In this document: piece after piece, positions 1-64,000 of the stretch
How the letters are laid out: each line of letters begins with the position of its first letter
How positions within the stretch are numbered: position 1 is the first letter of the stretch
Source of the DNA: Pandoraea fibrosis
Lineage (GTDB): Bacteria > Pseudomonadota > Gammaproteobacteria > Burkholderiales > Burkholderiaceae
DNA: 64,000 nt
Assembly: GCF_000807775.2 (NCBI RefSeq)
Contig: NZ_CP047385.1
Coordinates: 4,092,001 to 4,156,000 of the forward strand
Reading direction: 5' to 3'
The notes under the pieces: generated by a model
Seen by the model: only the letters and a program-made list of their open reading frames with translations
Told to the model about the DNA's origin: nothing
The model's database searches: none
Program-made: the position numbers and the translations under genes

Positions 1-88
1 GATGCACCGCCCAAGTCTTATCGCCAGCGGGCATCTTTTCCCGAAATCGGCGCTATACGCATTATCGAAACCTGATTCCGCGTGTGCA

Positions 89-358
89 ATGCGCCACCCC
101 TTCGCATCCTTTCTTTTGCCCTACGCCGTCATGGCCGCGCTGGTCGCGGCCTGCGGCGTCACGCTTGAGCTTCACGCCCCGGCTCTCGTGTCTATCCTGG
201 ACGACCTGCTGACCGGGCATATGATGCTGTTCGGGGCCTGGCTGAGCTTGGCAGCGGCAGGCGTCGATTACGTGCTCGTCACGCTGCATCGTAAGCTGCG
301 CATGGGCGAGGTCGGCGCGAAATCGTCCGCGCAGCTTCACCTTTCCGGGAGGCGGTAA
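89..358 (+). CDS. Small two-helix membrane protein, hypothetical
   Basis: An 89-residue protein if read from the ATG at 89; the frame stays open to the window edge with another ATG at position 2, so a longer form is possible. Two hydrophobic stretches are visible, at about residues 9-25 and 45-65, separated by a short acidic loop and followed by a basic tail, which suggests an inner-membrane hairpin with the tail in the cytoplasm. Its stop codon overlaps the next start codon (TAATG at 356-360), so it is probably translationally coupled to the following small gene. It is the first visible gene of the element's plus-strand module. I do not recognise the family. No clear ribosome binding site precedes the chosen start. 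Confidence 0.45.
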   Translation: MRHPFASFLLPYAVMAALVAACGVTLELHAPALVSILDDLLTGHMMLFGAWLSLAAAGVDYVLVTLHRKLRMGEVGAKSSAQLHLSGRR

Positions 359-510
359 TGCGCGGACGTACTGAACGCAAGCAGCCGGTTCGCGCGCACG
401 AGCAGCGGACCGGAGACAGGCAGCCACCCGCCATCAGCGAAGCCGTGGCGCGCATCATGAAAGCCCTTGGAATTCGCAATGGCGACCGTACCGAACAGCC
501 GAAACGTTGA
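358..510 (+). CDS. Small basic protein, hypothetical (50 aa)
   Basis: A 50-codon frame starts on the ATG that overlaps the stop codon of the preceding gene (TAATG) and ends with TGA at 508-510, inside the start of the recombinase gene. The protein is rich in Arg, Gln and Pro in its first half and ends in a short amphipathic segment around AVARIMKALGIRNG. The double overlap with neighbours on both sides is typical of packed operons in transfer modules and is the main support. There is no recognisable domain. It could be a chance frame, but the overlapping start and stop signals argue for a real, coupled gene. Confidence 0.4.
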   Translation: MRGRTERKQPVRAHEQRTGDRQPPAISEAVARIMKALGIRNGDRTEQPKR

Positions 511-1537
511 CCGGTTCGACTCGGTCCGAATCACGCCGCACCGGGCACCCGGCGGGCACGAGCGCCTTCGGCTGGCCGAGCGCGTCACAGCGCTGCGCGA
601 GCGGCTGGAAGCGCGAGCCGACGCGCGCTCGGCAGCACAATTGCAGGCCGACGTGCGGGAAGCGCGCGGCTTCGTGCGGGGCTTCGACTCGCGCGCCGTG
701 TCGGACCGCACGGCAGACCGATATGGCCGAGTCGTCGCGCGGATGCGGGCGGCAGGCGAGCGGCCCGAGGATGCCGCCGGGAGCAAGAACACATTCGAGT
801 ACCGTCGCGCCGCGCTCGTGCATGTCACGCGCGCCGAAGTCAAAAGTGCGTTGCGCGACCTCGACCGGGCCAAGCGCTCGAAAGACCTGGACCGTGCCGC
901 CGAAGCGTACAACCGGGTCCGTACCGGGCTCGAAACGCTGCGGCGCTATCCACCGACCACCGGGAACCGCGAAGCCGACCGGATGCGGCGCAGCGCGTAC
1001 AACGGGCCATCGCGCGCTGCCCCCGACCGCAGCAACGGCAAACGGGCTTCGTTGTCCGGCTTGCCGGACGACTGGCGCGATGCCGTGCAGCGCGCAGCAC
1101 CGGACCGGGACCGCGCCGCGTTCGCCGTCATGGCGCTGACCGGCGCGCGCCCTGCCGAAGTCAGGGGAACCAAGGTTCGACAGCACGGCGATGCGGTCAC
1201 GCTCACCATCCAAGGCGCGAAGGTAGACGATGCACGGGGTATCGACGTGCGCACGCTGACCTTCACGCGCGATGAACTCGCGGATACCCAGGCGGGCCGT
1301 GACTTGGCGGAATGGCTCGGGGCGCGTGAGCAGCGCACCGTCACGCATACCGGCTCCGTCGAAGCATTCCGTGAGCGCGTGGGTCGCGCGGCGGACCGTG
1401 CTGGCTTGCCGCAGGTGTCGGCTTACACGTACCGTCATGCCGCCGCACGCGACATGAAGAACGAGGGCGTTTCGCGCGAAGCTATTGCGGAACGCTTGGG
1501 ACATCGTAGCGAACGCTCGCAGAGCGTCTACGGCTGA
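479..1537 (+). CDS. Tyrosine recombinase/integrase-like protein in the transfer module
   Basis: A 352-residue protein read from the ATG at 479; another ATG lies in frame at 467. The N-terminal two-thirds is Arg/Ala/Glu-rich, helical and probably DNA-binding. The C-terminal part carries the tyrosine recombinase catalytic set: Arg224 in GARPAEV, the Arg-II box YRHAAARD with Arg319 and His320, His342 in LGHRSE, and Tyr351 in SVYG. The nucleophile is therefore the second-last residue, so the usual C-terminal extension is missing. The gene sits inside an operon leading to the coupling ATPase, far from the tRNA-proximal integrase. It could be a second integrase, a resolvase or shufflon-type invertase, or by analogy with TcpM of clostridial pCW3 a recombinase-like relaxase. 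Only the recombinase fold is supported by sequence. Confidence 0.8.
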   Translation: MATVPNSRNVDRFDSVRITPHRAPGGHERLRLAERVTALRERLEARADARSAAQLQADVREARGFVRGFDSRAVSDRTADRYGRVVARMRAAGERPEDAAGSKNTFEYRRAALVHVTRAEVKSALRDLDRAKRSKDLDRAAEAYNRVRTGLETLRRYPPTTGNREADRMRRSAYNGPSRAAPDRSNGKRASLSGLPDDWRDAVQRAAPDRDRAAFAVMALTGARPAEVRGTKVRQHGDAVTLTIQGAKVDDARGIDVRTLTFTRDELADTQAGRDLAEWLGAREQRTVTHTGSVEAFRERVGRAADRAGLPQVSAYTYRHAAARDMKNEGVSREAIAERLGHRSERSQSVYG

Positions 1538-1549
1538 TAGGGGCAGGCG

Positions 1550-2446
1550 ATGAGCTTGTGGGCGTTCGACCAATTGATTGTCAAGATGCTGCGCGCGGCG
1601 GGCTATAACGAACGCGCGGATGCCGTGGCGCGCTCCGCATCCGAGGATAGCGGCGCATCGCGTCCAGCGCACTACGAAGCACCGGACGATGACGGGCCGA
1701 GTACTGCACCGCTTCATCAGCCCGGCGCAGCTATCGCGGATAGCGATACTGAATCCGCGCGCGCCGCGCATGCGGCATCCGCCGCGCCAGGCCACGGCGC
1801 AGCAGGCAGCGACACCGCCGGAGCCGAGCCGCACGCGACAGATAGCGTAGCCGCTTCTCCTGGTCAGCCTGCGGCGTCAGCCGCTGAAGTCACGCACGCC
1901 GGAGACAGTCCAAGTGCCAGCGGACATGCTGGCACGTCGCACGGTGCAACATCCGACGCGCCGACCGAATCGCCCGGTCCGGCGACTCGCCCCGCGCCGG
2001 GCCACATGCACGAAGCGACGCCCGAGGCAGCGTGTAGCGAACCCGCTATCAACACGAGCGACCCGCTTTCCGGTTTGTATTCGTCACGACTGCGCGACTC
2101 GCTCGCGCGCGAAGCGTTTGGTTCAGCGTCAGGCGTGGCGCAAGATTCCGCGATTGTCGCGCAAGCCGATAGCTTTGCCAGCCGCTTTCAGGCACGCGCG
2201 CAACGCTTCGGGCCGGACGCCGTCCCCGTCGATATTTCTCCCGCCGCGCAGGCATCGCGCATCGCCGCGCTGAACGGCGAGATTCCGCCCTTTGCGCGCG
2301 GCAATCCAGCGCTCGACCCGGCAATGATGCGAGCGTCCGACCAGGCGCGCGCACAATCGCCCGTCGAGTCGCCTGCTCGGTCGTCTTCGCAGTCTCCCGT
2401 GAAGTCGCCAGCCCTATCGCCCGGCAGTCGCGCTTACGAGCGATAG
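1550..2446 (+). CDS. Long disordered Ala/Ser/Pro-rich protein, hypothetical
   Basis: This 298-residue protein starts 12 bases after the recombinase stop, behind a GGGGCAGG purine stretch, so it is probably co-transcribed. Residues 1-30 form a likely helix (MSLWAFDQLIVKMLRAAGY). About residues 31-165 are low-complexity Ala, Ser, Pro, Gly, His and Asp without hydrophobic core, hence probably disordered. A more ordered stretch follows at about 170-270 (DPLSGLYSSRLRDSLAREAF onward), and the C-terminus has short SP-type repeats (SPVES, SQSPVKSPALSPGS). No signal peptide or membrane helix is visible. I do not recognise the family. The layout of a short head, a long linker and a C-terminal ordered patch would suit an adaptor or scaffold, but that is inference. 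Confidence 0.6.
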   Translation: MSLWAFDQLIVKMLRAAGYNERADAVARSASEDSGASRPAHYEAPDDDGPSTAPLHQPGAAIADSDTESARAAHAASAAPGHGAAGSDTAGAEPHATDSVAASPGQPAASAAEVTHAGDSPSASGHAGTSHGATSDAPTESPGPATRPAPGHMHEATPEAACSEPAINTSDPLSGLYSSRLRDSLAREAFGSASGVAQDSAIVAQADSFASRFQARAQRFGPDAVPVDISPAAQASRIAALNGEIPPFARGNPALDPAMMRASDQARAQSPVESPARSSSQSPVKSPALSPGSRAYER

Positions 2447-2736
2447 TCAGTCTCCCTTCGGTCGCCTGACGGGCTGCCGCTGACGCGGCCCGGCGCGCGC
2501 ACTCCGTGCGCTGCTGCGCCGTCGCCCAGGAGCCCGCACGCGGGCTCCGCCTTGTCCCCTGTCTGCCTTTGGCATCCAGCCGACAAGGCATTGTCACAGC
2601 GCGGATTCTCGCGGCTCCGGCTCACGACAGTGGCCCGCGTTCCGACCCATGCAAAACCCATCGTGGCACGCGGTCATGAGGGCCTGACAGCACTATACGA
2701 AGGAGTAACGCCTTCGCGCGTGTATCAGGAGCCACT
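2447..2736. other. Intergenic region with two small hairpins
   Basis: This 290-base gap contains two perfect inverted repeats: GGAGCCCG at 2529-2536 against 2541-2548 with a 4-base loop, and CGAAGG at 2698-2703 against CCTTCG at 2711-2716. Neither is followed by a T run. The second lies just upstream of the Shine-Dalgarno AGGAG (2727-2731) of the next gene, so it could affect translation of that gene. No open frame with coding character is seen. Confidence 0.4.
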
Positions 2737-3516
2737 ATGCATATCTCCATCCATCAGTACGCCGAGGCTTGCGCCGCGATGCATCTTTGCGTGACCCCGG
2801 CACTCGCCGCCGAGGCGCTGCGCTGCTCGCCGGATGCCGCATCCGCCGCGCTGCGCGATGCTGTTTCGGACGGTCTGTTTCGCCGCCTGCTGCTGCCCGG
2901 TCTCGGCAATACTCCGGTCTATCAACCGACTGCCAAAGCGGCAAGCGTGGACGCGAAACACGCGCCGAAATTCTTCCGCGCGGGCATCGACGAGACGCAG
3001 CGCTGGCGCGGCTTGCTGCGCGCGGGCCTCATTGCGCAAGACCACCACGCCGATACTTTTCTGACGGTCGAAACCGCCCGCGCGCAATGCGAAGTCCATG
3101 CGATTCCGATGCGCGGATACGACGAACCCTTGCTGTCTCGTACCACCGCAAGACTGCATCGCGCACACGTCTGCATCGCTCCGCAAGCGGCCTTGAAATC
3201 AAGCCCCGGCATTATCGAGCGGGCCATTTTACGCTGGTCCGCATGGTTGCAAGACGGCGGGCTCGAACTGCGTTTCGCCACGCTCGCCGGACGGCCAGCC
3301 GATGCGCTGCAATCGGCATTGTCCGAGTTCCAGCCCCCATCGAGCGGCGCAGCGCAGGAGCTGGCGGAGCTGGACGCGCACATCGCTGCGGACCGGACTG
3401 GCGTGGCACGCATCCAGTTTGCGAGCCGTCGGGCCGAGCTTGCGGCGGCAGGCGCACTTGAACCGGACACCGCGTTTCCCTGGCTTCAGACGACCGTAAC
3501 CGAGGTACGCCTATGA
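2737..3516 (+). CDS. Probable winged-helix DNA-binding protein of the transfer module
   Basis: A 259-residue protein with a clear AGGAG five bases before its ATG. Residues about 18-65 look like a winged helix-turn-helix: a helix pair (VTPALAAEALRCSPDAASAAL) followed by a variable wing and Tyr-Gln-Pro. The remainder alternates helices and short strands (AGLIAQDHHADTFLTVETA) and resembles the general arrangement of proteins with a winged helix plus a nuclease-like or relaxation-type domain, but no catalytic motif can be named. The gene sits two genes upstream of the coupling ATPase, the position often taken by relaxases or their accessory proteins. The stop overlaps the next start as ATGA, indicating coupling. 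Family not recognised; the DNA-binding role is inferred from fold-like pattern and context. Confidence 0.6.
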   Translation: MHISIHQYAEACAAMHLCVTPALAAEALRCSPDAASAALRDAVSDGLFRRLLLPGLGNTPVYQPTAKAASVDAKHAPKFFRAGIDETQRWRGLLRAGLIAQDHHADTFLTVETARAQCEVHAIPMRGYDEPLLSRTTARLHRAHVCIAPQAALKSSPGIIERAILRWSAWLQDGGLELRFATLAGRPADALQSALSEFQPPSSGAAQELAELDAHIAADRTGVARIQFASRRAELAAAGALEPDTAFPWLQTTVTEVRL

Positions 3517-3647
3517 GCCTGTTCTTTTACCGCCGCGTGTTCAGAAGCCGGAATGGCGAGATGGCAATCGGCGCGCGGATGCCGCGCATCTGGTTCCGGC
3601 CGGTGTATGCGCTTTATCGCCGTTTGCGCGACCGAGCGGATGACTGA
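3513..3647 (+). CDS. Small Arg-rich protein (44 aa), hypothetical
   Basis: A 44-codon frame starts in an ATGA overlap with the preceding stop (ATG at 3513-3515, TGA at 3514-3516) and ends with TGA at 3645-3647, overlapping the start codon of the coupling ATPase at 3640. It reads MSLFFYRRVFRSRNGEM and then PRIWFRPVYALYRRLRDRADD: strongly basic and aromatic, without a membrane helix. Overlap at both ends places it in a translationally coupled chain. No family recognised; the overlaps are the main reason to believe it is translated. Confidence 0.45.
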   Translation: MSLFFYRRVFRSRNGEMAIGARMPRIWFRPVYALYRRLRDRADD

Positions 3648-5499
3648 CATGCTCTTGTCGGAACACTCGCCGCGCCCGTACACCGGGGCATATATCGCGC
3701 ATCGCTTGCGCGCCGTCGCCGAGCATCGCGCGGGCGAACTGCTGGCCCAGGCCGCGTTTCTCGGCTTCGGTCTGGCGGCGGCTCGCTTGACGTGGCCCTA
3801 TCTGCCCGACGATTTTGCCTCGCGGATTGCCTTGCTGCTCGCCAGCGCGGCCGCCGCAGGCGGGGCCGCTGCGCTCGGCGTCACGGCTTATTACGGCCCG
3901 GTTCGGGTCTGGGTCGCCTTGCTGCTCGCGAAGTTCCCGCAATCGCAGGGTGCTATTGCCAAAGGCTACCGGATGCCCGCGCGTCCCGTGTTCGATGAGC
4001 CCGGTATCGTGCTCGGCGAAGCACATCCAGAGCGCGAGTATCACCCGTCCGGCGAATACGAACTGCATTACCGCACCGACGAGGCGTACAGCGCGACGCC
4101 CGAATGGTCCGTACTGCCGGCAAAAAGCTTGGTCACGGGCTTGCTCGTGCTCGGCGCAATCGGCTCTGGCAAAACAGCATACGTGCTGAAACCCGCCGTA
4201 TTTCAGCTATTCCGCCATCCGACGCGGCCCGGCGGCCTCGTCATGGACAGCAAGGCCGCGCTCGTGGAGCCGCTGCGCGAAGTGCTCGCGGCAGCCGGGC
4301 GCAGCGAAGATTTTCTGCCTGTCGGCCCCGGCCAGCCGACCAAATGGAATCCGCTGCATATGCCGCAATCGTCGCCTGCGACGGTCGCCAATGCACTGCT
4401 CACTGCATTGGAAAATGTGAACGGTGCGCCGTTCGGCGCGGAGTCACGATGGATTCGCGCTGGTGCCGCACATCTTGCCGAAGGAGCAATCGGCTTGCTG
4501 CGGCTGCTGTCCGGCTACGTGACCGCTCGCGCGGTCGGTCTGCTGTTGAGCGAACTACAGCGCGTGACGGCTGGCAGCGACGAGCCCGGCGAAGTGGTCA
4601 AGACATACATCGGCAATCTATTCGCCGATTCCGATGTGCCGACGACACAGGCCGAGCATTTCGGCTATTACGCGCAACGGCTCATCGACCGTTTCGGCGA
4701 GGATGAAAAATTCCGCACCATTTATACAGCCGAACTATTCAATCTACTTGTGCCGCTCACGGCTCCCGACGTGGCTCACCTTTACAACGCGCCAGAAGAC
4801 GAGCTAGACATGCCTGACTGGGCGGAATGTATCAATCGGGGGCTCGTCGTCGTGCTCGATTGCAATAGTCGAACCGTTCCTGGCCTCGCGGTCATCCTCG
4901 GCATGCTGCTCAAGCTCGGTTACGAAGATGCGATGTTGGCTAGGCTGGCCTGGGTCCGCGAGGGGCGATGCAACGCGGACCGGTACATGGTCTTGTGCAT
5001 CGACGAGTACCAGGACTACGCGAGCCCGGGCGACGCGGAATATCAATCGTTGTGCCGTGAATCCCGGTCGATTACGGTCTTTCTCACGCAGGGCTTCGTA
5101 TCCATCGTGCAGCGCGTGGGCGACGAGCGGGCCAAAGTCCTGCTGCAATCGTTGCGGAATCGTCTGGTCCTGAACCAGACGGTGCCGGACTTCGCCGCCG
5201 ACTTGCTCGGACAGCATGACGTGGTCAACGTCGAATCGAACATCGCCGAGAACGTGTCCGGCGCGGCGCTCGGCGCGAACGGCAAATTCGGCGGGGATTC
5301 GACGGTTTCGCAATCGTACTCGACACGCAAGAACCGGGAATATGCCGTGCCGCCCGAGGTGCTTTCCAGTCTCCCGCTCGGGCAAGGCATTCTGCAATCG
5401 CATGACGGCGAGCGAGGCGTGCCGCTGCATCGAGTCTATCTGCTGCCGTACTATGCGCCCGCCGGTGCCCGGCATGCCGACATTGGGGCATTGCAATGA
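3640..5499 (+). CDS. Type IV coupling protein-like ATPase (VirD4/TraD/TraG type)
   Basis: A 619-residue protein from the ATG at 3640, which overlaps the upstream stop; an alternative ATG is at 3649. N-terminal hydrophobic segments (about residues 35-55 and 62-88) would anchor it in the inner membrane. The cytoplasmic domain has a Walker A GAIGSGKT at residues 172-179 (Lys178) and a Walker B MVLCIDEYQDY with Asp455-Glu456, plus the VMDSKAAL segment common in TraD/VirD4 ATPases. Proteins of this kind hand DNA-relaxase complexes to a type IV secretion channel. Length is typical. It is flanked by small overlapping genes on both sides. Other FtsK/HerA-type motor ATPases are an alternative, but the membrane anchor and spacing of motifs fit a coupling protein best. 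Confidence 0.85.
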   Translation: MTDMLLSEHSPRPYTGAYIAHRLRAVAEHRAGELLAQAAFLGFGLAAARLTWPYLPDDFASRIALLLASAAAAGGAAALGVTAYYGPVRVWVALLLAKFPQSQGAIAKGYRMPARPVFDEPGIVLGEAHPEREYHPSGEYELHYRTDEAYSATPEWSVLPAKSLVTGLLVLGAIGSGKTAYVLKPAVFQLFRHPTRPGGLVMDSKAALVEPLREVLAAAGRSEDFLPVGPGQPTKWNPLHMPQSSPATVANALLTALENVNGAPFGAESRWIRAGAAHLAEGAIGLLRLLSGYVTARAVGLLLSELQRVTAGSDEPGEVVKTYIGNLFADSDVPTTQAEHFGYYAQRLIDRFGEDEKFRTIYTAELFNLLVPLTAPDVAHLYNAPEDELDMPDWAECINRGLVVVLDCNSRTVPGLAVILGMLLKLGYEDAMLARLAWVREGRCNADRYMVLCIDEYQDYASPGDAEYQSLCRESRSITVFLTQGFVSIVQRVGDERAKVLLQSLRNRLVLNQTVPDFAADLLGQHDVVNVESNIAENVSGAALGANGKFGGDSTVSQSYSTRKNREYAVPPEVLSSLPLGQGILQSHDGERGVPLHRVYLLPYYAPAGARHADIGALQ

Positions 5500-5669
5500 T
5501 GACTGTGAAAGTCTGGTGCGGAGCGATTGCGCTGGTGTTGCTCGTCCTGCTCGGCGTACACGTCTATACCGCGTATCTCGCCGTGATGCCGCCTCGCGTC
5601 TGGCGAGTCGCAGGAGCCACATGGGTCGCATGGGCTACGTGGCATACGTACCGCGTTTTGGTTCGGTAG
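5496..5669 (+). CDS. Small membrane protein (57 aa) coupled to the T4CP gene
   Basis: A 57-codon frame begins in an ATGA overlap with the stop codon of the coupling ATPase (ATG at 5496, TGA at 5497-5499) and ends with TAG at 5667-5669. One strong hydrophobic helix is visible at about residues 8-30 (CGAIALVLLVLLGVHVYTAYL), followed by a Trp-rich amphipathic segment (RVWRVAGATWVAWATWHTYR). The stop-start overlap and single clear membrane helix argue for a true gene. It may assist the coupling ATPase in the membrane; that is inference from position only. Confidence 0.5.
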   Translation: MMTVKVWCGAIALVLLVLLGVHVYTAYLAVMPPRVWRVAGATWVAWATWHTYRVLVR

Positions 5670-5976
5670 CTCCCGCGAATAACGCTACATCGTCAACACT
5701 ATTGATTTCCAACACCTAATAGATAAATAAAATAGCCGCATACCATGAATTGCAAGTCGCAATTCATGGACTTTGCTGTGCTTGCATTAAATTCATTCCT
5801 TGGTATACGCAGGTTGCGATTTAAACAATTTCTCACTATAAAACAAAAAAGTAAATTATTAGTCGATATGAAAATCCTGTTCTCAGGATTGCTTGACTGA
5901 CATTTCGCTAAATTTTAAGAATCGTTACCATCCTCACAGCAGTACTGTTCAACCACTGATTCGATGAGGTGCCCAG
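5670..5976. other. AT-rich intergenic island between transfer module and right-hand genes
   Basis: This stretch of about 307 bases is strikingly AT-rich compared with the GC-rich genes before it (runs such as AGATAAATAAAATAG and ACTATAAAACAAAAAAG). It contains one perfect inverted repeat, listed separately, and several TAAAAT/TATAAA-like segments that could serve as promoters. No coding frame is convincing. It marks the composition break inside the element. Confidence 0.5.
5743..5769. repeat. Perfect 11-bp inverted repeat with 5-base loop
   Basis: The arms CCATGAATTGC (5743-5753) and GCAATTCATGG (5759-5769) are exact reverse complements around the loop AAGTC. No long T run follows on either strand, so a simple rho-independent terminator is not indicated. 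It lies in an AT-rich region just after the coupling protein gene cluster. It could be an operator, a transcription stop, or part of a transfer origin; the sequence alone does not decide. Confidence 0.6.
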
Positions 5977-6261
5977 ATGATTAGGTATCGAGAGGTAGAG
6001 ATTGTGCAGGAAGGTGACGTGCGGGTGCGAATCCGCATGCAAGCGGACTTCAAACCGTCTCCCTTTCTGCGAGGGCCGTATGCAGTGGATGGGAAGGTCA
6101 AACTTGCCACATTGCTAGACATGCGCGGGCTGTCGGCAATCGATGCACGCAGGGAGGCTTTGTATTTCCTGCTTGCTTACGTATCGGCTGAGCAAGCCGA
6201 AAAGGTTGCACGCCGTTTTGTTATCAAGCTAACAAATGGCCTCAATCAGACCCGGCATTAA
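5977..6261 (+). CDS. Small hypothetical protein with DG-V-DMR motif (94 aa)
   Basis: A 94-residue soluble protein with ATG at 5977, preceded by TGAGGTGCCCAG, where GAGG serves as a weak Shine-Dalgarno. It starts with a charged strand-rich part (RYREVEIVQEGDVRVRIRMQ) and continues with YAVDGKV, then LLDMRGLSAIDARREAL and a helix. The central segment resembles that of the next gene (YADGAKV followed by IDMRCRGPRSRAAR), suggesting the two are diverged paralogues. No known domain is recognised. Context is between the coupling module and the integrase, a usual place for island cargo or regulators. Confidence 0.55.
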   Translation: MIRYREVEIVQEGDVRVRIRMQADFKPSPFLRGPYAVDGKVKLATLLDMRGLSAIDARREALYFLLAYVSAEQAEKVARRFVIKLTNGLNQTRH

Positions 6262-6317
6262 CAATCCACCCAACGATGGGTAGTTACCTCCTCCAACCTG
6301 CACAACAGACGTTACAT

Positions 6318-6680
6318 ATGAATAAGACTGAATCCATTGACGGCGAGTCGGCGACTGACACCGAAATCATTCAGGCGGGCGACTCATCCAAACGGAATGC
6401 GTCGAAGGTCAGAATCGAAATCCGCTCTGCGAACAAAGGGGATGCATATAAAGGCGGCATGCCTTCGGTACGCTGGGCCAGGCCTGCACGAGTTTGGGTA
6501 CGCACATATGCCGATGGAGCCAAAGTTGACGAAGAATTCTTTGGCTTTATCGACATGCGATGCAGAGGTCCGCGCTCGCGTGCCGCCCGCATTCTCTTGG
6601 AGGCTGAGGCTTACGCGCGGACGATGGCCAATACGGCCAAAACTTCGATTGAATGGGACATACGCTACGTCGCGCACTAG
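6318..6680 (+). CDS. Small hypothetical protein with DG-V-DMR motif (120 aa)
   Basis: The protein has 120 residues if started at ATG 6318 (MNKTESIDGES); the frame is open to an ATG at 6276, giving 134 residues. The first 40 residues are polar and probably flexible. The rest (VRIEIRSANKG, then RVWVRTYADGAKV, FFGFIDMRCRGPRSRAAR) matches the layout of the preceding gene: a strand-rich half, a DG-(K)V turn, a DMR motif and an Ala/Arg helix. An overlapping frame at 6337-6777 exists but lacks this similarity and is rejected. Convergent with the integrase gene, which ends 44 bases downstream. Function unknown. Confidence 0.5.
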   Translation: MNKTESIDGESATDTEIIQAGDSSKRNASKVRIEIRSANKGDAYKGGMPSVRWARPARVWVRTYADGAKVDEEFFGFIDMRCRGPRSRAARILLEAEAYARTMANTAKTSIEWDIRYVAH

Positions 6681-6724
6681 CAGCAATTCGCCTGCGGCCG
6701 AGGAAACGCTCCTGGTCGCAGGCT

Positions 6725-8554
6725 TTATGCGGCCTTCCGGCGCTCGACGGGTCGCGCGACTCTCTGAACCGGCATAGGCAACTCAACCCCGAAATCAAGT
6801 TTGCCGAGTCGAACCGCCATATCTTCCAACGTTACCAGTACCGTTTCGTCTTCGTATCCATCGGCAACGACATTATCCGATTTCTCCGCGTGACCGCTAA
6901 TACAACGCAGATTAACGCCAGCCTTCCGCCCATACGTCAAAAGCGTATGACGAAATGCATGCGAGCCACGAATAGAATTACCTACTGCATTAGCAACGCC
7001 ATGCAAACCAATTTCACGCATATAAAGCTGAACCCATTTCCCCGGATAGGCTCCCGCATCGCCATCTTTGGTCGCCCACTCTGGAAATAGTCTTCTCGCG
7101 CCCGACTCCTTTAATTGTTTGAGATAGACAGGAAATCCAAGTCGAACCAAATCCTTATGCATGGGAATGGTTCTTGGTTTCTTCGTCTTGACCCGCTTGA
7201 TTACATCGGGGTCGGGCAACGGTCCGCTTTCATTGGTTAGCGTCAGCCACCAGATGCCATCTTTGCACCCCCAATCTGATTGAGGATTTATTTGGCAAAG
7301 CTCACGCACGCGCCCCCCTGTATAGAGTTCGAGTGCGAGTAACCAGAACTTATAAACCTTCGCCGGGCTTTTTACGATTTTCTTCATTTTCTCGCTAAAG
7401 AAAATCATCCGGATTTCATTTGGCCGCAAGGCCCTTTGTTTGTACTCGAGCTTGGTCCGTTCACCCTGATACGGCACGGCTGTAGAAAGCGTGGTGGGGA
7501 ATCCTATATCTTGCCAGTTAGTTACACCATATCGAATAAACAAATTGAGCGAACCGATGTATGAGCCATCGTAAGTGGCTTTTGAAAGGCAGATAGGCCA
7601 TTTCTGCTCTGAAATCTGCTGAATCGTTACATTCCGCTCTTTCTTTACATCCTGCCAGCGCGGCGGAAGCTTTTGAACCAATGCCAGAAACTCTTTGATG
7701 TGCAATTGTCGCAATTGGCTAATTGGCAGGTCACCCGTAATACTCAAAAAAGCGGGCAGTACAGATTGAAGCTTTTTAAGCTGGGCGCTCTTGGCAGATG
7801 GCCAGTCTTTTAAGAAATCCTTAATCGCCTGCGAGAGCATAAGCCCGCCCGTCGCCATGGGAACACTCGCAGGGGAAGATGCGACCGCAACCGTGGTTTT
7901 GAGCGGTTCGACAGCTAGTGCAACAGGCGGGTCTTCGCCGTGGAAACGGGCTTCGAGCAGGTCTAAGCCTTTGAGATGAGCACGCACGAAGGCGAATAGC
8001 AACCGCCCTTCATGCGGGGTATTGAGCAGTTCGTCTGCCAGACGGTAGCCGTTGAGGTGCAACATCTGATGCGCAGCCGGCCGAAGGGGCTTGATGGCGT
8101 CGCGGGCTTCATCTGCGGTACTGGCGCGCATGATGGCCTTAAGAAGCGGAGCAATGCTTCGAGCGCCATCCTGTACTTCAGACTGCGTTAGCCCAGGTTC
8201 GATACCAACAGACATCGACTCGCGCCGCTGTGTGTCCGCTATGTCAACCGTAGCAAGTACAGTGCAATAAAACCGTTGCGACAGTTCGGGAGTGACTTCC
8301 CGAATGACCTCCAGTTCGTCCCACCTGCCAAAGCGATTGGTACGCAGAGCCGCCAACGACTGGCGCGCCGCTTCTATTCTTTGGCTCGACTCGTGCGCGA
8401 GCCGGTCGCGCTCTAGGCAGGCCGCCCGATAGTCGCCCCCGAGCTTTATCTTGAACTCCCGCCCTTTGCCGATGATTGGGCGCAGGGGTTCAGGAATGAC
8501 ACGACGAAAAACATACCCGGTTCCGTCTTGAGCCTTGCTCATGTATCGCGGCAT
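6725..8554 (-). CDS. Tyrosine-family site-specific integrase of the element
   Basis: A 609-residue protein from the ATG at 8554 (MPRYMSKAQDGTGYVFRRVIPEPLR), chosen because AGAGGA lies seven bases upstream and because integrases of this group usually begin with such a segment. In-frame ATGs at 8626 and 8668 would run through the tRNA terminator and have no Shine-Dalgarno. The catalytic domain shows Arg415 in GGRVREL, the His532-x-x-Arg535 box SHAFRH, His555 in ISGHAEK and the nucleophile Tyr567 in ADGY. It is longer than phage integrases because of an extended N-terminal DNA-binding half. It sits next to the tRNA-Ser 3' end and is transcribed away from it, so it very likely catalyses insertion and excision of this element. 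Its visibly AT-richer sequence differs from the chromosomal genes to the right. Confidence 0.92.
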   Translation of the reverse strand: MPRYMSKAQDGTGYVFRRVIPEPLRPIIGKGREFKIKLGGDYRAACLERDRLAHESSQRIEAARQSLAALRTNRFGRWDELEVIREVTPELSQRFYCTVLATVDIADTQRRESMSVGIEPGLTQSEVQDGARSIAPLLKAIMRASTADEARDAIKPLRPAAHQMLHLNGYRLADELLNTPHEGRLLFAFVRAHLKGLDLLEARFHGEDPPVALAVEPLKTTVAVASSPASVPMATGGLMLSQAIKDFLKDWPSAKSAQLKKLQSVLPAFLSITGDLPISQLRQLHIKEFLALVQKLPPRWQDVKKERNVTIQQISEQKWPICLSKATYDGSYIGSLNLFIRYGVTNWQDIGFPTTLSTAVPYQGERTKLEYKQRALRPNEIRMIFFSEKMKKIVKSPAKVYKFWLLALELYTGGRVRELCQINPQSDWGCKDGIWWLTLTNESGPLPDPDVIKRVKTKKPRTIPMHKDLVRLGFPVYLKQLKESGARRLFPEWATKDGDAGAYPGKWVQLYMREIGLHGVANAVGNSIRGSHAFRHTLLTYGRKAGVNLRCISGHAEKSDNVVADGYEDETVLVTLEDMAVRLGKLDFGVELPMPVQRVARPVERRKAA

Positions 8555-8626
8555 ATGAAAGTCCTCTGACGGACTTCCTTCCGGCTTCTTGCTTTGTACT
8601 CGTTTTTGTACTGGCTTTTGTACCAT

Positions 8627-8679
8627 GAGCAAAAAAATAACCCCTTGTTCGCTAGAAGATTCTAGCAAAACAAGGGGTT
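8627..8679 (-). terminator. Rho-independent terminator of tRNA-Ser
   Basis: On the minus strand a long hairpin with arms of about 19-20 bases (8660-8679 against 8639-8657, core AACCCCTTGTT and GCTAGAA) is followed directly by TTATTTTTTTGC. It lies 11 bases past the encoded CCA of tRNA-Ser. It overlaps the theoretical upstream starts of the integrase frame, which supports the internal integrase start at 8554. Confidence 0.85.
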
Positions 8680-8689
8680 ATCCGCCTAC

Positions 8690-8783
8690 TGGCGGAGACG
8701 GAGGGATTCGAACCCTCGATCCAGGTTTTGGCCCAGATGCTCCCTTAGCAGGGGAGTGCCTTCGACCTCTCGGCCACGTCTCC
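8690..8783 (-). tRNA. tRNA-Ser (anticodon GCU)
   Basis: The minus strand folds as a serine tRNA with a long variable arm: acceptor GGAGACG at 8777-8783 pairs with CGTCTCC (8694-8700), anticodon GCT at 8747-8749 inside loop CTGCTAA, and T-arm GAGGGTTCGAATCCCTC. Discriminator G and CCA are encoded (8690-8693). It reads AGC/AGU codons. The gene's 3' end is the insertion point of the neighbouring element, so part of its 3' half should be duplicated at the element's other end outside this window. Confidence 0.96.
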
Positions 8784-8826
8784 CAAACTTGTCGTCACAT
8801 CAGGGAGGTGATGTAACGAAGGCGTG

Positions 8827-8855
8827 ATATTACCTACTGTTCTCGATGCCGTCAA
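8827..8855 (-). promoter_or_regulatory. Sigma70-type promoter of tRNA-Ser
   Basis: On the minus strand TTGACG (8850-8855) and TAATAT (8827-8832) are separated by exactly 17 bases. Transcription would start near 8820, about 37 bases before the tRNA. The leader contains a 6-bp inverted repeat (ACATCA at 8797-8802, TGATGT at 8809-8814). Both boxes are close to consensus. Confidence 0.7.
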
Positions 8856-9012
8856 ACATTATGCGCATCAAAATCCAACTTTTTTTGCACAGGTGTCATG
8901 CACTCGACACGTTCGGGGAGTTTTCCCCGCATATCAGCGCTAATTTCGCGCTACGCGCCGCATGCCCTACGCAAACATGCGACGCGTCGTTTCGACACTC
9001 GATCGGTGACGC

Positions 9013-10263
9013 TTACGCCTGATCGAGTTCGAATGCCTTGTGCAGTGCGCGCACTGCCAGCTCCATGTACTTCTCGTCGATCAGCACGGAGATCTTGATT
9101 TCCGAGGTCGAGATGAGCTGGATGTTGATACCCTCTTCCGAGAGCGTGCGGAACGCCTTGCTGGCGATACCGACGTGCGAGCGCATGCCCACGCCGACGA
9201 TCGACACCTTCGACACTTTCGGATCGCCCACGACTTCGGCGGCACCGATGTGGCCCTGCACGTCGCTTTGCAGCAGGGTCATGGCGCGCTGGTAATCGCC
9301 GCGCGGCACGGTGAACGTGAAGTCGGTCTTCCCTTCCACGCTCAGGTTCTGGATGATCATGTCGACATCGATGTTCGCGTCGGCGATCGGGCCGAGGATC
9401 TGGTAAGCGATGCCCGGACGGTCCGGCACGCCGCGCACGGTGATCTTGGCCTCGTCGCGCTGGAATGCGATACCCGAAATGATGGCCTTTTCCATTTGTT
9501 CGTCTTCCTCAAAAGTAATCAGCGTGCCCGAGCGCGCTTCTTCGTCGAGCGCAATCATCGGATCGGTCAGGCTCGAGAGCACACGAGTCTTGACCTGGTA
9601 CTTGCCGGCGAATTCCACCGAACGGATCTGCAACACCTTCGAGCCGAGGCTGGCCATTTCCAGCATCTCTTCGAAAGTCACCTTGTCGAGGCGGCGCGCT
9701 TCGTCCACCACGCGCGGGTCGGTCGTGTACACGCCGTCGACGTCGGTGTAGATCAGGCACTCATCGGCCTTCAGCGCCGCAGCAACGGCCACCGCCGACG
9801 TGTCCGAGCCGCCGCGACCCAGCGTGGTCACGTTGCCGTTCGGATCGATCCCCTGGAAGCCGGTGATGACGACCACACGACCGGCATTGAGATCGGCCAT
9901 CACGCGCGTGTCGTCGATTTCCGAAATACGGGCTTTCGTGAAAGCGCTGTCGGTCTTGATCGGTACTTGCCAGCCGGCGTAGCTCACGGCATCGACGCCC
10001 GCTTCCTTGAGGGCCATCGCCAGCAGGCCAACGCTCACCTGCTCGCCCGTGGCGGCAATGGCGTCGAGTTCGCGCGGATCCGGGTGGGCCGAAATCTCTT
10101 TCGCCAGCCCCAGCAGACGATTGGTCTCGCCGGACATCGCCGACGGCACCACCACCATCTTGTGACCGGCCTTATGCCACTTGGCCACGCGCTTGGCGAC
10201 ATTCTTGATGCGCTCCACCGAGCCCATCGACGTGCCGCCGTATTTGTGTACGATCAGAGCCAT
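9013..10263 (-). CDS. lysC: Aspartate kinase
   Basis: This 416-residue protein phosphorylates L-aspartate, the first step of the lysine, threonine and methionine pathway. The N-terminal kinase domain starts with the family signature [11 protein letters not shown] and contains the TGFQGID and [11 protein letters not shown] nucleotide-binding segments. Two ACT domains fill the C-terminus from about residue 265 ([19 protein letters not shown], later [19 protein letters not shown]), which normally sense lysine or threonine. Length and domain order match single-function LysC of betaproteobacteria. It stands alone between tRNA-Ser and tilS on the same strand. Later pathway gene asd lies about 41 kb away in this window. 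Confidence 0.97.
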
Positions 10264-10460
10264 AACATTGCTAACACATTGATTTAAAACCGTTTATGAA
10301 TCCTTCGCAGATACCCCTCGATGGGCATCGGTGACGTTTCGATTCGCGGAACTTTTGATTATCGCACGAATGTATCGCGCCTGAGCCAGTTTGGCGCAGA
10401 TTGCACTGCCATTGCCACGACATGCCGCATCCGGCAGCAGATTATGCTGTTTTGCGCCCG

Positions 10461-12005
10461 CTACGCCTCGTCGCGCCACATCATTCGCCAGCGCACGCCG
10501 GTCGTCGCATCACGTTGTGCCGCACCGTCGATGCCCAGACGCGGTACGAAGACGATCTCGCCCGCCTGCCAGACGATCGGCACATGCCGCAACCACGCCG
10601 CAACGCCACGACTTTGGTACCAGTGCTTGAGCGAACGGGAATGCCCCGCCGCGTTCTCGCGCCACCGTTCACCGCCCACGCGCGACTTCGCTACCAGCGG
10701 ATGGGCACGCAGCACCTGCTCGTCGATCGTGCCCTCGATCGATTCCCCGTCGGCGACCGGTGCGAACATGACGCTCCCCTGCCATTGCGGCAACGGCCAC
10801 TCCCGCTGCCCCGACCATCGCAATTCAACCTCGGGCACCACGTCGTCCGGATCGCTCGGATCGGCCAGATGCGATGAATCGGCCGCCCCGTAGACAGCCG
10901 TCCATTGCAGTTCGTCGCGATACAACCGCAAGACGGCATCGCCATGCGGCAACTCGAGCGAGGCGTCCGCCTGCGCGTCGCGAATCTGTCGCACCCATTC
11001 GTCGAGCCTCGCCTCCGGCGGCATGGACAGTCCACGGCGTGCCGTCCAATAGCGCAGAAGGTTCGCGAGCCGCGGCGAGTCGAGCGCCTGCAAACGGCTA
11101 CGCTGCAAACGCTCGCCCCCCGACATGGATGCCGAACGCGCCATCTCGAAATCGGTTTGGGCGAGTTGATCGAGCAGCGATTGCGCCTGTGCGGCATGCC
11201 GCGCGAACCGCGCCAACGTCTCCCGATACGCGGGGACATGTGCCGCGATGGCAGGCATGACATCGTGACGCAACGCGTTGCGCAGGTAGTGACGATCGTC
11301 ATTGGACGGGTCGTCGACCCACGATAGCGAACGCGCCTTCGCATAAGCACGCATCGTCTCGCGCGTGACGTCGAGCAGCGGGCGCAGCAGCCGGGTTTGG
11401 CACGGCTCGCCAACGTTGCCGGCCGTCGTGGGCAATGTGCCCTCCACCGCCATCGCCGCCACGCCGGGCAAGCCGGCACCGCGCAGCATTTGCAACAGCA
11501 CCGTCTCCGCCTGATCGTTCGCATGATGGGCGGTGAGGAGCCATTTCACGCCATGCGTTTTGCACGTTGCCGCAAGGGCTTCGTAGCGGGCGGCGCGTGC
11601 CGCACCCTCGATGCCCTGACGCGCGTTGCGCGGCACATTCACGCGTACCGCTGCGAAAGCAAAGCCGCGCAAACGCGCCTCGCGTTCGCACACGGCAAGC
11701 CAGTCGTCGGCTTGCTCCGAGAGCCCGTGATGTACATGGATAGCCAGGGGCGGTACGAAGCATTCACCCGCGTCGCGTCGCGTCTGCACCCAATGCGCCA
11801 GCGCATCGAGCAGCACCATCGAGTCGAGCCCGCCGCTCAGCGCGAGGGCAACGGGGATGCCGACAGCGGGTTCAGATGCGTCGCCGAGTTTGGCCCGAGG
11901 GACGTGCGCCGCCAGCGCCAGGCGCAAAGCGACGTCCACATGTGCAACTGCCGCGTCGCATCGGGCAGATGCGAACGCGGCAGCAGAAGAATCGTGATGA
12001 GACAT
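10461..12005 (-). CDS. tilS: tRNA(Ile)-lysidine synthase
   Basis: TilS attaches lysine to C34 of the tRNA-Ile CAU anticodon so that it reads AUA. The ATP pyrophosphatase loop SGGLDSMVLLD is near the N-terminus, and LLTAHHANDQAETVLLQMLRGAGLPG is the usual second conserved block. The C-terminal part includes the substrate-binding and TilS_C regions (WREN, RSLKHWYQSRGVAAWLR). I start at ATG 12005 (MSHHDSS, 514 aa). In-frame ATGs at 12020 and 12086 exist, but the latter would overlap the end of accA; none has a strong ribosome binding site. Placement right after accA on the same strand is usual in Burkholderiaceae. Confidence 0.93.
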   Translation of the reverse strand: MSHHDSSAAAFASARCDAAVAHVDVALRLALAAHVPRAKLGDASEPAVGIPVALALSGGLDSMVLLDALAHWVQTRRDAGECFVPPLAIHVHHGLSEQADDWLAVCEREARLRGFAFAAVRVNVPRNARQGIEGAARAARYEALAATCKTHGVKWLLTAHHANDQAETVLLQMLRGAGLPGVAAMAVEGTLPTTAGNVGEPCQTRLLRPLLDVTRETMRAYAKARSLSWVDDPSNDDRHYLRNALRHDVMPAIAAHVPAYRETLARFARHAAQAQSLLDQLAQTDFEMARSASMSGGERLQRSRLQALDSPRLANLLRYWTARRGLSMPPEARLDEWVRQIRDAQADASLELPHGDAVLRLYRDELQWTAVYGAADSSHLADPSDPDDVVPEVELRWSGQREWPLPQWQGSVMFAPVADGESIEGTIDEQVLRAHPLVAKSRVGGERWRENAAGHSRSLKHWYQSRGVAAWLRHVPIVWQAGEIVFVPRLGIDGAAQRDATTGVRWRMMWRDEA

Positions 12006-12054
12006 CGGATTCGGCGTCATCGCCACAACGGGCGACGACGCAATGACGGACACA

Positions 12055-13023
12055 TTACTTCGCGCCGGCTTCCTTGAATTTGCCATAGCTCATCAGGCGC
12101 TCGAAGCGGCGCTCGAGCAGCTCCTTGTGGCTGATGCCCTGGAACTGGCGCAGCGAGTCGGCCAGGGCACGCTTGAGCATGCCGGCCATGCCGAGCGGGT
12201 CGCGATGTGCGCCACCCAGCGGCTCGTTGACGATCTTGTCGATCAAACCCAGCGCCTTGAGGCGGTGAGCCGTCAGACCCAGCGCTTCGGCGGCTTCGGG
12301 CGCCTTGGCAGCGCTCTTCCACAGAATCGATGCGCAGCCTTCCGGCGAGATCACCGAGTACGTCGAGAACTGCAGCATCATGACCGTATCGGCCACGGCG
12401 ACGGCCAGCGCACCGCCCGACCCGCCCTCACCGATGATCGTGGTGATGATCGGCGTCTTGAGTTCGGTCATCACGTACAGGTTGTGACCGATGGCTTCCG
12501 ACTGACCGCGTTCTTCGGCGTCGATCCCCGGATAAGCCCCCGGCGTGTCGACGAACGTGAAGATGGGCAGGCCGAACTTCTCGGCGAGCTTCATCAGGCG
12601 CATGGCCTTGCGATAGCCCTCGGGACGCGGCATGCCGAAATTGCGCAGCGCGCGCTCCTTCGTGTCGCGGCCCTTCTGATGACCGATCACCATGCAGGCC
12701 TGACCGTTGAAACGGGCCATGCCGCCGACGATGGCGTGATCGTCCGAGAAGTTGCGATCGCCGTGCAACTCGTGAAAGTCGGTAAAGATGTCGCGAACAT
12801 AATCGAGCGTGTAGGGACGCTGCGGATGACGCGAAATTTGCGAAACCTGCCACGGAGACAGGTTCGTGTAGATGTCCTTGGTGAGCTGCTGGCTCTTTTT
12901 GGAGAGGCGCTCGATCTCTTCGGAAATGTCGACGGCGGAATCGTCTTGCACAAAGCGCAACTCTTCAATCTTCGCTTCGAGTTCGGCGATCGGCTGTTCA
13001 AAATCCAAAAAGGTGTTCTTCAT
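12055..13023 (-). CDS. accA: Acetyl-CoA carboxylase carboxyltransferase alpha subunit
   Basis: With AccD (present at 42.4-43.3 kb) this 322-residue subunit transfers the carboxyl group from biotin carrier to acetyl-CoA, making malonyl-CoA for fatty acid synthesis. Sequence landmarks are the start [39 protein letters not shown], the [19 protein letters not shown] block and [10 protein letters not shown] of the crotonase-like fold, and [13 protein letters not shown]. Length is standard. A GGGGAAA stretch precedes the ATG. It is followed by tilS on the same strand. Confidence 0.97.
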
Positions 13024-13177
13024 CAGGTTTCCCCGGAAATGCGGCAGCGTATTGTACCGCCGGCAACGTCTACCCGGTCGGGATAGGCAACTTTCATTGC
13101 CATTCGACCCGCAATAGCCGTCAATAATGACTGGATGAGACGGATTGGACGCGGATTATACGTCCTCGGCGGAACAA

Positions 13178-14284
13178 TCAGTATTCCACCGGCACCGGTT
13201 CGAGACTGCGCCACATGTACCAGGTGGCGACGGAGCGCCAGGGCTCCCAATTGGCAGCCACTTCCCGCGCTTCACTGCGCGTGACGGGCTCGCCGCTGAA
13301 ATAGTTGACGCTGATGGCATTGATCAGCCCGACATCGTCGAGCGGCAGCACATCCGGGCGCACCAGATTGAACATCAGGAACATTTCGGCGGTCCAGCGG
13401 CCAATGCCGCGAATGCCGGTCAGCTCGGCGATGACGGCCTCGTCGTCCATGCTTGCCCAGGCGTCGACGTGCAATGCGCCCGACTTGAAGTGCGTCGCCA
13501 GATCGAGGATGTACTCGGCCTTGCGGCGCGACAACCCGCAACCGGCGAGCGTATCGTGCCCGGCTTTGATGAATTGGGCGGGCGTGAGCTTCGGACAGAT
13601 CGTCACCACCCGGTCCCACACCGCCTGCGCCGCCTTCACGGAGATCTGCTGGCCGACGATCGAGCGCGCGAGCGTGACGAACGGCTCGCCGCGCCCGGTC
13701 AAATGCGCCGGGCCGAACTGCGGAATCAGCTTCTTGAGAATGCGGTCGCGCTTCATCAGATCGGCACACGCCTGATCCCAGAAACCGGGGCGTGTCGCCC
13801 CCGCCCCCACGGGCAGCGGCACCACACCCGTCACGACCTGCTCGACGATCTCGTGATCGATGCGCTCGATTTCCGGCGTGACGATGCGCGTCTCGCCGTC
13901 GCGCTTGGCGATGACGCGACGCGAGCTCGCCGAAGTCGAGGGCGCCGCCGGCTTGGCGGCCTTGGTGACGGCAGCGGGCGTCGTCGACTTCGCCGGCGCC
14001 TTGCGCGCCACTTTCTCTCCTGCCTTGGGCGCCGTCTTCTGCGCGACCTTGCGAGCAGCGCCGGCCTTCGCCGGCTTTTCCGTCGTCTTGCCGGCTGCAG
14101 TCTTGCTACCGGTCCTGACGGCGGCAGTCTTGGCGATAGTCGCCTTGACCGGTGCACGACGCGCGCCGTCGCCTGCCAATGTCGACGACGCTGCCGACTT
14201 GACTACCTTGGTCGCTGTCTTTGCCGTCTTCGCCGTAGCGGTCTTGGTCGCAACCTTAGCGGCTGCGGATTTACGAGTCACCAT
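13178..14284 (-). CDS. DNA-3-methyladenine glycosylase II-like (AlkA/HhH-GPD) with histone-H1-like N-terminal tail
   Basis: The C-terminal part (about residues 140-368) is an HhH-GPD base-excision glycosylase. It has IVGQQISVKAAQAVWDR, the helix-hairpin-helix LTGIRGIGRWTAEMFL, and the catalytic aspartate at about residue 317 in LPLDDVGL. It would remove alkylated purines such as 3-methyladenine. The first roughly 125 residues are almost only Ala, Lys, Thr, Val and Pro (AAAKVATKTATAKTAKTATK), like histone H1 or AlgP/PhaF tails, and should bind DNA nonspecifically. Standard AlkA-type enzymes of this class have about 210-290 residues, so the tail is an addition. The gene starts 24 bases after cysS with GAGGCA upstream, so it probably shares that transcript. 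Confidence 0.88.
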   Translation of the reverse strand: MVTRKSAAAKVATKTATAKTAKTATKVVKSAASSTLAGDGARRAPVKATIAKTAAVRTGSKTAAGKTTEKPAKAGAARKVAQKTAPKAGEKVARKAPAKSTTPAAVTKAAKPAAPSTSASSRRVIAKRDGETRIVTPEIERIDHEIVEQVVTGVVPLPVGAGATRPGFWDQACADLMKRDRILKKLIPQFGPAHLTGRGEPFVTLARSIVGQQISVKAAQAVWDRVVTICPKLTPAQFIKAGHDTLAGCGLSRRKAEYILDLATHFKSGALHVDAWASMDDEAVIAELTGIRGIGRWTAEMFLMFNLVRPDVLPLDDVGLINAISVNYFSGEPVTRSEAREVAANWEPWRSVATWYMWRSLEPVPVEY

Positions 14285-14308
14285 GAAATTTGCCTCGATG
14301 CGCCGCGC

Positions 14309-15712
14309 TCAGGCACGACGCCATTCGGTGGCGCCTCCGGGACGATCTTCCAGCACGATACCTTCGGCCAACAGTTCGGCACGAATGCGATCGGCCTCTG
14401 CGAAATTGCGCTCGCGCTTGGCCTGGGCACGCGCTTCAATGCGCGCTTCGACGGAGATACGCAATGCCTCGCCCTCGCCCGCCGCTTCGCCGCCCGTCGC
14501 CCCTTGCAGGAACGATTGCGGGTCGCGGCCGAGCAGGCCCAGCGTTGCGGCCAGCCCCTGCAACTGACGCACGAGCACCGGATCGCGCTGCTTGTTGATC
14601 TCGCCGGCGAGTTCGAACAGCACGGAAATCGCCACCGACGTGTTGAAGTCGTCGTTCATCGCGGCGGCAAAGCGCTGCGCGTAGGGTTCGTTCCAATCGA
14701 GCGGTGCGCCGTCGCCCGCTGCCCCCTTGAGCGCCGTGTACAGGCGCGTGAGGCCACCGCGTGCGTCGTCCAGATGCGCATCGCTGTAATTGAGCGGGCT
14801 GCGGTATTGGGCGCGCAGAATGAAGAAGCGCACGACTTCCGCATCGAACTTTGCGAGCACTTCGCGAATCGTGAAGAAGTTGCCGAGCGACTTGGACATC
14901 TTTTCGTCGTCCACGCGCACGAAGCCGTTGTGCAGCCAGTAATTCACGAACGTCTCGCCCGTGGCGCCTTCGCTCTGCGCAATCTCGTTCTCGTGATGCG
15001 GGAACTGCAAATCGGCCCCGCCACCATGAATGTCGAAGTGATTGCCCAGCAACTGGCAGCTCATGGCGGAGCACTCGATATGCCAGCCCGGACGGCCTGC
15101 GCCCCACGGCGAGGCCCATTTCGATTCGTCGGGCTCGGTCTCTTTGGCGCGCTTCCACAGCACGAAGTCGAGCGGGTCCTGCTTCGCGGTATTGGCGGCC
15201 ACCCGCTCCCCCGCGCGCAGATCTTCGATGGACTTGCCCGAGAGCTGACCGTAGCTGGAGAACTTGCGCACGGCATAGTTCACGTCGCCGTCATCAGCCT
15301 GGTAGGCGTAACCGTTGCGTTGCAGGGTGCCGATCATATCGACCATCTGCGGGATGAAGTCGGTCGCACGCGGCTCGTGATCGGGGCGCTGCACACCGAG
15401 CGCGTCGGCGTCCTCATGCATTGCCGCAATGAAACGCGTCGTCAGCTCGCGCATCGTCTCGCCGTTCTCGATCGCACGCTTGATGATCTTGTCGTCGATG
15501 TCGGTAATGTTGCGCACGTAGGTCACCCGGTACCCGAGCGTGCGAAGCCAGCGCTGCACCATGTCGAAAACCACCATCACACGCGCATGCCCGATGTGAC
15601 AGTAGTCATACACCGTCATACCGCAGACATACATGCGGACTTCGCCGGGAACGAGGGGTACGAACGGCTGTTTGTCTCGCGCGAGCGAGTTGTAGACACG
15701 GAGTGAATCCAT
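14309..15712 (-). CDS. cysS: Cysteinyl-tRNA synthetase
   Basis: A class I synthetase of 467 residues that charges tRNA-Cys. The HIGH motif appears as [13 protein letters not shown] after the zinc cysteine in [10 protein letters not shown], further zinc ligands are in [15 protein letters not shown] and the following [15 protein letters not shown], and the KMSKS loop is [12 protein letters not shown]. The C-terminal anticodon-binding part is complete. Divergent from the TPR protein gene, and followed closely by the glycosylase gene. Confidence 0.97.
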
Positions 15713-15958
15713 AGATAAGCGCTTGACCGGGCGGCAACAGCGCCGGACGCTGCGACGATGTTCTCGGGAACGTCACGGACTTCGTGACCAGAGCGACATC
15801 GCGAGGCGGGCTGCGCGCCGTGCGGTAGAAAAAACGAACCTGCGAACCGTATCCACCGCCACTACGAGAAATGGCGCGGGCCGGGCGCAGGTGTTTTGTT
15901 AGAATGCGGCCGAGTATAGCATCTCTTGCGCACCTCTCAGGTATCCCAAGCACCCACT

Positions 15959-16687
15959 ATGACGCAACGAAGCCGGTCACTTTTGTCCCCCGCAACGCGC
16001 CTTGTCTCCCGACTCCGCCCGGTCGCCGCTGCCGCGCGCAGCGCCCGTGCGCTGGCGCTCGCGGGCGCCACCCTCGGCCTCGCGGGCACGTTGTTTGCTC
16101 TGCCCGCCGGTGCACAGGCCATCACCGATCCGCCGCCGCCCGCCCCGCTGCAAACGCCGCAGCAAGCGAGCGAATCGGCCATCAACAAACTGGTCGATGC
16201 CGGCAAATTCAGCGATGCGCTGACGAAGATCGATGCCCATCTGAAGCAGTATCCGCGCGACGCGCAAGTGCGCTTCACACGCGGACGCGTGCTCATGGAA
16301 ATGGGCCGTAATCCGGAAGCCATCGACGACTTCACGGCCCTCACGCAGGACTTCCCGGAACTACCCGAGCCGTTCAATAACCTCGCGGCGCTCTACGCGC
16401 AGGCGGGTGAGTACGACAAGGCGCGCGCCGCGCTCGAGAGCGCGATTCGCAACAATCCGAGTTTCGCCGTGGCCTACTCGAACCTTGGCGACATCTACGC
16501 CAAGCTGGCCCAACAGGCCTACCAAAAAGCGCTGAAGCTCTCGCCGACGGCGCGCGTGTCGAATCGCGAGAAAATCCTGTCCAACATGCTTGCCCCGCAG
16601 CGCGCAACGCCCGTGAGCCAGACGCCGTCACCGGCCAAGGCCAGCGACGACGCGTCGCTCAAGAATGTCGGCAAGTCCGGCAACTAA
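15959..16687 (+). CDS. TPR-repeat exported protein
   Basis: The preferred start is ATG 15959 (MTQRSRSLLSPATRL, 242 aa); a TTG at 15926 extends the frame. An Arg-rich head and a hydrophobic stretch ending LFALPAGAQA look like a signal peptide. The mature part has at least three tetratricopeptide-like repeats (about ASESAINKLVDAGKFSDALTKI, AQVRFTRGRVLMEMGRNPEAI, PEPFNNLAALYAQAGEYDKA), then a low-complexity Ser/Pro tail. It is probably periplasmic and acts in protein-protein contacts. It is followed within 52 bases by two cyclophilin genes, so a role with envelope protein folding is plausible but unproven. Confidence 0.8.
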   Translation: MTQRSRSLLSPATRLVSRLRPVAAAARSARALALAGATLGLAGTLFALPAGAQAITDPPPPAPLQTPQQASESAINKLVDAGKFSDALTKIDAHLKQYPRDAQVRFTRGRVLMEMGRNPEAIDDFTALTQDFPELPEPFNNLAALYAQAGEYDKARAALESAIRNNPSFAVAYSNLGDIYAKLAQQAYQKALKLSPTARVSNREKILSNMLAPQRATPVSQTPSPAKASDDASLKNVGKSGN

Positions 16688-16739
16688 GACGCCTCGCGTC
16701 TTCCCACGAACCGAACCCTCATTGCATACGGAGACACGC

Positions 16740-17336
16740 ATGTCCTTTCCGAATCGCCTGCGTCGCGCGCTGCTCGGCAGCGTGATCGCCGCGGCTGCCC
16801 TGTCGGGCACGAGCCTGTCCGCGTTCGCGCAAGCCGTCCAACCGCAGGTGCAGTTCAAGACGTCGGCCGGCAACTTCGTGGTCGAACTCAACCCGAAGGC
16901 GGCCCCGAAGACGGTCGAGAACTTTCTTCAATACGTCAACAGTGGCTTTTACAACGGCACGATCTTCCACCGTGTCATTGGCAACTTCATGATTCAGGGC
17001 GGCGGTTTCACGCCCGACATGAACGAAAAGACCACGCGCGCACCGATTCCGAGCGAATCGCAAAACGGCCTGAAGAACGTGACGGGCGCCATTGCCATGG
17101 CCCGCACGTCGAATCCGAATTCCGCGACCGCGCAATTCTTCATCAATGTGAAGGATAATGCGTCACTGGATTACCCCAGCCCGGACGGCTACGGCTATAC
17201 GGTATTCGGTAAGGTGGTGTCCGGCATGGATACCGTCGAGAAGATCAAGGGTGTTGCCACGACCCGCAAGGGCATGTACCAGGACGTACCGGCCACGCCG
17301 GTCGTGATCGAATCGGCCAGCGTCGTCAAGCGCTGA
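16740..17336 (+). CDS. ppiA: Periplasmic peptidyl-prolyl cis-trans isomerase (cyclophilin, PpiA-like)
   Basis: 198 residues from the ATG at 16740, which has GGAG eight bases upstream; longer in-frame starts run back into the TPR gene. A signal peptide is clear ([17 protein letters not shown], cleavage before QAV). The cyclophilin domain carries the catalytic [15 protein letters not shown] with the active-site Arg, and [17 protein letters not shown]. It speeds proline isomerisation during folding of exported proteins. It is paired directly with a cytoplasmic paralogue; the two share most of the core, which points to local duplication. Confidence 0.93.
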
Positions 17337-17380
17337 TATCCTCCGGCCCATCGGAACCCTTTCATCAGAAGGAAAGCATC

Positions 17381-17875
17381 ATGGTTGAACTGCACACCAA
17401 TCACGGCGTCATTCGCATCGAACTCGACGCAGACAAGGCACCGAAGACGGTCGAGAACTTCTTGAACTACGTCAAGAACGGCTTCTACGACAACACCGTT
17501 TTCCACCGTGTGATCAACGGCTTCATGATTCAGGGCGGCGGCTTTGAACCCGGCATGAAGCAAAAGCCGACCGAAGCACCGGTCGAGAACGAAGCCAACA
17601 ACGGCCTGAAGAACAACAAGTACACCCTGGCCATGGCCCGCACGAACGATCCGCACTCGGCCACGGCACAGTTCTTCATCAACGTCAGCGACAACGACTT
17701 CCTGAACCACAGCGCACCGACGCCGCAAGGCTGGGGCTACGCCGTGTTCGGCAAGGTTGTCGAAGGTCAGGACATCGTCGACCAGATCAAGGGCGTGAAG
17801 ACCGGTTCGAAGGGCTTCCACCAGGACGTGCCGGTTGACGACGTCGTGATCGAAAAGGCCGTGATCGTCGCGTAA
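17381..17875 (+). CDS. ppiB: Cytoplasmic peptidyl-prolyl cis-trans isomerase B (cyclophilin)
   Basis: 164 residues without a signal peptide, preceded by AGAAGGAAAG. The cyclophilin core is complete: [39 protein letters not shown] and [20 protein letters not shown]. It catalyses prolyl isomerisation in the cytoplasm. It lies 44 bases after its exported paralogue and 28 bases before lpxH, so the three probably form one transcript. Confidence 0.95.
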
Positions 17876-17903
17876 GCGCCGTCACCGTCCACTGCGATAT
17901 TCG

Positions 17904-18767
17904 ATGCCGGTATCGACTGCGCGGTGCCCGCAATGCCCCGTGACACCACGGGGCGACGGGCCCGCGCTTTTCATTTCCGATCTTCACCTTTCGCCGGCAC
18001 TGCCGCGCACGGTGCAAGTCTTCGAAGACTTCCTGCGCGGCCCCGCGCGTGAAGCGTCCGTCCTGTTCATCCTCGGCGATCTGTTTGAATACTGGATTGG
18101 CGACGACATGCTCGATGTCGATACGCCGGCCAGTACGAACGTCGATCCCGATACCTCGACACCTGCCGCCACCGAGCCCCTCGGTGCCTTCGCCTGTCGC
18201 ATGACGGCGGCCATGGCGGAACTGTCTGCGAGCGGCGTGCCCATCGCCGTGATGCGCGGCAACCGCGATTTTCTGCTCGGCGAGCGTTTCGCGCGCGCGG
18301 CCGGCGCCGTCATGCTCGACGACCCCTGTGTCTTCTCGTTTCTCGGGCAAGCGCTGGTGCTCAGTCACGGCGACCAGTTGTGCACTGACGACGTGGGCTA
18401 TCAGCGCTTTCGCCGCATTGCCCATTCGCCCCTCGGCAAAGCATTTTTCCTGGCACTCCCGCTGCGCTTGCGCATGGCCATCGCCAACCGAATTCGCCGA
18501 CGCAGCGCCGCCAAGGGCGCCCATCGCCTGGCGTATGCCGATGCCAATGCCAACGCCATCGCGGCACTGCTCGATGCCGCCGGTGAGCGCACCCTCGTGC
18601 ATGGGCATACGCATCGACCGGCCCGGCACGCCGATGGCCGTCGCGTGCGCTGGGTCCTGCCGGACTGGGAGTTTGATGTGGAGCCGCCGCGCGGTGGCTA
18701 TCTGCAATGGGACACGCATGGCCTGCGCGCCATCGATCTCGCCCCCTCTACGACGCAAAGCGCCTGA
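17904..18767 (+). CDS. lpxH: UDP-2,3-diacylglucosamine diphosphatase
   Basis: LpxH hydrolyses UDP-2,3-diacylglucosamine to lipid X in lipid A synthesis. The calcineurin-type metal motifs are present: FISDLHLS, GDLFEYWIGDD, MRGNRDFLLG, LSHGDQLCTDD and the late HGHTHRPA. At 287 residues it is longer than the usual 240; the extra lies in an N-terminal extension of about 15 residues and an insertion rich in Asp, Thr and Pro after the GDLFEYWIGDD motif (about residues 70-92). It ends about 50 bases before a short tandem repeat, convergent with cysE. Confidence 0.93.
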   Translation: MPVSTARCPQCPVTPRGDGPALFISDLHLSPALPRTVQVFEDFLRGPAREASVLFILGDLFEYWIGDDMLDVDTPASTNVDPDTSTPAATEPLGAFACRMTAAMAELSASGVPIAVMRGNRDFLLGERFARAAGAVMLDDPCVFSFLGQALVLSHGDQLCTDDVGYQRFRRIAHSPLGKAFFLALPLRLRMAIANRIRRRSAAKGAHRLAYADANANAIAALLDAAGERTLVHGHTHRPARHADGRRVRWVLPDWEFDVEPPRGGYLQWDTHGLRAIDLAPSTTQSA

Positions 18768-18819
18768 GCTCGCGCGACGGCGATGCAAACGGCCCGTGCG
18801 GATGACGGGTCGTGCCTAA

Positions 18820-18859
18820 GGGTCTCAGGGTCTCAGGGTCTCAGGGTCTCAAGGCCTCA
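18820..18859. repeat. Tandem 8-bp repeat (GGGTCTCA)
   Basis: Four exact copies of GGGTCTCA run from 18820 to 18851 and a degenerate fifth (AGGCCTCA) follows. It lies in the gap between the convergent lpxH and cysE genes, just after the lpxH stop, and is not part of either reading frame. Such a simple repeat can change copy number by slippage. Confidence 0.85.
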
Positions 18860-18883
18860 GGACCGATACCGCAGCGTCCCGCG

Positions 18884-19663
18884 TCACATGTCCTGAATTT
18901 CCTTACCGAGCTTGCGCAGCTCGGCCGTGTCGATCTTGCTTGCGCCGAGCGCTTCGAGATGGGCGCCAAGTTGGTTGAGCGCCGCCACCATCACGTCGAT
19001 CTTGTGCGACTGGTCGGTAGCATTTTCGATCAGCCCGTGGATCGCGAGCGAGACGGGATCGTCGGCATTGGGCGTGATGCCATACGCGGAGAATTCCGGC
19101 TTGCGAGCGTCACCTTGCGGTTTGGCATCCCCCCCTTCGCGCGGGGCGTCGGGACGGATGATCCGCGCGGGATTGCCCACGGCCGTGCCGCCGGCAGGCA
19201 CCGCTTTTACCACCACCGCATTGGAGCCGATCTTCGCGCCCTCACCCACCGTGAAGCCGCCGAGCACCTTGGCCCCGGCCCCAACGATCACGCCAGACTC
19301 CAATGTCGGGTGACGCTTCGCGCCGCGTGACAACGAGGTGCCGCCCAGCGTGACGCCCTGGTAGATCGTGCAATCGTCGCCGATCACAGCCGTCTCGCCG
19401 ATGACCACGCCCATGCCGTGATCGATGAAGACGCGCCGGCCCAGCGTCGCTCCCGGATGAATCTCGATGCCCGTGAGGAAGCGCGCGTATTGCGACACGT
19501 AACGGCCCAGCCACTTGAAGCCGGATGTCCAGCAACCGTGCGCCACCCGATGCAACATCACCGCATGCAGGCCGGGATAGCAAGTGAAGACTTCCCAGTT
19601 GCTGCGGGCGGCGGGGTCCTTTTGCCGAATGGCGGCGATGTCTTCGCGAAGATGGGTAAACAT
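18884..19663 (-). CDS. cysE: Serine O-acetyltransferase
   Basis: CysE acetylates L-serine with acetyl-CoA, the entry step of cysteine synthesis. I start at ATG 19663 ([21 protein letters not shown], 259 aa), the normal family beginning; the frame stays open upstream for 41 unlikely residues. The left-handed beta helix is plain from its hexapeptides: [57 protein letters not shown]. The C-terminal tail (about the last 70 residues) is longer than in E. coli and carries a charged linker and a helix. Confidence 0.95.
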
Positions 19664-19782
19664 GGGCCTGTCGATCCTGTCTTGAGCGTCCGGCCATCTT
19701 GGGGCGGATCGTTGTGTAGTTATCGGAAAGCGGAAATCGGGAGTGAGAAGCGAGCTAGCGAGCGCCGCGAAGGCGTGACGCC

Positions 19783-20592
19783 TCAACGCCGTATCTTGCG
19801 CTCGAGAATGTGTTTCGCGATGCCGCGCAGAATGTTGACTTCCTCGCGCTCCAGATGACTCTTCGCGAACAGCCGGCGCAGACGCGTCATCAGCTTCTTC
19901 GGATTGTCCGGATCGAGGAAATCGAGATCGACGAGCGCGCGCTCGAGATGCGAGAGCATGCCTTCGACGTCGTCGCGGGTCGCGAGCGCCTCAAGGATTT
20001 GCGCATCCGGCGCAACCGCCGGGAGTGCCGTCGTCACGGACATCTCGCCGCGCTCGCGCATCAGACACGCCATGCGCACTTCGTAAGCGATCAACTGCAC
20101 CGCCTGCGACAGATTGAGCGAGCTATATACCGGGTTCGCCGGAATATGGACGAGCGCGTTGCATCGCTCCACATCCGCGTTCGACAGGCCTGTACGCTCA
20201 CTGCCGAATACGAACGCCACTGCCTCGCCCTGCCCCGCGTGCTGCACGGCCATCGCCGCACTCTCGCGTGGCTCGGCATTGGGCGGACCGTATTCACGCG
20301 AGCGCGCCGAGAGCGCCACCGCCCAACTCACCCCCTGCAGCGCCGTATCGAGATCGGGCACTACCCGCGCGTTCGCCAACACATCGTCGGCACCGCTCGC
20401 GAGCGCCACAGCCTCCGGATCGCGCAGGACATCGGCCCCAGCACGCGGCGCCGCCAGCACCAACTGGCCGAAGCCCATCGTCTTGATCGCGCGCGCCGCC
20501 GATCCGACATTACCGGGATGGCTGGTCTCGTTGAGCACGAAACGCACTTGATCGAATAGCGTTGACGCAGGAGTGGCAGCAGATTGGGGCAT
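19783..20592 (-). CDS. trmJ: tRNA (cytidine/uridine-2'-O-)-methyltransferase TrmJ
   Basis: A SPOUT-family methylase that modifies the ribose of residue 32 in the tRNA anticodon loop. The start at ATG 20592 ([19 protein letters not shown]) gives 269 residues, near the family norm; the longer open frame upstream is not conserved in type. The SPOUT landmarks are [42 protein letters not shown] and [22 protein letters not shown]. The C-terminal third is the helical extension typical of TrmJ. It is divergent from suhB. Confidence 0.94.
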
Positions 20593-20977
20593 GAGACAGC
20601 GATGGTGAAAAACGAGCGGCAGTGAACGGGCGCGGCACCGCAGGACACACCGCCCGAAGCGCGGTACGCCGGCAGGCGGCAAAGCGATAAACGTTGCTAT
20701 TTTGCCCTGAATCGCGAGCGCTGCGTGTCGTCGCTCCGTGCGGTGCCCTGGAGAGCCGTCCGACGCAAAAAGGGTCAGAACATGAAGACGAAGCAGCGCA
20801 CGCGCCGGGTTTTTGATAAAATACGCGTTTTCGTCCTTGCAAACGAGCCGCCACCCGGTGCGCGGCGCTTGCGGGGCATCGCTCTTGCTCAATTTGTTCG
20901 CTTTGTCTGCCACGCCTGCCGGCCGGCCCAGAAGGGGTCGCGCGTACCGTCGGCGATGGCCTTAACAGGAATCTGTC
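20593..20977. other. Divergent promoter region trmJ/suhB
   Basis: About 385 bases between two divergent genes. A segment TTTTGATAAAATACGCG near 20812-20828 contains a good TAAAAT -10-like box for suhB but no obvious -35. Short open frames here have no ribosome binding site and are not supported. No hairpin of note was seen. Confidence 0.4.
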
Positions 20978-21835
20978 ATGCAGCATCCCATGCTTAATAT
21001 CGCGGTGAAGGCCGCGCGCCGTGCCGGCAATATCATCAGCCGCGCCTCCCTCGACATCGACACCGTCAAGGTCAGCAAGAAGCAGCACAACGACTTCGTG
21101 ACGGAAGTGGACAAAGCGGCTGAGCAAGCGATCATCGAAACCCTCGTGCAAGCCTATCCGGACCACGCCATCCTCGCCGAAGAATCGGGCGAGGAGCACG
21201 GCAAGTCGGGCTCGGAATACCAGTGGATCATCGATCCGCTCGACGGCACCACCAACTTCATTCACGGCCTGCCCTACTACTGCACGTCGATCGCCCTCGC
21301 GCACAAGGGCATCGTCTCGCAAGCCGTGATCTACGATCCGACCCGCAACGAACTCTTCACCGCCTCGCGTGGCCGGGGTGCGTTCCTCGACGGCAAGCGT
21401 ATCCGCGTGTCGCGCCGCGATCGTCTGGCCGACGGCCTGATCGGCACCGGCTTCCCGTTCCGCGACCTGCAAGGCGTTGAAAACTACCTGAAGATGTTCG
21501 GCACGATGACCGAGCATTGCGCGGGCATCCGCCGTCCGGGCGCTGCAGCACTCGATCTGGCGAACGTCGCCGCCGGCCGCATGGACGGTTTCTTCGAGCA
21601 AGGTCTGAATCCGTGGGACATGGCCGCTGGCAGTCTGCTGATTACCGAAGCCGGTGGTCTGGTCGGTAACTACACCGGCGAATCGGACTTCCTGTTCGAA
21701 GGCGAGATCCTTGCGGGCAACCCGAAGATCTACGCACAAATGGTCAAGCTGCTCGAAGGCTATTCGCGCGCCAAGCGTCCGGTCACCTCGGCACGCGCCA
21801 GCGCCGTTGCCGCGCAGGACAGCGCCCAGTCGTAA
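20978..21835 (+). CDS. suhB: Inositol-1-monophosphatase family protein (SuhB)
   Basis: A 285-residue Mg-dependent phosphatase of the inositol monophosphatase family, which in proteobacteria also serves in rRNA transcription antitermination. Metal-binding motifs are present: [32 protein letters not shown] and [12 protein letters not shown]. The start ATG at 20978 has CAGGAA upstream; an ATG four codons later is an alternative. The last 25 residues are Ala/Ser-rich and variable. It ends 25 bases before a bidirectional terminator. Confidence 0.95.
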
Positions 21836-21860
21836 GTGCCGGCGGGGCACTGCCCCCCGA

Positions 21861-21902
21861 TAAAAAAACCCCGGCGATGCTCAGGCATCCCGGGGTTTTT
21901 TA
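21861..21902. terminator. Bidirectional rho-independent terminator between suhB and gltX
   Basis: A hairpin with arms ACCCCGGCGATGC (21868-21880) and GCATCCCGGGGT (21884-21896 region), one base bulged, is flanked by an A run on the left and TTTTTTA on the right. It therefore works as a terminator on both strands for the convergent suhB and gltX genes. Confidence 0.9.
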
Positions 21903-21985
21903 TTTCCGGCGCTGCCACAGGCAACCCCGGAATGGCCGACGGCGCGTGTCTCACGCGCTCACCTGCCTTATGCGACTTAAGCGAC

Positions 21986-23377
21986 TTAAGCGCTCAGACG
22001 TGCCAGCACCGTGTCGCGGCCGAGCAGTTCCAGCACGGCATCGATGGCCGGCGTGTGCGTCGTGCCGACCACCAGCAGGCGCACCGGCATGGCGAGCTGC
22101 GGCATCTTCATGCCGTGCTGCGCGAGCGTGGCCTTGAACGCCGGCGAAATCGCTTCCTTCTTCCACTCGGGCAGCGCCGTGAGCGCCGTGGCGAGATCCT
22201 TCACCGCCGCACGGGCAGCATCGGTCATGTGCTGGGTCAGATCGGCTTCCGACGGCACGGGCTTGCGGTAGAACATTTCGGCGCTTTGCGCGATGTCCTT
22301 GATGGTGTTCGCACGGTCCTTGAACAGCGCGACCACATCGGCAAGCGACGGACCGCCTTCGATCGACACGCCCGCCTTTTGCAGGAACGGCTCGGTCAGC
22401 CCGGCCAGACGCGCGTTATCGGCTTGCTTCAGATACTGATTGTTCAGCCAAAGCAGCTTTTCGGGATTGTGCTGCGCCGGCGACTTGCCCAGATGCTCAA
22501 GGTCGAACCATGCGACGAACTGCTCGCGCGTGAAGACTTCCGCATCGCCGTGCGCCCAGCCCAGACGCGCCAGATAGTTCACCACGGCCTCGGGCAGGAA
22601 GCCCTCTTCGCGGTACTGCACCACGCTCATGGCGCCATTGCGCTTGGACATCTTCTCGCCCTGGTCGTTGAGCACCGTGGGCAGGTGCGCGTAGACCGGC
22701 GGCTGCTTGCCGAGCGCTTCGAAGATGTTGATCTGACGCGGCGTGTTGTTCACGTGGTCGTCGCCGCGAATCACGTGCGTGATGTCCATGTCGATGTCAT
22801 CGACCACAACGCAGAAGTTGTACGTCGGCGTGCCGTCCGGACGCGCGATCACGAGATCGTCGAGTTCTTCGTTCGAGATCTCGATACGCCCCTTGACGGC
22901 GTCCTCCCACACCACGCTGCCGGTGAGCGGATTCTTGAAGCGCAGCACCGGTTGCACGCCGGCGGGCGGCTCGGGCAGCACCTTGCCCGGCTCCGGACGC
23001 CAGCGGCCGTCGTAACGCGGCTTCTCGCCGCGCGCACGCTGCTGCTCGCGCAACTCGTCGAGTTCTTCCACGCTCATGTAGCACGGATAGACATGGCCGG
23101 CGCCCTTCAGTTGCTCGAGCACTTCGCGATAGCGATCCATGCGCTGCATCTGGTAGAACGGGCCTTCGTCGTAGTCGAGACCGAGCCATTCCATGCCTTC
23201 GAGAATGACTTGCACGGCTTCCGGGGTCGAGCGCTCGAGATCGGTATCCTCGATGCGCAGCACGAAGACACCTTCGTTGTGACGCGCGAAGGCCCACGGA
23301 TAGAGAGCGGAACGGATGTTGCCCAGATGGATGAATCCAGTCGGGCTAGGCGCAAAGCGGGTGCGGACAGTGGTCAT
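21986..23377 (-). CDS. gltX: Glutamyl-tRNA synthetase
   Basis: A 463-residue class I synthetase from ATG 23377 ([19 protein letters not shown]). HIGH-type motif is [19 protein letters not shown], followed by [13 protein letters not shown], and the KMSKS-type loop is [13 protein letters not shown]. The C-terminal helical anticodon-binding domain is complete. Convergent with suhB across a shared terminator. The upstream ATG at 23413 is in frame but lacks support. Confidence 0.97.
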
Positions 23378-23407
23378 GGTTTGGCTTCGGTGCATCGCGT
23401 TGGCGAC

Positions 23408-23448
23408 AAACAAAAACGCCCGCGGCGGAGGGTCTCGCGCAGGCGGGT
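23408..23448 (-). terminator. Possible terminator downstream of the ssu cluster
   Basis: On the minus strand CCCGC (23443-23447 side) can pair with GCGGG (23419-23423 side) across a GC-rich loop that can form an inner stem, followed by CGTTTTTGTTTG. It lies between the ssuF-like gene and gltX, both on the minus strand. The stem is imperfect, so confidence is moderate. Confidence 0.45.
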
Positions 23449-23584
23449 CGCCAACATTTGGAAGCCATCATTATATCAGCCGAGTGCGTGCATTCGCGGC
23501 ACAGTCCGAGAGCCGGGTCGGAATTTCCCGCTATGCGCATCGGACACGGCCCCCGCGCGCGTCCGATGCGGCCCTTCCGAGACG

Positions 23585-23800
23585 TCAGAGCTTGGCGAGC
23601 GACACCTCGGTGGCCTTCACAAGGGCCACCACTTCGGAGCCGACGTCCAGACGCAGCTCGTCGATCGAGCGCGTGGTAATGACCGACGTGACGATGCCGC
23701 TCGGCGTTTCGACGTCCACTTCGGACAACACCGGGCCGCGCAGAATTTCGCGAATACGGCCTTTGAACTGGTTACGGACATTGATAGCAGTGATACCCAT
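23585..23800 (-). CDS. ssuF: TOBE-domain molybdopterin-binding (Mop) protein, SsuF-like
   Basis: A 71-residue protein from ATG 23800 with AGGAG eight bases upstream. It is one TOBE/Mop domain: MGITAINVRNQFKGRIREIL, then GPVLSEVDVETPSGIVTSVITTRSI. Such proteins bind molybdate or pterin oxyanions. In pseudomonad ssuEADCBF clusters a protein of this type is called SsuF and is needed for some sulfonates or sulfate esters; the same end-of-cluster placement is seen here, 52 bases after ssuB. The name is from that analogy; a general molybdate-binding role is the alternative. Confidence 0.85.
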   Translation of the reverse strand: MGITAINVRNQFKGRIREILRGPVLSEVDVETPSGIVTSVITTRSIDELRLDVGSEVVALVKATEVSLAKL

Positions 23801-23852
23801 GATGAACTCCTGTGTTCGGAAAAAAATCGAAAAAACGGATGAACGGATGACC

Positions 23853-24875
23853 TCAGACGGCCCAGCGCACGGTCGCCGCCGGCCACAGCGGCTCCGGCGC
23901 GGGAATGTGGGCGCCGGCTGACGGTTCGGTTTGGAGCACACGCGCGAGTACCTGGGCCTCAAGTCCGGCAAACTCGACACTGCCGCGAGCACGCGGACGC
24001 GCCAGCGACATCGGTTGATCAAGACCCAACTGCCCTTGCTCGATGAGCACCACGCGGTCGGCGAGCGCCACCGCTTCCTGCACATCGTGCGTAACGAGCA
24101 GTGCCGTAAAGCCGTGAGCACGCCACAGACGCTCGATCAGCGCGTGCATTTCAATGCGGGTGAGCGCATCGAGCGCGCCAAGCGGCTCGTCGAGCAGCAG
24201 CAAATCGGGTTGATGCACCAGGGCGCGGGCAAGCGCCACACGCTGGCGTTGACCGCCCGACAACTGGCTCGGCCAATCGTTGGCCCGCTCGGCCAGACCG
24301 ACTTCGCCCAGCACTTCCAGTGCCTTGGCGTGCGACGATTTCGGCAGCCCGAGGGCGACGTTTTCCAGCACCGTTCGCCACGGCAGCAGACGCGCATCCT
24401 GAAACATGATGCGGGTGGACACCGCACCAGACGCGCCGCTGAGCGCGTGCCCGTCGAGCGTAATGCGACCACCGTCGGGCGTCTCGAGACCCGCGATCAA
24501 TCGCAGCAGCGTCGACTTGCCGCAGCCACTGCGCCCCACGATGGCGGCGAAACCGCCTCGCGGAATCGTCAGCGAAAAGTCCGAGAGCACCGAGCGAGCG
24601 CCGTAATGCTTGCCAACGCCGTCGATGCGCAGGCCGGAGGTCGACGCCGACGCATCCGCGTCACTTGCCGGATGCACCACTTTAAGATTCGTCCCCGATG
24701 CCGTGCGCGGCACGGCATGGGCAGCGTGGGCAGCAACGTTCGGCGCAAGCGGCAGTTGCGTGCCGAACGGGTCGACTTGCGGATCGAGCGGCAAGCGGCC
24801 TGAGGCGCGTTGCTCTGCCGTCCATTCGGCTTCGATGTCGGCGCCCGCGACCGGTGCCAATTGTTGTGCGCTCAT
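23853..24875 (-). CDS. ssuB: Aliphatic sulfonate ABC transporter ATP-binding protein
   Basis: 340 residues from ATG 24875, preceded by GAGGAG and overlapping the ssuC stop by four bases (ATGA). The ATPase core has Walker [12 protein letters not shown], signature [15 protein letters not shown], and Walker [17 protein letters not shown]. It energises uptake of alkanesulfonates as sulfur source. About 80 extra residues at the N-terminus, low in complexity ([12 protein letters not shown]), precede the normal domain start [11 protein letters not shown], making it longer than the usual 255-270. The cluster context with ssuC, ssuD and ssuE decides the substrate. Confidence 0.9.
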
Positions 24876-25723
24876 GCGGCGGCTCCTCGTTGAAAGGCCG
24901 GATGCCAGCGCAACCAGCGGAATTCCAGTTCTTTGGCCAGCACATCGGCCAGCTTGCCCAGCAGCGCGTACAACAGAATCCCGACCAGCACGATGTCGGT
25001 CTGAAGAAACTCGCGGGCGTTCATCGTCAGATATCCGATACCCGACTGCGCGGAGATGGTCTCCGCCACGATCAGCGTCACCCACATCAGGCCCAGCGAG
25101 AAGCGCACGCCCACCAGAATCGACGGCAACGCCCCCGGCAGAATCACGTCCCGATACAAGGCCCAGCCACGCAAGCCGTAACTACGCGCCATCTCGACAA
25201 GCGCCGGGTCGACGGCACGAATGCCTGCATACGTATTGAGATACATCGGGAAAAACACGCCGATGGACACCAGGAACAGCTTGGCCTTTTCGTCGATGCC
25301 GAACCACAGGATCACGAGCGGAATGAGCGCCAGATGCGGAATATTGCGCAGCATCTGGAACGACGAATCGAGCGCCGTTTCCGCAACACGCGACAAACCG
25401 GTCAGCATGCCCAGCAGCAGCCCGAGGCCACCGCCGATCAGAAAGCCGATCACAGCGCGGCCCGTCGACACGCCGATATCGCGCCAGATCTGGCCGCTCA
25501 AGGCGAGTTGCCACGCTGCGTCGACCACGGCCGACGGCGCGGGCAGCACACGTGTCGACAGCCAGCCCTCTTGCGCGGCCAACTGCCAGAACGCGACCAG
25601 CACAATGGGCACCGCCCACGGCGCGAGCCGTCTCGCTGCCGTGCGCCAGTGGCGTTGCAGCGTGCCACCACGGTGAGCAACGGCAACCGTCGCCTGGACA
25701 TCGTTCAAGGTGGTTTGCGTCAT
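24872..25723 (-). CDS. ssuC: Aliphatic sulfonate ABC transporter permease
   Basis: 283 residues from ATG 25723 with GGGGAGA upstream. It is a binding-protein-dependent permease with about six membrane helices (first [17 protein letters not shown]) and the EAA-loop segment [24 protein letters not shown] that docks on the ATPase. Together with SsuB it forms the sulfonate importer in the inner membrane. Order is ssuE, ssuD, ssuC, ssuB, ssuF in transcription direction, with the ssuC stop overlapping the ssuB start. The periplasmic binding protein gene ssuA is not in this cluster. Confidence 0.92.
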
Positions 25724-25802
25724 GCGAATTTCTCCCCAGGGCGTTGCCGCCCCGTTGCTTTTTCCAATCAAGGTGAAACAGGTCCGGTGTCGTGCGTCGC
25801 GC

Positions 25803-26954
25803 TCAGCTTTGCGACGCCCTCGGCACGATGTTGTTGGCCATGACCTCGCCGATCGGCCCCGAGAGCGAGACATTGCCCAGCCGTTCGCGCACGTGACGCG
25901 GCAGATGAGGAAACACGAGTTCGGCGAAACGGTAGGCCTCTTCGAGGTGCGGATAGCCCGACAGAATGAAGGTATCGATGCCGAGATCGGCGTACTCGCG
26001 CAGTCGCTGCGCCACCGTCGGGCCATCGCCCACGAGCGCTGTGCCAGCCCCGCCTCGCACGAGCCCCACGCCCGCCCACAGATTGGGCGCGATCACGAGC
26101 TTGTCGCGGCGTCCGCCATGCAGCGCGGCCATACGTCGCTGACCTTCCGAATCCATCTTGGCGAACTGCGTCTGCACGCGCGCAATGGTCTCGTCGTCGA
26201 GCTTGCTGATGAGGGCGTCGGCAGCGCGCCAGGCTTCGTCGTCCGTCTCGCGCACGATGACATGCAAACGCAGACCGAAGCGCAGCGTGCGTCCGAGTTT
26301 CGCGGCGCGCGCGCGCACGTCGGCAATCTTCTCGGCCACATCGGCCAACGGTTCGCCCCACGTCAGGTAGACATCGAGTTGTTCCGCAGCGATCTGACGC
26401 GCCACCTCCGACGAGCCACCGAAATACAGCGGCGGGTGCGGTGCCTGCACCGGCGGGAAGAACAGCTTCGCCCCCTTCGCCCGCAGATGTTTGCCTTCGA
26501 AATCGACGCTCTCCCCGCTGTGCGAGGCCTGGAACAGCGAACGCCAGATGCGCAGGAATTCGTCGGTGACGGCGTAGCGCTCGGCATGGTCGGCAAAGAA
26601 GCCGTCGCCTTCGAGTTCGCCCGCGTCGCCCCCTGTGACGACATTGATCAACAACCGGCCCCCCGACAGTCGATCGAACGTCGAAGCCATGCGTGCGGTC
26701 AGCGCGGGCGAAGCGATTCCCGGGCGTATGGCAACGAGAAACTTGAGATTGCGCGTGGCGCCGATGAGGCTCGACGCGGTGACCCATGCGTCTTCGCATG
26801 AGCGGCCGGTGGGCAGCAACACCCCTTCGTAGCCGAGCGAATCGACAGCGCTGGCGATCTGCCGCGCGTAATCGAAGTCGAACACGCGTCCGCCATCGGA
26901 CGTTCCCAGATAGCGCGTATCGCCGTGTGTCGGAATGAACCAGAAGACTTGCAT
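25803..26954 (-). CDS. ssuD: FMNH2-dependent alkanesulfonate monooxygenase
   Basis: 383 residues from ATG 26954 ([20 protein letters not shown]), with GGAG upstream. A luciferase-like flavin monooxygenase that splits C1-C18 alkanesulfonates to aldehyde and sulfite using reduced FMN supplied by SsuE. Family segments: [38 protein letters not shown], and [19 protein letters not shown]. Length matches the E. coli enzyme. Located between ssuE (14 bases upstream) and ssuC, as expected for a shared transcript. Confidence 0.95.
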
Positions 26955-26968
26955 ATGAACTCCGGCGC

Positions 26969-27571
26969 TCAGGCGGCGAGCGTAGCCCGTGCAGCGGCCG
27001 TGCGTGCGGCAGCGGCAACCGTGGACGGCCACTGACGAATGACCTCGCGCTCGTGCAGCCACTGCGAGAGTTGATCCACTGTGGTGCCCAGACGCGCGGC
27101 AATCGGCGCATCCAGCGTGGCGCCCTCTTCCTTCGGCACCTGCTGATCGACGGCGAAGACGCCGCGCAGAATATGTTGCGCCCCGAGCGCGGACAGCACC
27201 GGCTTGAGGGCGTAGTCGAGCGCCAGCAGATGCGCGGGACTGCCCCCCGTCGCAAACGGTGCGACCAGCTTGTCCGCAAGACCGTCCTGCGGCAGCACGT
27301 CGAGGAAGGCTTTGAGCAAGCCGCTGTAGGCTGCCTTGTACACGGGCGTCGCCACGACCACAGCCTGTGCACCGGCGACCTGTGCGAGCGCGTGACGAAG
27401 ATCGTCGTGCGACGTGTCGGCCGCGAGCAGCGCGGCCGGTGAGAGCGCGCGAATGTCGATGCGGCGCACCGCAATGCCAGCCGCAGCCAGTTCGGATTCA
27501 ACGAAACGCAGCAACCGGGCGCTGCGCGAGGCAGCCGACGGGCTGCCCGAGATCGTGACGGCGTATGTCAT
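26969..27571 (-). CDS. ssuE: NADPH-dependent FMN reductase
   Basis: 200 residues from ATG 27571 ([21 protein letters not shown]), preceded by AGGGAAG. A flavodoxin-fold reductase that provides FMNH2 to SsuD. The flavin-binding GSPSAASRS and [21 protein letters not shown] loops are intact. It is the first gene of the ssu transcript, divergent from an AraC regulator. The open frame continues upstream to 27670 without a ribosome binding site. Confidence 0.92.
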
Positions 27572-27853
27572 ACTTCCCTGCCTAAGACGGGCCGTGCGCG
27601 TGCTGCCACGCTGGCCCTGAGGAATCGAAAGCGCACCGGATGCGCAACCGGCCTGACGGGCGGTCTGCACGGTGCCGACCGGGGCTTCCCGGCCACTGGA
27701 GAACCAGTGTAGCGATCCGCTCAGTGCGCCCGAACCAATGAATCCGGGATTGCTTTGCGCGTTTTTTCATAACCTGAAGTCATGCACCTTCGGCGCCTTA
27801 TTCCCCAGAGCGGTGCTAACGTCTGATTCCCGGACGTTTGCCGTCACACCACC

Positions 27854-28630
27854 ATGTCTGCCCCGATCCTCGAACTGCGCGAGTACCACCCAACCGACAG
27901 CACCGACACGCACGACTTTCATCAGGTCGTGATCGGGCTATCGGGGCGCATGTCGATTTCATTGGATGGCAATGCCGCGCAGTTCGGCCGCGTGGGCGCG
28001 CGCAACGGCGTGGTGATTCCCGCAGGCGTGCGACACGACTACCGGGGCGACGGACCTAACCGGCAGGTCGTGCTGGACGTGCCGTCGTACCTCGTCACGG
28101 CGACGGGTACCGAACGGGCGTTCGCACACGAGGCCTTTTTCGCGCTGGACGCCAAGCTGCTGGCGTTGGTCCAGCGAGTGAGCGCAGGCGTGCAGGACGG
28201 TCACCCGCTGAGCGCAGACGATCCGGTGGTGCGCGAGTGGCTCGCCGCCCTCATGGCGCGGCTCGCACCGGCACGGCCCGCGTTGCGTACCGTCCGGCTG
28301 GATCTGGCGCGCATCGACGCGCGGCTGCAAGCCGAACTGGCAACGCCGCTCGATACGGCCACGCTGGCGCAGGACGCCGGGATGAGCGTGCGGCACTTTC
28401 ACGATTGCTTCGTCGCCATGACCGGCGAGACGCCTCACCGGCATCTCATGCGCCTTCGACTCGCACGCGCAGCGTCATTGCTGGCCGAGACCGACGCGAC
28501 GCTCGCCGACATCGCACTCGACGTCGGCTTCAACGACCAGAGCGCCCTCACGCATGCCTTTCGTCAGCATTTCGGTCAGACGCCCGCCGTCTGGCGGCGC
28601 GAACGCGCTGGCCGTGGCGCTATCGGCTGA
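27854..28630 (+). CDS. AraC-family transcriptional regulator
   Basis: 258 residues with an N-terminal cupin-like sensor (HDFHQVVIGLSGRMSISLDG, PAGVRHDYRG) and a C-terminal pair of helix-turn-helix motifs (TLAQDAGMSVRHFHDCFVAM and LADIALDVGFNDQSALTHAF, then FGQTPAVWRR). It is divergent from ssuE across 282 bases, which suggests that it may control the ssu cluster or an adjacent gene. The inducer cannot be deduced. Sulfonate genes are more often under LysR-type Cbl/SsuR control, so the link is only positional. Confidence 0.9.
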   Translation: MSAPILELREYHPTDSTDTHDFHQVVIGLSGRMSISLDGNAAQFGRVGARNGVVIPAGVRHDYRGDGPNRQVVLDVPSYLVTATGTERAFAHEAFFALDAKLLALVQRVSAGVQDGHPLSADDPVVREWLAALMARLAPARPALRTVRLDLARIDARLQAELATPLDTATLAQDAGMSVRHFHDCFVAMTGETPHRHLMRLRLARAASLLAETDATLADIALDVGFNDQSALTHAFRQHFGQTPAVWRRERAGRGAIG

Positions 28631-28743
28631 CCCCGCCGACCCTGCGCCCCTTCTGTCTGCCGAAATTCACAAGCCACCTCTGGCGGCAACGCGTTACGCT
28701 CTGCGTCCATTCATCTGTCGACAGGGACAAAAGGGAGCTGGAC

Positions 28744-29082
28744 ATGGCCGAGACCATCGAGTGGCAGGACTTCGAGAGAATCGATTTGCGCGTGGGGACG
28801 ATTGTGGCGGCCCGCGTCAATGAGAAAGCGAAGAAGCCCGCCTATGTGCTGGAAGTCGATCTGGGGGCGTTGGGCGTGAAGACATCCAGCGCGCAGATCA
28901 CCGTGCACTACACCCCGGAGGCGCTCGTCGGCCGGCAGGTGCTGTGCGTCTGCAATTTCGCACCCAAGCGCATTGCCGGCGTCGTCTCGGAAGTGCTGGT
29001 GACCGGCTTTGCCGACACCAGTGGCGCCATTGTCCTCGCGGGGGTGGAACGCGCGGTCCCCAATGGCGCGCGTCTTCACTGA
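28744..29082 (+). CDS. csaA: CsaA-like tRNA-binding-domain protein
   Basis: 112 residues from ATG 28744, preceded by AAGGGAGCTGG. The whole protein is one tRNA-binding OB-fold domain (EMAP/CsaA type): FERIDLRVGTIVAARVNEKAKKPAY, then LGVKTSSAQITVHY, and GRQVLCVCNFAPKRIAGVVSEVL. CsaA of Bacillus is described as a secretion-related chaperone, and relatives bind tRNA; the true role here is open. It lies 7 bases from the end of the convergent deformylase gene. The long open frame starting at 28237 is an out-of-frame artefact over the AraC gene. Confidence 0.88.
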   Translation: MAETIEWQDFERIDLRVGTIVAARVNEKAKKPAYVLEVDLGALGVKTSSAQITVHYTPEALVGRQVLCVCNFAPKRIAGVVSEVLVTGFADTSGAIVLAGVERAVPNGARLH

Positions 29083-29089
29083 GGCCCCG

Positions 29090-29632
29090 TCAGCGTTGCG
29101 GAAAATAATCGACTTGCCGCGCAAACGTCTCGCGATCGGCATCGAACACACGCCGCGACACCACCGCGTTCTCGCCCACGGCACGGTCGAACGACAACTT
29201 GCCGTCGAGATGATCGATCTCGTGCTGTAACAGTTCGGCCTGCGCCAGCGGCAACTTCGCCTTCATGTACACGTCACCCGACAGATCCCAGCAGCGCACC
29301 GAGATCGACGCGTAACGCGCCACACGCACCAGCGTTTCGGGAAAGCACATGCAGTCGTCCCAGAGCGTGACACGCGCGTCGCTCATCCACACGATCTCAG
29401 GATTGACAATCACATCGGACCAGCCGGGCACGGCGAGCGCGATCATGCGCCGGTCGATGCCGATTTGCGGCGCGGCAATGGCGCGCCCAAAGCCGTGCGC
29501 CGCGCGAAAGGCGGCGAGCGCCTCACACAGATCGGCAGCATCGCGGCGCACTGCCGGATCGTTCACGTCGACCACGTCGGCAGCGACCCTGCTTAGCGAC
29601 GGTGCGCCCACACGAAGCACCTCGCGCGTCAC
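29090..29632 (-). CDS. def: Peptide deformylase-like protein with altered EGCLS motif
   Basis: Peptide deformylases remove the formyl group from new protein N-termini using a metal held by one Cys and two His. The HExxH motif is intact (LLQHEIDHLDG), and motif 1 reads GRAIAAPQIG, where GxGLAAPQ is usual. Motif 2 reads DDCMC in place of EGCLS, keeping the Cys ligand but changing the residues around it. I choose the GTG at 29632, which has GGGAGG four bases upstream and gives 180 residues, the normal length. An ATG at 29749 would add 39 unlikely residues. It may be a secondary deformylase; no fmt partner is adjacent. Confidence 0.82.
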   Translation of the reverse strand: MTREVLRVGAPSLSRVAADVVDVNDPAVRRDAADLCEALAAFRAAHGFGRAIAAPQIGIDRRMIALAVPGWSDVIVNPEIVWMSDARVTLWDDCMCFPETLVRVARYASISVRCWDLSGDVYMKAKLPLAQAELLQHEIDHLDGKLSFDRAVGENAVVSRRVFDADRETFARQVDYFPQR

Positions 29633-30070
29633 GATGCCTCCCGACGCACGCAGGCATCCACGCAGGCAGCGCAACGGGAAATCAGCAGGGGTGGCAGCGT
29701 TGGTATTGGCAACATCGGAATTTACGAACCTCGATCGAGCGGATGCCACGATTGTAGAGACGCACCGCGAAATGCAATTTCGTTGAACACGCCTTCACGT
29801 CAATAAACTTCCATCGGTACGCGCTCACCAATGGCTGCACCGGCATCGTGCGCCGGATCATCCTCCCGGTCGCGTCTCATCGCCGACACCTCCCCGCGTC
29901 AATACCGACTTCCGCTCGTCTAAAAAAATATTGCTCGATACCGACACTTTCCCAAGTCCTGGCAGTCGAAACGCCCAATTCGACAGCCTGTCGGGTGCTG
30001 GACGGGGACGCATTCTCCCGCTCGGACAACCTCGCGAACAGGCCGGAAAAATGCTCGGCGGAGACCGCGA
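29633..30070. other. Divergent intergenic region def/phosphoethanolamine transferase
   Basis: About 440 bases without a convincing gene. It includes the possible N-terminal extension of the deformylase frame and a moderately AT-rich patch (TCTAAAAAAATATTGCTCG near 29920-29936). No strong promoter pair or hairpin was identified. Confidence 0.35.
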
Positions 30071-31738
30071 TTGAAGCCCCTATTGCATCGGTTATATCTT
30101 GGACTTGGCGGTCTGACCGCCTTCTGGGCACTCGGCATGCTGAGCGCCAGCGAATACGGCAAGAGCGCGGCCCTCATGACGACCGCCCTCCCCGGGCTTG
30201 CCGGGCTGTGCCTGCTGCTACGCGCCCGGCCCGCGTGGCTGAGCATTGCCACCCTCAGCATCGTCGGTGTGTTCTTCCTCGACGCCGCCACCAAGGGCTT
30301 CCTGCGCGACTACTTCGGCATGCGCCCCAATCACCTGCTGGTACTGCATGCGGTGTTCAACACCAATCCGTCCGAAACCGGCGAGTTCTTCCGTCACAAC
30401 TGGCGCGATGTCGCTCAAGCCAGCGCCGCGTTCCTCGTGTTATTCGGCGCCGTCGCTTTCGGCGAGCGCCGCCTGACACGAGAGGATGGCAGACAGCCGC
30501 AAGCGCCCATGCGACGCACCGGAAAAACCGTTGTCGTGGCGCTGCTGACGGCATTTCTCGCACTGCACCTCAACCCGACCATGGCGCGCGAAAATCCGCT
30601 GCTCTATTGGCCGATGCGCTACCTCGATTACAAACGGCAAGCCGATCACGCGACGCAGTTGCAACGCGATCTCGAGCAGAACATGGCGCAACGGGAAGAC
30701 TGGCGCGTGCAGTATCGCGGGCCTGACAAGAACACCGTTGTCTGGGTGATCGGCGAGAGTCTGAATCGCAACAACATGTCGCTCTACGGCTACGCGCGCA
30801 ACACCACGCCGATGCTCGACTCCCTGCGAGGCGATCTTATAGTGTTCCGCGACGTGGTGTCGTCGGAACCGGCGACGATGTCGTCGCTCATGAAAATGCT
30901 CACGCCCGCCAGTCTCGACGATCCCGAGGCATGGACGCGCGAACCCGATGTGGTCATGCTCGCGAAGGAAGCCGGCTACCGCACGTACTGGATCTCGAAT
31001 CAGGTGCCCAACGATGGTTGGCTCGGGTTGGTGGCAAAGCGCGCCGACGAGCAGGTATTCATCAACAAGGGCTATGGGCGGGGTGAAAACAACGTCGATG
31101 GCAATCTGCTGCCGGCGTTTGACGCAGCGCTGGCCAGCGACGCCCCGAAGAAGCTCATCGTCGTGCACCTGCTGGGCGCCCATCCGACCTACGACATGCG
31201 CTACCCCGAGGAATTTGCGCGCTTCGACAATACCGACGATGCCGTGATGGCCTCGCTCACCGCTCAGGGCAGATCGATGTGGGTGCGGCATCTGCGCAAC
31301 GATTACGACAACGCCATCGCGTACAACGACTTCGTTGTTTCGAGCCTGATTCGCAAAACGATGGCCGCAAGTCCACACGCCGATGCAAGCCTGCTGTTCA
31401 GCTCGGATCACGCGCAGGAAGTCGGTCACACGCGCAATCACGCCGGGCAGTCGGTCGCCGATGCTTCGGGCTACGAAATTCCGATGATCGTCTGGTCCCG
31501 CGCCGGCAAGGCCCTCTCGGACGGGCAAGGCAGCCTGTCGCGAGCGGCACTTGAAGCCCGTCCGTATCAGACCGACCGGCTCGATCACACGCTGCTCGGC
31601 ATGCTCGACATCGACACGCCCTATTACCGCGCGGCCGACGATCTGCTGAGCGTGGACTTCACCCCGCAAACGCGCCGCATCAACGGCCGGGAATACGTGT
31701 CGAATCGCCGCAACGAACAGCCCCCGTCGAACAATTAG
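30071..31738 (+). CDS. Phosphoethanolamine transferase (EptA/CptA-type sulfatase-fold)
   Basis: 555 residues starting at a TTG (30071) behind CGGAGA. The N-terminal third has about five membrane helices (GLTAFWALGML, LPGLAGLCLLL, LSIATLSIVGVFFL and others). The periplasmic sulfatase-fold domain follows. It holds the metal ligand Glu229 in WVIGESLNRNNMSLYGY, the probable nucleophile Thr269 in SEPATMSSLMKML, and the late metal motif SSDHAQEVGH. Enzymes of this family put phosphoethanolamine on lipid A, core sugars or other envelope glycans and can affect polymyxin resistance. Which acceptor is used here cannot be read from sequence. A single gene between divergent def and the MFS gene. Confidence 0.9.
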   Translation: MKPLLHRLYLGLGGLTAFWALGMLSASEYGKSAALMTTALPGLAGLCLLLRARPAWLSIATLSIVGVFFLDAATKGFLRDYFGMRPNHLLVLHAVFNTNPSETGEFFRHNWRDVAQASAAFLVLFGAVAFGERRLTREDGRQPQAPMRRTGKTVVVALLTAFLALHLNPTMARENPLLYWPMRYLDYKRQADHATQLQRDLEQNMAQREDWRVQYRGPDKNTVVWVIGESLNRNNMSLYGYARNTTPMLDSLRGDLIVFRDVVSSEPATMSSLMKMLTPASLDDPEAWTREPDVVMLAKEAGYRTYWISNQVPNDGWLGLVAKRADEQVFINKGYGRGENNVDGNLLPAFDAALASDAPKKLIVVHLLGAHPTYDMRYPEEFARFDNTDDAVMASLTAQGRSMWVRHLRNDYDNAIAYNDFVVSSLIRKTMAASPHADASLLFSSDHAQEVGHTRNHAGQSVADASGYEIPMIVWSRAGKALSDGQGSLSRAALEARPYQTDRLDHTLLGMLDIDTPYYRAADDLLSVDFTPQTRRINGREYVSNRRNEQPPSNN

Positions 31739-31843
31739 GCAGCGCATTGTCGCGCCGTCAGAATTCAATCGCAAGAAACGGAGCGCTTCCCTGCGATCTT
31801 CCGCCTAGACTCGCCTCGCACGTCCAATTTTGAGGGGATCGGT

Positions 31844-33133
31844 ATGGCAGAAGCACCGGGCCGGGGGCCAGAGGCGCCGCCCGTCACGTCGCTCGTGACA
31901 TCGCTCGTGGCATCGCTTACGCAGGCGAATCTCGCGGCACAGTTCAGCGAACAGATGACGCTGGCAGTCATTCCTATCGTCGCCGTCATCGCCCTCGGTG
32001 CCTCGGCCGAACAGACTGCCTCGTTGCAGGCGGCCACGACACTCCCCTTCCTGCTGCTCTCCCTGCCCGCTGGGGTGCTGGCGGATCGCTACCGCCGCAA
32101 GCCGCTGATGGTCGCCACAGAGCTATTGCGCGCCGTCGCACTGCTAGGCCTGTTCGCATTGTTTCGCGCGCATTTGCTGACACTTCCCGCATTGGGTGTC
32201 CTCGGCTTCGCGATGGCGACAGGCACGGTGGTCTTCGGTGCGGCAGCCCCGTCGCTGGTGGCCGCGCTCGTCGCGCCGGGGGACCTGTTGACGGCGAATC
32301 GGCAACTCGAGATCGCCCGCAGCATTGCTTTCACTGCGGGCCCCGCGTTGGGTGGTCTGATGGCGGGATGGGCGTCGGCCACGCCCGCCTTTGCCACCGC
32401 ATTCGCGCTCTCGCTCGCCAGTGTCTACTGTCTGACACGCTTGCCGGCGGAAGCCCCGCGCGTCGCCTCCCGACGCCATTTTCTGCGCGAGTTGGCCGAC
32501 GGCGTGCGCTTCATCGCCCATAGCCCCTATCTACGGCCTATCGTGGCGACGGCATTCGTCTTCAACACGTCGTGGTATCTGTTGCTCGCCATCTTCGCGT
32601 ACTACGCCATCCATTCGCTGACGTTCTCGGCACAGGCCGTGGGCATCGCGCTCGGCGTCTACGGCTTCGGGATGGTATGCGGCGCGTTCGGCTATCGGCA
32701 CATCGCCAGGCGACTGTCATTCGGCCGACAGATCGTGCTTGGCCCCGCCTGCGCCGCCGTCGCATCGCTGCTGATGCTGGCGACATGGCGCCTGTCGGGC
32801 GGCGTGCTCACCTACGCCGTGGTATTTGCGGCGTTCTTCCTGTTCGGCTGCGGTCCGATCGTGTGGACGATCTCGACGACGTCGCTGCGCCAAACGGTGA
32901 CGCCGGGAGGGCTGATCGCTCGCGTATCGGCCGTGATCATGACGGCGACCGCCGGTGCGCGGCCATTCGGGGCATGTCTTGGCGCGTGGCTCGCCTCGAC
33001 GCTCGGCACACGATACTGTCTTGTCGCCATGGCCGGCGGTTTCGCCGTGCAACTCGGCATCATCGTGTTTTCACCGGCATCACGGCTGTCAGCCATCGAA
33101 GCCGCGTCGCTGAATACCACCGCAACGGCCTGA
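31844..33133 (+). CDS. MFS transporter (EntS/MFS_3-like exporter)
   Basis: 429 residues with about twelve hydrophobic helices and the MFS motif A variant GVLADRYRRKPLM between helices 2 and 3. The order of segments (FSEQMTLAVIPIVAVIALGAS, PSLVAALVAPGDLLTANRQLEIARS) fits the enterobactin exporter/MFS_3 subgroup. A purine-rich AGGGGAT precedes the ATG. The N-terminus contains a low-complexity repeat (SLVTSLVASLTQ). It lies 105 bases after the phosphoethanolamine transferase on the same strand. Substrate unknown. Confidence 0.88.
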   Translation: MAEAPGRGPEAPPVTSLVTSLVASLTQANLAAQFSEQMTLAVIPIVAVIALGASAEQTASLQAATTLPFLLLSLPAGVLADRYRRKPLMVATELLRAVALLGLFALFRAHLLTLPALGVLGFAMATGTVVFGAAAPSLVAALVAPGDLLTANRQLEIARSIAFTAGPALGGLMAGWASATPAFATAFALSLASVYCLTRLPAEAPRVASRRHFLRELADGVRFIAHSPYLRPIVATAFVFNTSWYLLLAIFAYYAIHSLTFSAQAVGIALGVYGFGMVCGAFGYRHIARRLSFGRQIVLGPACAAVASLLMLATWRLSGGVLTYAVVFAAFFLFGCGPIVWTISTTSLRQTVTPGGLIARVSAVIMTATAGARPFGACLGAWLASTLGTRYCLVAMAGGFAVQLGIIVFSPASRLSAIEAASLNTTATA

Positions 33134-33162
33134 GCCCCCACCGTTTCGATGCGACGCAGAAA

Positions 33163-33194
33163 CAAAAAAGCCGATGCAGTCGCCTGCATCGGCT
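33163..33194 (-). terminator. Rho-independent terminator of the aldehyde dehydrogenase gene
   Basis: A perfect 11-bp stem (AGCCGATGCAG at 33169-33179, CTGCATCGGCT at 33184-33194) with loop TCGC is followed on the minus strand by TTTTTTG. It lies 40 bases beyond the stop codon of the dehydrogenase at 33235. Confidence 0.9.
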
Positions 33195-33234
33195 CGCTCG
33201 GCGACTGCGCGCCGGATATCACACGATCCGTCGA

Positions 33235-34668
33235 TCAGACATCCAGACGCGTCACGAACTTCGGTTGCAGATAGGCTTCGAGCGCCTCCGGGCCGCCCTC
33301 CGAACCGTAGCCGCTGTCCTTCACGCCGCCGAACGGCACTTCCGGCAACGCCAGACCCGAATGGTTGATCGTCAGCATGCCGCTCTCGACGCGCGCCGCC
33401 AGACGATGTGCCGTGCCTTGCGAGGTCGTGTACGCATACGCGGCCAGACCATACGGCAGACGGTTTGCCTCGGCGATGGCTTCCTCTTCCGTATCGAACG
33501 GGTTGACGATGGCCACCGGACCGAACGGCTCTTCGTGCATGATCTTCGCGCTCATCGGCACATTGCACAGCACGGTCGGTGCGTAGAAATAGCCGCCTTG
33601 CGCAGCACGCTTGCCCCCCGTCTTGAGCTGCGCGCCGTTGGCGACGGCATCGTCCACGATGGCGCTGATGGCCTCGAAACGCTTGGCGTTGACCAACGGG
33701 CCCATCGTCGTTTCGGGGTCAAGACCGTTACCGACGCGAATCGATTCGGCGGCCTTCACGAAGGCGTCGACGAACTGGTCGTATACACCGCGCTGCACGA
33801 GGAAACGCGTCGGGGCGATACAGACCTGTCCGGCGTTGCGGAACTTGCCGCCCGCGAGGTTGCGCACGGCAGCGGCGATATCGGCATCGTTGAAAATCAG
33901 CGCGGGCGCATGACCGCCGAGTTCCATCGTCACGCGCTTCATGTGCAGACCGGCCATCGCGGCAAGCTGCTTGCCCACCGGCGTCGAGCCCGTGAACGAC
34001 ACCTTGCGGATCGTGGGATGCGGAATCAGGTACGACGAAATCTCGGCGGGCACGCCATACACGAGGTTGAGCACGCCGTCGGGCAGACCGGCATCGGCGA
34101 AGGCGCGAATCAGCGCGGCCGGCGACGCAGGCGTTTCTTCCGGCGCCTTCACGATCACCGAGCAACCGGCGGCCAGCGCAGCGGACACCTTGCGCACGAC
34201 CTGATTGACCGGGAAATTCCAGGGCGTGAACGCTGCCACCGCACCGACCGGCGACTGGATCACCATCTGGTAGACGTTCGGCACACGTGCGGGCACCAGA
34301 CGTCCATAGGCACGCTTGCCTTCTTCCGCGAAGAATTCAATGATGTCGGCGGCCGAGAGCACTTCGCCCTTGGCTTCACCGATGGGCTTGCCCTGCTCCA
34401 TCGTCATCTGACGTGCGATATCGCCAACGCGCTCGCGCAGCAGGCCGGCAGCCTTGCGCATGAGCTTGGCGCGCTCGAACGGGGCGATTTCGCGCCACTT
34501 GGCAAAGCCGGCTTCGGCGGCCGCCAGGGCAGCGTCCAGATCCGGCTGAGTCGCGCGCGCCACCGTGCCGATGGTCTCACCCGTGGCCGGGTTCTCGATC
34601 GGCAGCGTGAGGCCTTCTGCGCCCGCTTTCCACTGTCCGTTGATGAAAAGTTCTACGTTATGCGACAT
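33235..34668 (-). CDS. gabD: NAD(P)-dependent succinate-semialdehyde-type aldehyde dehydrogenase
   Basis: 477 residues from ATG 34668 ([19 protein letters not shown]), preceded by CGGAGAC. Aldehyde dehydrogenase hallmarks are complete: [34 protein letters not shown], the general base Glu in [10 protein letters not shown], the catalytic Cys in [12 protein letters not shown], and EEPFGPVA. Closest in style to GabD/SSADH-type enzymes that oxidise succinate semialdehyde, but substrate choice within this superfamily is hard to fix from sequence, and a broader aldehyde range is possible. No gabT neighbour is present. Confidence 0.88.
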
Positions 34669-34777
34669 GCTGAAGTCTCCGGTTGGCAACACGCCCAACA
34701 GCATAACGCAGGCTACGTTTTCCTGTTGCCTTCCCACCGTGGCTGAGTCCGACAATATCGACGGACATCTCATCCCG

Positions 34778-34837
34778 TGAAATCAAAAGGGCCGGCAGTG
34801 TGGGGAACGTTTCACTCCCCCACGCTGCCGGCCCTTT
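34778..34837 (-). terminator. Long-stem rho-independent terminator after hisC
   Basis: Arms of 20 bases (34786-34805 and 34817/34818-34837, core AAAGGGCCGGCAG and CTGCCGGCCCTTT) pair with one wobble; on the minus strand TTTTGATTTC follows. It closes the large minus-strand biosynthetic cluster after hisC. Confidence 0.85.
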
Positions 34838-34891
34838 CAGGCATAGACGCTTCGGTCCAGCCGTCTGCGCCCGGATGCCCCGGACGACGCC

Positions 34892-35962
34892 TCAGCCCGC
34901 CAGAATTTCCTTCAACGCTTGCGTGAAAGTCTGGCACTCGTCTTCGGTACCGACGGTGATGCGCAGGAACTGCGCCACACGCGCGTGCTTGAAGTGCCGC
35001 ACGATGATCGAGCGCTCGCGCAGCGCGGCGGCCAGTTGCGCCGCGTCGTGCGAGGCATGACGCGCGAACACGAAGTTTGCCGTCGACGGCAGCACATCGA
35101 AGCCCAGCGCTTGCAAGCGCGCGACCAGTCCTTCACGGCTCGCGATCACCGCCTGACGCGTCAGGTCGAAGTACGCTTCGTCTTCGATGGCCGCCACGCC
35201 CGCCGCCTGAGCGAGCCGGTCGAGCGGATACGAATTGAAGCTGTTCTTCACGCGCTCGAGCGCCTCGATCAGATCCGGATGCCCAATGGCGAAGCCAAGT
35301 CGCAACCCGGCCAGCGAACGCGACTTGGACAGCGTCTGCACCACCAGCAGGTTCGGATACTTCGCGATCAGCCCTGCGGCACTCTCACCGCCGAAGTCGA
35401 TGTACGCCTCGTCGATCACCACAACGGAATCCGGGTTCCCTGCCAGAAGACGCTCAATCTCCCCGGATGCCAGCACGCGGCCCGTGGGCGCGTTCGGATT
35501 CGGGAAAATGATGCCGCCGTTCGGCTTGAGGTAATCGTCGACGCGAATCTCGAACGCCTCGGTCAGCGGCACGTTCTCGAACGTCACGCCGTAAAGCCCG
35601 CAGTACACCGGGTAAAAGCTGTAGGTGATATCCGGAAACAGAATCGGCTTGTCGTGCTTCAGCAATCCCTGAAACACGTTCGCCAGTACTTCGTCTGAGC
35701 CATTGCCCACATGCACATTGGCAACCTCAAGACCGAAACGCTTCGCGATGGTCTCCTTGAAACGGCGCGCATCGGGATCGGGGTACAGCTTGAGCGCGTC
35801 GGCATCGCTGCCGAGCGCCTCGCGAATCGCAGCCAGCACGCGCGGCGACGGGCCGTATGGGTTCTCGTTGGTATTGAGCTTGATGAGCCGCTGCATCTGC
35901 GGCTGCTCACCGGGCACATAGGGCGTCAGATCGGCAACGCCCGCACTCCAGAATCGACTCAT
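34892..35962 (-). CDS. hisC: Histidinol-phosphate aminotransferase
   Basis: 356 residues from ATG 35962 ([20 protein letters not shown]). A PLP-dependent class II aminotransferase in histidine synthesis that can also act on aromatic keto acids. Landmarks: [30 protein letters not shown] with the PLP-contact Asp, and the PLP lysine in [18 protein letters not shown]. It follows metZ by 14 bases. A second HisC paralogue is usual in Burkholderiaceae in the his operon, and this copy away from his genes may serve tyrosine or phenylalanine transamination; that is inference. Confidence 0.92.
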
Positions 35963-35976
35963 GACGACGGCTCCGC

Positions 35977-37164
35977 TCAGCTCACGAAACCACGCAGCAG
36001 GTCGGCCTGAATGTCGGCCGGCGACTCCAGCCCCACTGCCAGACGAATCAGACCTTCCGTAATACCCGCCGCGGCACGCGCTTCCGGCGTGATGCGGCCA
36101 TGCGTCGTGCTGGCCGGGTGCGTGATCGTGGTGCGCGTGTCGCCGAGATTGCCCGTGATCGAACACACGCGGGTGTTGTCGATCACGCGCCAGGCGTTCT
36201 CGCGTTGCTCGGCAGGCGTCGCGCCCTTGAGTTCAAACGCGACAATGGCACCGCCCGCCTTCTGCTGGCGTTGAGCGAGTTCGTACTGCGGATGCGACGG
36301 CAGACCCGGGTAGAACACGCGGGCCACTTGCGGTTGCTGTTCCAGCCATTGCGCAATCGCGAGGGCATTGGCCGATTGACGCTCGATACGCAGCGACAGC
36401 GTCTCCATGCCTTTGAGCAACACCCAGGCGTTGAACGCCGAGAGGGTCGGACCCGCGCTGCGCACGAACGTGAAGACCTTGCCCATGATGAAGTCCTTCT
36501 TGCCGACGATGGCGCCGCCGAGCACGCGCCCCTGACCGTCAAGGTACTTCGTGGCGGAGTGCACGACGACGTCCGCCCCGTACTCGATGGGACGCTGCAA
36601 TGCCGGCGTACAGAAGCAGTTGTCGACGACGAACATCGCGCCCGCTTCCTTCGCGATCTTGCCAATGGCGGCGATGTCGGCGATATCCGTGAGCGGGTTG
36701 GACGGCGTTTCCAGGAAGAACATCTTCGTATTCGGACGAATCGCGGCGCGCCAGGCGTCGAGATCGGTCGGGTCGACGAAGGTGGTCTCGACACCGAAGC
36801 GGCTGAAGATCGTGGAGAAGACGTTCAGCGTGGAGCCGAAAATGCTTTGCGAGCTGACGAGGTGATCGCCTGCGGAAAGCGCTGACATCACGACGGAAAC
36901 GATGGCACTCATGCCCGAAGAGGTCGCCATGCAGGCCTCACCGCCTTCGAGGGCGGCCAGACGATCCTGAAACATCGACACGGTCGGGTTGGTGAAGCGC
37001 GAGTAGGTGAAGCCCTCCTCCGAATGCGCGAAGCGTTCGGCGGCCTCGGCCGCGCTCTTGAAGACAAAGCTCGAGGTCAGGTAAAGCGCCTCGGAATGCT
37101 CACCAAACTCGGAGCGCTGCGTGCCCGCGCGCACCGCCAGGGTATCGAAGTCGAAGGAGTCCAT
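35977..37164 (-). CDS. metZ: O-succinylhomoserine sulfhydrylase
   Basis: 395 residues from ATG 37164 ([21 protein letters not shown]). A Cys/Met-metabolism PLP enzyme that makes homocysteine directly from O-succinylhomoserine and sulfide. PLP lysine is in [18 protein letters not shown]; other family segments are [21 protein letters not shown] and [14 protein letters not shown]. Upstream lie, in order, a promoter, a SAM-II-like aptamer and a terminator hairpin, so expression is probably switched off when SAM is plentiful. hisC follows 14 bases later. Confidence 0.94.
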
Positions 37165-37202
37165 CGTGTATCTCGTGATTGGGTTGGCCCGACCGCCGGC
37201 CA

Positions 37203-37242
37203 AAAAAAGAAAAGCCCGTTTCGCTGTTCAGCAAAACGGGCT
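37203..37242 (-). terminator. Terminator hairpin between the SAM aptamer and metZ
   Basis: On the minus strand AGCCCGTTTTGC pairs with GCGAAACGGGCT (37213-37242, loop TGAACA) and is followed by TTTCTTTTTTTG. It stands between the riboswitch-like aptamer and the metZ start at 37164, so it can serve as the aptamer's expression platform as well as the end of purF transcripts. Confidence 0.85.
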
Positions 37243-37258
37243 CGAAATCCATCTGTCT

Positions 37259-37324
37259 AGGCCTCGCTTTAGCTGTTTCGGGGATGTTCCCCCACGTCCG
37301 CAAGCTGAAATCAAATCGACGTGA
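37259..37324 (-). promoter_or_regulatory. SAM-II-class riboswitch aptamer in the metZ leader
   Basis: On the minus strand a perfect stem CACGTC (37318-37323) with GACGTG (37293-37298) encloses GATTTGA (37311-37317) and GCTTGC (37300-37305). After the stem come a small GGGG/CCCC hairpin insert and GAAACAGCTAAAGCGAGG (37262-37279). The conserved SAM-II pieces, GAUUUGA or GAUUUAA in the loop, UUGC before the closing strand, and the AAA...AGCUAAA pseudoknot strand, are all in the right order. It sits at the likely transcription start and in front of a terminator and metZ, a known kind of SAM-II target. Identification is by eye; no covariance search was run. Confidence 0.75.
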
Positions 37325-37329
37325 GAAGC

Positions 37330-37358
37330 AGTGTAGCACGTTGCAGGCGCGCAGGGAA
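37330..37358 (-). promoter_or_regulatory. Likely promoter of the metZ leader
   Basis: On the minus strand TACACT (37330-37335) and TTCCCT (37353-37358) are 17 bases apart. A start about 7 bases downstream would fall at the first stem base of the SAM-II-like aptamer near 37323, which supports the assignment. The -35 box is weak. Confidence 0.5.
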
Positions 37359-37410
37359 AATCCCGCCGGCCCACCGGGCATTTGCCCGGCTGGCCGCCCT
37401 CAGGCGCCGC

Positions 37411-38931
37411 TCAGAGGCCAAGCTGAGCCCCGCGCGGCTCATTTTCGTCGCCTTCGCCGGATTCCACCACGGGGGCCTTCGGCGCCTTGCGCTGCTGCTC
37501 CAGACGGTTGAGGTACTCGGTCGTCACATCGCCCGTGATGTACTTCCCGTCGAAGCACGACGCATCGAAATCGGTCAGCGCCGGGTTGATGTCGCGCACG
37601 GCAGCCTTCATGTCCTCGACGTCCTGATAAATCAGTTCGTCGGCACCGATGATGCGCGCCACTTCCTCGTCGGTACGATCGTGGGCCACCAGTTCGCTAC
37701 GCGTGGGCATGTCGATGCCGTACACGTTCGGGAACTTCACCGGCGGCGCCGCCGACGCGAAGATCACCTTGCGCGCACCGGCGTCGCGTGCCATCTGCAC
37801 GATTTCCTGGCTGGTCGTGCCGCGCACGATCGAGTCGTCCACGATCAGCACGTTCTTGTCCTTGAACTCGACGCGCATGGCGTTGAGCTTCTGACGTACC
37901 GATTTCTTGCGCATCGCCTGGCCGGGCATGATGAAGGTGCGGCCGACATAGCGGTTCTTGAAGAAGCCTTCGCGATAGTTCAGGCCCAGTCGCTTGGCGA
38001 CCTGCATCGCGGCCGGACGGCTCGAATCCGGAATCGGCATCACGACGTCGATGTCCTGATAGTCGATCTCGCGGCGGATCTTCTCGGCGAGGTAATCGCC
38101 CATGCGCAGACGCGCGTCGTAGACCGCCACGCCGTCGAGCACCGAATCCGGACGCGCCAGATACACCAGTTCGAAAATGCACGGGTGCAACGAGACCGAC
38201 TCCGAGCACTGTTGCGAGACCAGTTCGCCATCGTTGCTGATGAAGACCGCTTCCCCCGGCTTGACGTCGCGCTCGAACGCGAAGCCCATGCCTTCCAAGG
38301 CCACCGACTCCGACGCCACCATCCACTCCGTGCCGTTCGGGCCATCGAAACGGCCGATACACAGCGGACGGATACCGTTCGGGTCGCGGAACGCGAGCAG
38401 GCCGAAGCCGGAGATGATCGAGACGATGGCATACGAGCCGCGCAGACGGCCATGCACCTTGCCCACCGCTTCGAACAGCGACGCGACACTCAGACCATCG
38501 CGCGCGCTCTGCTGCAATTCGTGTGCGAGCACGTTGAGCAGCACTTCCGAGTCCGAGGTGGTGTTGATGTGGCGACGGTCGACGCGGAACATCTCGTCCT
38601 TGAGCTGCTCCCAGTTCGTCAGGTTGCCGTTGTGCGCGAGCACGATGCCGTAAGGCGCATTCACGTAGAACGGCTGGGCTTGTGCGGCGCTCGACGACCC
38701 GGCCGTCGGGTAACGCACCTGACCGATACCGACCGTGCCCGGCAAGTCGCGCATGTTGCGCGTGCGGAACACGTCGCGCACCATGCCGTTGCCCTTGTGC
38801 ATGTAGAACGACTGGCCGTCCGTCGTGGCGATACCGGCAGCGTCCTGCCCACGGTGCTGCAACAGCAGCAGGCTATCGTAGATGAACTGGTTGACAGGGG
38901 ATTTGGAGACTACACCGACGATGCCACACAT
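37411..38931 (-). CDS. purF: Amidophosphoribosyltransferase
   Basis: 506 residues. PurF makes phosphoribosylamine from PRPP and glutamine, the first step of purine synthesis. The Ntn glutaminase nucleophile is Cys2 (MCGIVGVVSKSPVNQF), with HRGQDAAGIAT nearby. The phosphoribosyltransferase domain has the PRPP loop NVLIVDDSIVRGTTSQEIV. The C-terminal tail (QRKAPKAPVVESGEGDENEP) is charged. Follows cvpA by 55 bases on the same strand, the same pairing as in E. coli (cvpA-purF). Confidence 0.97.
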   Translation of the reverse strand: MCGIVGVVSKSPVNQFIYDSLLLLQHRGQDAAGIATTDGQSFYMHKGNGMVRDVFRTRNMRDLPGTVGIGQVRYPTAGSSSAAQAQPFYVNAPYGIVLAHNGNLTNWEQLKDEMFRVDRRHINTTSDSEVLLNVLAHELQQSARDGLSVASLFEAVGKVHGRLRGSYAIVSIISGFGLLAFRDPNGIRPLCIGRFDGPNGTEWMVASESVALEGMGFAFERDVKPGEAVFISNDGELVSQQCSESVSLHPCIFELVYLARPDSVLDGVAVYDARLRMGDYLAEKIRREIDYQDIDVVMPIPDSSRPAAMQVAKRLGLNYREGFFKNRYVGRTFIMPGQAMRKKSVRQKLNAMRVEFKDKNVLIVDDSIVRGTTSQEIVQMARDAGARKVIFASAAPPVKFPNVYGIDMPTRSELVAHDRTDEEVARIIGADELIYQDVEDMKAAVRDINPALTDFDASCFDGKYITGDVTTEYLNRLEQQRKAPKAPVVESGEGDENEPRGAQLGL

Positions 38932-38986
38932 GGCATGAATCCTTCAAAAAACATCGAAATCTGCGTCAAACGGACAGTATTATCCG

Positions 38987-39835
38987 TCATTCGGAAACCT
39001 TGTGCAGGCCGGTCGACGGCGCGGCCGATCCGCCGCTGCGCATGCCCCACCCCTGCGACTGGGCGCCGGCGCCTTGCTCACCGCCCAGACCATCGCCCGC
39101 CAAACCACTGCCGGCGCTGCTCCCTCCCAGGGTGCCGCCGCCCATCAGGTTCGACACGCCGGACATCACACCGCCGCTCCGGCCGCCCGACTGCCCTTGA
39201 GTCCCGTTGCCGCCTTGCCCACGCTGTCCGCCGGCATCCGGCGCCCCCCGATAGGGTTGCAGTTGCGGCAAGGGAATCGGCGTTCCCAGCGGATTGACGC
39301 TGGGCATTGCCGCCTCAGGCTGATGCAGGTAATGCTGCACCGGCTCGGGCAGATAAGGCATCAGCCGGTCCAGCCCGGCCTCGACCCACGGACGCACCAG
39401 CGAGTGTTGCCAGACCGGTTGTTGCGGCAGTGCCGTTAACTTGGCGGCGACCATCAACAACATCAAGAGCAGAACGCCGCGAACGATACCGAACAACATC
39501 CCTAATCCGCGATCGGCCGGACGCAAACCGATCATGTCGGTCATGCGGCCCACCAGCGCGCTGACGATACCGGCACCGAACACCACGGCGATCAGCACCA
39601 GCAGGAAACCGAGTGCGCCCTGTGTCATCTCGCCGCCGGGCAGATCGGCGGGCAACCAGTGCGCCACCGTCGGGCCAAACGCGCGCGCGACGAAGAAGGC
39701 GACCACCCAGCCGACCAGATTGAACAGCTCGCGCACGAGACCGCGCAGCATGCCCAGCAGCATCGAGCCGACGAGAATGGCGATCGCCGCGTAATCCACG
39801 ACCGTCAACAGACCGCTATGCACCGTATCGCCCAA
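38987..39835 (-). CDS. cvpA: CvpA family membrane protein with Gly-rich tail
   Basis: 282 residues. The first 165 residues are a CvpA domain with four membrane helices (DYAAIAILVGSMLLGMLRG, VRELFNLVGWVVAFFVARAFG, GALGFLLVLIAVVFGAGIVSAL, GIVRGVLLLMLLMVAA). E. coli CvpA is needed for colicin V production and bile tolerance, with no known biochemistry. The last about 95 residues are Gly, Gln and Ser-rich (QRGQGGNGTQGQSGGRSGG) and make the protein longer than the usual 160-180. It starts one base after the SPOR gene's stop and precedes purF. Confidence 0.9.
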   Translation of the reverse strand: MGDTVHSGLLTVVDYAAIAILVGSMLLGMLRGLVRELFNLVGWVVAFFVARAFGPTVAHWLPADLPGGEMTQGALGFLLVLIAVVFGAGIVSALVGRMTDMIGLRPADRGLGMLFGIVRGVLLLMLLMVAAKLTALPQQPVWQHSLVRPWVEAGLDRLMPYLPEPVQHYLHQPEAAMPSVNPLGTPIPLPQLQPYRGAPDAGGQRGQGGNGTQGQSGGRSGGVMSGVSNLMGGGTLGGSSAGSGLAGDGLGGEQGAGAQSQGWGMRSGGSAAPSTGLHKVSE

Positions 39836-39836
39836 C

Positions 39837-40796
39837 TCAGCCCGCCTCGGCGACCTGCGCCGTCAGTCCGGCGTCACGGATCTTCTTGCCGGCCGCTTCG
39901 GCACTGGGACGATCGGAGAACGGCCCGGCGCGCAACAGATACAGCTCACGACCGTCGACCGTGCTCTTCACCATGTAGCTCGGCACATTCACGAGCTTGA
40001 GCTTGACGAGCCAGGCCTGTGCGCGGTCCTGCGTCGAGAACGCACCAATGCGCACAAGATACTTGCCACCCGACGCCGCAGGCTTCTGAGCGTTGTCATG
40101 GCTATCAGCAGGCTTGGCGGACTTGGCGGCAGTGTTGTTCTGCGCGAACTGTGCAATCGGGTCGGCTGCGCTGTTGTCAGGTCTGGCCTGCGCCTTGGCC
40201 GTGTCGTGCGAGTCCGGTTTGGCGGCAGGCTTCGTCTCGGCATGCTGCTCGGGCTTCTTGACGTCGGGTTTCGCGTCCGGCTTGTGTTCCGGCTTCGCTT
40301 GTGCGACCTGCGGTTCCGGCACCGCGCTCGGCGCGGGAGCCACGGCGGCGGCCGGAGGCACTGCCGTCGGGGCAGGCGCCGGTGCAGGCTTGGTCGCGTT
40401 CGAACCCGCCAGCGTGCTGCTGTCGAGCGCCTCTTCGCCCTTGTCGAGCGAGGCATCGGACGGCGGCGTCGCTGATGGCGCCGCCTGTGGCTTCACGCGC
40501 ACGGGCGGCGAATTGGCGTCTTTCCCGGGAATCTGGATCGCGATGTCGTCGGCGGCAGGCTTCGGCTCGGGGGCGAGCACCATCGGCAAAATGATGACGG
40601 CGGCAAGCACCAATGCCAACGCGCCGACCAGACGGCGGCGCGCGCGTTGCTTTTCGGGCAGCAGCGGGTCGAGTTGCTCGTGCTCGCTGTACTCGCCCCC
40701 TCCCGCCGTACGGGTGCCGGTTCGGCCGCTCCTGCGGCTACCGCGCTTCGGGGGAACGGCTTCGGCGTCTTTCTTGCGGAAGGAAAACAATCCCAT
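39837..40796 (-). CDS. SPOR-domain cell-division-type membrane protein (DedD-like)
   Basis: 319 residues from ATG 40796 (MGLFSFRKKDAEAVPPKRG); an ATG at 40865 is an alternative. One membrane helix (LVGALALVLAAVIILPMVLA) follows a basic cytoplasmic head. A long Ala/Pro/Lys/Asp linker (about 180 residues) leads to a C-terminal SPOR domain (YLVRIGAFSTQDRAQAWLVKL, YLLRAGPFSDRPSAEAAGKKI) that binds denuded septal peptidoglycan. This layout is that of DedD. It lies between folC and cvpA, as dedD does in E. coli (folC-dedD-cvpA-purF), which supports the name. Confidence 0.9.
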   Translation of the reverse strand: MGLFSFRKKDAEAVPPKRGSRRSGRTGTRTAGGGEYSEHEQLDPLLPEKQRARRRLVGALALVLAAVIILPMVLAPEPKPAADDIAIQIPGKDANSPPVRVKPQAAPSATPPSDASLDKGEEALDSSTLAGSNATKPAPAPAPTAVPPAAAVAPAPSAVPEPQVAQAKPEHKPDAKPDVKKPEQHAETKPAAKPDSHDTAKAQARPDNSAADPIAQFAQNNTAAKSAKPADSHDNAQKPAASGGKYLVRIGAFSTQDRAQAWLVKLKLVNVPSYMVKSTVDGRELYLLRAGPFSDRPSAEAAGKKIRDAGLTAQVAEAG

Positions 40797-40910
40797 AGGG
40801 CCTTGGCTCAGGTCGTAACTCGCGTCGTTGGACTGATCATCGCGCATCTGGTGCATCGTACGCATGACATTTCTCGTAAGAAAATGTCACGGCCAACACA
40901 CCGTCGCATC

Positions 40911-42209
40911 TCAGTGGCGCTGCAATTTTCGGTGCGACATCACACCCGCCACTGTAAAGAACGATCCAAAAACCACAATTCTATCATTCTCCCCGCACTG
41001 CTCGAGCGCGGCGGCATAGGCTTTCTCAGGGGATTCGAAGGTTTCGACCGAATGATCGGCATCTTCGACGAACCCCACGGCCCGCAACTTCTCTTCGAGC
41101 AACGCCGGACTGGCGGCACGCTCGGTCGGCAACGCGCACAAACGCCAGTGATCGACCTTGTCGACCAGATGCCGCAACACCCCCTCGATGTCCTTGTCGG
41201 CCATCGCACCGAACACGGCATACGTGTACGGAAAGAACCCCATGCCGTCGAGATTGTGGCCGAGCGCAGCGGCAGCGTGCGGGTTGTGCGCGACGTCGAG
41301 CACCACGGCCGGGCGCCCCGGCAGCACCTGGAATCGTCCCGGCAACTCGACCGAGGCGAGTCCCAGACGAATGTCCTGTGCCGAGACCGGCAACCGGTCG
41401 CGCATCGACTCGAGCGCAGCGAGCGCCGCCGACGCATTGAGCAACTGGTTCGCGCCACGCAGCGCCGGATACGCCAGCGCGGGACGGCGCATCTGCCGCC
41501 CGCCGTAGCTCCATTGCTGCTTGTCGCCTTGATAGTTGAAGTCGCGGCCGAACAGCCAGAGATCGGCGCCGATGCGCTCCGCCTCGGCCAGCAGCGTGGC
41601 TGGCGGCATGGGATCGCCGCAGATCGCCGGCTTGCCCTCCCGGAAGATGCCGGCCTTCTCGATGGCAATCGCTTCGCGCGTGTTGCCCAGATATTGCGCG
41701 TGATCGATGTCGATGCTCGTGACGACGGCACAATCGGCATCGACGATATTCACAGCATCGAGCCGTCCCCCCAGACCGACTTCGAGAATCACGGCGTCGA
41801 GCCCCGCTGTGGCAAACATATGCATGATCGCGAGCGTGGTGAATTCGAAGTACGTCAGCGAGACCGGCTCATCGAAGCTGGTGCGTGCGGCTTCCACCGC
41901 TTCGAAGTGCGGCAGCAGCGTGGCGTCGTCCACGACCTCGCCGTTCAGGCGCGCACGTTCGTTGAACGTGAGCAGATGCGGCGACGTATGGCAGCCCACG
42001 CGGTAACCCGCCGCGAGCAGAATGGCTTCGATGATCGCGCAGGTCGAGCCCTTGCCGTTGGTGCCGCCGATCGTGAAGACGGGGCACGGGAATTGCAGCC
42101 CGAGCGCCTCTTTCACGCGACCAATACGCGTGAGGCCCATATCAATGCCCACAGGGTGAGCGGTTTCGAGATGGGCGAGCCAGGCGTCGAGAGTGGAGTA
42201 TGTCGGCAT
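40911..42209 (-). CDS. folC: Bifunctional dihydrofolate/folylpolyglutamate synthase
   Basis: 432 residues. FolC joins glutamate to dihydropteroate and then adds further glutamates to folates. The Mur-ligase-like ATP loop is FTIGGTNGKGSTCAII, followed by HLLTFNERARLNGE and the metal/ADP segment ILEVGLGGRLDAVN with SIDIDHAQYLG. The C-terminal domain includes PGRPAVVLDVAHNPHAA. Its start codon is 13 bases after a U-rich terminator of the upstream accD transcript and has no visible Shine-Dalgarno. Confidence 0.95.
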   Translation of the reverse strand: MPTYSTLDAWLAHLETAHPVGIDMGLTRIGRVKEALGLQFPCPVFTIGGTNGKGSTCAIIEAILLAAGYRVGCHTSPHLLTFNERARLNGEVVDDATLLPHFEAVEAARTSFDEPVSLTYFEFTTLAIMHMFATAGLDAVILEVGLGGRLDAVNIVDADCAVVTSIDIDHAQYLGNTREAIAIEKAGIFREGKPAICGDPMPPATLLAEAERIGADLWLFGRDFNYQGDKQQWSYGGRQMRRPALAYPALRGANQLLNASAALAALESMRDRLPVSAQDIRLGLASVELPGRFQVLPGRPAVVLDVAHNPHAAAALGHNLDGMGFFPYTYAVFGAMADKDIEGVLRHLVDKVDHWRLCALPTERAASPALLEEKLRAVGFVEDADHSVETFESPEKAYAAALEQCGENDRIVVFGSFFTVAGVMSHRKLQRH

Positions 42210-42221
42210 GAATGTGCGGGC

Positions 42222-42257
42222 AGAAAAACAAAAACGCGGACGTCACTCACGTCCGCG
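42222..42257 (-). terminator. Terminator or attenuator between accD and folC
   Basis: A perfect 9-bp stem (CGCGGACGT at 42235-42243, ACGTCCGCG at 42249-42257) is followed on the minus strand by TTTTTGTTTTTCTG. It ends accD transcripts and stands only 13 bases before the folC start codon. Confidence 0.85.
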
Positions 42258-42397
42258 CTGCTTATCCTGCTAAGTGATGCGTTCAGGCGCCGCATGCGCG
42301 GCACTGCGTGGCGTTGCGTAATTCTACGCCGTTGCACCGCCCTTTGGGGCACTGCAACGGCACGCGCGGTGCCATCGCACGCGTGAATGTTCCGCGC

Positions 42398-43273
42398 TCA
42401 GGCGACGGCGTCGGCCGGCTGGCACTGCATCAGTGCGATCAGGCGAGCAATCTCTTCACGCATCTTGCGACGGTCGACGATCATGTCGATGGCGCCCTTC
42501 TGCAGCAGGAACTCCGAACGCTGGAAGCCTTCCGGCAGCTTCTCGCGCACGGTCTGCTCGATCACGCGCGGGCCGGCGAAGCCGATCAGCGCCTTGGGCT
42601 CGGCCATCACCACGTCGCCGAGGAAGGCGAAGCTGGCGGACACGCCCCCCATGGTCGGATCGGTCAGCACCGAGATGAACGGCAGCTTGGCATCGGACAG
42701 CTTGGTCAGCATGGCCGTGGTCTTGGCCATCTGCATGAGCGAGAGCAGGCTTTCCTGCATACGCGCACCGCCCGAAGCCGTCACGCAGATGAACGGCACG
42801 CCCTGCTCCAGCGCGTTCTGTGCACCGCGCACGAAGCGCTCGCCGACGACCGACCCCATCGAGCCGGCCATGAACGAGAATTCGAAGCAGGCGACCACCA
42901 CCGGCAGCGTGTGGATCGCGCCGCCCATGACGACCATGGCATCGGTCTCGCCGGTGTCGTCCATGGCTTCCTTGATGCGGTCGGGATATTTGCGGCTGTC
43001 CTTGAACTTCAGCGCATCGACCGGCACCACTTCCTGGCCGAGTTCGTAGCGACCTTCCGGATCGAGCAGCGCGTCCAGACGCGCGCGCGCGCCAATGCGC
43101 ATGTGATGGTCGCATTTGGGGCAAACGTGCAGATTCGCTTCCACGTCGTTGCGATACAGCACCGCTTCACACGACGGGCACTTGATCCACAGCCCTTCCG
43201 GGATGCTCTTGTTGCGCTGCGTCGGATCGGTTTGCTTGATCTTCGGGGGCAGCAGCTTATCGAGCCAGCTCAT
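42398..43273 (-). CDS. accD: Acetyl-CoA carboxylase carboxyltransferase beta subunit
   Basis: 291 residues from ATG 43273 ([19 protein letters not shown]), with AAGGAG upstream. The four-Cys zinc finger is visible ([28 protein letters not shown]), followed by the carboxyltransferase core with [17 protein letters not shown] and [12 protein letters not shown]. Partner of AccA at 12-13 kb. Placed between trpA and folC, an order shared with many proteobacteria. The frame is open upstream but lacks a ribosome binding site. Confidence 0.97.
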
Positions 43274-43414
43274 AGTTTCTCCTTGGCAAACGCCCGCACC
43301 ATCGGGCACGGGCGTTTCGGGGGCGACCGTGTAACACGGTCGTTTCAATTCAGCGTTTCATCGGACGGTGCGGCATGACTGCGCCGCCATCTCGCCGTCA
43401 ATTCACGCGGGAAT

Positions 43415-44239
43415 TTACGCCGATTTGGCGCCCTCGTCGAGCGCCTGGCGAATGCCGCCGATGAATTCAGCCAGCGATTTTACCGCGTTCTGGCCCTCCA
43501 GATCACGCGGCGTGTTTTCCAGACGCTGGACAATGGCGCTGCCGATGACCACCGCATCTGCCACACCGGCCACCGCACGGGCAGTTGCGGCGTCGCGAAT
43601 ACCGAAGCCCACGCCCACCGGCAACGCTGCGGCCGCCTTGATCTGAGGGATTTTGGCGGCCACGCTGTCCATATCCAGGCTCGCAGCCCCCGTCACCCCC
43701 TTGAGGGAGACGTAATACAGATAGCCGCTTGCCTGACGCGCCACGGCGGCGATACGCGCATCGGTCGACGTCGGCGAGAGCAGGAAGATCGGATCGATGC
43801 CACGGGCACGCACGGCACCGGCGTAAGCCTCGGCCTCCTCGGGCGGATAGTCGACGACCAGCACGCCGTCCACCCCGGCGGTGGCGGCCCGCTCGGCAAA
43901 GGCGTCGAGTCCCATGGCCTCGATCGGATTGGCATAGCCCATGAGCACGACCGGCGTGCGATCGTTGGTCTGACGGAACGCCGCCACATAGCCGAGCACT
44001 TCGGCCAGGCTCACGCCGCGGGCCAGTGCCCGCTCGGAGGCGCGCTGAATCACCGGGCCGTCGGCCATCGGATCGGAGAACGGCACGCCGAGTTCGATGA
44101 CGTCGGCGCCGTTGTCGGCCAGTGCATGCATCAGCTTGACCGTCCAGCCCGGCTCGGGATCGCCGGCGGTGATGAACGGAATGAGGCCCTTCTTACCCTG
44201 CGCTTGCAAGGCTTGGAACGTCGCTTGAATGCGGGACAT
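43415..44239 (-). CDS. trpA: Tryptophan synthase alpha subunit
   Basis: 274 residues from ATG 44239 ([20 protein letters not shown]). TrpA cleaves indole-3-glycerol phosphate to indole and glyceraldehyde 3-phosphate. Catalytic Glu is in [21 protein letters not shown] and catalytic Asp in [16 protein letters not shown]; the phosphate loop is [15 protein letters not shown]. Its 5' end overlaps the end of the methyltransferase gene by 47 bases, so the two are tightly coupled. TrpB lies one gene upstream. Confidence 0.96.
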
Positions 44240-45122
44240 GATCGGAAAGTCTCTGAAGTCTTTGATTGGCGAGCGCGTGGTAATGCGCGTTGAGCTCGTA
44301 GCCGACGAACCGCCGGCCGTGCAGTGCGCAAGCCACGGCAGTCGTGCCGCTGCCCATGAACGGGTCGAGCACGAGACCGCCGGGCGGGCAACTGGCCAGC
44401 ACCATGCGCTCGATGATATGCAGCGGTTTCTGCGTCGGATGATCGACGCGTTCGGGGTCTTGCCGGTGCAATCGCGAGATCGACCACAGATCCTTGGGGT
44501 TGTACCCCAGCTCCAGCCACTTGCTGCCCTCGAAGATACGGCGCGAGCGCGCCTTCTTCGTTGCGGCGTCATACGGCACGCGCACGGCATCGAGGTCGAA
44601 GTAGTAATCCTTCGAGACCGCGAAAAAGCCGATATTGTCGTGGACCGACGAGAACCTGCGGGTGCTGCCGCCCATACTGGGCACACGGCGATCCCAGATG
44701 ATCTCGTTGATCATCAGCATGCGCTGCTTCAGAAACACGAACAGCTCGGGGGCGTATTGCCACGTGCAGAACAGGTACAACGAGCCGCGCGGCGCGAGTT
44801 TCGGAATCGCCGCTTCGAGCCAGCCATACGTCCAGCCGAGAAAGTCTTCGCCGGAACGCTTGTCGGAGTCGTTGCCGTAATCCTTGCCGAGCCCGTAAGG
44901 CGGATCGGCGAGAATCAGGTCGACGCTGCCGTCGTCAAGTTCGTGCAAGTGGTGCAGGAAGTCGGCATGACGCAATGTGATGTCGCCCGGCGCCCAACGC
45001 GCACGCAACTCGCCGGCCGCTTCCATGGCCTCGAGACGCGCGGCGGCGGCTTCGGTGGCGTCCAGGGGGCGCTCGGCCCCAAGGATGTCATTGTGTGCCT
45101 TGCGATCAGTCAGATCGGTCAT
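44193..45122 (-). CDS. Orphan site-specific DNA methyltransferase (beta-class, N6A/N4C type)
   Basis: 309 residues from ATG 45122 ([19 protein letters not shown]). The catalytic motif [18 protein letters not shown] lies in the first third and the SAM-binding motif [14 protein letters not shown] near the end, which is the beta-class order. [20 protein letters not shown] is typical of the family. No restriction endonuclease gene is adjacent, so it is an orphan. It is inserted between trpB and trpA and overlaps trpA by 47 bases, so it would be expressed with tryptophan genes. Related Burkholderiaceae enzymes are, from memory, reported to methylate GTWWAC; that needs checking. Confidence 0.9.
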
Positions 45123-45169
45123 GCTGGTTCTGGTGTCCTCAATGGATCGATGGCGTCTCGCAGCGCCGC

Positions 45170-46372
45170 TTATGCGCCCGCAGGGGCTGGCTTGGCCAGC
45201 GCCATCACGGTGTGCATGTCCTTGTCGCCGCGCCCCGAGAGATTGACCAGGACGATCTGATCGCTCGGCAGCGTCGGCGCCAGCTTGCACGCATAAGCCA
45301 GCGCATGGCTCGACTCCAGCGCCGGGATGATGCCCTCGATCCGGCAGCAGTCATGGAACGCCTGAAGGGCTTCCGTATCGGTAATGCCCACGTATTCGGC
45401 GCGCTTGATATCGTGCAGCCACGCGTGCTCGGGACCCACGCCCGGGTAGTCCAGCCCCGCCGAGATTGAATGCGTCTCGGTGATCTGCCCGTTGGCGTCT
45501 TGCAGCAAATAGGTGCGGTTACCGTGCAGCACGCCGGGCGTACCGCCGATGATCGACGCCGCATGCCGGCCGGTCTCGATGCCGTCGCCCGCGGCTTCCA
45601 CGCCCACGAGCTTCACATCCGGCAGGTCGATGTACGGATAGAAGATGCCCATGGCATTCGAGCCGCCGCCCACGCACGCGAGCACGTAGTCCGGCTGACG
45701 GCCGGCCAGTTCGGGCATCTGCACCTTGCACTCCTCGCCGATCACGCTCTGGAAATCGCGCACGAGCATCGGGTACGGATGCGGGCCGGCCACCGTGCCG
45801 ATGATGTAGAACGTGCTCTCGACGTTCGTCACCCAGTCGCGCATGGCTTCGTTAAGCGCGTCCTTGAGGGTCTTCGAACCCGATTCCACCGGCACCACGG
45901 TCGCACCGAGCAGTTGCATGCGGTAGACATTGACTGCCTGACGCTTGACGTCTTCGGCGCCCATGTAGACCACGCACTCCATGCCAAAGCGTGCGGCAAT
46001 GGTCGCGGTCGCCACACCGTGCTGACCGGCGCCGGTCTCGGCGATCACACGGCGTTTGCCCATGCGACGCGCCAACAGCGCCTGCCCGATCACGTTGTTC
46101 ACCTTGTGTGCGCCGGTGTGATTCAGGTCTTCGCGCTTCAGATACACCTGCGCGCCGCCCAGCTCGCGGCTCCAGCGCTTGGCGTGATAGATCGGCGACG
46201 GACGGCCGACGTAGTGCTTCAGTTCGTAATGGAATTCTTCGAGAAAGGCGGGATCGTGCTGATACTTGGCATAGGCCTCGCGCAATTCGTCGAGCGCGTG
46301 AATCAGCGTCTCAGCCACAAAGACACCGCCGTACGGGCCGAAATGGCCGTGGGCGTCAGGTAAATCGTACAT
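45170..46372 (-). CDS. trpB: Tryptophan synthase beta subunit
   Basis: 400 residues from ATG 46372 ([21 protein letters not shown]). TrpB condenses indole and serine to tryptophan with PLP. The PLP lysine is in [18 protein letters not shown], the catalytic Glu in [16 protein letters not shown], and the phosphate loop is [12 protein letters not shown]. The alternative upstream start at 46390 adds six residues. It lies 57 bases after trpF and 47 bases before the methyltransferase gene. Confidence 0.97.
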
Positions 46373-46429
46373 GGTCGTCACTCTTCGCATTACCGGTGAG
46401 CGGCCCTGGCGGGCGCCCCGGCGGGTTGC

Positions 46430-47086
46430 TTATTCGGCGTCGGCAGCACGCACTGCCTGCACGAACGCCGTCATGCGGGCGTGATCCTTCACGCCCCGCG
46501 ACGCCTCCACACCGCTCGACACGTCGACGGCGTATGGCGTCACCCGGCCGATGGCTTCAGCAACGTTGTGTGCGTTCAAGCCACCACTCAAAACGGCCCG
46601 ACGCGCGATGTCTTTTGGAATAAGTGACCAATCGAAAACCTTTCCTCCACCGCCATAGCCCTCAACCAGGGCATCGAGCAAGATGCCTTGTGCGGCGGTG
46701 TATGCGTTGGCGAATTGTAGCAAATCGCCGCTGTCTTTCGTCTCCGGGCCGATACGCATAGCGCGCATGTACGGACGGTTGCCTGCCGCCGCCGATAGCG
46801 TCGCGCATTGCTCGGGAGTTTCGTCGCCGTGAAATTGCAGCGTCGTGAGCGGCACAGCCTCAACAGCGCGCGCGATCTCGTCGGCCGTCGCATTGACGAA
46901 CAGGCCGACCAGGCTCACGTAGGGCGGCACCCGGCGAGCCAGCTCGGTTGCGCGCGCCAGATCCACGTAGCGCGGGCTCGGCGGGTAGAAAACGAGGCCG
47001 ATGGCGTCGACGCCCAGCGCCACGGCGTGATCGATATCCGCCGGCTGCGACAGGCCGCAAATCTTGATTCGGGTACGGGATTTCAT
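46430..47086 (-). CDS. trpF: Phosphoribosylanthranilate isomerase
   Basis: 218 residues from ATG 47086 ([21 protein letters not shown]), which overlaps the truA stop by four bases (ATGA). A TIM-barrel isomerase of tryptophan synthesis; the catalytic Cys is in KICGLSQP and the catalytic Asp in [16 protein letters not shown], with [14 protein letters not shown] at the phosphate site. The coupling with truA and trpB downstream is the usual Burkholderiaceae order. Confidence 0.95.
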
Positions 47087-47883
47087 GAGCTTGCCCACGG
47101 CATCGGGAACGGCCACGCGGCCCAGTTGGGCTCGGGTACGGCGAAGCGCTCAGGATACCCCACGCGGGCCAGGTACAGGCCATCCGGCATGAACGTCGGG
47201 GCTGCCTGACGGCGGTCGAGACTCGCAAGCACCTCCGTCATCCAGCTTGCGGGCTGACGTCCCCGGCCGATGGCGACCAGACACCCCATGATGTTGCGCA
47301 CCATGTGATGCAGGAACGCGCTCGCCCGGAAGCGGAACACGAAGAAATGCCCCTGCTGCTCGATGTCGATGGCGTACAGATGCTTCACCGGCGTCTTCGC
47401 CTGGCATTCGGAGGAGCGGAACGCCGAAAAGTCGTGCTCGCCGACCAGCGCCTGACTCGCGACACGCATCGCGTCGAGGTCGAGCGGCGTGTGCAGCCAG
47501 CCGCAGCGGCCATCGAGCAATGGCGAGCGCACGGGATGCACGTAGAGGACATAGAAATAGGTGCGCTCGAATGCCGTAAAACGCGCATGAAAGTCGTCGG
47601 GCATCGCCTGCGCCCATTGCACGGCGACCGTCTTCGGCAGGAAGGCATTGACGCCGCGCACCCACGAGAACATCGCACGGTCCAGCTCGGTGTCGAAATG
47701 CACCACCTGACCGATGCCATGCACGCCGGTATCGGTACGCCCGGCAACCGTCGTGGGCAATGCTACGCCGCCGAATTCGCGCAACGCGGCCTCAAGCGTC
47801 TGTTGCACGGTGTTGCCGTGCGGCTGCGATTGCCAGCCGGAGAACGCCGTGCCGTCGTAATGGATGCCCAGTGCAATTCGCAT
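47083..47883 (-). CDS. truA: tRNA pseudouridine(38-40) synthase
   Basis: 266 residues ([20 protein letters not shown]). TruA makes pseudouridines 38-40 in tRNA anticodon arms. The catalytic Asp is in [38 protein letters not shown] is the second family block. The start codon immediately follows the U run of the fimV terminator and has no Shine-Dalgarno, which is unusual. The stop overlaps trpF. Confidence 0.95.
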
Positions 47884-47885
47884 AT

Positions 47886-47921
47886 GAAAAAGAAAAATGG
47901 GCGCCCAACCTGCGAGCGCCC
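47886..47921 (-). terminator. Terminator of fimV abutting the truA start
   Basis: A 6-bp GC stem (GGGCGC at 47899-47904 with GCGCCC at 47916-47921) is followed on the minus strand by ATTTTTCTTTTTC, directly before the truA ATG (47883). The stem is short but all GC, and the U-rich tail is long. Confidence 0.65.
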
Positions 47922-47966
47922 CAAACTACGGTCAATCAGTGGTGTGATCGGCGGCGTGCCGTGGCC

Positions 47967-50927
47967 TCACTTGCCAAGCTCGGCCAGCCGCGTGCGGGCG
48001 ACGGACTGCTGCGCAGCGTCCCCCCCGGCGATCACTTCTTCAAGCAGTTCGCGCGCGCCATCGTCGTCGCCGATGGTCTGGTACGCCGCGGCCAGTTCGA
48101 GTTTCGTGTGGAACTCGTCGGGCACGTCAGGCGTGGACGGTGCGGCGGCAGGCGTCGGCGCAACGATCTGCGGCGCTTGCGGTGCTGCCGGTTCCGCCGC
48201 GAAAGGCGTTTGCGGCGGCGTCGCCTCGAAGGTCTCGTGTTCGACCAACGCCTGCGCACCAATGTCTGAGGGCAGCGTCGGTGCGCTGACGAAGGGCGCA
48301 GGTGCGGCCGACGCCTCGTCGCCCTTCAGATCGAGGCTGAAGTCCGACAGATCGAACGACAGCGGCTTGAGCGACGGCGCTTCGTGTGCCGCGTCGGTAT
48401 AGCTGCGCGGCGCTTCCGGCGCACTGTGCGCCTGTTCCATCGCGGCGTCGAAATCGGCGTCGCTCAGCTCGGGATAGGGATCGTCCCCCGCGTCTTCCTC
48501 GCCGAAGGTCTGAGGGATCGAGCCGTCCTTTGGCTCCATCGTGAACTGCACCGAACCCAGCCCCTTGCTCAGGGACGGCAAGGCATCGCTCGAAATCGTC
48601 CCGACATGCGCCGGCTGCCCCGGAATCACCAGATCCAGATCGCCCAGCATGCCTGCCACGCCGCCGTCGGGCGTCGCTTGTGCGATCGGCGCGACAGCCG
48701 TCGGCTCGGATTGTCCTGTGTGCGTGGCGGCAACGCCACCGATGGCGGCCGCGGCACCCAGCGCCTCGAGCGACGACAAGGTGGCCGCCGCAGGATCGTC
48801 GTGAGCCGCAGGGTCTTCAACGACCTCGCCAGCCTCCCCGGCCTGCTCGGCAAACGCAGCGTCCCAATCGATTTCCGGCTCGCCGGCAGCTTCCGGCGCC
48901 GATTCCGGCACATGGGCCGCAGACGCATCAGCGAGCGGCTCGGCGCTTAAGGACGAGGCCTGCGCCGATTCGTCCTGACCGCCGGCGTGCGAGATCTCGG
49001 CAGACGCGTCGGCCAACGGCGGCGGCTCGACACCCCAATCTTCCGTCACACTGTCATCAGCCGCCGCGGCGGGTGGTTCGGTGGCATCGTCGACAGCGGA
49101 AGCGTCATCGTCCGAGGCCGCCCACGTATCGTCGGCCGTCGGATGCAGATGCTCATCGGCTTCCGCCTGATGCGCGGCATACAGCGCCGCAGCGCCTGCC
49201 GCACCTGCTGCTGCAACCGCGCCAGCCGTTGCCACACCGGACGTCGGCTCGGTGCCTTGCGGACCATCGTGCGGGGCGTCCTGGCCTACGTGAGCGTCAT
49301 GCCCATCGTCATACGGACCCGGCTGTCCCACTGGCGCCTCGGCGCGGCGGCGGCGCATCAGCCACCACAGACCGAGCAACACCACCACCACGCCCGCGCC
49401 CGGCAGTACGTAAGGATTCTGCGTGACGGCACGCCAATTCATGGCGGCATTCGGTGCCGATTTCGACGCAGCGGCCGGCGCGCTGGCCGCAGACGCCGCC
49501 GCCACCTCGCTGGCCGGCGCTGCCACGGCTGCCGTGGCATCCGATGCTGCTGCACCCGCCGATGCCGTCTCGGTGGCCGCTGCCTCCGACGCTGCGGCCG
49601 TGGTTGCCGAATCGGCCGCATCCTTCGCGTCGGCCGCGCCCTTGGCGCCATTTGATGCCGTCGCGGCAGCCGCCGCCACTTGTGTCGTGCGCTTACCGTC
49701 GGCGGATGTCGCCGTCTTGTCCTGTGCAGTCGCCCCGGAAGCGGCGGCGGCCTGCTCCTCCAGATTGGCGACCGCCTGATTCTTCATCGCCAACAGCTTC
49801 TGGAGATCTGCTACGTTCTTCTGCAACTCATTCACCCTGCCCTGAGCCTCGGCTTGCGCCTTGCCCTGAGCGATTTGCTCTTCCTCGCCGCCGCTGGTAC
49901 GACCGGCTGTGCCGCCCGTCCCACCCTTGCCGGGCCGCGACAGCTTCAATTCATCGCGCGTGGCGGGCGCGGCAGCTTCCGGTGCCTTGCCCGCTTCGAT
50001 CGCGCCCTGTGCACTGCGGCCACTGGCCGGTGCTGCCTGCTGCGCCGTCGATTCGGCCAGCCGCGCGCGATACGCATCAAACTGCTCCCGCGCGGAAGAC
50101 ACGAACTTGCGTGCCTGCGCAGGAGGAATACTTTGCACCTGCGCATCGGCCGGGCGTGTCAGTGTCGCCCCCTGACGCAAGCGGTTCGGATCGTTGCCGA
50201 TGAAAGCCGAGCGGTTCGCCTCGAACAGCGCGGTCATCATCTGTGCCAGCGTCGTACCGCCTTCGCCCCCCGTCAATTCACGGGCGATCGACGAAAGCGA
50301 GTCCCCACGGCCCACCGTGCGGGCGCCCTCGGCGTTCTCGGCGTGGGTCGCCGATGCATTTGCCGGCGGCGCAGACGCCGCAGGTGCCGGCGAAGGTGAA
50401 GCGGCATTGGCCGTCTCGCGCGCACTGTTGTTCGGCGCGGCCGCCGGCACGACGGCCTGCGGCTGTGCCGCGCTGGCTTCCGGGATGGCGGACAACGTGA
50501 GCGCGTTGGACTGCCGGCCAGTCCGCCATTCGACTACCAGCAACAGATCGAGGAACGAGGTACTGACCGGCTCGGCCGAATCGACGTGGACGAGGTACGT
50601 GCCGCTATACCCCGGCTCGCGCCCCCCTGTCGGCGTCACCGACACGGAGAGTTTCTCGAGCGTGGGGTCGTAGCGCAGACCGGCTTGCTTGAACGCGTCG
50701 CGCGGTGCGAGCTTCACCGACAGTCCGTCGGCTTCCGCCTGCGACACATTGCCCAGCACGATCACGGCGCGCAACGGCTGGCCCGGACCTGAGCGCACCT
50801 GCTGCGGGCCGAACTCTGCGGCACCGGCATTGAGGAGCCCGAGGCTCCACAAGACGGCCGCCGCCGCGCTCAGGCGAAACGAGTTACGGGTCGAGTTTGC
50901 GCGCTTGCCGATCGTGTATTTCCGCAC
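47967..50927 (-). CDS. fimV: FimV/TspA-type inner membrane protein
   Basis: 986 residues, a very long Ala/Asp/Glu/Ser/Pro-rich protein. Layout: N-terminal signal-like helix (RLSAAAAVLWSLGLLNAGAAEFG) and a FimV N-domain with PGQPLRAVIVLGNVSQAE; a LysM peptidoglycan-binding domain at about residues 200-270 (RTVGRGDSLSSIARELTGGEGG); a coiled segment (NELQKNVADLQKLLAMKNQAVANLEEQ is split across it); one membrane helix near 503-525 (LPGAGVVVVLLGLWWLMRRRR); an acidic disordered cytoplasmic part; and a C-terminal TPR-like FimV_C domain (KLELAAAYQTIGDDDGARE). FimV scaffolds polar type IV pilus and twitching functions. It is placed after asd, as in Pseudomonas and Burkholderia. Confidence 0.93.
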   Translation of the reverse strand: MRKYTIGKRANSTRNSFRLSAAAAVLWSLGLLNAGAAEFGPQQVRSGPGQPLRAVIVLGNVSQAEADGLSVKLAPRDAFKQAGLRYDPTLEKLSVSVTPTGGREPGYSGTYLVHVDSAEPVSTSFLDLLLVVEWRTGRQSNALTLSAIPEASAAQPQAVVPAAAPNNSARETANAASPSPAPAASAPPANASATHAENAEGARTVGRGDSLSSIARELTGGEGGTTLAQMMTALFEANRSAFIGNDPNRLRQGATLTRPADAQVQSIPPAQARKFVSSAREQFDAYRARLAESTAQQAAPASGRSAQGAIEAGKAPEAAAPATRDELKLSRPGKGGTGGTAGRTSGGEEEQIAQGKAQAEAQGRVNELQKNVADLQKLLAMKNQAVANLEEQAAAASGATAQDKTATSADGKRTTQVAAAAATASNGAKGAADAKDAADSATTAAASEAAATETASAGAAASDATAAVAAPASEVAAASAASAPAAASKSAPNAAMNWRAVTQNPYVLPGAGVVVVLLGLWWLMRRRRAEAPVGQPGPYDDGHDAHVGQDAPHDGPQGTEPTSGVATAGAVAAAGAAGAAALYAAHQAEADEHLHPTADDTWAASDDDASAVDDATEPPAAAADDSVTEDWGVEPPPLADASAEISHAGGQDESAQASSLSAEPLADASAAHVPESAPEAAGEPEIDWDAAFAEQAGEAGEVVEDPAAHDDPAAATLSSLEALGAAAAIGGVAATHTGQSEPTAVAPIAQATPDGGVAGMLGDLDLVIPGQPAHVGTISSDALPSLSKGLGSVQFTMEPKDGSIPQTFGEEDAGDDPYPELSDADFDAAMEQAHSAPEAPRSYTDAAHEAPSLKPLSFDLSDFSLDLKGDEASAAPAPFVSAPTLPSDIGAQALVEHETFEATPPQTPFAAEPAAPQAPQIVAPTPAAAPSTPDVPDEFHTKLELAAAYQTIGDDDGARELLEEVIAGGDAAQQSVARTRLAELGK

Positions 50928-51052
50928 TGTGTCTTTTAGGGCCTGTCAGTCGTTTGTCACTGGCCGCCCCGGCAAAATGGGGCGCCTCCCAAAGCGCGGA
51001 CGGCGGCCTCGCGGGCCGCCGTTCTTCACGCCTTACCGATGCGCTGCGACGC

Positions 51053-52183
51053 TCAAGCGTCGAGCAGGATGCGCAGCATGCGACGCAGCGGTTCGGCCGC
51101 GCCCCACAACAGTTGATCGCCCACCGTGAACGCCGACAGGTACTCCGGCCCCATCGACATCTTGCGCAAGCGACCCACCGGAATGCTCATCGTGCCGGTC
51201 ACGGCGGCAGGCGTCAAATCCTTCATCGACGCCTCACGCGTGTTCGGCACCACCTTCACCCAGTCATTGGCCTGGCCGATGATGTCGGTCAGTTCATCTA
51301 ACGGCACATCCTTCGTAAGCTTGATGGTCAGCGCCTGGCTGTGGCAGCGCATCGCGCCGATACGCACGCACAGACCGTCCACCGGAATGGCACGGGTGCC
51401 GGGGAAACCGTCGCCCAGCCCCAGAATCTTGTTGGTTTCGGCGCCGCCCTTCCACTCTTCCTTCGACTGACCGTTGCCCAGGTCCTTGTCGATCCAGGGA
51501 ATCAGGTTGCCGCCCAGCGGCACGCCGAATTGCTTGGTTTCGTCGGCGGTGAGCGCATGTTGCTTGGCGAGCACCTTACGGTCGATTTCGAGAATCGCCG
51601 CATGCGGATCGTCCAGCAGGGACTTGACTTCGGCGTTGATGCTGCCGAACTGCGTGAGCAACTCGCGCATATGCTGCGCGCCGCCGCCCGAGGCAGCCTG
51701 ATACGTCATCGACGTCAGCCAGTCGACCAGACCGTGCTGGAACAGACCGCCCAGGCCCATCAGCATGCAGCTCACGGTGCAATTGCCACCGATGAAGTTC
51801 TTGGTGCCCTTCGTCAGGGAATTCTTGATCACGTCGAGATTGACCGGATCGAGGACGATGATGGCGTCGTCCTTCATGCGCAGCGTCGAGGCCGCGTCGA
51901 TCCAATAGCCGTTCCAGCCCGCAGCGCGCAGCTTCGGGAAGATCTCGGTGGTGTAGTCACCGCCCTGGCAGGTAATGATGATGTCGCATTTTTTCAGCTC
52001 GTTGACATCATTGGCGTCTTTCAGCGAAGTCTCATTCTTCGCCATCGACGGGGCTTTGCCGCCCGCGTTGCTGGTGCTGAAAAACACCGGCTCGATCAAA
52101 GCAAAGTCGTTCTCCTGCTGCATGCGCTGCATCAGAACCGAACCGACCATGCCCCGCCAACCTACCAGACCTACGGTTTTCAT
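51053..52183 (-). CDS. asd: Aspartate-semialdehyde dehydrogenase
   Basis: 376 residues. Asd reduces aspartyl phosphate, made by LysC (9.0-10.3 kb), to aspartate semialdehyde for lysine, threonine and methionine. The NADP loop is [18 protein letters not shown], and the active-site Cys is in [20 protein letters not shown]. Further family segments are [16 protein letters not shown] and [17 protein letters not shown]. The length matches the Gram-negative form. Located between leuB and fimV on the same strand. Confidence 0.97.
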
Positions 52184-52243
52184 TTATCCACTCTCTTATC
52201 GTTGCAATTGCGCCGAGGGGCGTCTCACGACGCCCCGTCAACG

Positions 52244-53311
52244 TTATAGCGCGGCGACTACCGCCGCGCCCATGTCGCGCGTACCTACCTTGGTCGCGCC
52301 TTCCTGCCAGATGTCGGGCGTGCGCAACCCTTGCGCCAGCACCTTCTTCACTGCGTTCTCCACGCGGTCGGCCTGTTCGGCCCGGCCGAGCGTGTAACGC
52401 AGCATCATGGCAGCCGACAGGATCGTTGCCAACGGATTGGCCACGCCCTTGCCGGCGATATCGGGAGCCGAACCATGCGACGGTTCGTACAGCCCCTTGT
52501 TGTTGGCATCGAGCGACGCCGACGGCAGCATGCCGATCGACCCCGTCAGCATGGCTGCCTCATCCGAGAGAATATCGCCGAACATGTTGCCAGTCACCAC
52601 TACGTCGAAGTTCTTCGGCGCCTTGACCAGTTGCATCGCGGCGTTATCGACATACATGTGCGACAGTTCGACCTCCGGATACTGCTTCGCGACCTCGATC
52701 ATCGTGTCGCGCCACAGTTGCGACGTCTCGAGCACGTTGGCCTTGTCGACCGAGCACAAACGCTTGTCGCGCTTGGCCGCCGCCTGAAACGCAACGTGCG
52801 CGATACGCTCCACTTCGGGCACGCTATAGCGCATGGTATCAAAACCTTCGCGCGCCCCCTCGAAAGCGCCATCCGGCGACTGACGGAAACCCTTCGGCTG
52901 GCCGAAGTAGATGTCGCCGTTCAGTTCGCGAATGATCAGAATGTCCAACCCTGCCACGATTTCCGGCTTCAGGCTCGACGCGTCGGCCAGCTCCTTGTAA
53001 AGGATGGCCGGACGGAAGTTGGCGAACAGCTGGAGATGCTTGCGCAGCCCCAGAATCGCCTGTTCGGGACGCAGTGCGCGCTCCAGCGAATCGTACTTCC
53101 AGTCGCCCACGGCGCCGAACAGAATAGCGTCAGCGTCTTTCGCGAGCTTCAGCGTGGCTTCCGGCAGCGGATGACCCGACGCCTCGTAGCCGGCGCCACC
53201 GACGGGCGCCTCTTCCAACTCGAACTTCTCGCCAAGTGCATTCAGCACATTGACGGCTTCCGCCACGATTTCCGGACCAATGCCGTCACCCGGCAACACA
53301 GCGATTTTCAT
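52244..53311 (-). CDS. leuB: 3-isopropylmalate dehydrogenase
   Basis: 355 residues from ATG 53311 ([20 protein letters not shown]). LeuB oxidatively decarboxylates 3-isopropylmalate in leucine synthesis. Typical segments: [16 protein letters not shown] [15 protein letters not shown], the metal site [18 protein letters not shown], and [22 protein letters not shown] with [14 protein letters not shown]. Follows leuD by 35 bases; asd follows. Confidence 0.97.
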
Positions 53312-53346
53312 GCAATCTCCTTGGATGTGCCTTGTGCGCGCGGGAC

Positions 53347-53997
53347 TCAGCCCGGCAAACGCGTTGCCAGCCACGGCTGTTTCGTGAGCCGCTCGGCCTC
53401 GTAGGCGCGAATCTTGTCAGCGTGACGCAGCGTCAGGCCAATGTCGTCGAAACCGTTCAACATGCAGTACTTGCGGAACGGTGCGATGTCGAATTCGTAG
53501 CCGCGGCCATCGGACGTCAACACTACCTGCTTGTCCAGATCGATCGTCAACTGGTAGCCGTTGAACGCGGCCGTTTCGTTGAACAGATGATCGACCTGCG
53601 ACTCGGACAACGCGATCGGCAGCAGCCCGTTCTTGTAGCAGTTGTTGAAGAAGATGTCGGCAAAGCTCGGCGCAATCACGGCGCGGAAGCCGTATTGCTG
53701 CAAGGCCCAGGGCGCATGCTCACGCGAGCTGCCGCAGCCGAAGTTCTTGCGGGCAAGCAGAATCGTCGCACCTTGATAGCGCGGCTGGTTCAGCACGAAG
53801 TTCGGGTTGAGCGGACGCGCGCTGCAATCCTGCCCCGGCTGACCGACGTCGAGATAACGCCACTCGTCGAACAGGTTCGGACCGAAGCCCGTGCGCTTGA
53901 TCGACTTCAGGAATTGCTTGGGGATGATCGCGTCGGTATCGACGTTTTCGCGATCCAGCGGTGCCACCAACCCCGTATGGACGGTAAATTTTTCCAT
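53347..53997 (-). CDS. leuD: 3-isopropylmalate dehydratase small subunit
   Basis: 216 residues from ATG 53997 ([24 protein letters not shown]). The small subunit of isopropylmalate isomerase; it pairs with LeuC. Family markers are [32 protein letters not shown] and [19 protein letters not shown]. The gene is separated from leuC by a small lipoprotein gene, an arrangement often seen in Burkholderiaceae. Confidence 0.96.
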
Positions 53998-54117
53998 CAC
54001 GAACCACCTGATCAAAACAGTTCGGTCACGTCCGCCCCGGAACGCCGGGGCCGTCGAAACCGGAAATTTCGTAGGTGCGTGCGCAGGGCAATGGCCCCGG
54101 CGACACGCACCGTCGCA

Positions 54118-54246
54118 TCACTTCTTCGCGGCGTTCTCGAGGGCCGAACCCGCGGCTTGAGTATCCTTGCCCAGGCCCGCCATCGTGTTGCAACCCGCCA
54201 CACCCAGCACCAGCACCGCACCGATCAGCATCCACAGTTTCTTCAT
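54118..54246 (-). CDS. Entericidin A/B-like small lipoprotein (42 aa)
   Basis: A 42-residue frame from ATG 54246 to TGA at 54118. It has a lipoprotein signal (MKKLWMLIGAVLVLGVAGC) with a lipobox VAGC and Cys19 as lipid site, followed by NTMAGLGKDTQAAGSALENA, the typical entericidin sequence with N-T-x-x-G-x-G-x-D and a C-terminal lysine pair. In E. coli the entericidins form an antidote/toxin-like pair linked to stationary-phase lysis; single copies in other bacteria have unknown function. It sits between leuC and leuD on the same strand, with GAGAAA before its ATG. Confidence 0.88.
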   Translation of the reverse strand: MKKLWMLIGAVLVLGVAGCNTMAGLGKDTQAAGSALENAAKK

Positions 54247-54301
54247 GGTTTTTTCTCTGTCAAAAACGATGTCAAACGACGGTTAAACCGATGCCAAGGC
54301 G

Positions 54302-55711
54302 TCAGACGAGGCGTCGCACGTCGACGAAATGACCCTCGATGGCCGCCGCTGCGGCCATTGCGGGGCTCACGAGATGGGTACGCCCACCCGCGCCCTGACG
54401 GCCCTCGAAATTGCGGTTCGAGGTCGACGCGCAACGCTCGCCCGGCTCCAGACGGTCGGCATTCATCGCCAGACACATCGAGCAGCCCGGCTCGCGCCAT
54501 TCGAAGCCTGCGGCCTTGAAGACCTGATCCAGCCCTTCCTGCTCGGCCTGATGCTTCACGAGACCCGACCCCGGCACCACCATCGCCAGACGCACGTTCG
54601 ACGCTACGCGACGGCCGAGCTTCTTCACGACATAGGCGGCCGCACGAATGTCTTCGATGCGCGAGTTGGTGCACGAGCCGATGAACACCTTGTCGACGTT
54701 GATGCTCGCCATCGGGGTATCCGGCGTGAGCGCCATGTATTCGAGCGCACGCTCCATCGCGCTGCGCTTGACCGGGTCCTTCTCCTTCTCCGGGTCCGGC
54801 ACGCGATCTTCGATGCTCACGACCATCTCCGGCGACGTCCCCCAGCTCACCTGCGGACGCAGCGTATTCGCGTCGATTTCGACCACATGATCGAACTGCG
54901 CCCCCGGATCGGTGTGGAACGTGCGCCAGTAGGCCTCGGCCTGCTGGAATTCCACACCCGTAGGCGCAAACGGACGCCCCTTCACGTAGTTGATCGTCGT
55001 GTCGTCCACGCCGACCAGCCCCGCGCGCGCACCGGCTTCGATCGCCATGTTGCACACGGTCATGCGGCCTTCCATCGTGAGCGAGCGGATGGCCGAACCG
55101 GCGAATTCGATCGTGTAGCCGGTGCCGCCTGCCGTGCCGATGCGGCCAATCACGGCCAGCACGATGTCCTTGGCGGAACAGCCACGCGGCAGCGTGCCCT
55201 CGACCTTCACGAGCATGTTCTTGCTCTTCTTCATGAGCAGCGTCTGGGTGGCGAGCGTGTGCTCGACTTCCGACGTGCCGATGCCGAATGCCAACGCGCC
55301 GAACGCGCCATGCGTGGAGGTGTGCGAGTCACCGCAGACAACCGTCATGCCCGGCAACGTGGCGCCCTGCTCCGGGCCGATCACGTGCACGATGCCCTGA
55401 CGGAGATCGTTCATTTTGAATTGGGTGATGCCGTAGCTGTCGCAGTTGGCGTCGAGGGTGTCGACCTGCAAGCGCGAAATCGGATCGGCAATGCCTTGCG
55501 TGCGATCGGTCGTCGGCACGTTGTGGTCCGACACCGCGAGGTTGGCAGAAAGACGCCAGACCGGACGCTGCGCGAGTTTTAGCCCCTCAAACGCCTGCGG
55601 ACTGGTCACCTCGTGCAACAGGTGACGGTCGATGTAGAGCAGCGTAGTGCCATCGTCCTCGGTATGCACGACATGTGCATCCCACAATTTGTCATACAGC
55701 GTCTTGGCCAT
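54302..55711 (-). CDS. leuC: 3-isopropylmalate dehydratase large subunit
   Basis: 469 residues. An aconitase-family enzyme that with LeuD isomerises 2- to 3-isopropylmalate through a 4Fe-4S cluster. Cluster Cys residues are in [14 protein letters not shown] and in [11 protein letters not shown]. Other markers: [21 protein letters not shown] and [23 protein letters not shown] (split across a known conserved block). Upstream (about 280 bases) holds its promoter region and a hairpin cluster related to gltA. Confidence 0.97.
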
Positions 55712-55860
55712 GATAAAAACGCGGGGCTAAATATCGTTCTGGGAACAAATATCGTTCTGTGAACTTTTGATTATGCCATAGCGCTTTCGCGCCGGCGGAA
55801 TACGAAATCCCCGGGAAACCGGGCGGTAAACGCACGATCAACCGGGGATTTGTGCGAATC

Positions 55861-55976
55861 ACGGCAGCTTGTGCCGTGAGTTCGAATATAGCGCAACGAG
55901 GGCTCGTTGCGGGCCGCACCGCCTTGCCGTTTCGGCAAGGTTACGGTGCCGGCACGGCAAGCGGGGGCCGTGCCGG
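55861..55976. repeat. Cluster of four hairpins downstream of gltA
   Basis: Within 116 bases there are four perfect inverted repeats: ACGGCA/TGCCGT (55861-55877), GCAACGA/TCGTTGC (55893-55910), CCTTGCCG/CGGCAAGG (55922-55940) with an outer GCACCG/CGGTGC stem (55916-55949), and CCGGCACGG/CCGTGCCGG (55949-55976). None has a T run. They lie just after the gltA stop at 55993 and could protect the transcript 3' end or stop transcription with Rho. Confidence 0.6.
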
Positions 55977-55992
55977 ACGCCTCTCGCCAAGC

Positions 55993-57294
55993 TTAGCGCT
56001 TGGCGACGGGCGCGACGTCGCGCGGCGTGTGGCCGATGAACAACTGACGCGGACGGCCGATCTTCTGATCCGGCTCGCCGATCATTTCGTTCCACTGCGC
56101 GATCCAGCCCACGGTACGTGCCAGTGCGAAGATGCAGGTGAACATCGACGTCGGGATGCCCAGTGCACGCTGCACGATACCCGAGTAGAAGTCGACGTTC
56201 GGGTACAGCTTGCGCGACACGAAGTATTCGTCTTCCAGCGCGATCTTTTCGAGCTGCATGGCCAGCTTGAACAGCGGGTCGTCGTGCAGGCCGAGTTCGT
56301 TGAGCACTTCGTAGCACGTCTCGCGCATCAGCTTGGCGCGCGGGTCGTAGTTCTTGTACACGCGGTGACCGAAGCCCATGAGCTTCACGCCCGAGTTCTT
56401 GTCCTTCACCTGCTTGATGAATTCCGGAATGTTGTCCGGCGAACCGATCTGCTCGAGCATGTTCAGCGCGGCTTCGTTCGCACCACCGTGTGCCGGGCCC
56501 CACAGACATGCGATACCGGCAGCGATACAGGCGAACGGGTTCGCACCCGACGAACCGGCCAGACGAACGGTCGACGTCGAAGCGTTCTGCTCGTGATCGG
56601 CGTGCAGGATCAGGATACGGTCGAGCGCGCGCACCAGCACGTCGTTGACTTCGTACTCCTCGCACGGGTTGGCGAACATCATGCGCATGAAGTTCGCGCT
56701 GTACGACAGGTCGTTACGCGGGTACACGAACGGCTGGCCGATGCTGTACTTGTACGCCATGGCGACGAGCGTCGGCAGCTTGGCGATCAGGCGAATGGCC
56801 GAGACTTCGCGGTGCGTCGGATTGTTGATATCCAGCGAGTCGTGATAGAACGCCGACAGCGCGCCGACCGAACCGGTCAACACGGCCATCGGGTGAGCAT
56901 CGCGACGGAAACCACGGAAGAAGAAGTTCATCTGCTCGTGCACCATCGTGTGACGGGTCACGGTCTTGACGAACTCGTCCTTCTGCTGTGCGTTGGGCAG
57001 TTCGCCCTTGAGCAACAGATACGAGGTTTCGAGGAAGTCGCAGTTGGTGGCCAACTGCTCGATCGGGTAACCGCGGTACAGCAGTTCGCCCTTGTCGCCA
57101 TCGATGTAGGTGATGGCGGAATTGCACGACGCCGTCGACATGAAGCCCGGGTCATACGTAAACTTGCCGGTCTGGCCGTACAGCTTGCGGATGTCGATTA
57201 CATCCGGGCCCATCGTTCCCTGATAGATCGGCAGTTCGACGCTGGGCGAACCGTCAGAGAAAGATAGGGTGGCTTTAACATCAGACGGAGTCAT
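55993..57294 (-). CDS. gltA: Citrate synthase
   Basis: 433 residues. GltA condenses oxaloacetate and acetyl-CoA to citrate. Catalytic residues are visible: His in [16 protein letters not shown], His in [15 protein letters not shown], and Asp in [15 protein letters not shown], with [14 protein letters not shown] in the active site. The length fits the hexameric NADH-sensitive Gram-negative type. It is the last gene after sdhE on the same strand, 29 bases later, and is followed by a hairpin cluster. Confidence 0.98.
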
Positions 57295-57323
57295 ATCGCT
57301 TCCTCAAAAAAATACTTAAACCC

Positions 57324-57596
57324 CTACACGGCACGCAAAAGCGCCAGCAGGCGCTGCACGTCCGGCCCGTCCAGATCCGCCTCGGGCTCTTTACGCGCTA
57401 GCAGCAGATCCATCAAATCGTTGTCGCTCAAATCGAGCAGCTTTGTGAGGGCGCCCACATCCTCGTCAGTCATCGACGCTTCGTACTTGGCGAAGAATCG
57501 TTCGAGGATGAGATCGTTTTCCAGCAAACCGCGGCGTGCCCGCCAACGAAGGCGGGCACGTTTGACCGGATCGGACTGGTGATTGGTATCCGGCAT
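57324..57596 (-). CDS. sdhE: FAD assembly factor SdhE
   Basis: 90 residues of the SdhE/YgfY family, a small helical protein that helps attach FAD covalently to SdhA. The characteristic RGxxE motif appears as RARRGLLENDLILERFF. It starts 10 bases after sdhB and precedes gltA, so it is co-transcribed with its client. Confidence 0.95.
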   Translation of the reverse strand: MPDTNHQSDPVKRARLRWRARRGLLENDLILERFFAKYEASMTDEDVGALTKLLDLSDNDLMDLLLARKEPEADLDGPDVQRLLALLRAV

Positions 57597-57606
57597 GATC
57601 GCTTGG

Positions 57607-58308
57607 TCAGACGGCGCGACGCACCATCAGCTCCTTGATCTTGCCAATGGCCTTCGTCGGGTTCAGACCCTTCGGGCACACATCCACGCAGTTCATGATC
57701 GTGTGGCAGCGGAACAGGCGGTACGGATCTTCCAGGTTGTCCAGGCGCTCGCTGGTCGCCGTATCACGGCTGTCGGCAATGAAGCGGTAAGCCTGCAGAA
57801 GACCGGCCGGGCCGACGAACTTGTCCGGATTCCACCAGAAGCTCGGGCACGACGTCGAGCACGATGCGCACAGAATACACTCGTACAGACCATCCAGCTC
57901 ATCACGTTGCTCGGGCGACTGAAGACGCTCCTTCTCCGGTGCCGGCTCGGGATTGATCAGATACGGCTTGATCGAGTGGTACTGGTTGAAGAAGTGCGTC
58001 ATGTCGACGATCAGATCGCGAATGACGGGCAGGCCCGGCAGCGGCTTGAGCACGATCTTGTTCGGCAGATCGTTCATGTTGGTCAGGCAGGCCAGACCAT
58101 TCTTGCCGTTGATATTCATCGCGTCCGAACCGCACACACCCTCACGGCACGAGCGGCGGAAGGCGATGCCTTCGTCGATCTTCTTGAGCTTGACCAGGGC
58201 GTCGAGCAGCATGCGCTCATGACCGTCGAGTTCGACCTCGTAGGTCTGCATGTACGGTGCGGCGTCCTTGTCCGGATCGTAGCGGTAGACTTCAAAAATG
58301 CGTTTCAT
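57607..58308 (-). CDS. sdhB: Succinate dehydrogenase iron-sulfur subunit
   Basis: 233 residues. SdhB carries the 2Fe-2S, 4Fe-4S and 3Fe-4S clusters that pass electrons from FAD to quinone. Cys ligands: FRRSCREGVCGSDAMNINGKNG, then ECILCASCSTSCPSFWWN and FRCHTIMNCVDVCPKGLNP. Order sdhC-D-A-B is complete in this window. Confidence 0.97.
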   Translation of the reverse strand: MKRIFEVYRYDPDKDAAPYMQTYEVELDGHERMLLDALVKLKKIDEGIAFRRSCREGVCGSDAMNINGKNGLACLTNMNDLPNKIVLKPLPGLPVIRDLIVDMTHFFNQYHSIKPYLINPEPAPEKERLQSPEQRDELDGLYECILCASCSTSCPSFWWNPDKFVGPAGLLQAYRFIADSRDTATSERLDNLEDPYRLFRCHTIMNCVDVCPKGLNPTKAIGKIKELMVRRAV

Positions 58309-58323
58309 GATCTTGCGAATCCC

Positions 58324-60099
58324 TTAGAACGTCCGCGCCTTGGGCGGAACCGAGTCGACGGTCAGCGGCTTCAACTGCACCGGCTTGTAATCCAGACGGT
58401 TGCCTTCGCTGAAGAACAGCGAATGGCGCATCCAGTTCGCGTCGTCGCGCTCCGGATAGTCGCTGTGCGCGTGCGCCCCACGGCTTTCCTTGCGGGCCTC
58501 GGCTGCGATCATGGTGGCCTTGGCCACTTCGATCAGGTTGTCCACTTCCAGCGCTTCCATACGCGCCGTGTTGAACACCTTCGACTTGTCCTTCAGGTGG
58601 ACGCTCGACACGCGCTCGGCCACTTGCTTGATTTCGTCCACGCCTTCCTTGAGCAGCGCCGAGGTACGGAACACACCAGCGTGCTTCTGCATCGTTGCAC
58701 GGATGTCGTTGGCGATGTCCTGCGCGTACTCGCCCGAGCTCGAGGCTTCCAGACGTGCCAGACGCGCCAGTGCATTCTCGCCGGCGTCGGCGGGCAGCGG
58801 CTTGTGGTCGCCGTGACCCTTCACGAAGTCGACGATGTGATTGCCGGCCGCACGGCCGAACACCACGAGGTCGAGCAGCGAGTTGGTGCCCAGACGGTTT
58901 GCCCCGTGCACCGACACGCACGAGCACTCACCCACGGCGTAGAAGCCGTTGACGGGGGTCGATTCGCCGTTCTTTTGCAAGACGACCTGACCATGGTAGT
59001 TCGTCGGAATACCGCCCATCTGATAGTGGATGGTCGGCACGACGGGGATCGGTTCCTTGATCGCGTCGACGTTGGCGAACTTCAGCGCGATTTCGCGAAT
59101 CGACGGCAAGCGCTTCATGATCGTCTCGGCACCGATGTGCGAGAGGTCGAGCAGCACGTAGTCGCCGTTCGGGCCGCAACCACGGCCTTCCTTGATTTCC
59201 TGGTCCATCGAGCGCGACACGAAGTCACGCGGCGCCAGATCCTTCAGCGTCGGGGCATAGCGCTCCATGAAGCGCTCGCCGTTCGAATTGCGCAGAATAC
59301 CGCCTTCGCCGCGCACACCTTCCGTGATCAGCACGCCCGCGCCGGCCACGCCGGTCGGGTGGAATTGCCAGAATTCCATGTCTTCGAGCGGGATGCCCGC
59401 ACGCGCGGCCATGCCCAAGCCGTCACCGGTGTTGATGAACGCATTGGTCGATGCGTTATACACACGGCCGGCACCGCCGGTCGCGAACAACGTGCACTTG
59501 CCTTCGAGCAGGTAGACGTCGCCGGTTTCGAGTTCCAGTGCCGACACGCCGAGGACATCGCCCTCTTCGTTACGGATCAGATCGAGCGCCATCCACTCCA
59601 CGAAGAAGTGGGTCTTGGCTGCCACGTTCTGCTGGTACAGCGTGTGCAGCAGAGCGTGACCGGTACGGTCAGCGGCCGCGCAAGCGCGCTGGACAGGCTT
59701 CTCGCCGTAGTTGGCCGTGTGGCCGCCGAACGGGCGCTGGTAAATCGTGCCGTCCGGGTTACGGTCGAACGGCATGCCGAAGTGTTCCAGCTCGTAGACG
59801 GCGTTCGGTGCCTGACGGCACATGAACTCGATCGCGTCCTGGTCGCCGAGCCAGTCGGAACCCTTGATCGTGTCGTAGAAGTGGTAATGCCAGTTGTCTT
59901 CGCTCATGTTGCCGAGCGAAGCACCGATGCCGCCCTGAGCGGCCACGGTATGCGAACGGGTGGGGAACACCTTGGACAGCACGGCCACCGACAGACCGGC
60001 CTTGGCCAGTTGCAGCGAAGCGCGCATGCCCGAACCACCTGCGCCCACGATGACTACGTCAAAGCGGCGGCGCGGCAGCGAATTTTTAATTGCAGCCAT
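58324..60099 (-). CDS. sdhA: Succinate dehydrogenase flavoprotein subunit
   Basis: 591 residues. SdhA oxidises succinate to fumarate with covalent FAD. FAD loop: DVVIVGAGGSGMRASLQL; the FAD-linking His is in FPTRSHTVAAQGGIGA; substrate-site residues lie in the RPFGGHTANYG and GGIPTNYHGQV regions and in SCVSVHGANRLGTNSLLDLV. Full length. Fifteen bases separate it from sdhB and three from sdhD. Confidence 0.98.
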   Translation of the reverse strand: MAAIKNSLPRRRFDVVIVGAGGSGMRASLQLAKAGLSVAVLSKVFPTRSHTVAAQGGIGASLGNMSEDNWHYHFYDTIKGSDWLGDQDAIEFMCRQAPNAVYELEHFGMPFDRNPDGTIYQRPFGGHTANYGEKPVQRACAAADRTGHALLHTLYQQNVAAKTHFFVEWMALDLIRNEEGDVLGVSALELETGDVYLLEGKCTLFATGGAGRVYNASTNAFINTGDGLGMAARAGIPLEDMEFWQFHPTGVAGAGVLITEGVRGEGGILRNSNGERFMERYAPTLKDLAPRDFVSRSMDQEIKEGRGCGPNGDYVLLDLSHIGAETIMKRLPSIREIALKFANVDAIKEPIPVVPTIHYQMGGIPTNYHGQVVLQKNGESTPVNGFYAVGECSCVSVHGANRLGTNSLLDLVVFGRAAGNHIVDFVKGHGDHKPLPADAGENALARLARLEASSSGEYAQDIANDIRATMQKHAGVFRTSALLKEGVDEIKQVAERVSSVHLKDKSKVFNTARMEALEVDNLIEVAKATMIAAEARKESRGAHAHSDYPERDDANWMRHSLFFSEGNRLDYKPVQLKPLTVDSVPPKARTF

Positions 60100-60102
60100 T
60101 CT

Positions 60103-60468
60103 TTACACTCTCCACAGAATCTGCGCGGCATAGCCGGCACAAGCCAGCAGCCAGACGATCGTCAGCGCGTACAGCGCCAGTCGCACACCGACGGGCTTGA
60201 CGTAGTCCATCCAGATGTCGCGAATGCCGACCCACGCGTGATAGAACAACGCGAGCAGCGTCACGAACGTGGCCAACTTCATCCACTGATGCGCGAAGAT
60301 GCCGGCCCAGCCTTCGTAGGAGAAATCCTTGGCGGTAAAGAACCACACCAACAGGATCACGGTGTAGACGGCCATGATGACCGCCGTCATACGCTGCGCA
60401 ATCCAATCGCGCAGGCCGTAGTGCGCGCCGACGACGAGGCGCTTCGAACCGATATTGTTCTGTGCCAT
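60103..60468 (-). CDS. sdhD: Succinate dehydrogenase membrane anchor subunit
   Basis: 121 residues with three membrane helices (MTAVIMAVYTVILLVWFF, KLATFVTLLALFYHAWVGI, LALYALTIVWLLACAGYAA). The heme-side His is probably in ALFYHAWVGIRDIWMDYVKP, the family signature. With SdhC it forms the quinone-binding anchor in the inner membrane. One base separates it from sdhC. Confidence 0.94.
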   Translation of the reverse strand: MAQNNIGSKRLVVGAHYGLRDWIAQRMTAVIMAVYTVILLVWFFTAKDFSYEGWAGIFAHQWMKLATFVTLLALFYHAWVGIRDIWMDYVKPVGVRLALYALTIVWLLACAGYAAQILWRV

Positions 60469-60469
60469 C

Positions 60470-60883
60470 TTAGAACGCTCCGAACAGCTTGAGGGCGACG
60501 GCCAGCGTCAGCACCAGCGACACGGCCAGCACGACCACTGCCGAATTCTTACCGCCTTCCTTGCTCACTGCGTCGTGATTGAAGTCCATGCGCAGATGGC
60601 GCAAGCCGGCGCAGAAGTGGTGCAGGAAGCCCCACGACAATGCCAGGATGACAAGTTTGACAAACCAGTTGGAGGCGATGCTTCGCAGAACGTCGAAGCT
60701 GAGTTCCGACGTGAGGCTCTGTTCGAACAAATAAAGCACGAACGGCAACAGAAGGAACAAGATCACACCGCTAATACGGTGCAGAATGGACACGATACCA
60801 GCCGGCGGGAGACGGTACGTGACAATCTGTCCGATACCGATATTCCTGTAGACTGGCCGCTCTTTTTTTACCACTTCAGCCAT
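60470..60883 (-). CDS. sdhC: Succinate dehydrogenase cytochrome b556 subunit
   Basis: 137 residues from ATG 60883 (MAEVVKKERPVYRNIGIGQI); ATG 60895 adds four residues. Family signatures RPVYRNIGIGQIVTYRLPPAG, ISGVILFLLLPFVLY and the heme ligand region SWGFLHHFCAGLRHLRMDF are present, with three membrane helices. First gene of sdhCDAB-E-gltA. A GntR regulator gene ends 185 bases upstream on the same strand. Confidence 0.95.
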   Translation of the reverse strand: MAEVVKKERPVYRNIGIGQIVTYRLPPAGIVSILHRISGVILFLLLPFVLYLFEQSLTSELSFDVLRSIASNWFVKLVILALSWGFLHHFCAGLRHLRMDFNHDAVSKEGGKNSAVVVLAVSLVLTLAVALKLFGAF

Positions 60884-61068
60884 GCTAGACCCCATGTAGT
60901 TACATCAGCCCCGGATTTTAGCGCCGATTCTAGTGCGTTGCACCATACCGGTTCCAATGCTCCGGAAATTCCTGCCAACGGCGCACGACACGCCGCCCCT
61001 CATGCCTCGACTTTCAGGCACTCGCCGGCCACGACGCCGACTCGCCCCTGGGAAGTCGCCCTACCCTC

Positions 61069-61911
61069 TCAACTCAATTCGTTCTGGTAATGATGTTCCG
61101 TGGTGACGTACCAGCCCCGGCGCACTTCCACCGGCTTGTCCCCGTAAGTGTAGGAAACGCGCTCCACACTCAACAACGGGAACCCCTTCGGCACCTTGAG
61201 TAGCTCCGCCGTCATGTCGTCTGCGGCCACAGCGCGGACTTTTTCCACAGCGCGGATCATACGGGTACCGAATTCGGCTTCGAACAGGCCGTACATCGGC
61301 CCCTTGTATTCATTGAGCCGCTCCGCCGTCAGGCCCCGGAACAGCGCGCCCGGCAGCCAGATTTCGTCGAGCACCGTGGGACGGTCCGAGAAATCCATCA
61401 TGCGGCGAATGAGAATGACGCCATCGCCCGCCCGCAAATCGAGCTGACGCGCGATTTCCGCCGGTGCACGCATACGGCGGCACTCGATCAGACGACTGGG
61501 CGGGTGATGGGGTTCGCCCGAATCGGGCGCAAGACGCAGAAACCGGAATTGCACCCGGTCTTCGTGATGGGTCGCCACGAACGTGCCGCGCCCCTGACGG
61601 CGCACAAGCAGATTCTCGGCCGCCAATTCGTCGATGGCTTTACGTACCGTTCCCTGACTCACCTTGTAACGGGCGGCCAGATCGACTTCACTGGGAATGA
61701 TTTCGCCGGGCTTCCATTCGCCGGCTTGCAGGCTCTGGGTAATGAGCCCCTTGATCTGCTGGTACAGCGGGCTGAAGGTCGGCGACGCTCCTGCGGTTGC
61801 CGCACCCAGCGGGGCCGGAGTGGCCGGTGCGGCGTCGCGCGTGCTGTCCTGTCGCTGCGGGGCATCGACAGGCGGCGTAGTGTTGGATGTGTCGCGAACA
61901 TTCGCATTCAT
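61069..61911 (-). CDS. GntR-family (HutC-type) transcriptional regulator
   Basis: 280 residues from ATG 61911 (MNANVRDTSNTTPPVDAPQ). A disordered head of about 45 residues precedes the winged helix (SPLYQQIKGLITQSLQAG, IIPSEVDLAARYKVSQGTVRKAI, LLVRRQGRGTFVATH), followed by a HutC/UTRA ligand-binding domain (PAEIARQLDLRAGDGVILIRR, VLDEIWLPGALFRGL). The 20-bp palindrome 57 bases upstream is a likely operator, which would give autoregulation and control of mdh; the sdh genes follow downstream on the same strand. The effector is unknown; a TCA-cycle intermediate is a fair guess from context. Confidence 0.92.
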   Translation of the reverse strand: MNANVRDTSNTTPPVDAPQRQDSTRDAAPATPAPLGAATAGASPTFSPLYQQIKGLITQSLQAGEWKPGEIIPSEVDLAARYKVSQGTVRKAIDELAAENLLVRRQGRGTFVATHHEDRVQFRFLRLAPDSGEPHHPPSRLIECRRMRAPAEIARQLDLRAGDGVILIRRMMDFSDRPTVLDEIWLPGALFRGLTAERLNEYKGPMYGLFEAEFGTRMIRAVEKVRAVAADDMTAELLKVPKGFPLLSVERVSYTYGDKPVEVRRGWYVTTEHHYQNELS

Positions 61912-62250
61912 GGCGGAGATTTGACCACAAATCAAGGCCTCCGTCCATCGAATAACAGCAATAATCCTATGTCTTATATAAGACATAAGATAGAGTTGAC
62001 ATTCGTTGTGACGGCTCCTACACTGGCGCGGGCTAACAGGGGCCTGCAGCCGCAGCACGGCTATCATATAAGAGAGTCCGGTGCTTCGCACTCATCAATG
62101 GCAGCACACCCCGCAGCCCGCAAGCTTCCGTAGGTCAAGGAATTTTAGAAGCTTCATGTGACGCGGCGCTGTCAGCCTGGCAAAAAGCCACCCGGACGGC
62201 GAGCTCATGTTGAGCTTCGCAGGAATTTGTACACGTCTGGAGAGATTCTC
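61912..62250. other. Divergent control region GntR regulator/mdh
   Basis: About 339 bases between divergent genes. It holds the perfect palindrome at 61968-61987 and, at 62062-62076, a partial copy (TATCATATAAGAGAG) that keeps the half-site ATATAAGA. The mdh Shine-Dalgarno CTGGAGAGA is at the right end. No gene is seen. Confidence 0.5.
61968..61987. promoter_or_regulatory. 20-bp perfect palindrome, likely GntR operator
   Basis: The sequence from TATGTCTTAT to ATAAGACATA is an exact 20-bp palindrome in an AT-rich setting, 57 bases upstream of the GntR regulator start and 264 bases upstream of mdh. GntR/HutC proteins bind palindromes of this size. A TATAAT-like core inside (TTATATAA) could place it over a promoter. 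Confidence 0.7.
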
Positions 62251-63234
62251 ATGGCAAAACCCGCAATGCGTGTCGCCGTCACCGGCGCCGCTGGCCAAAT
62301 CGGCTACTCCCTGCTGTTCCGTATCGCCAATGGCGACATGCTCGGCAAGGATCAGCCCGTCATCCTGCAACTGCTCGACCTCCCGCAAGCTCAAGCCGCC
62401 GTCAAGGGCGTCGTGATGGAGCTGGAAGACTGCGCCTTCCCGCTGCTCGCCGGTGTCGTCGTGACCGACGACCCGAAGGTCGCCTTCAAGGATGCCGACG
62501 TCGCCCTGCTGGTGGGTGCCCGTCCGCGCTCGAAGGGCATGGAGCGCAAGGATCTGCTCGAAGCCAACGGCGCTATCTTCACGGTGCAGGGCAAGGCCCT
62601 GGACGAAGTCGCCAAGCGTGACGTGAAGGTGCTCGTGGTCGGTAACCCGGCCAACACGAACGCCTACATCGCCATGAAGTCGGCCCCGAATCTGCCGAAG
62701 GAAAACTTCACCGCGATGCTGCGTCTGGATCACAACCGTGCCCTGTCGCAAATCGCCGCCAAGACCGGCAAGCCGGTCGCCAGCATCGAAAAGCTGGCCG
62801 TGTGGGGCAACCACTCGCCGACGATGTACGCCGACTACCGCTTCGCCACGATCGACGGCCAGAACGTCAAGTCGCTGATCAACGACGACGTGTGGAACAA
62901 CGACGTGTTCCTGCCGACCGTCGGCAAGCGCGGCGCCGCCATCATCGAAGCCCGTGGCCTGTCGTCGGCCGCTTCGGCTGCCAACGCCGCCATCGACCAC
63001 ATCCATGACTGGGTGCTGGGCACGAATGGCAAGTGGGTCACGATGGGTATCCCGTCGGACGGCTCGTATGGCATTCCGGAAGACGTGATCTACGGCGTGC
63101 CGGTGACCTGCGAGAACGGCAAGTACAAGCGCGTGGAAGGCCTCGAGATCGACGCCTACTCGCGTGAAAAGATGAACATCACGCTGAACGAGCTCGAAGA
63201 AGAGCGCGCCGGCGTGGCACATCTGCTGGGCTAA
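62251..63234 (+). CDS. mdh: Malate dehydrogenase
   Basis: 327 residues from ATG 62251 ([21 protein letters not shown]), preceded by CTGGAGAGATT. It oxidises malate to oxaloacetate with NAD. NAD loop [19 protein letters not shown]; substrate Arg residues in [20 protein letters not shown]; catalytic His in [28 protein letters not shown]. It is the type of about 327 residues close to the cytosolic eukaryotic form, usual in Burkholderiaceae. The open frame upstream to 62158 lacks a ribosome binding site. Confidence 0.97.
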
Positions 63235-63846
63235 TCCCCCGGGGACTCGGCCCCATGCGACGCCAAAAGCGTCGTCAGGGGCCGAACCTGCGCCGGCGGC
63301 TTACCCCCAGTGCCGGCGCCCCCCCAATATAGGGAACGTTTCCTGCAGTCATCGTGTCGACCAGAGCAACGATCGAAGTGACGACATCCAGCGCGAACGA
63401 CCGTGCCGTCCATCGCGATATGCCCCTGGCATCGCCCCAAGCAACACCCAGCATACCGAGCGACTTCTTGGCCAAGCGAATGCAACGCCTCACTGCCGCA
63501 CAATGTGCCCCGGACCGGACGACCGGCGTGCGTGCAATGTGCCAGGCAAGCGTGCAGCGCCGCATGGCAGCCCCTCTTCCGCGTTCGCTTCGCCAAGTAT
63601 CCCGCCCATTGCGTATCACAACCGCCCCAGCCGGCGGTAAGATGAGTGCGCGCCAAGTCCGATCCCGGCGTGACGCCGAATTCCGTACCGTAATACCCTG
63701 CTCAGCGACGCCGGTTTGTACCGCCGTCGCCCGCTGTGCTTGGCGCAAGGGAATTGAAAAAATTTGTATGGTGACGCCGAACGACGCAGACTTCGTACGA
63801 TAATCTGCGCTTTTATCCGCTCTCACCCATTGTTTGGAGACTCGCC
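63235..63846. other. Long intergenic region after mdh
   Basis: About 612 bases. Immediately after mdh there are two strong GC hairpins: CGGCCCC with GGGGCCG enclosing CGACGC/GCGTCG (63248-63284), and GCGCCGGC/GCCGGCGC (63290-63319). They probably end or stabilise mdh mRNA, although no T run follows. The remaining 500 bases carry several overlapping frames on both strands (for example 63354-63803 plus, 63275-63910 minus) without ribosome binding sites or recognisable protein features. A GATAAT box near 63799-63804 may be the -10 of the following gene. Confidence 0.45.
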
Positions 63847-64000
63847 ATGAAGAAGCTTTGCCTGACCGCGCTGGTTGCCCTGTGTTCCGCCGCCGTTGTG
63901 CCGGCCGCATTTGCTGCTGAGCCCGCAGCCACGACGGCCAAGAAGCCGGCCCCGAAGAAGAAGGCTCCGGCCAAGAAGAAAGCGGCAGCGGCAGCGGCCG
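63847..64000 (+). CDS. Exported Lys/Ala-rich protein, partial at window edge
   Basis: The ATG at 63847 follows TTTGGAGACTCGCC (GGAG eight bases before). A clear signal peptide comes first (MKKLCLTALVALCSAAVVPA, then AFA cleavage site before AEP). The visible mature part is Lys, Ala and Pro-rich (KKPAPKKKAPAKKKAAAAAA), like histone H1/PhaF tails but exported. The frame is open to the edge. Function not recognised; binding to anionic envelope polymers or extracellular DNA is possible inference. Confidence 0.75.
   Translation, partial: MKKLCLTALVALCSAAVVPAAFAAEPAATTAKKPAPKKKAPAKKKAAAAAA

Follow-up and report, generated by a model that had tools for sequence, protein, structure and literature searches.

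A SAM-II-like leader RNA with an extra hairpin upstream of metZ in Pandoraea fibrosis

Background

What might the RNA transcribed ahead of metZ in Pandoraea fibrosis sense, and to which strand does its structure belong? The window analysed here, a stretch of 64,000 nucleotides, codes on its minus strand for metZ, the O-succinylhomoserine sulfhydrylase (35977..37164, ATG at 37164; NF006003, 727.8 bits against a cut-off of 522), and for its upstream neighbour purF (37411..38931, same strand), with the leader lying between the two. An earlier note on this DNA had read the leader as a promoter, an aptamer of the SAM-II class and a terminator. By direct reading all the sequence elements that it named are present in the order given, at 37358-37202 of the minus strand and directly upstream of metZ. 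Sequence comparisons make it very probable that this RNA senses SAM and shuts the gene off, as a riboswitch of the SAM-II kind that carries an extra hairpin.

Results and discussion

Architecture of the leader

The promoter region includes a -10 element, TACACT, in the extended form TGcTACACT (37335-37330, minus strand), which would place the transcription start at about the first base of P1. The -10 is conserved in most of the 28 leaders of the genus that were compared. Other -10 forms occur at the same place in relatives, and two of these (L100 and L107) have a near-consensus promoter there, TTGACG-17-TAACAT. The -35-like TTCCCT (37358-37353, minus strand) is weak, with three of six consensus bases, and a scan with a consensus promoter found no site at the metZ leader. 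Thus, of the -35/-10 pair that had been proposed, the -10 and the promoter position are credible, given its conservation in the genus and the equivalent promoters of L100 and L107, whereas the -35 assignment is not. Upstream of the -10 in Burkholderia-type relatives, such as L081 and L086, the expected -35 region is overlapped by an inverted repeat rich in GC, which Rfam family RF02424 also shows as a stem; it could be an operator or a part of the purF end.

The aptamer, on the minus strand throughout, opens with the P1 5' strand CACGUC (DNA CACGTC, 37323-37318), followed by L1, GAUUUGA (DNA GATTTGA, 37317-37311), the putative third strand of the SAM pocket, which covers the positions of G8 and U10-U12 of 2QWY. 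The P2 pseudoknot 5' strand CAGCUUGC (DNA CAGCTTGC) spans 37307-37300, and the next base, a G at 37299 ('position 24'), is the partner of C 37275 in the pair that closes the pseudoknot. The P1 3' strand GACGUG (DNA GACGTG, 37298-37293) completes a perfect 6-bp P1. Directly from its 3' end rises the P3 hairpin GGGGAACAUCCCC (DNA GGGGAACATCCCC, 37292-37280), recognised by folding and by the rule given below, as an insert in L3. The following DNA, GAAACAGCTAAAG (37279-37267; GAAAC-A-GCTAAAG), holds the A-rich L3 remainder GAAACA (37279-37274), which by analogy with SAM-II and SAM-V is expected to run along the P1 minor groove, and the P2 3' strand GCUAAAG (37273-37267), the probable SAM contact strand. 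The 5.59-Mb genome has a single occurrence of the pattern GATTTGA..TTGC..GCTAAAG (reversed control, none), and the fold of the leader transcript has a z-score of -3.1.

Relationship to SAM-II

The check that the earlier note had proposed for its class assignment, a covariance-model search with the SAM-II and SAM-V families, formally went against it. The Rfam SAM-II model RF00521 (SAM_alpha) matches the metZ leader with 13.4 bits over half its length (cut-off 36), SAM-V (Rfam RF01826) has no match in the window up to E = 10, and at gathering thresholds Rfam calls neither family there. Alignment A1 comprises 82 distinct cores from 88 candidates (core length 41-45). The covariance model R1 draws on 82 elements, all from families of the order other than Burkholderiaceae. 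R1 matches the metZ leader with 36.0 bits (E 7.6e-9), and its next match in the window has 14 bits (E 0.022). It finds all 20 tested leaders of other Burkholderiaceae members, though in five the match is confined to positions 5-36 of the 62. The cut-off of RF00521 is reached by none of the same 20 Burkholderiaceae elements, and by seven of 20 elements without P3 from other families of the order, 13 being missed; both sets of 20 loci were picked by hand for spread. As so few elements pass in either set and R1 finds all of the former, Rfam's miss looks like a failure of sensitivity.

R1 also has matches in 135 of 274 genomes of the host's class and in 57 of 249 genomes across the phylum. At the R1 site of 11 among 14 loci sampled from other classes, Rfam SAM_alpha also matches above its cut-off, with 56-67 bits; in the same comparison one of six class- or order-level loci passes. 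As R1 matches both this leader and Rfam-level SAM-II elements of other classes, the Burkholderiales elements and recognised SAM-II are bridged both ways. Five pairs of full-length R1 matches lie within about 200 bases of one another (G477:C37:37945-38119, G605:C2:3187051-3187218, G444:C2:263695-263868, G567:C81:6477-6650 and G481:C1:47880-48064), which suggests tandem SAM-II elements in other orders of the class.

The bases of the SAM pocket, namely G8, U10-U12, U20, U21, G22, C23 and G42-A47 in 2QWY numbering, are all present by position. They include those of the base triples U11-A45-U21 and U12-A46-U20 described for SAM-II (PMC3764141). Since the pocket bases are identical to those of SAM-II, the metZ leader would be expected to bind SAM. 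The leader further shares with SAM-II (RF00521, PDB 2QWY) P1, the L1 sequence GAUUUGA, the putative UUGC/GCUAAAG pseudoknot and the 24-40 pair, and likewise a promoter just before P1, a terminator after P2 and an association with methionine genes. It differs in its P3 within L3, in its low score with the Rfam model, and in an L3 remainder of GAAACA in place of about 11 bases.

Phyletic distribution, gene context and covariation

The earlier note had called this betaproteobacterial case with its extra hairpin notable. The occurrence of SAM-II in beta-proteobacteria is not notable in itself, as it is already known: Bordetella bronchiseptica is named in the legend of the SAM-II alignment of Corbino et al. 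2005, and the core pattern occurs in 100 of the 200 sampled genomes of Burkholderiales (reversed control, 1 of 200). In Burkholderiaceae it occurs in 63 of 150 genomes (reversed control, 3 of 150), and within the genus the metZ leader is present in 31 of 32 genomes, as is a leader before metX, with the 1.2-Mb genome G003 as the sole exception in both cases.

The elements are strongly associated with methionine genes: 185 of 211 distinct elements lie within 1500 bases before metZ-like genes (121), metX (39), metH (19) or metK (6), and 26 have none of these four within that distance. Nine pattern rows that by eye are unlike the core (G051, G078, G108, G120, G152, G171 and G195 from the order; G320 and G354 from the family) were left out, and counting them as non-met elements would give 185 of 220. 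Also left out were G273, G281 and the genus row of G024, the other same-genus rows being taken from a separate search of the genus. Three of the 'metZ' rows (L114, L178 and L181) are only 34-38% identical to the MetZ of this locus and may be other enzymes of its fold. A further group of SAM-II-like elements (L002, L039-L043, L045-L050 and L116) precedes no met gene and stands instead before a frame that by eye resembles efflux transporters of the MATE family; the one such protein searched, downstream of L046, matches TIGR00797 with 180.5 bits (cut-off 147.4). A MATE-like exporter is thus possibly under SAM control.

Covariation supports the helices to different degrees. Across 162 distinct elements, 915 of the 972 P1 cells are paired, a count that does not exceed 846 when strands are re-dealt or 598 when they are slid; among the exchanges, U-A replaces C-G 49 times and A-U replaces G-C 18 times. 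Over the whole structure of the 82 elements from other families, 21 cells have changed on both sides, where shuffles give 5.5 and none of 500 reaches that count, and the share of paired cells is 96.4% (94.2% shuffled, at most 56.1% slid); two weaker measures were reached by 10 and 38 of 500 shuffles. The pseudoknot-closing pair 24-40 is kept in 184 of the 185 met-associated elements, as G-C, C-G (three times), A-U (once) or G-U, a count that none of 2000 shuffles equals; in the 26 non-met elements it is kept in 19, no better than shuffled. Barrick and Breaker 2007 (PMC2258182) had already predicted such a closing pair in general terms. P2 itself, formed by the 3' end of L1 with GCUAAAG, is complementary and conserved, but its core pairs UUGC/GCUAAAG are invariant, in alignment A1 as elsewhere, and imposed by the search pattern, and thus give no evidence from covariation; only 24-40 covaries. 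Of the outer P2 pairs, 18-49 is lost in 17 of the 82 elements and 19-48 in 4. Compensatory changes in relatives that broke the pseudoknot and core would have spoken against the class, and what is found is that P1 and the closing pair stay paired through such changes. On the R1 match, the kept pocket bases, the covariation of P1 and the closing pair, and the met genes downstream, the SAM-II assignment of the earlier note stands, with the element as a variant of that class.

The P3 hairpin

The class described from crystal structures with a hairpin at this place is SAM-V, in which a P3 stem-loop arises from the 3' end of P1 and is followed by adenines stacking towards the P1 minor groove, while P3 is described as absent in SAM-II (PMC6061858). 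The small extra hairpin of the metZ leader occupies the SAM-V P3 position, and it is therefore the notable part of this element; since SAM-II is described without it, we file the leader as a SAM-II variant.

By a rule that requires at least three pairs, at most -3 kcal/mol and a first pair no more than one base after P1, 30 of 37 distinct Burkholderiaceae metZ elements have P3 (8.1% of shuffled loops), while in other families P3 is present in 17 of the 24 elements with a long loop (22.3% of shuffled loops); none of 84 short-loop elements has it. A length of 11 bases prevails for the loop from P1 to the P2 3' strand in elements without P3, with 63 of the 90 short loops having it. The loop sequences nearly all differ, with 33 distinct among the 37 Burkholderiaceae metZ elements. 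The 17 other-family elements with P3 span eight families, and copies without P3 sometimes occur in the same genome.

The hairpin raises the alternative of a SAM-V riboswitch, or of some distinct class, with a ligand of its own, whose likeness to SAM-II arose by convergence. In SAM-V, too, P1 leads straight into P3 and an A stack comes next, SAM-II is said to be without P3 (PMC6061858), and the leader shares with SAM-V the pseudoknot core and adenines that are expected to lie towards the P1 minor groove. Yet no SAM-V match appears even at the permissive E-value used above, the same core recurs in relatives with and without P3, sometimes in one genome (G139 has three copies, one of them with P3), and the expression platform is a terminator instead of an occluded Shine-Dalgarno sequence. 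Occlusion of the Shine-Dalgarno by the pseudoknot, a trait of SAM-V, is absent at this locus: the metZ start is at 37164, GCUAAAG ends at 37267, and the terminator lies between. The host is also a member of Burkholderiaceae and not a marine bacterium. We regard SAM-V identity or convergence as highly improbable. As far as sequence can tell, the variant combines the core of SAM-II and the kind of terminator that many SAM-II elements have with a P3 of the SAM-V type. In it P3 would stack at the end of P1 and leave the A-rich strand for the minor groove, as in SAM-V.

For a broader picture our belief and doubt are about evenly balanced. It holds that Burkholderiales harbour a large and mostly unannotated body of SAM-II elements, in which P3 may have arisen repeatedly at the 3' end of P1. 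The P3-bearing forms would then bridge SAM-II and SAM-V, and P3 would be an evolvable add-on to one pseudoknot core that tunes folding or affinity and does not define a class. The orphan metXZ and RF02424 elements discussed below would thereby be explained. The P3-bearing variant, if real, would also open to test the idea that SAM-II and SAM-V form a single class that gains and loses P3.

Terminator and predicted switch

The terminator hairpin that had been proposed between aptamer and metZ is confirmed by the terminator rule and by folding: an intrinsic terminator (37202..37243, minus strand) with a hairpin at 37243-37212, a 14-pair stem and a T-run, the U tract of the RNA, to 37202. The full transcript folds into P1, P3 and this terminator. 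A strict rule places a terminator after 96 of 167 distinct elements, where shuffles would give 7.6; these include all 16 distinct elements of the genus in that set. By the same rule 31 of 52 Burkholderiaceae metZ leaders have a terminator and the other 21 have none.

In the centroid fold of a transcript truncated before the 3' arm of the terminator, CAGC-AAAGCG-GGC of the antiterminator 5' strand CAGCUAAAGCGAGGC (37275-37261, minus strand), which overlaps the P2 3' strand, pairs with GCC-CGUUUU-GCUG of GCCCGUUUUGCUG (37241-37229, minus strand), which is the 5' arm of the terminator. This predicted antiterminator has 13 pairs with two single bulges, an energy of -17.4 kcal/mol, and involves six of the seven bases of GCUAAAG; the overall fold of the truncated transcript is no more stable than that of shuffled sequences (z -1.07, equalled by 28 of 200). 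Across 80 distinct elements, pairing between the region of the P2 3' strand and the terminator arm has a mean of -12.1 kcal/mol, against -8.7 for shuffled arms (0 of 200 as low) and -11.2 for arms exchanged between elements (0 of 500 as low). The signal belongs to the set as a whole: the pairing surpasses 95% of an element's own shuffles in only 28 of the 80, at least four of the seven GCUAAAG bases take part in only 37 of the 80 best duplexes, and within Burkholderiaceae exchanged arms (-13.34) pair as well as an element's own (-13.26). The whole aptamer, mostly through UUGCGGGC of P1/P2 and the GC-rich P1 strand, was considered as the antiterminator and rejected, as its mean of -12.7 against -13.8 permuted and -12.1 shuffled gives no signal.

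A different account of the hairpin at 37243-37212 is that it only terminates the upstream purF unit, with the aptamer acting on translation or not at all. The end of purF lies about 170 bases upstream on the same strand, 71 of the 167 elements have no terminator by rule, and some copies in the order may be translational (the ATG of L003, whose start is uncertain, is described below). Against this, terminators also follow aptamers before metX and metH as well as metZ, over the whole set the arm complements the region of the aptamer 3' strand more than chance would give, and the metZ start lies about 100 bases downstream of GCUAAAG. This makes a purF terminator very unlikely as the whole explanation, and the reading that we prefer is a switch between two pairings of the GCUAAAG strand.

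According to this switch model, when SAM is scarce CAGCUAAAGCGAGGC would pair with the terminator 5' arm GCCCGUUUUGCUG, and RNA polymerase would read into metZ. When SAM is plentiful, GCUAAAG would be locked in the P2 pseudoknot with CAGCUUGC and with L1 GAUUUGA around SAM; the terminator arm would then be free to fold with its own partner, and transcription would stop at the U tract before metZ. With two alternative places for GCUAAAG in this leader, the SAM-bound pseudoknot and the antiterminator, the arrangement corresponds to an OFF switch. Both alternative folds are available in the sequence; SAM binding, the switch itself and what P3 does are predictions. An experimental parallel is the metZ leader of Sinorhizobium meliloti, likewise a SAM-II element before metZ with a predicted SAM-induced terminator, where high SAM raised the leader sRNA RZ and lowered the read-through mRNA, and where promoter activity also fell under high SAM (PMC9373788). 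It differs in coming from an alpha-proteobacterium, and P3 goes unmentioned in the accessible part of that account.

The opposite-strand family RF02424 and the metXZ element

Another Rfam family matches this locus on the other strand: RF02424 (Bp2_287), typed as an sRNA gene, matches 37209..37352 of the plus strand with 63.2 bits (cut-off 70), and it exceeds its cut-off in 16 of the 20 Burkholderiaceae relatives, at 72.9-201.6 bits. Bp2_287 was a candidate of a B. pseudomallei sRNA screen and is listed there as validated by RT-PCR (PMC3521395). These matches and that validation would suit a small RNA gene on the plus strand, antisense to the metZ leader, as Rfam and the screen classify it. However, the conserved opening A-run of RF02424 is the terminator U tract read backwards, and the terminator reads on the metZ strand. 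Helix cells read on that strand contain 50 G.U against 5 A.C, which indicates that the structure most likely belongs to the metZ strand; the test is a modest one, as the outermost P1 pair accounts for 45 of the 50 G.U, which leaves 5 against 0 for the pairs further in. The authors of the screen had themselves suggested a cis-acting element for methionine metabolism, and the accessible text gives the RT-PCR validation without a statement of strand-specific detection (PMC3521395). An independent antisense sRNA gene thus has a very small probability in our estimate. RF02424, 'Burkholderia sRNA Bp2_287', is the SAM-II-like metZ leader with its terminator, taken from the other strand of the same locus.

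A second orphan is the metXZ element, described by Leyn et al. 2014 as a novel beta-proteobacterial element with a pseudoknot and a terminator, in a study that reports SAM_alpha only in Rhizobiales and Rhodobacterales (PMC4239095). Its taxa, its genes metX and metZ, its topology of pairing between regions 1-4 and 2-6, and its terminator with U tract all agree with the leader described here; it differs in having been published with no ligand named in the accessible text, and as one copy per genome, mostly before metXW (PMC4239095). On this fit of taxa, genes and topology, taken from the text description, it is probably the same element. A 2015 survey of B. cenocepacia leaders with Rfam reported SAH and sucA motifs, with SAM-II going unmentioned in the accessible text (PMC4603805). 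In a search for start-site or strand data on a Burkholderia metZ leader, 'metZ' was absent from the main text of that paper and of PMC5688073, and the accessible parts of PMC4035088 and PMC12452182 contain nothing on the element. Within the open-access literature searched, mostly as listings, the P3-bearing variant, the GCUAAAG antiterminator pairing in these leaders and the SAM-II identity of RF02424, and probably of metXZ, appear as new, all as computational results. If they are true, a ligand and a mechanism are supplied for an RNA element reported without one across beta-proteobacteria, a mis-stranded Rfam family is corrected, and a gap in riboswitch annotation is filled in the genomes of Burkholderia, Paraburkholderia, Cupriavidus and Pandoraea.

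A second element before metX

The genome holds a second SAM-II-like element (G000:C1:310102-310192; L351 1503-1593) before metX, the homoserine O-succinyltransferase gene (NF047916, 666.6 bits). It reads GGCGCGCC-GATTTGG...CTTGCG-GGCGCGC, followed by a long P3 with GAATG/CATTC ends and then by AAAAATGC-G-GCTAAAG, with GATTTGG as its L1 against GATTTGA in the metZ leader. Two weak matches at 310100 and 310162 had raised the possibility of tandem switches; the DNA shows a single element with a long P3 before metX. By eye, the adjoining sequence after this element has no terminator with a T-run. If the assignment is true, metX and metZ, which code for both steps from homoserine to homocysteine, are under the same kind of switch in this genome.

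The alignment of metX leaders covers 17 of 30 loci, the remaining 13 being in the other orientation and left out, and in it two leaders (L406 and L408) show a compensated change at the P3 ends, to GAGTG/CACTC. In three other metX copies (L003, L031 and L034) an in-frame ATG, whose status as the true start is uncertain, follows GCTAAAG after four bases, with AAAGAGAA before the ATG; this arrangement might be a translational version of the switch.
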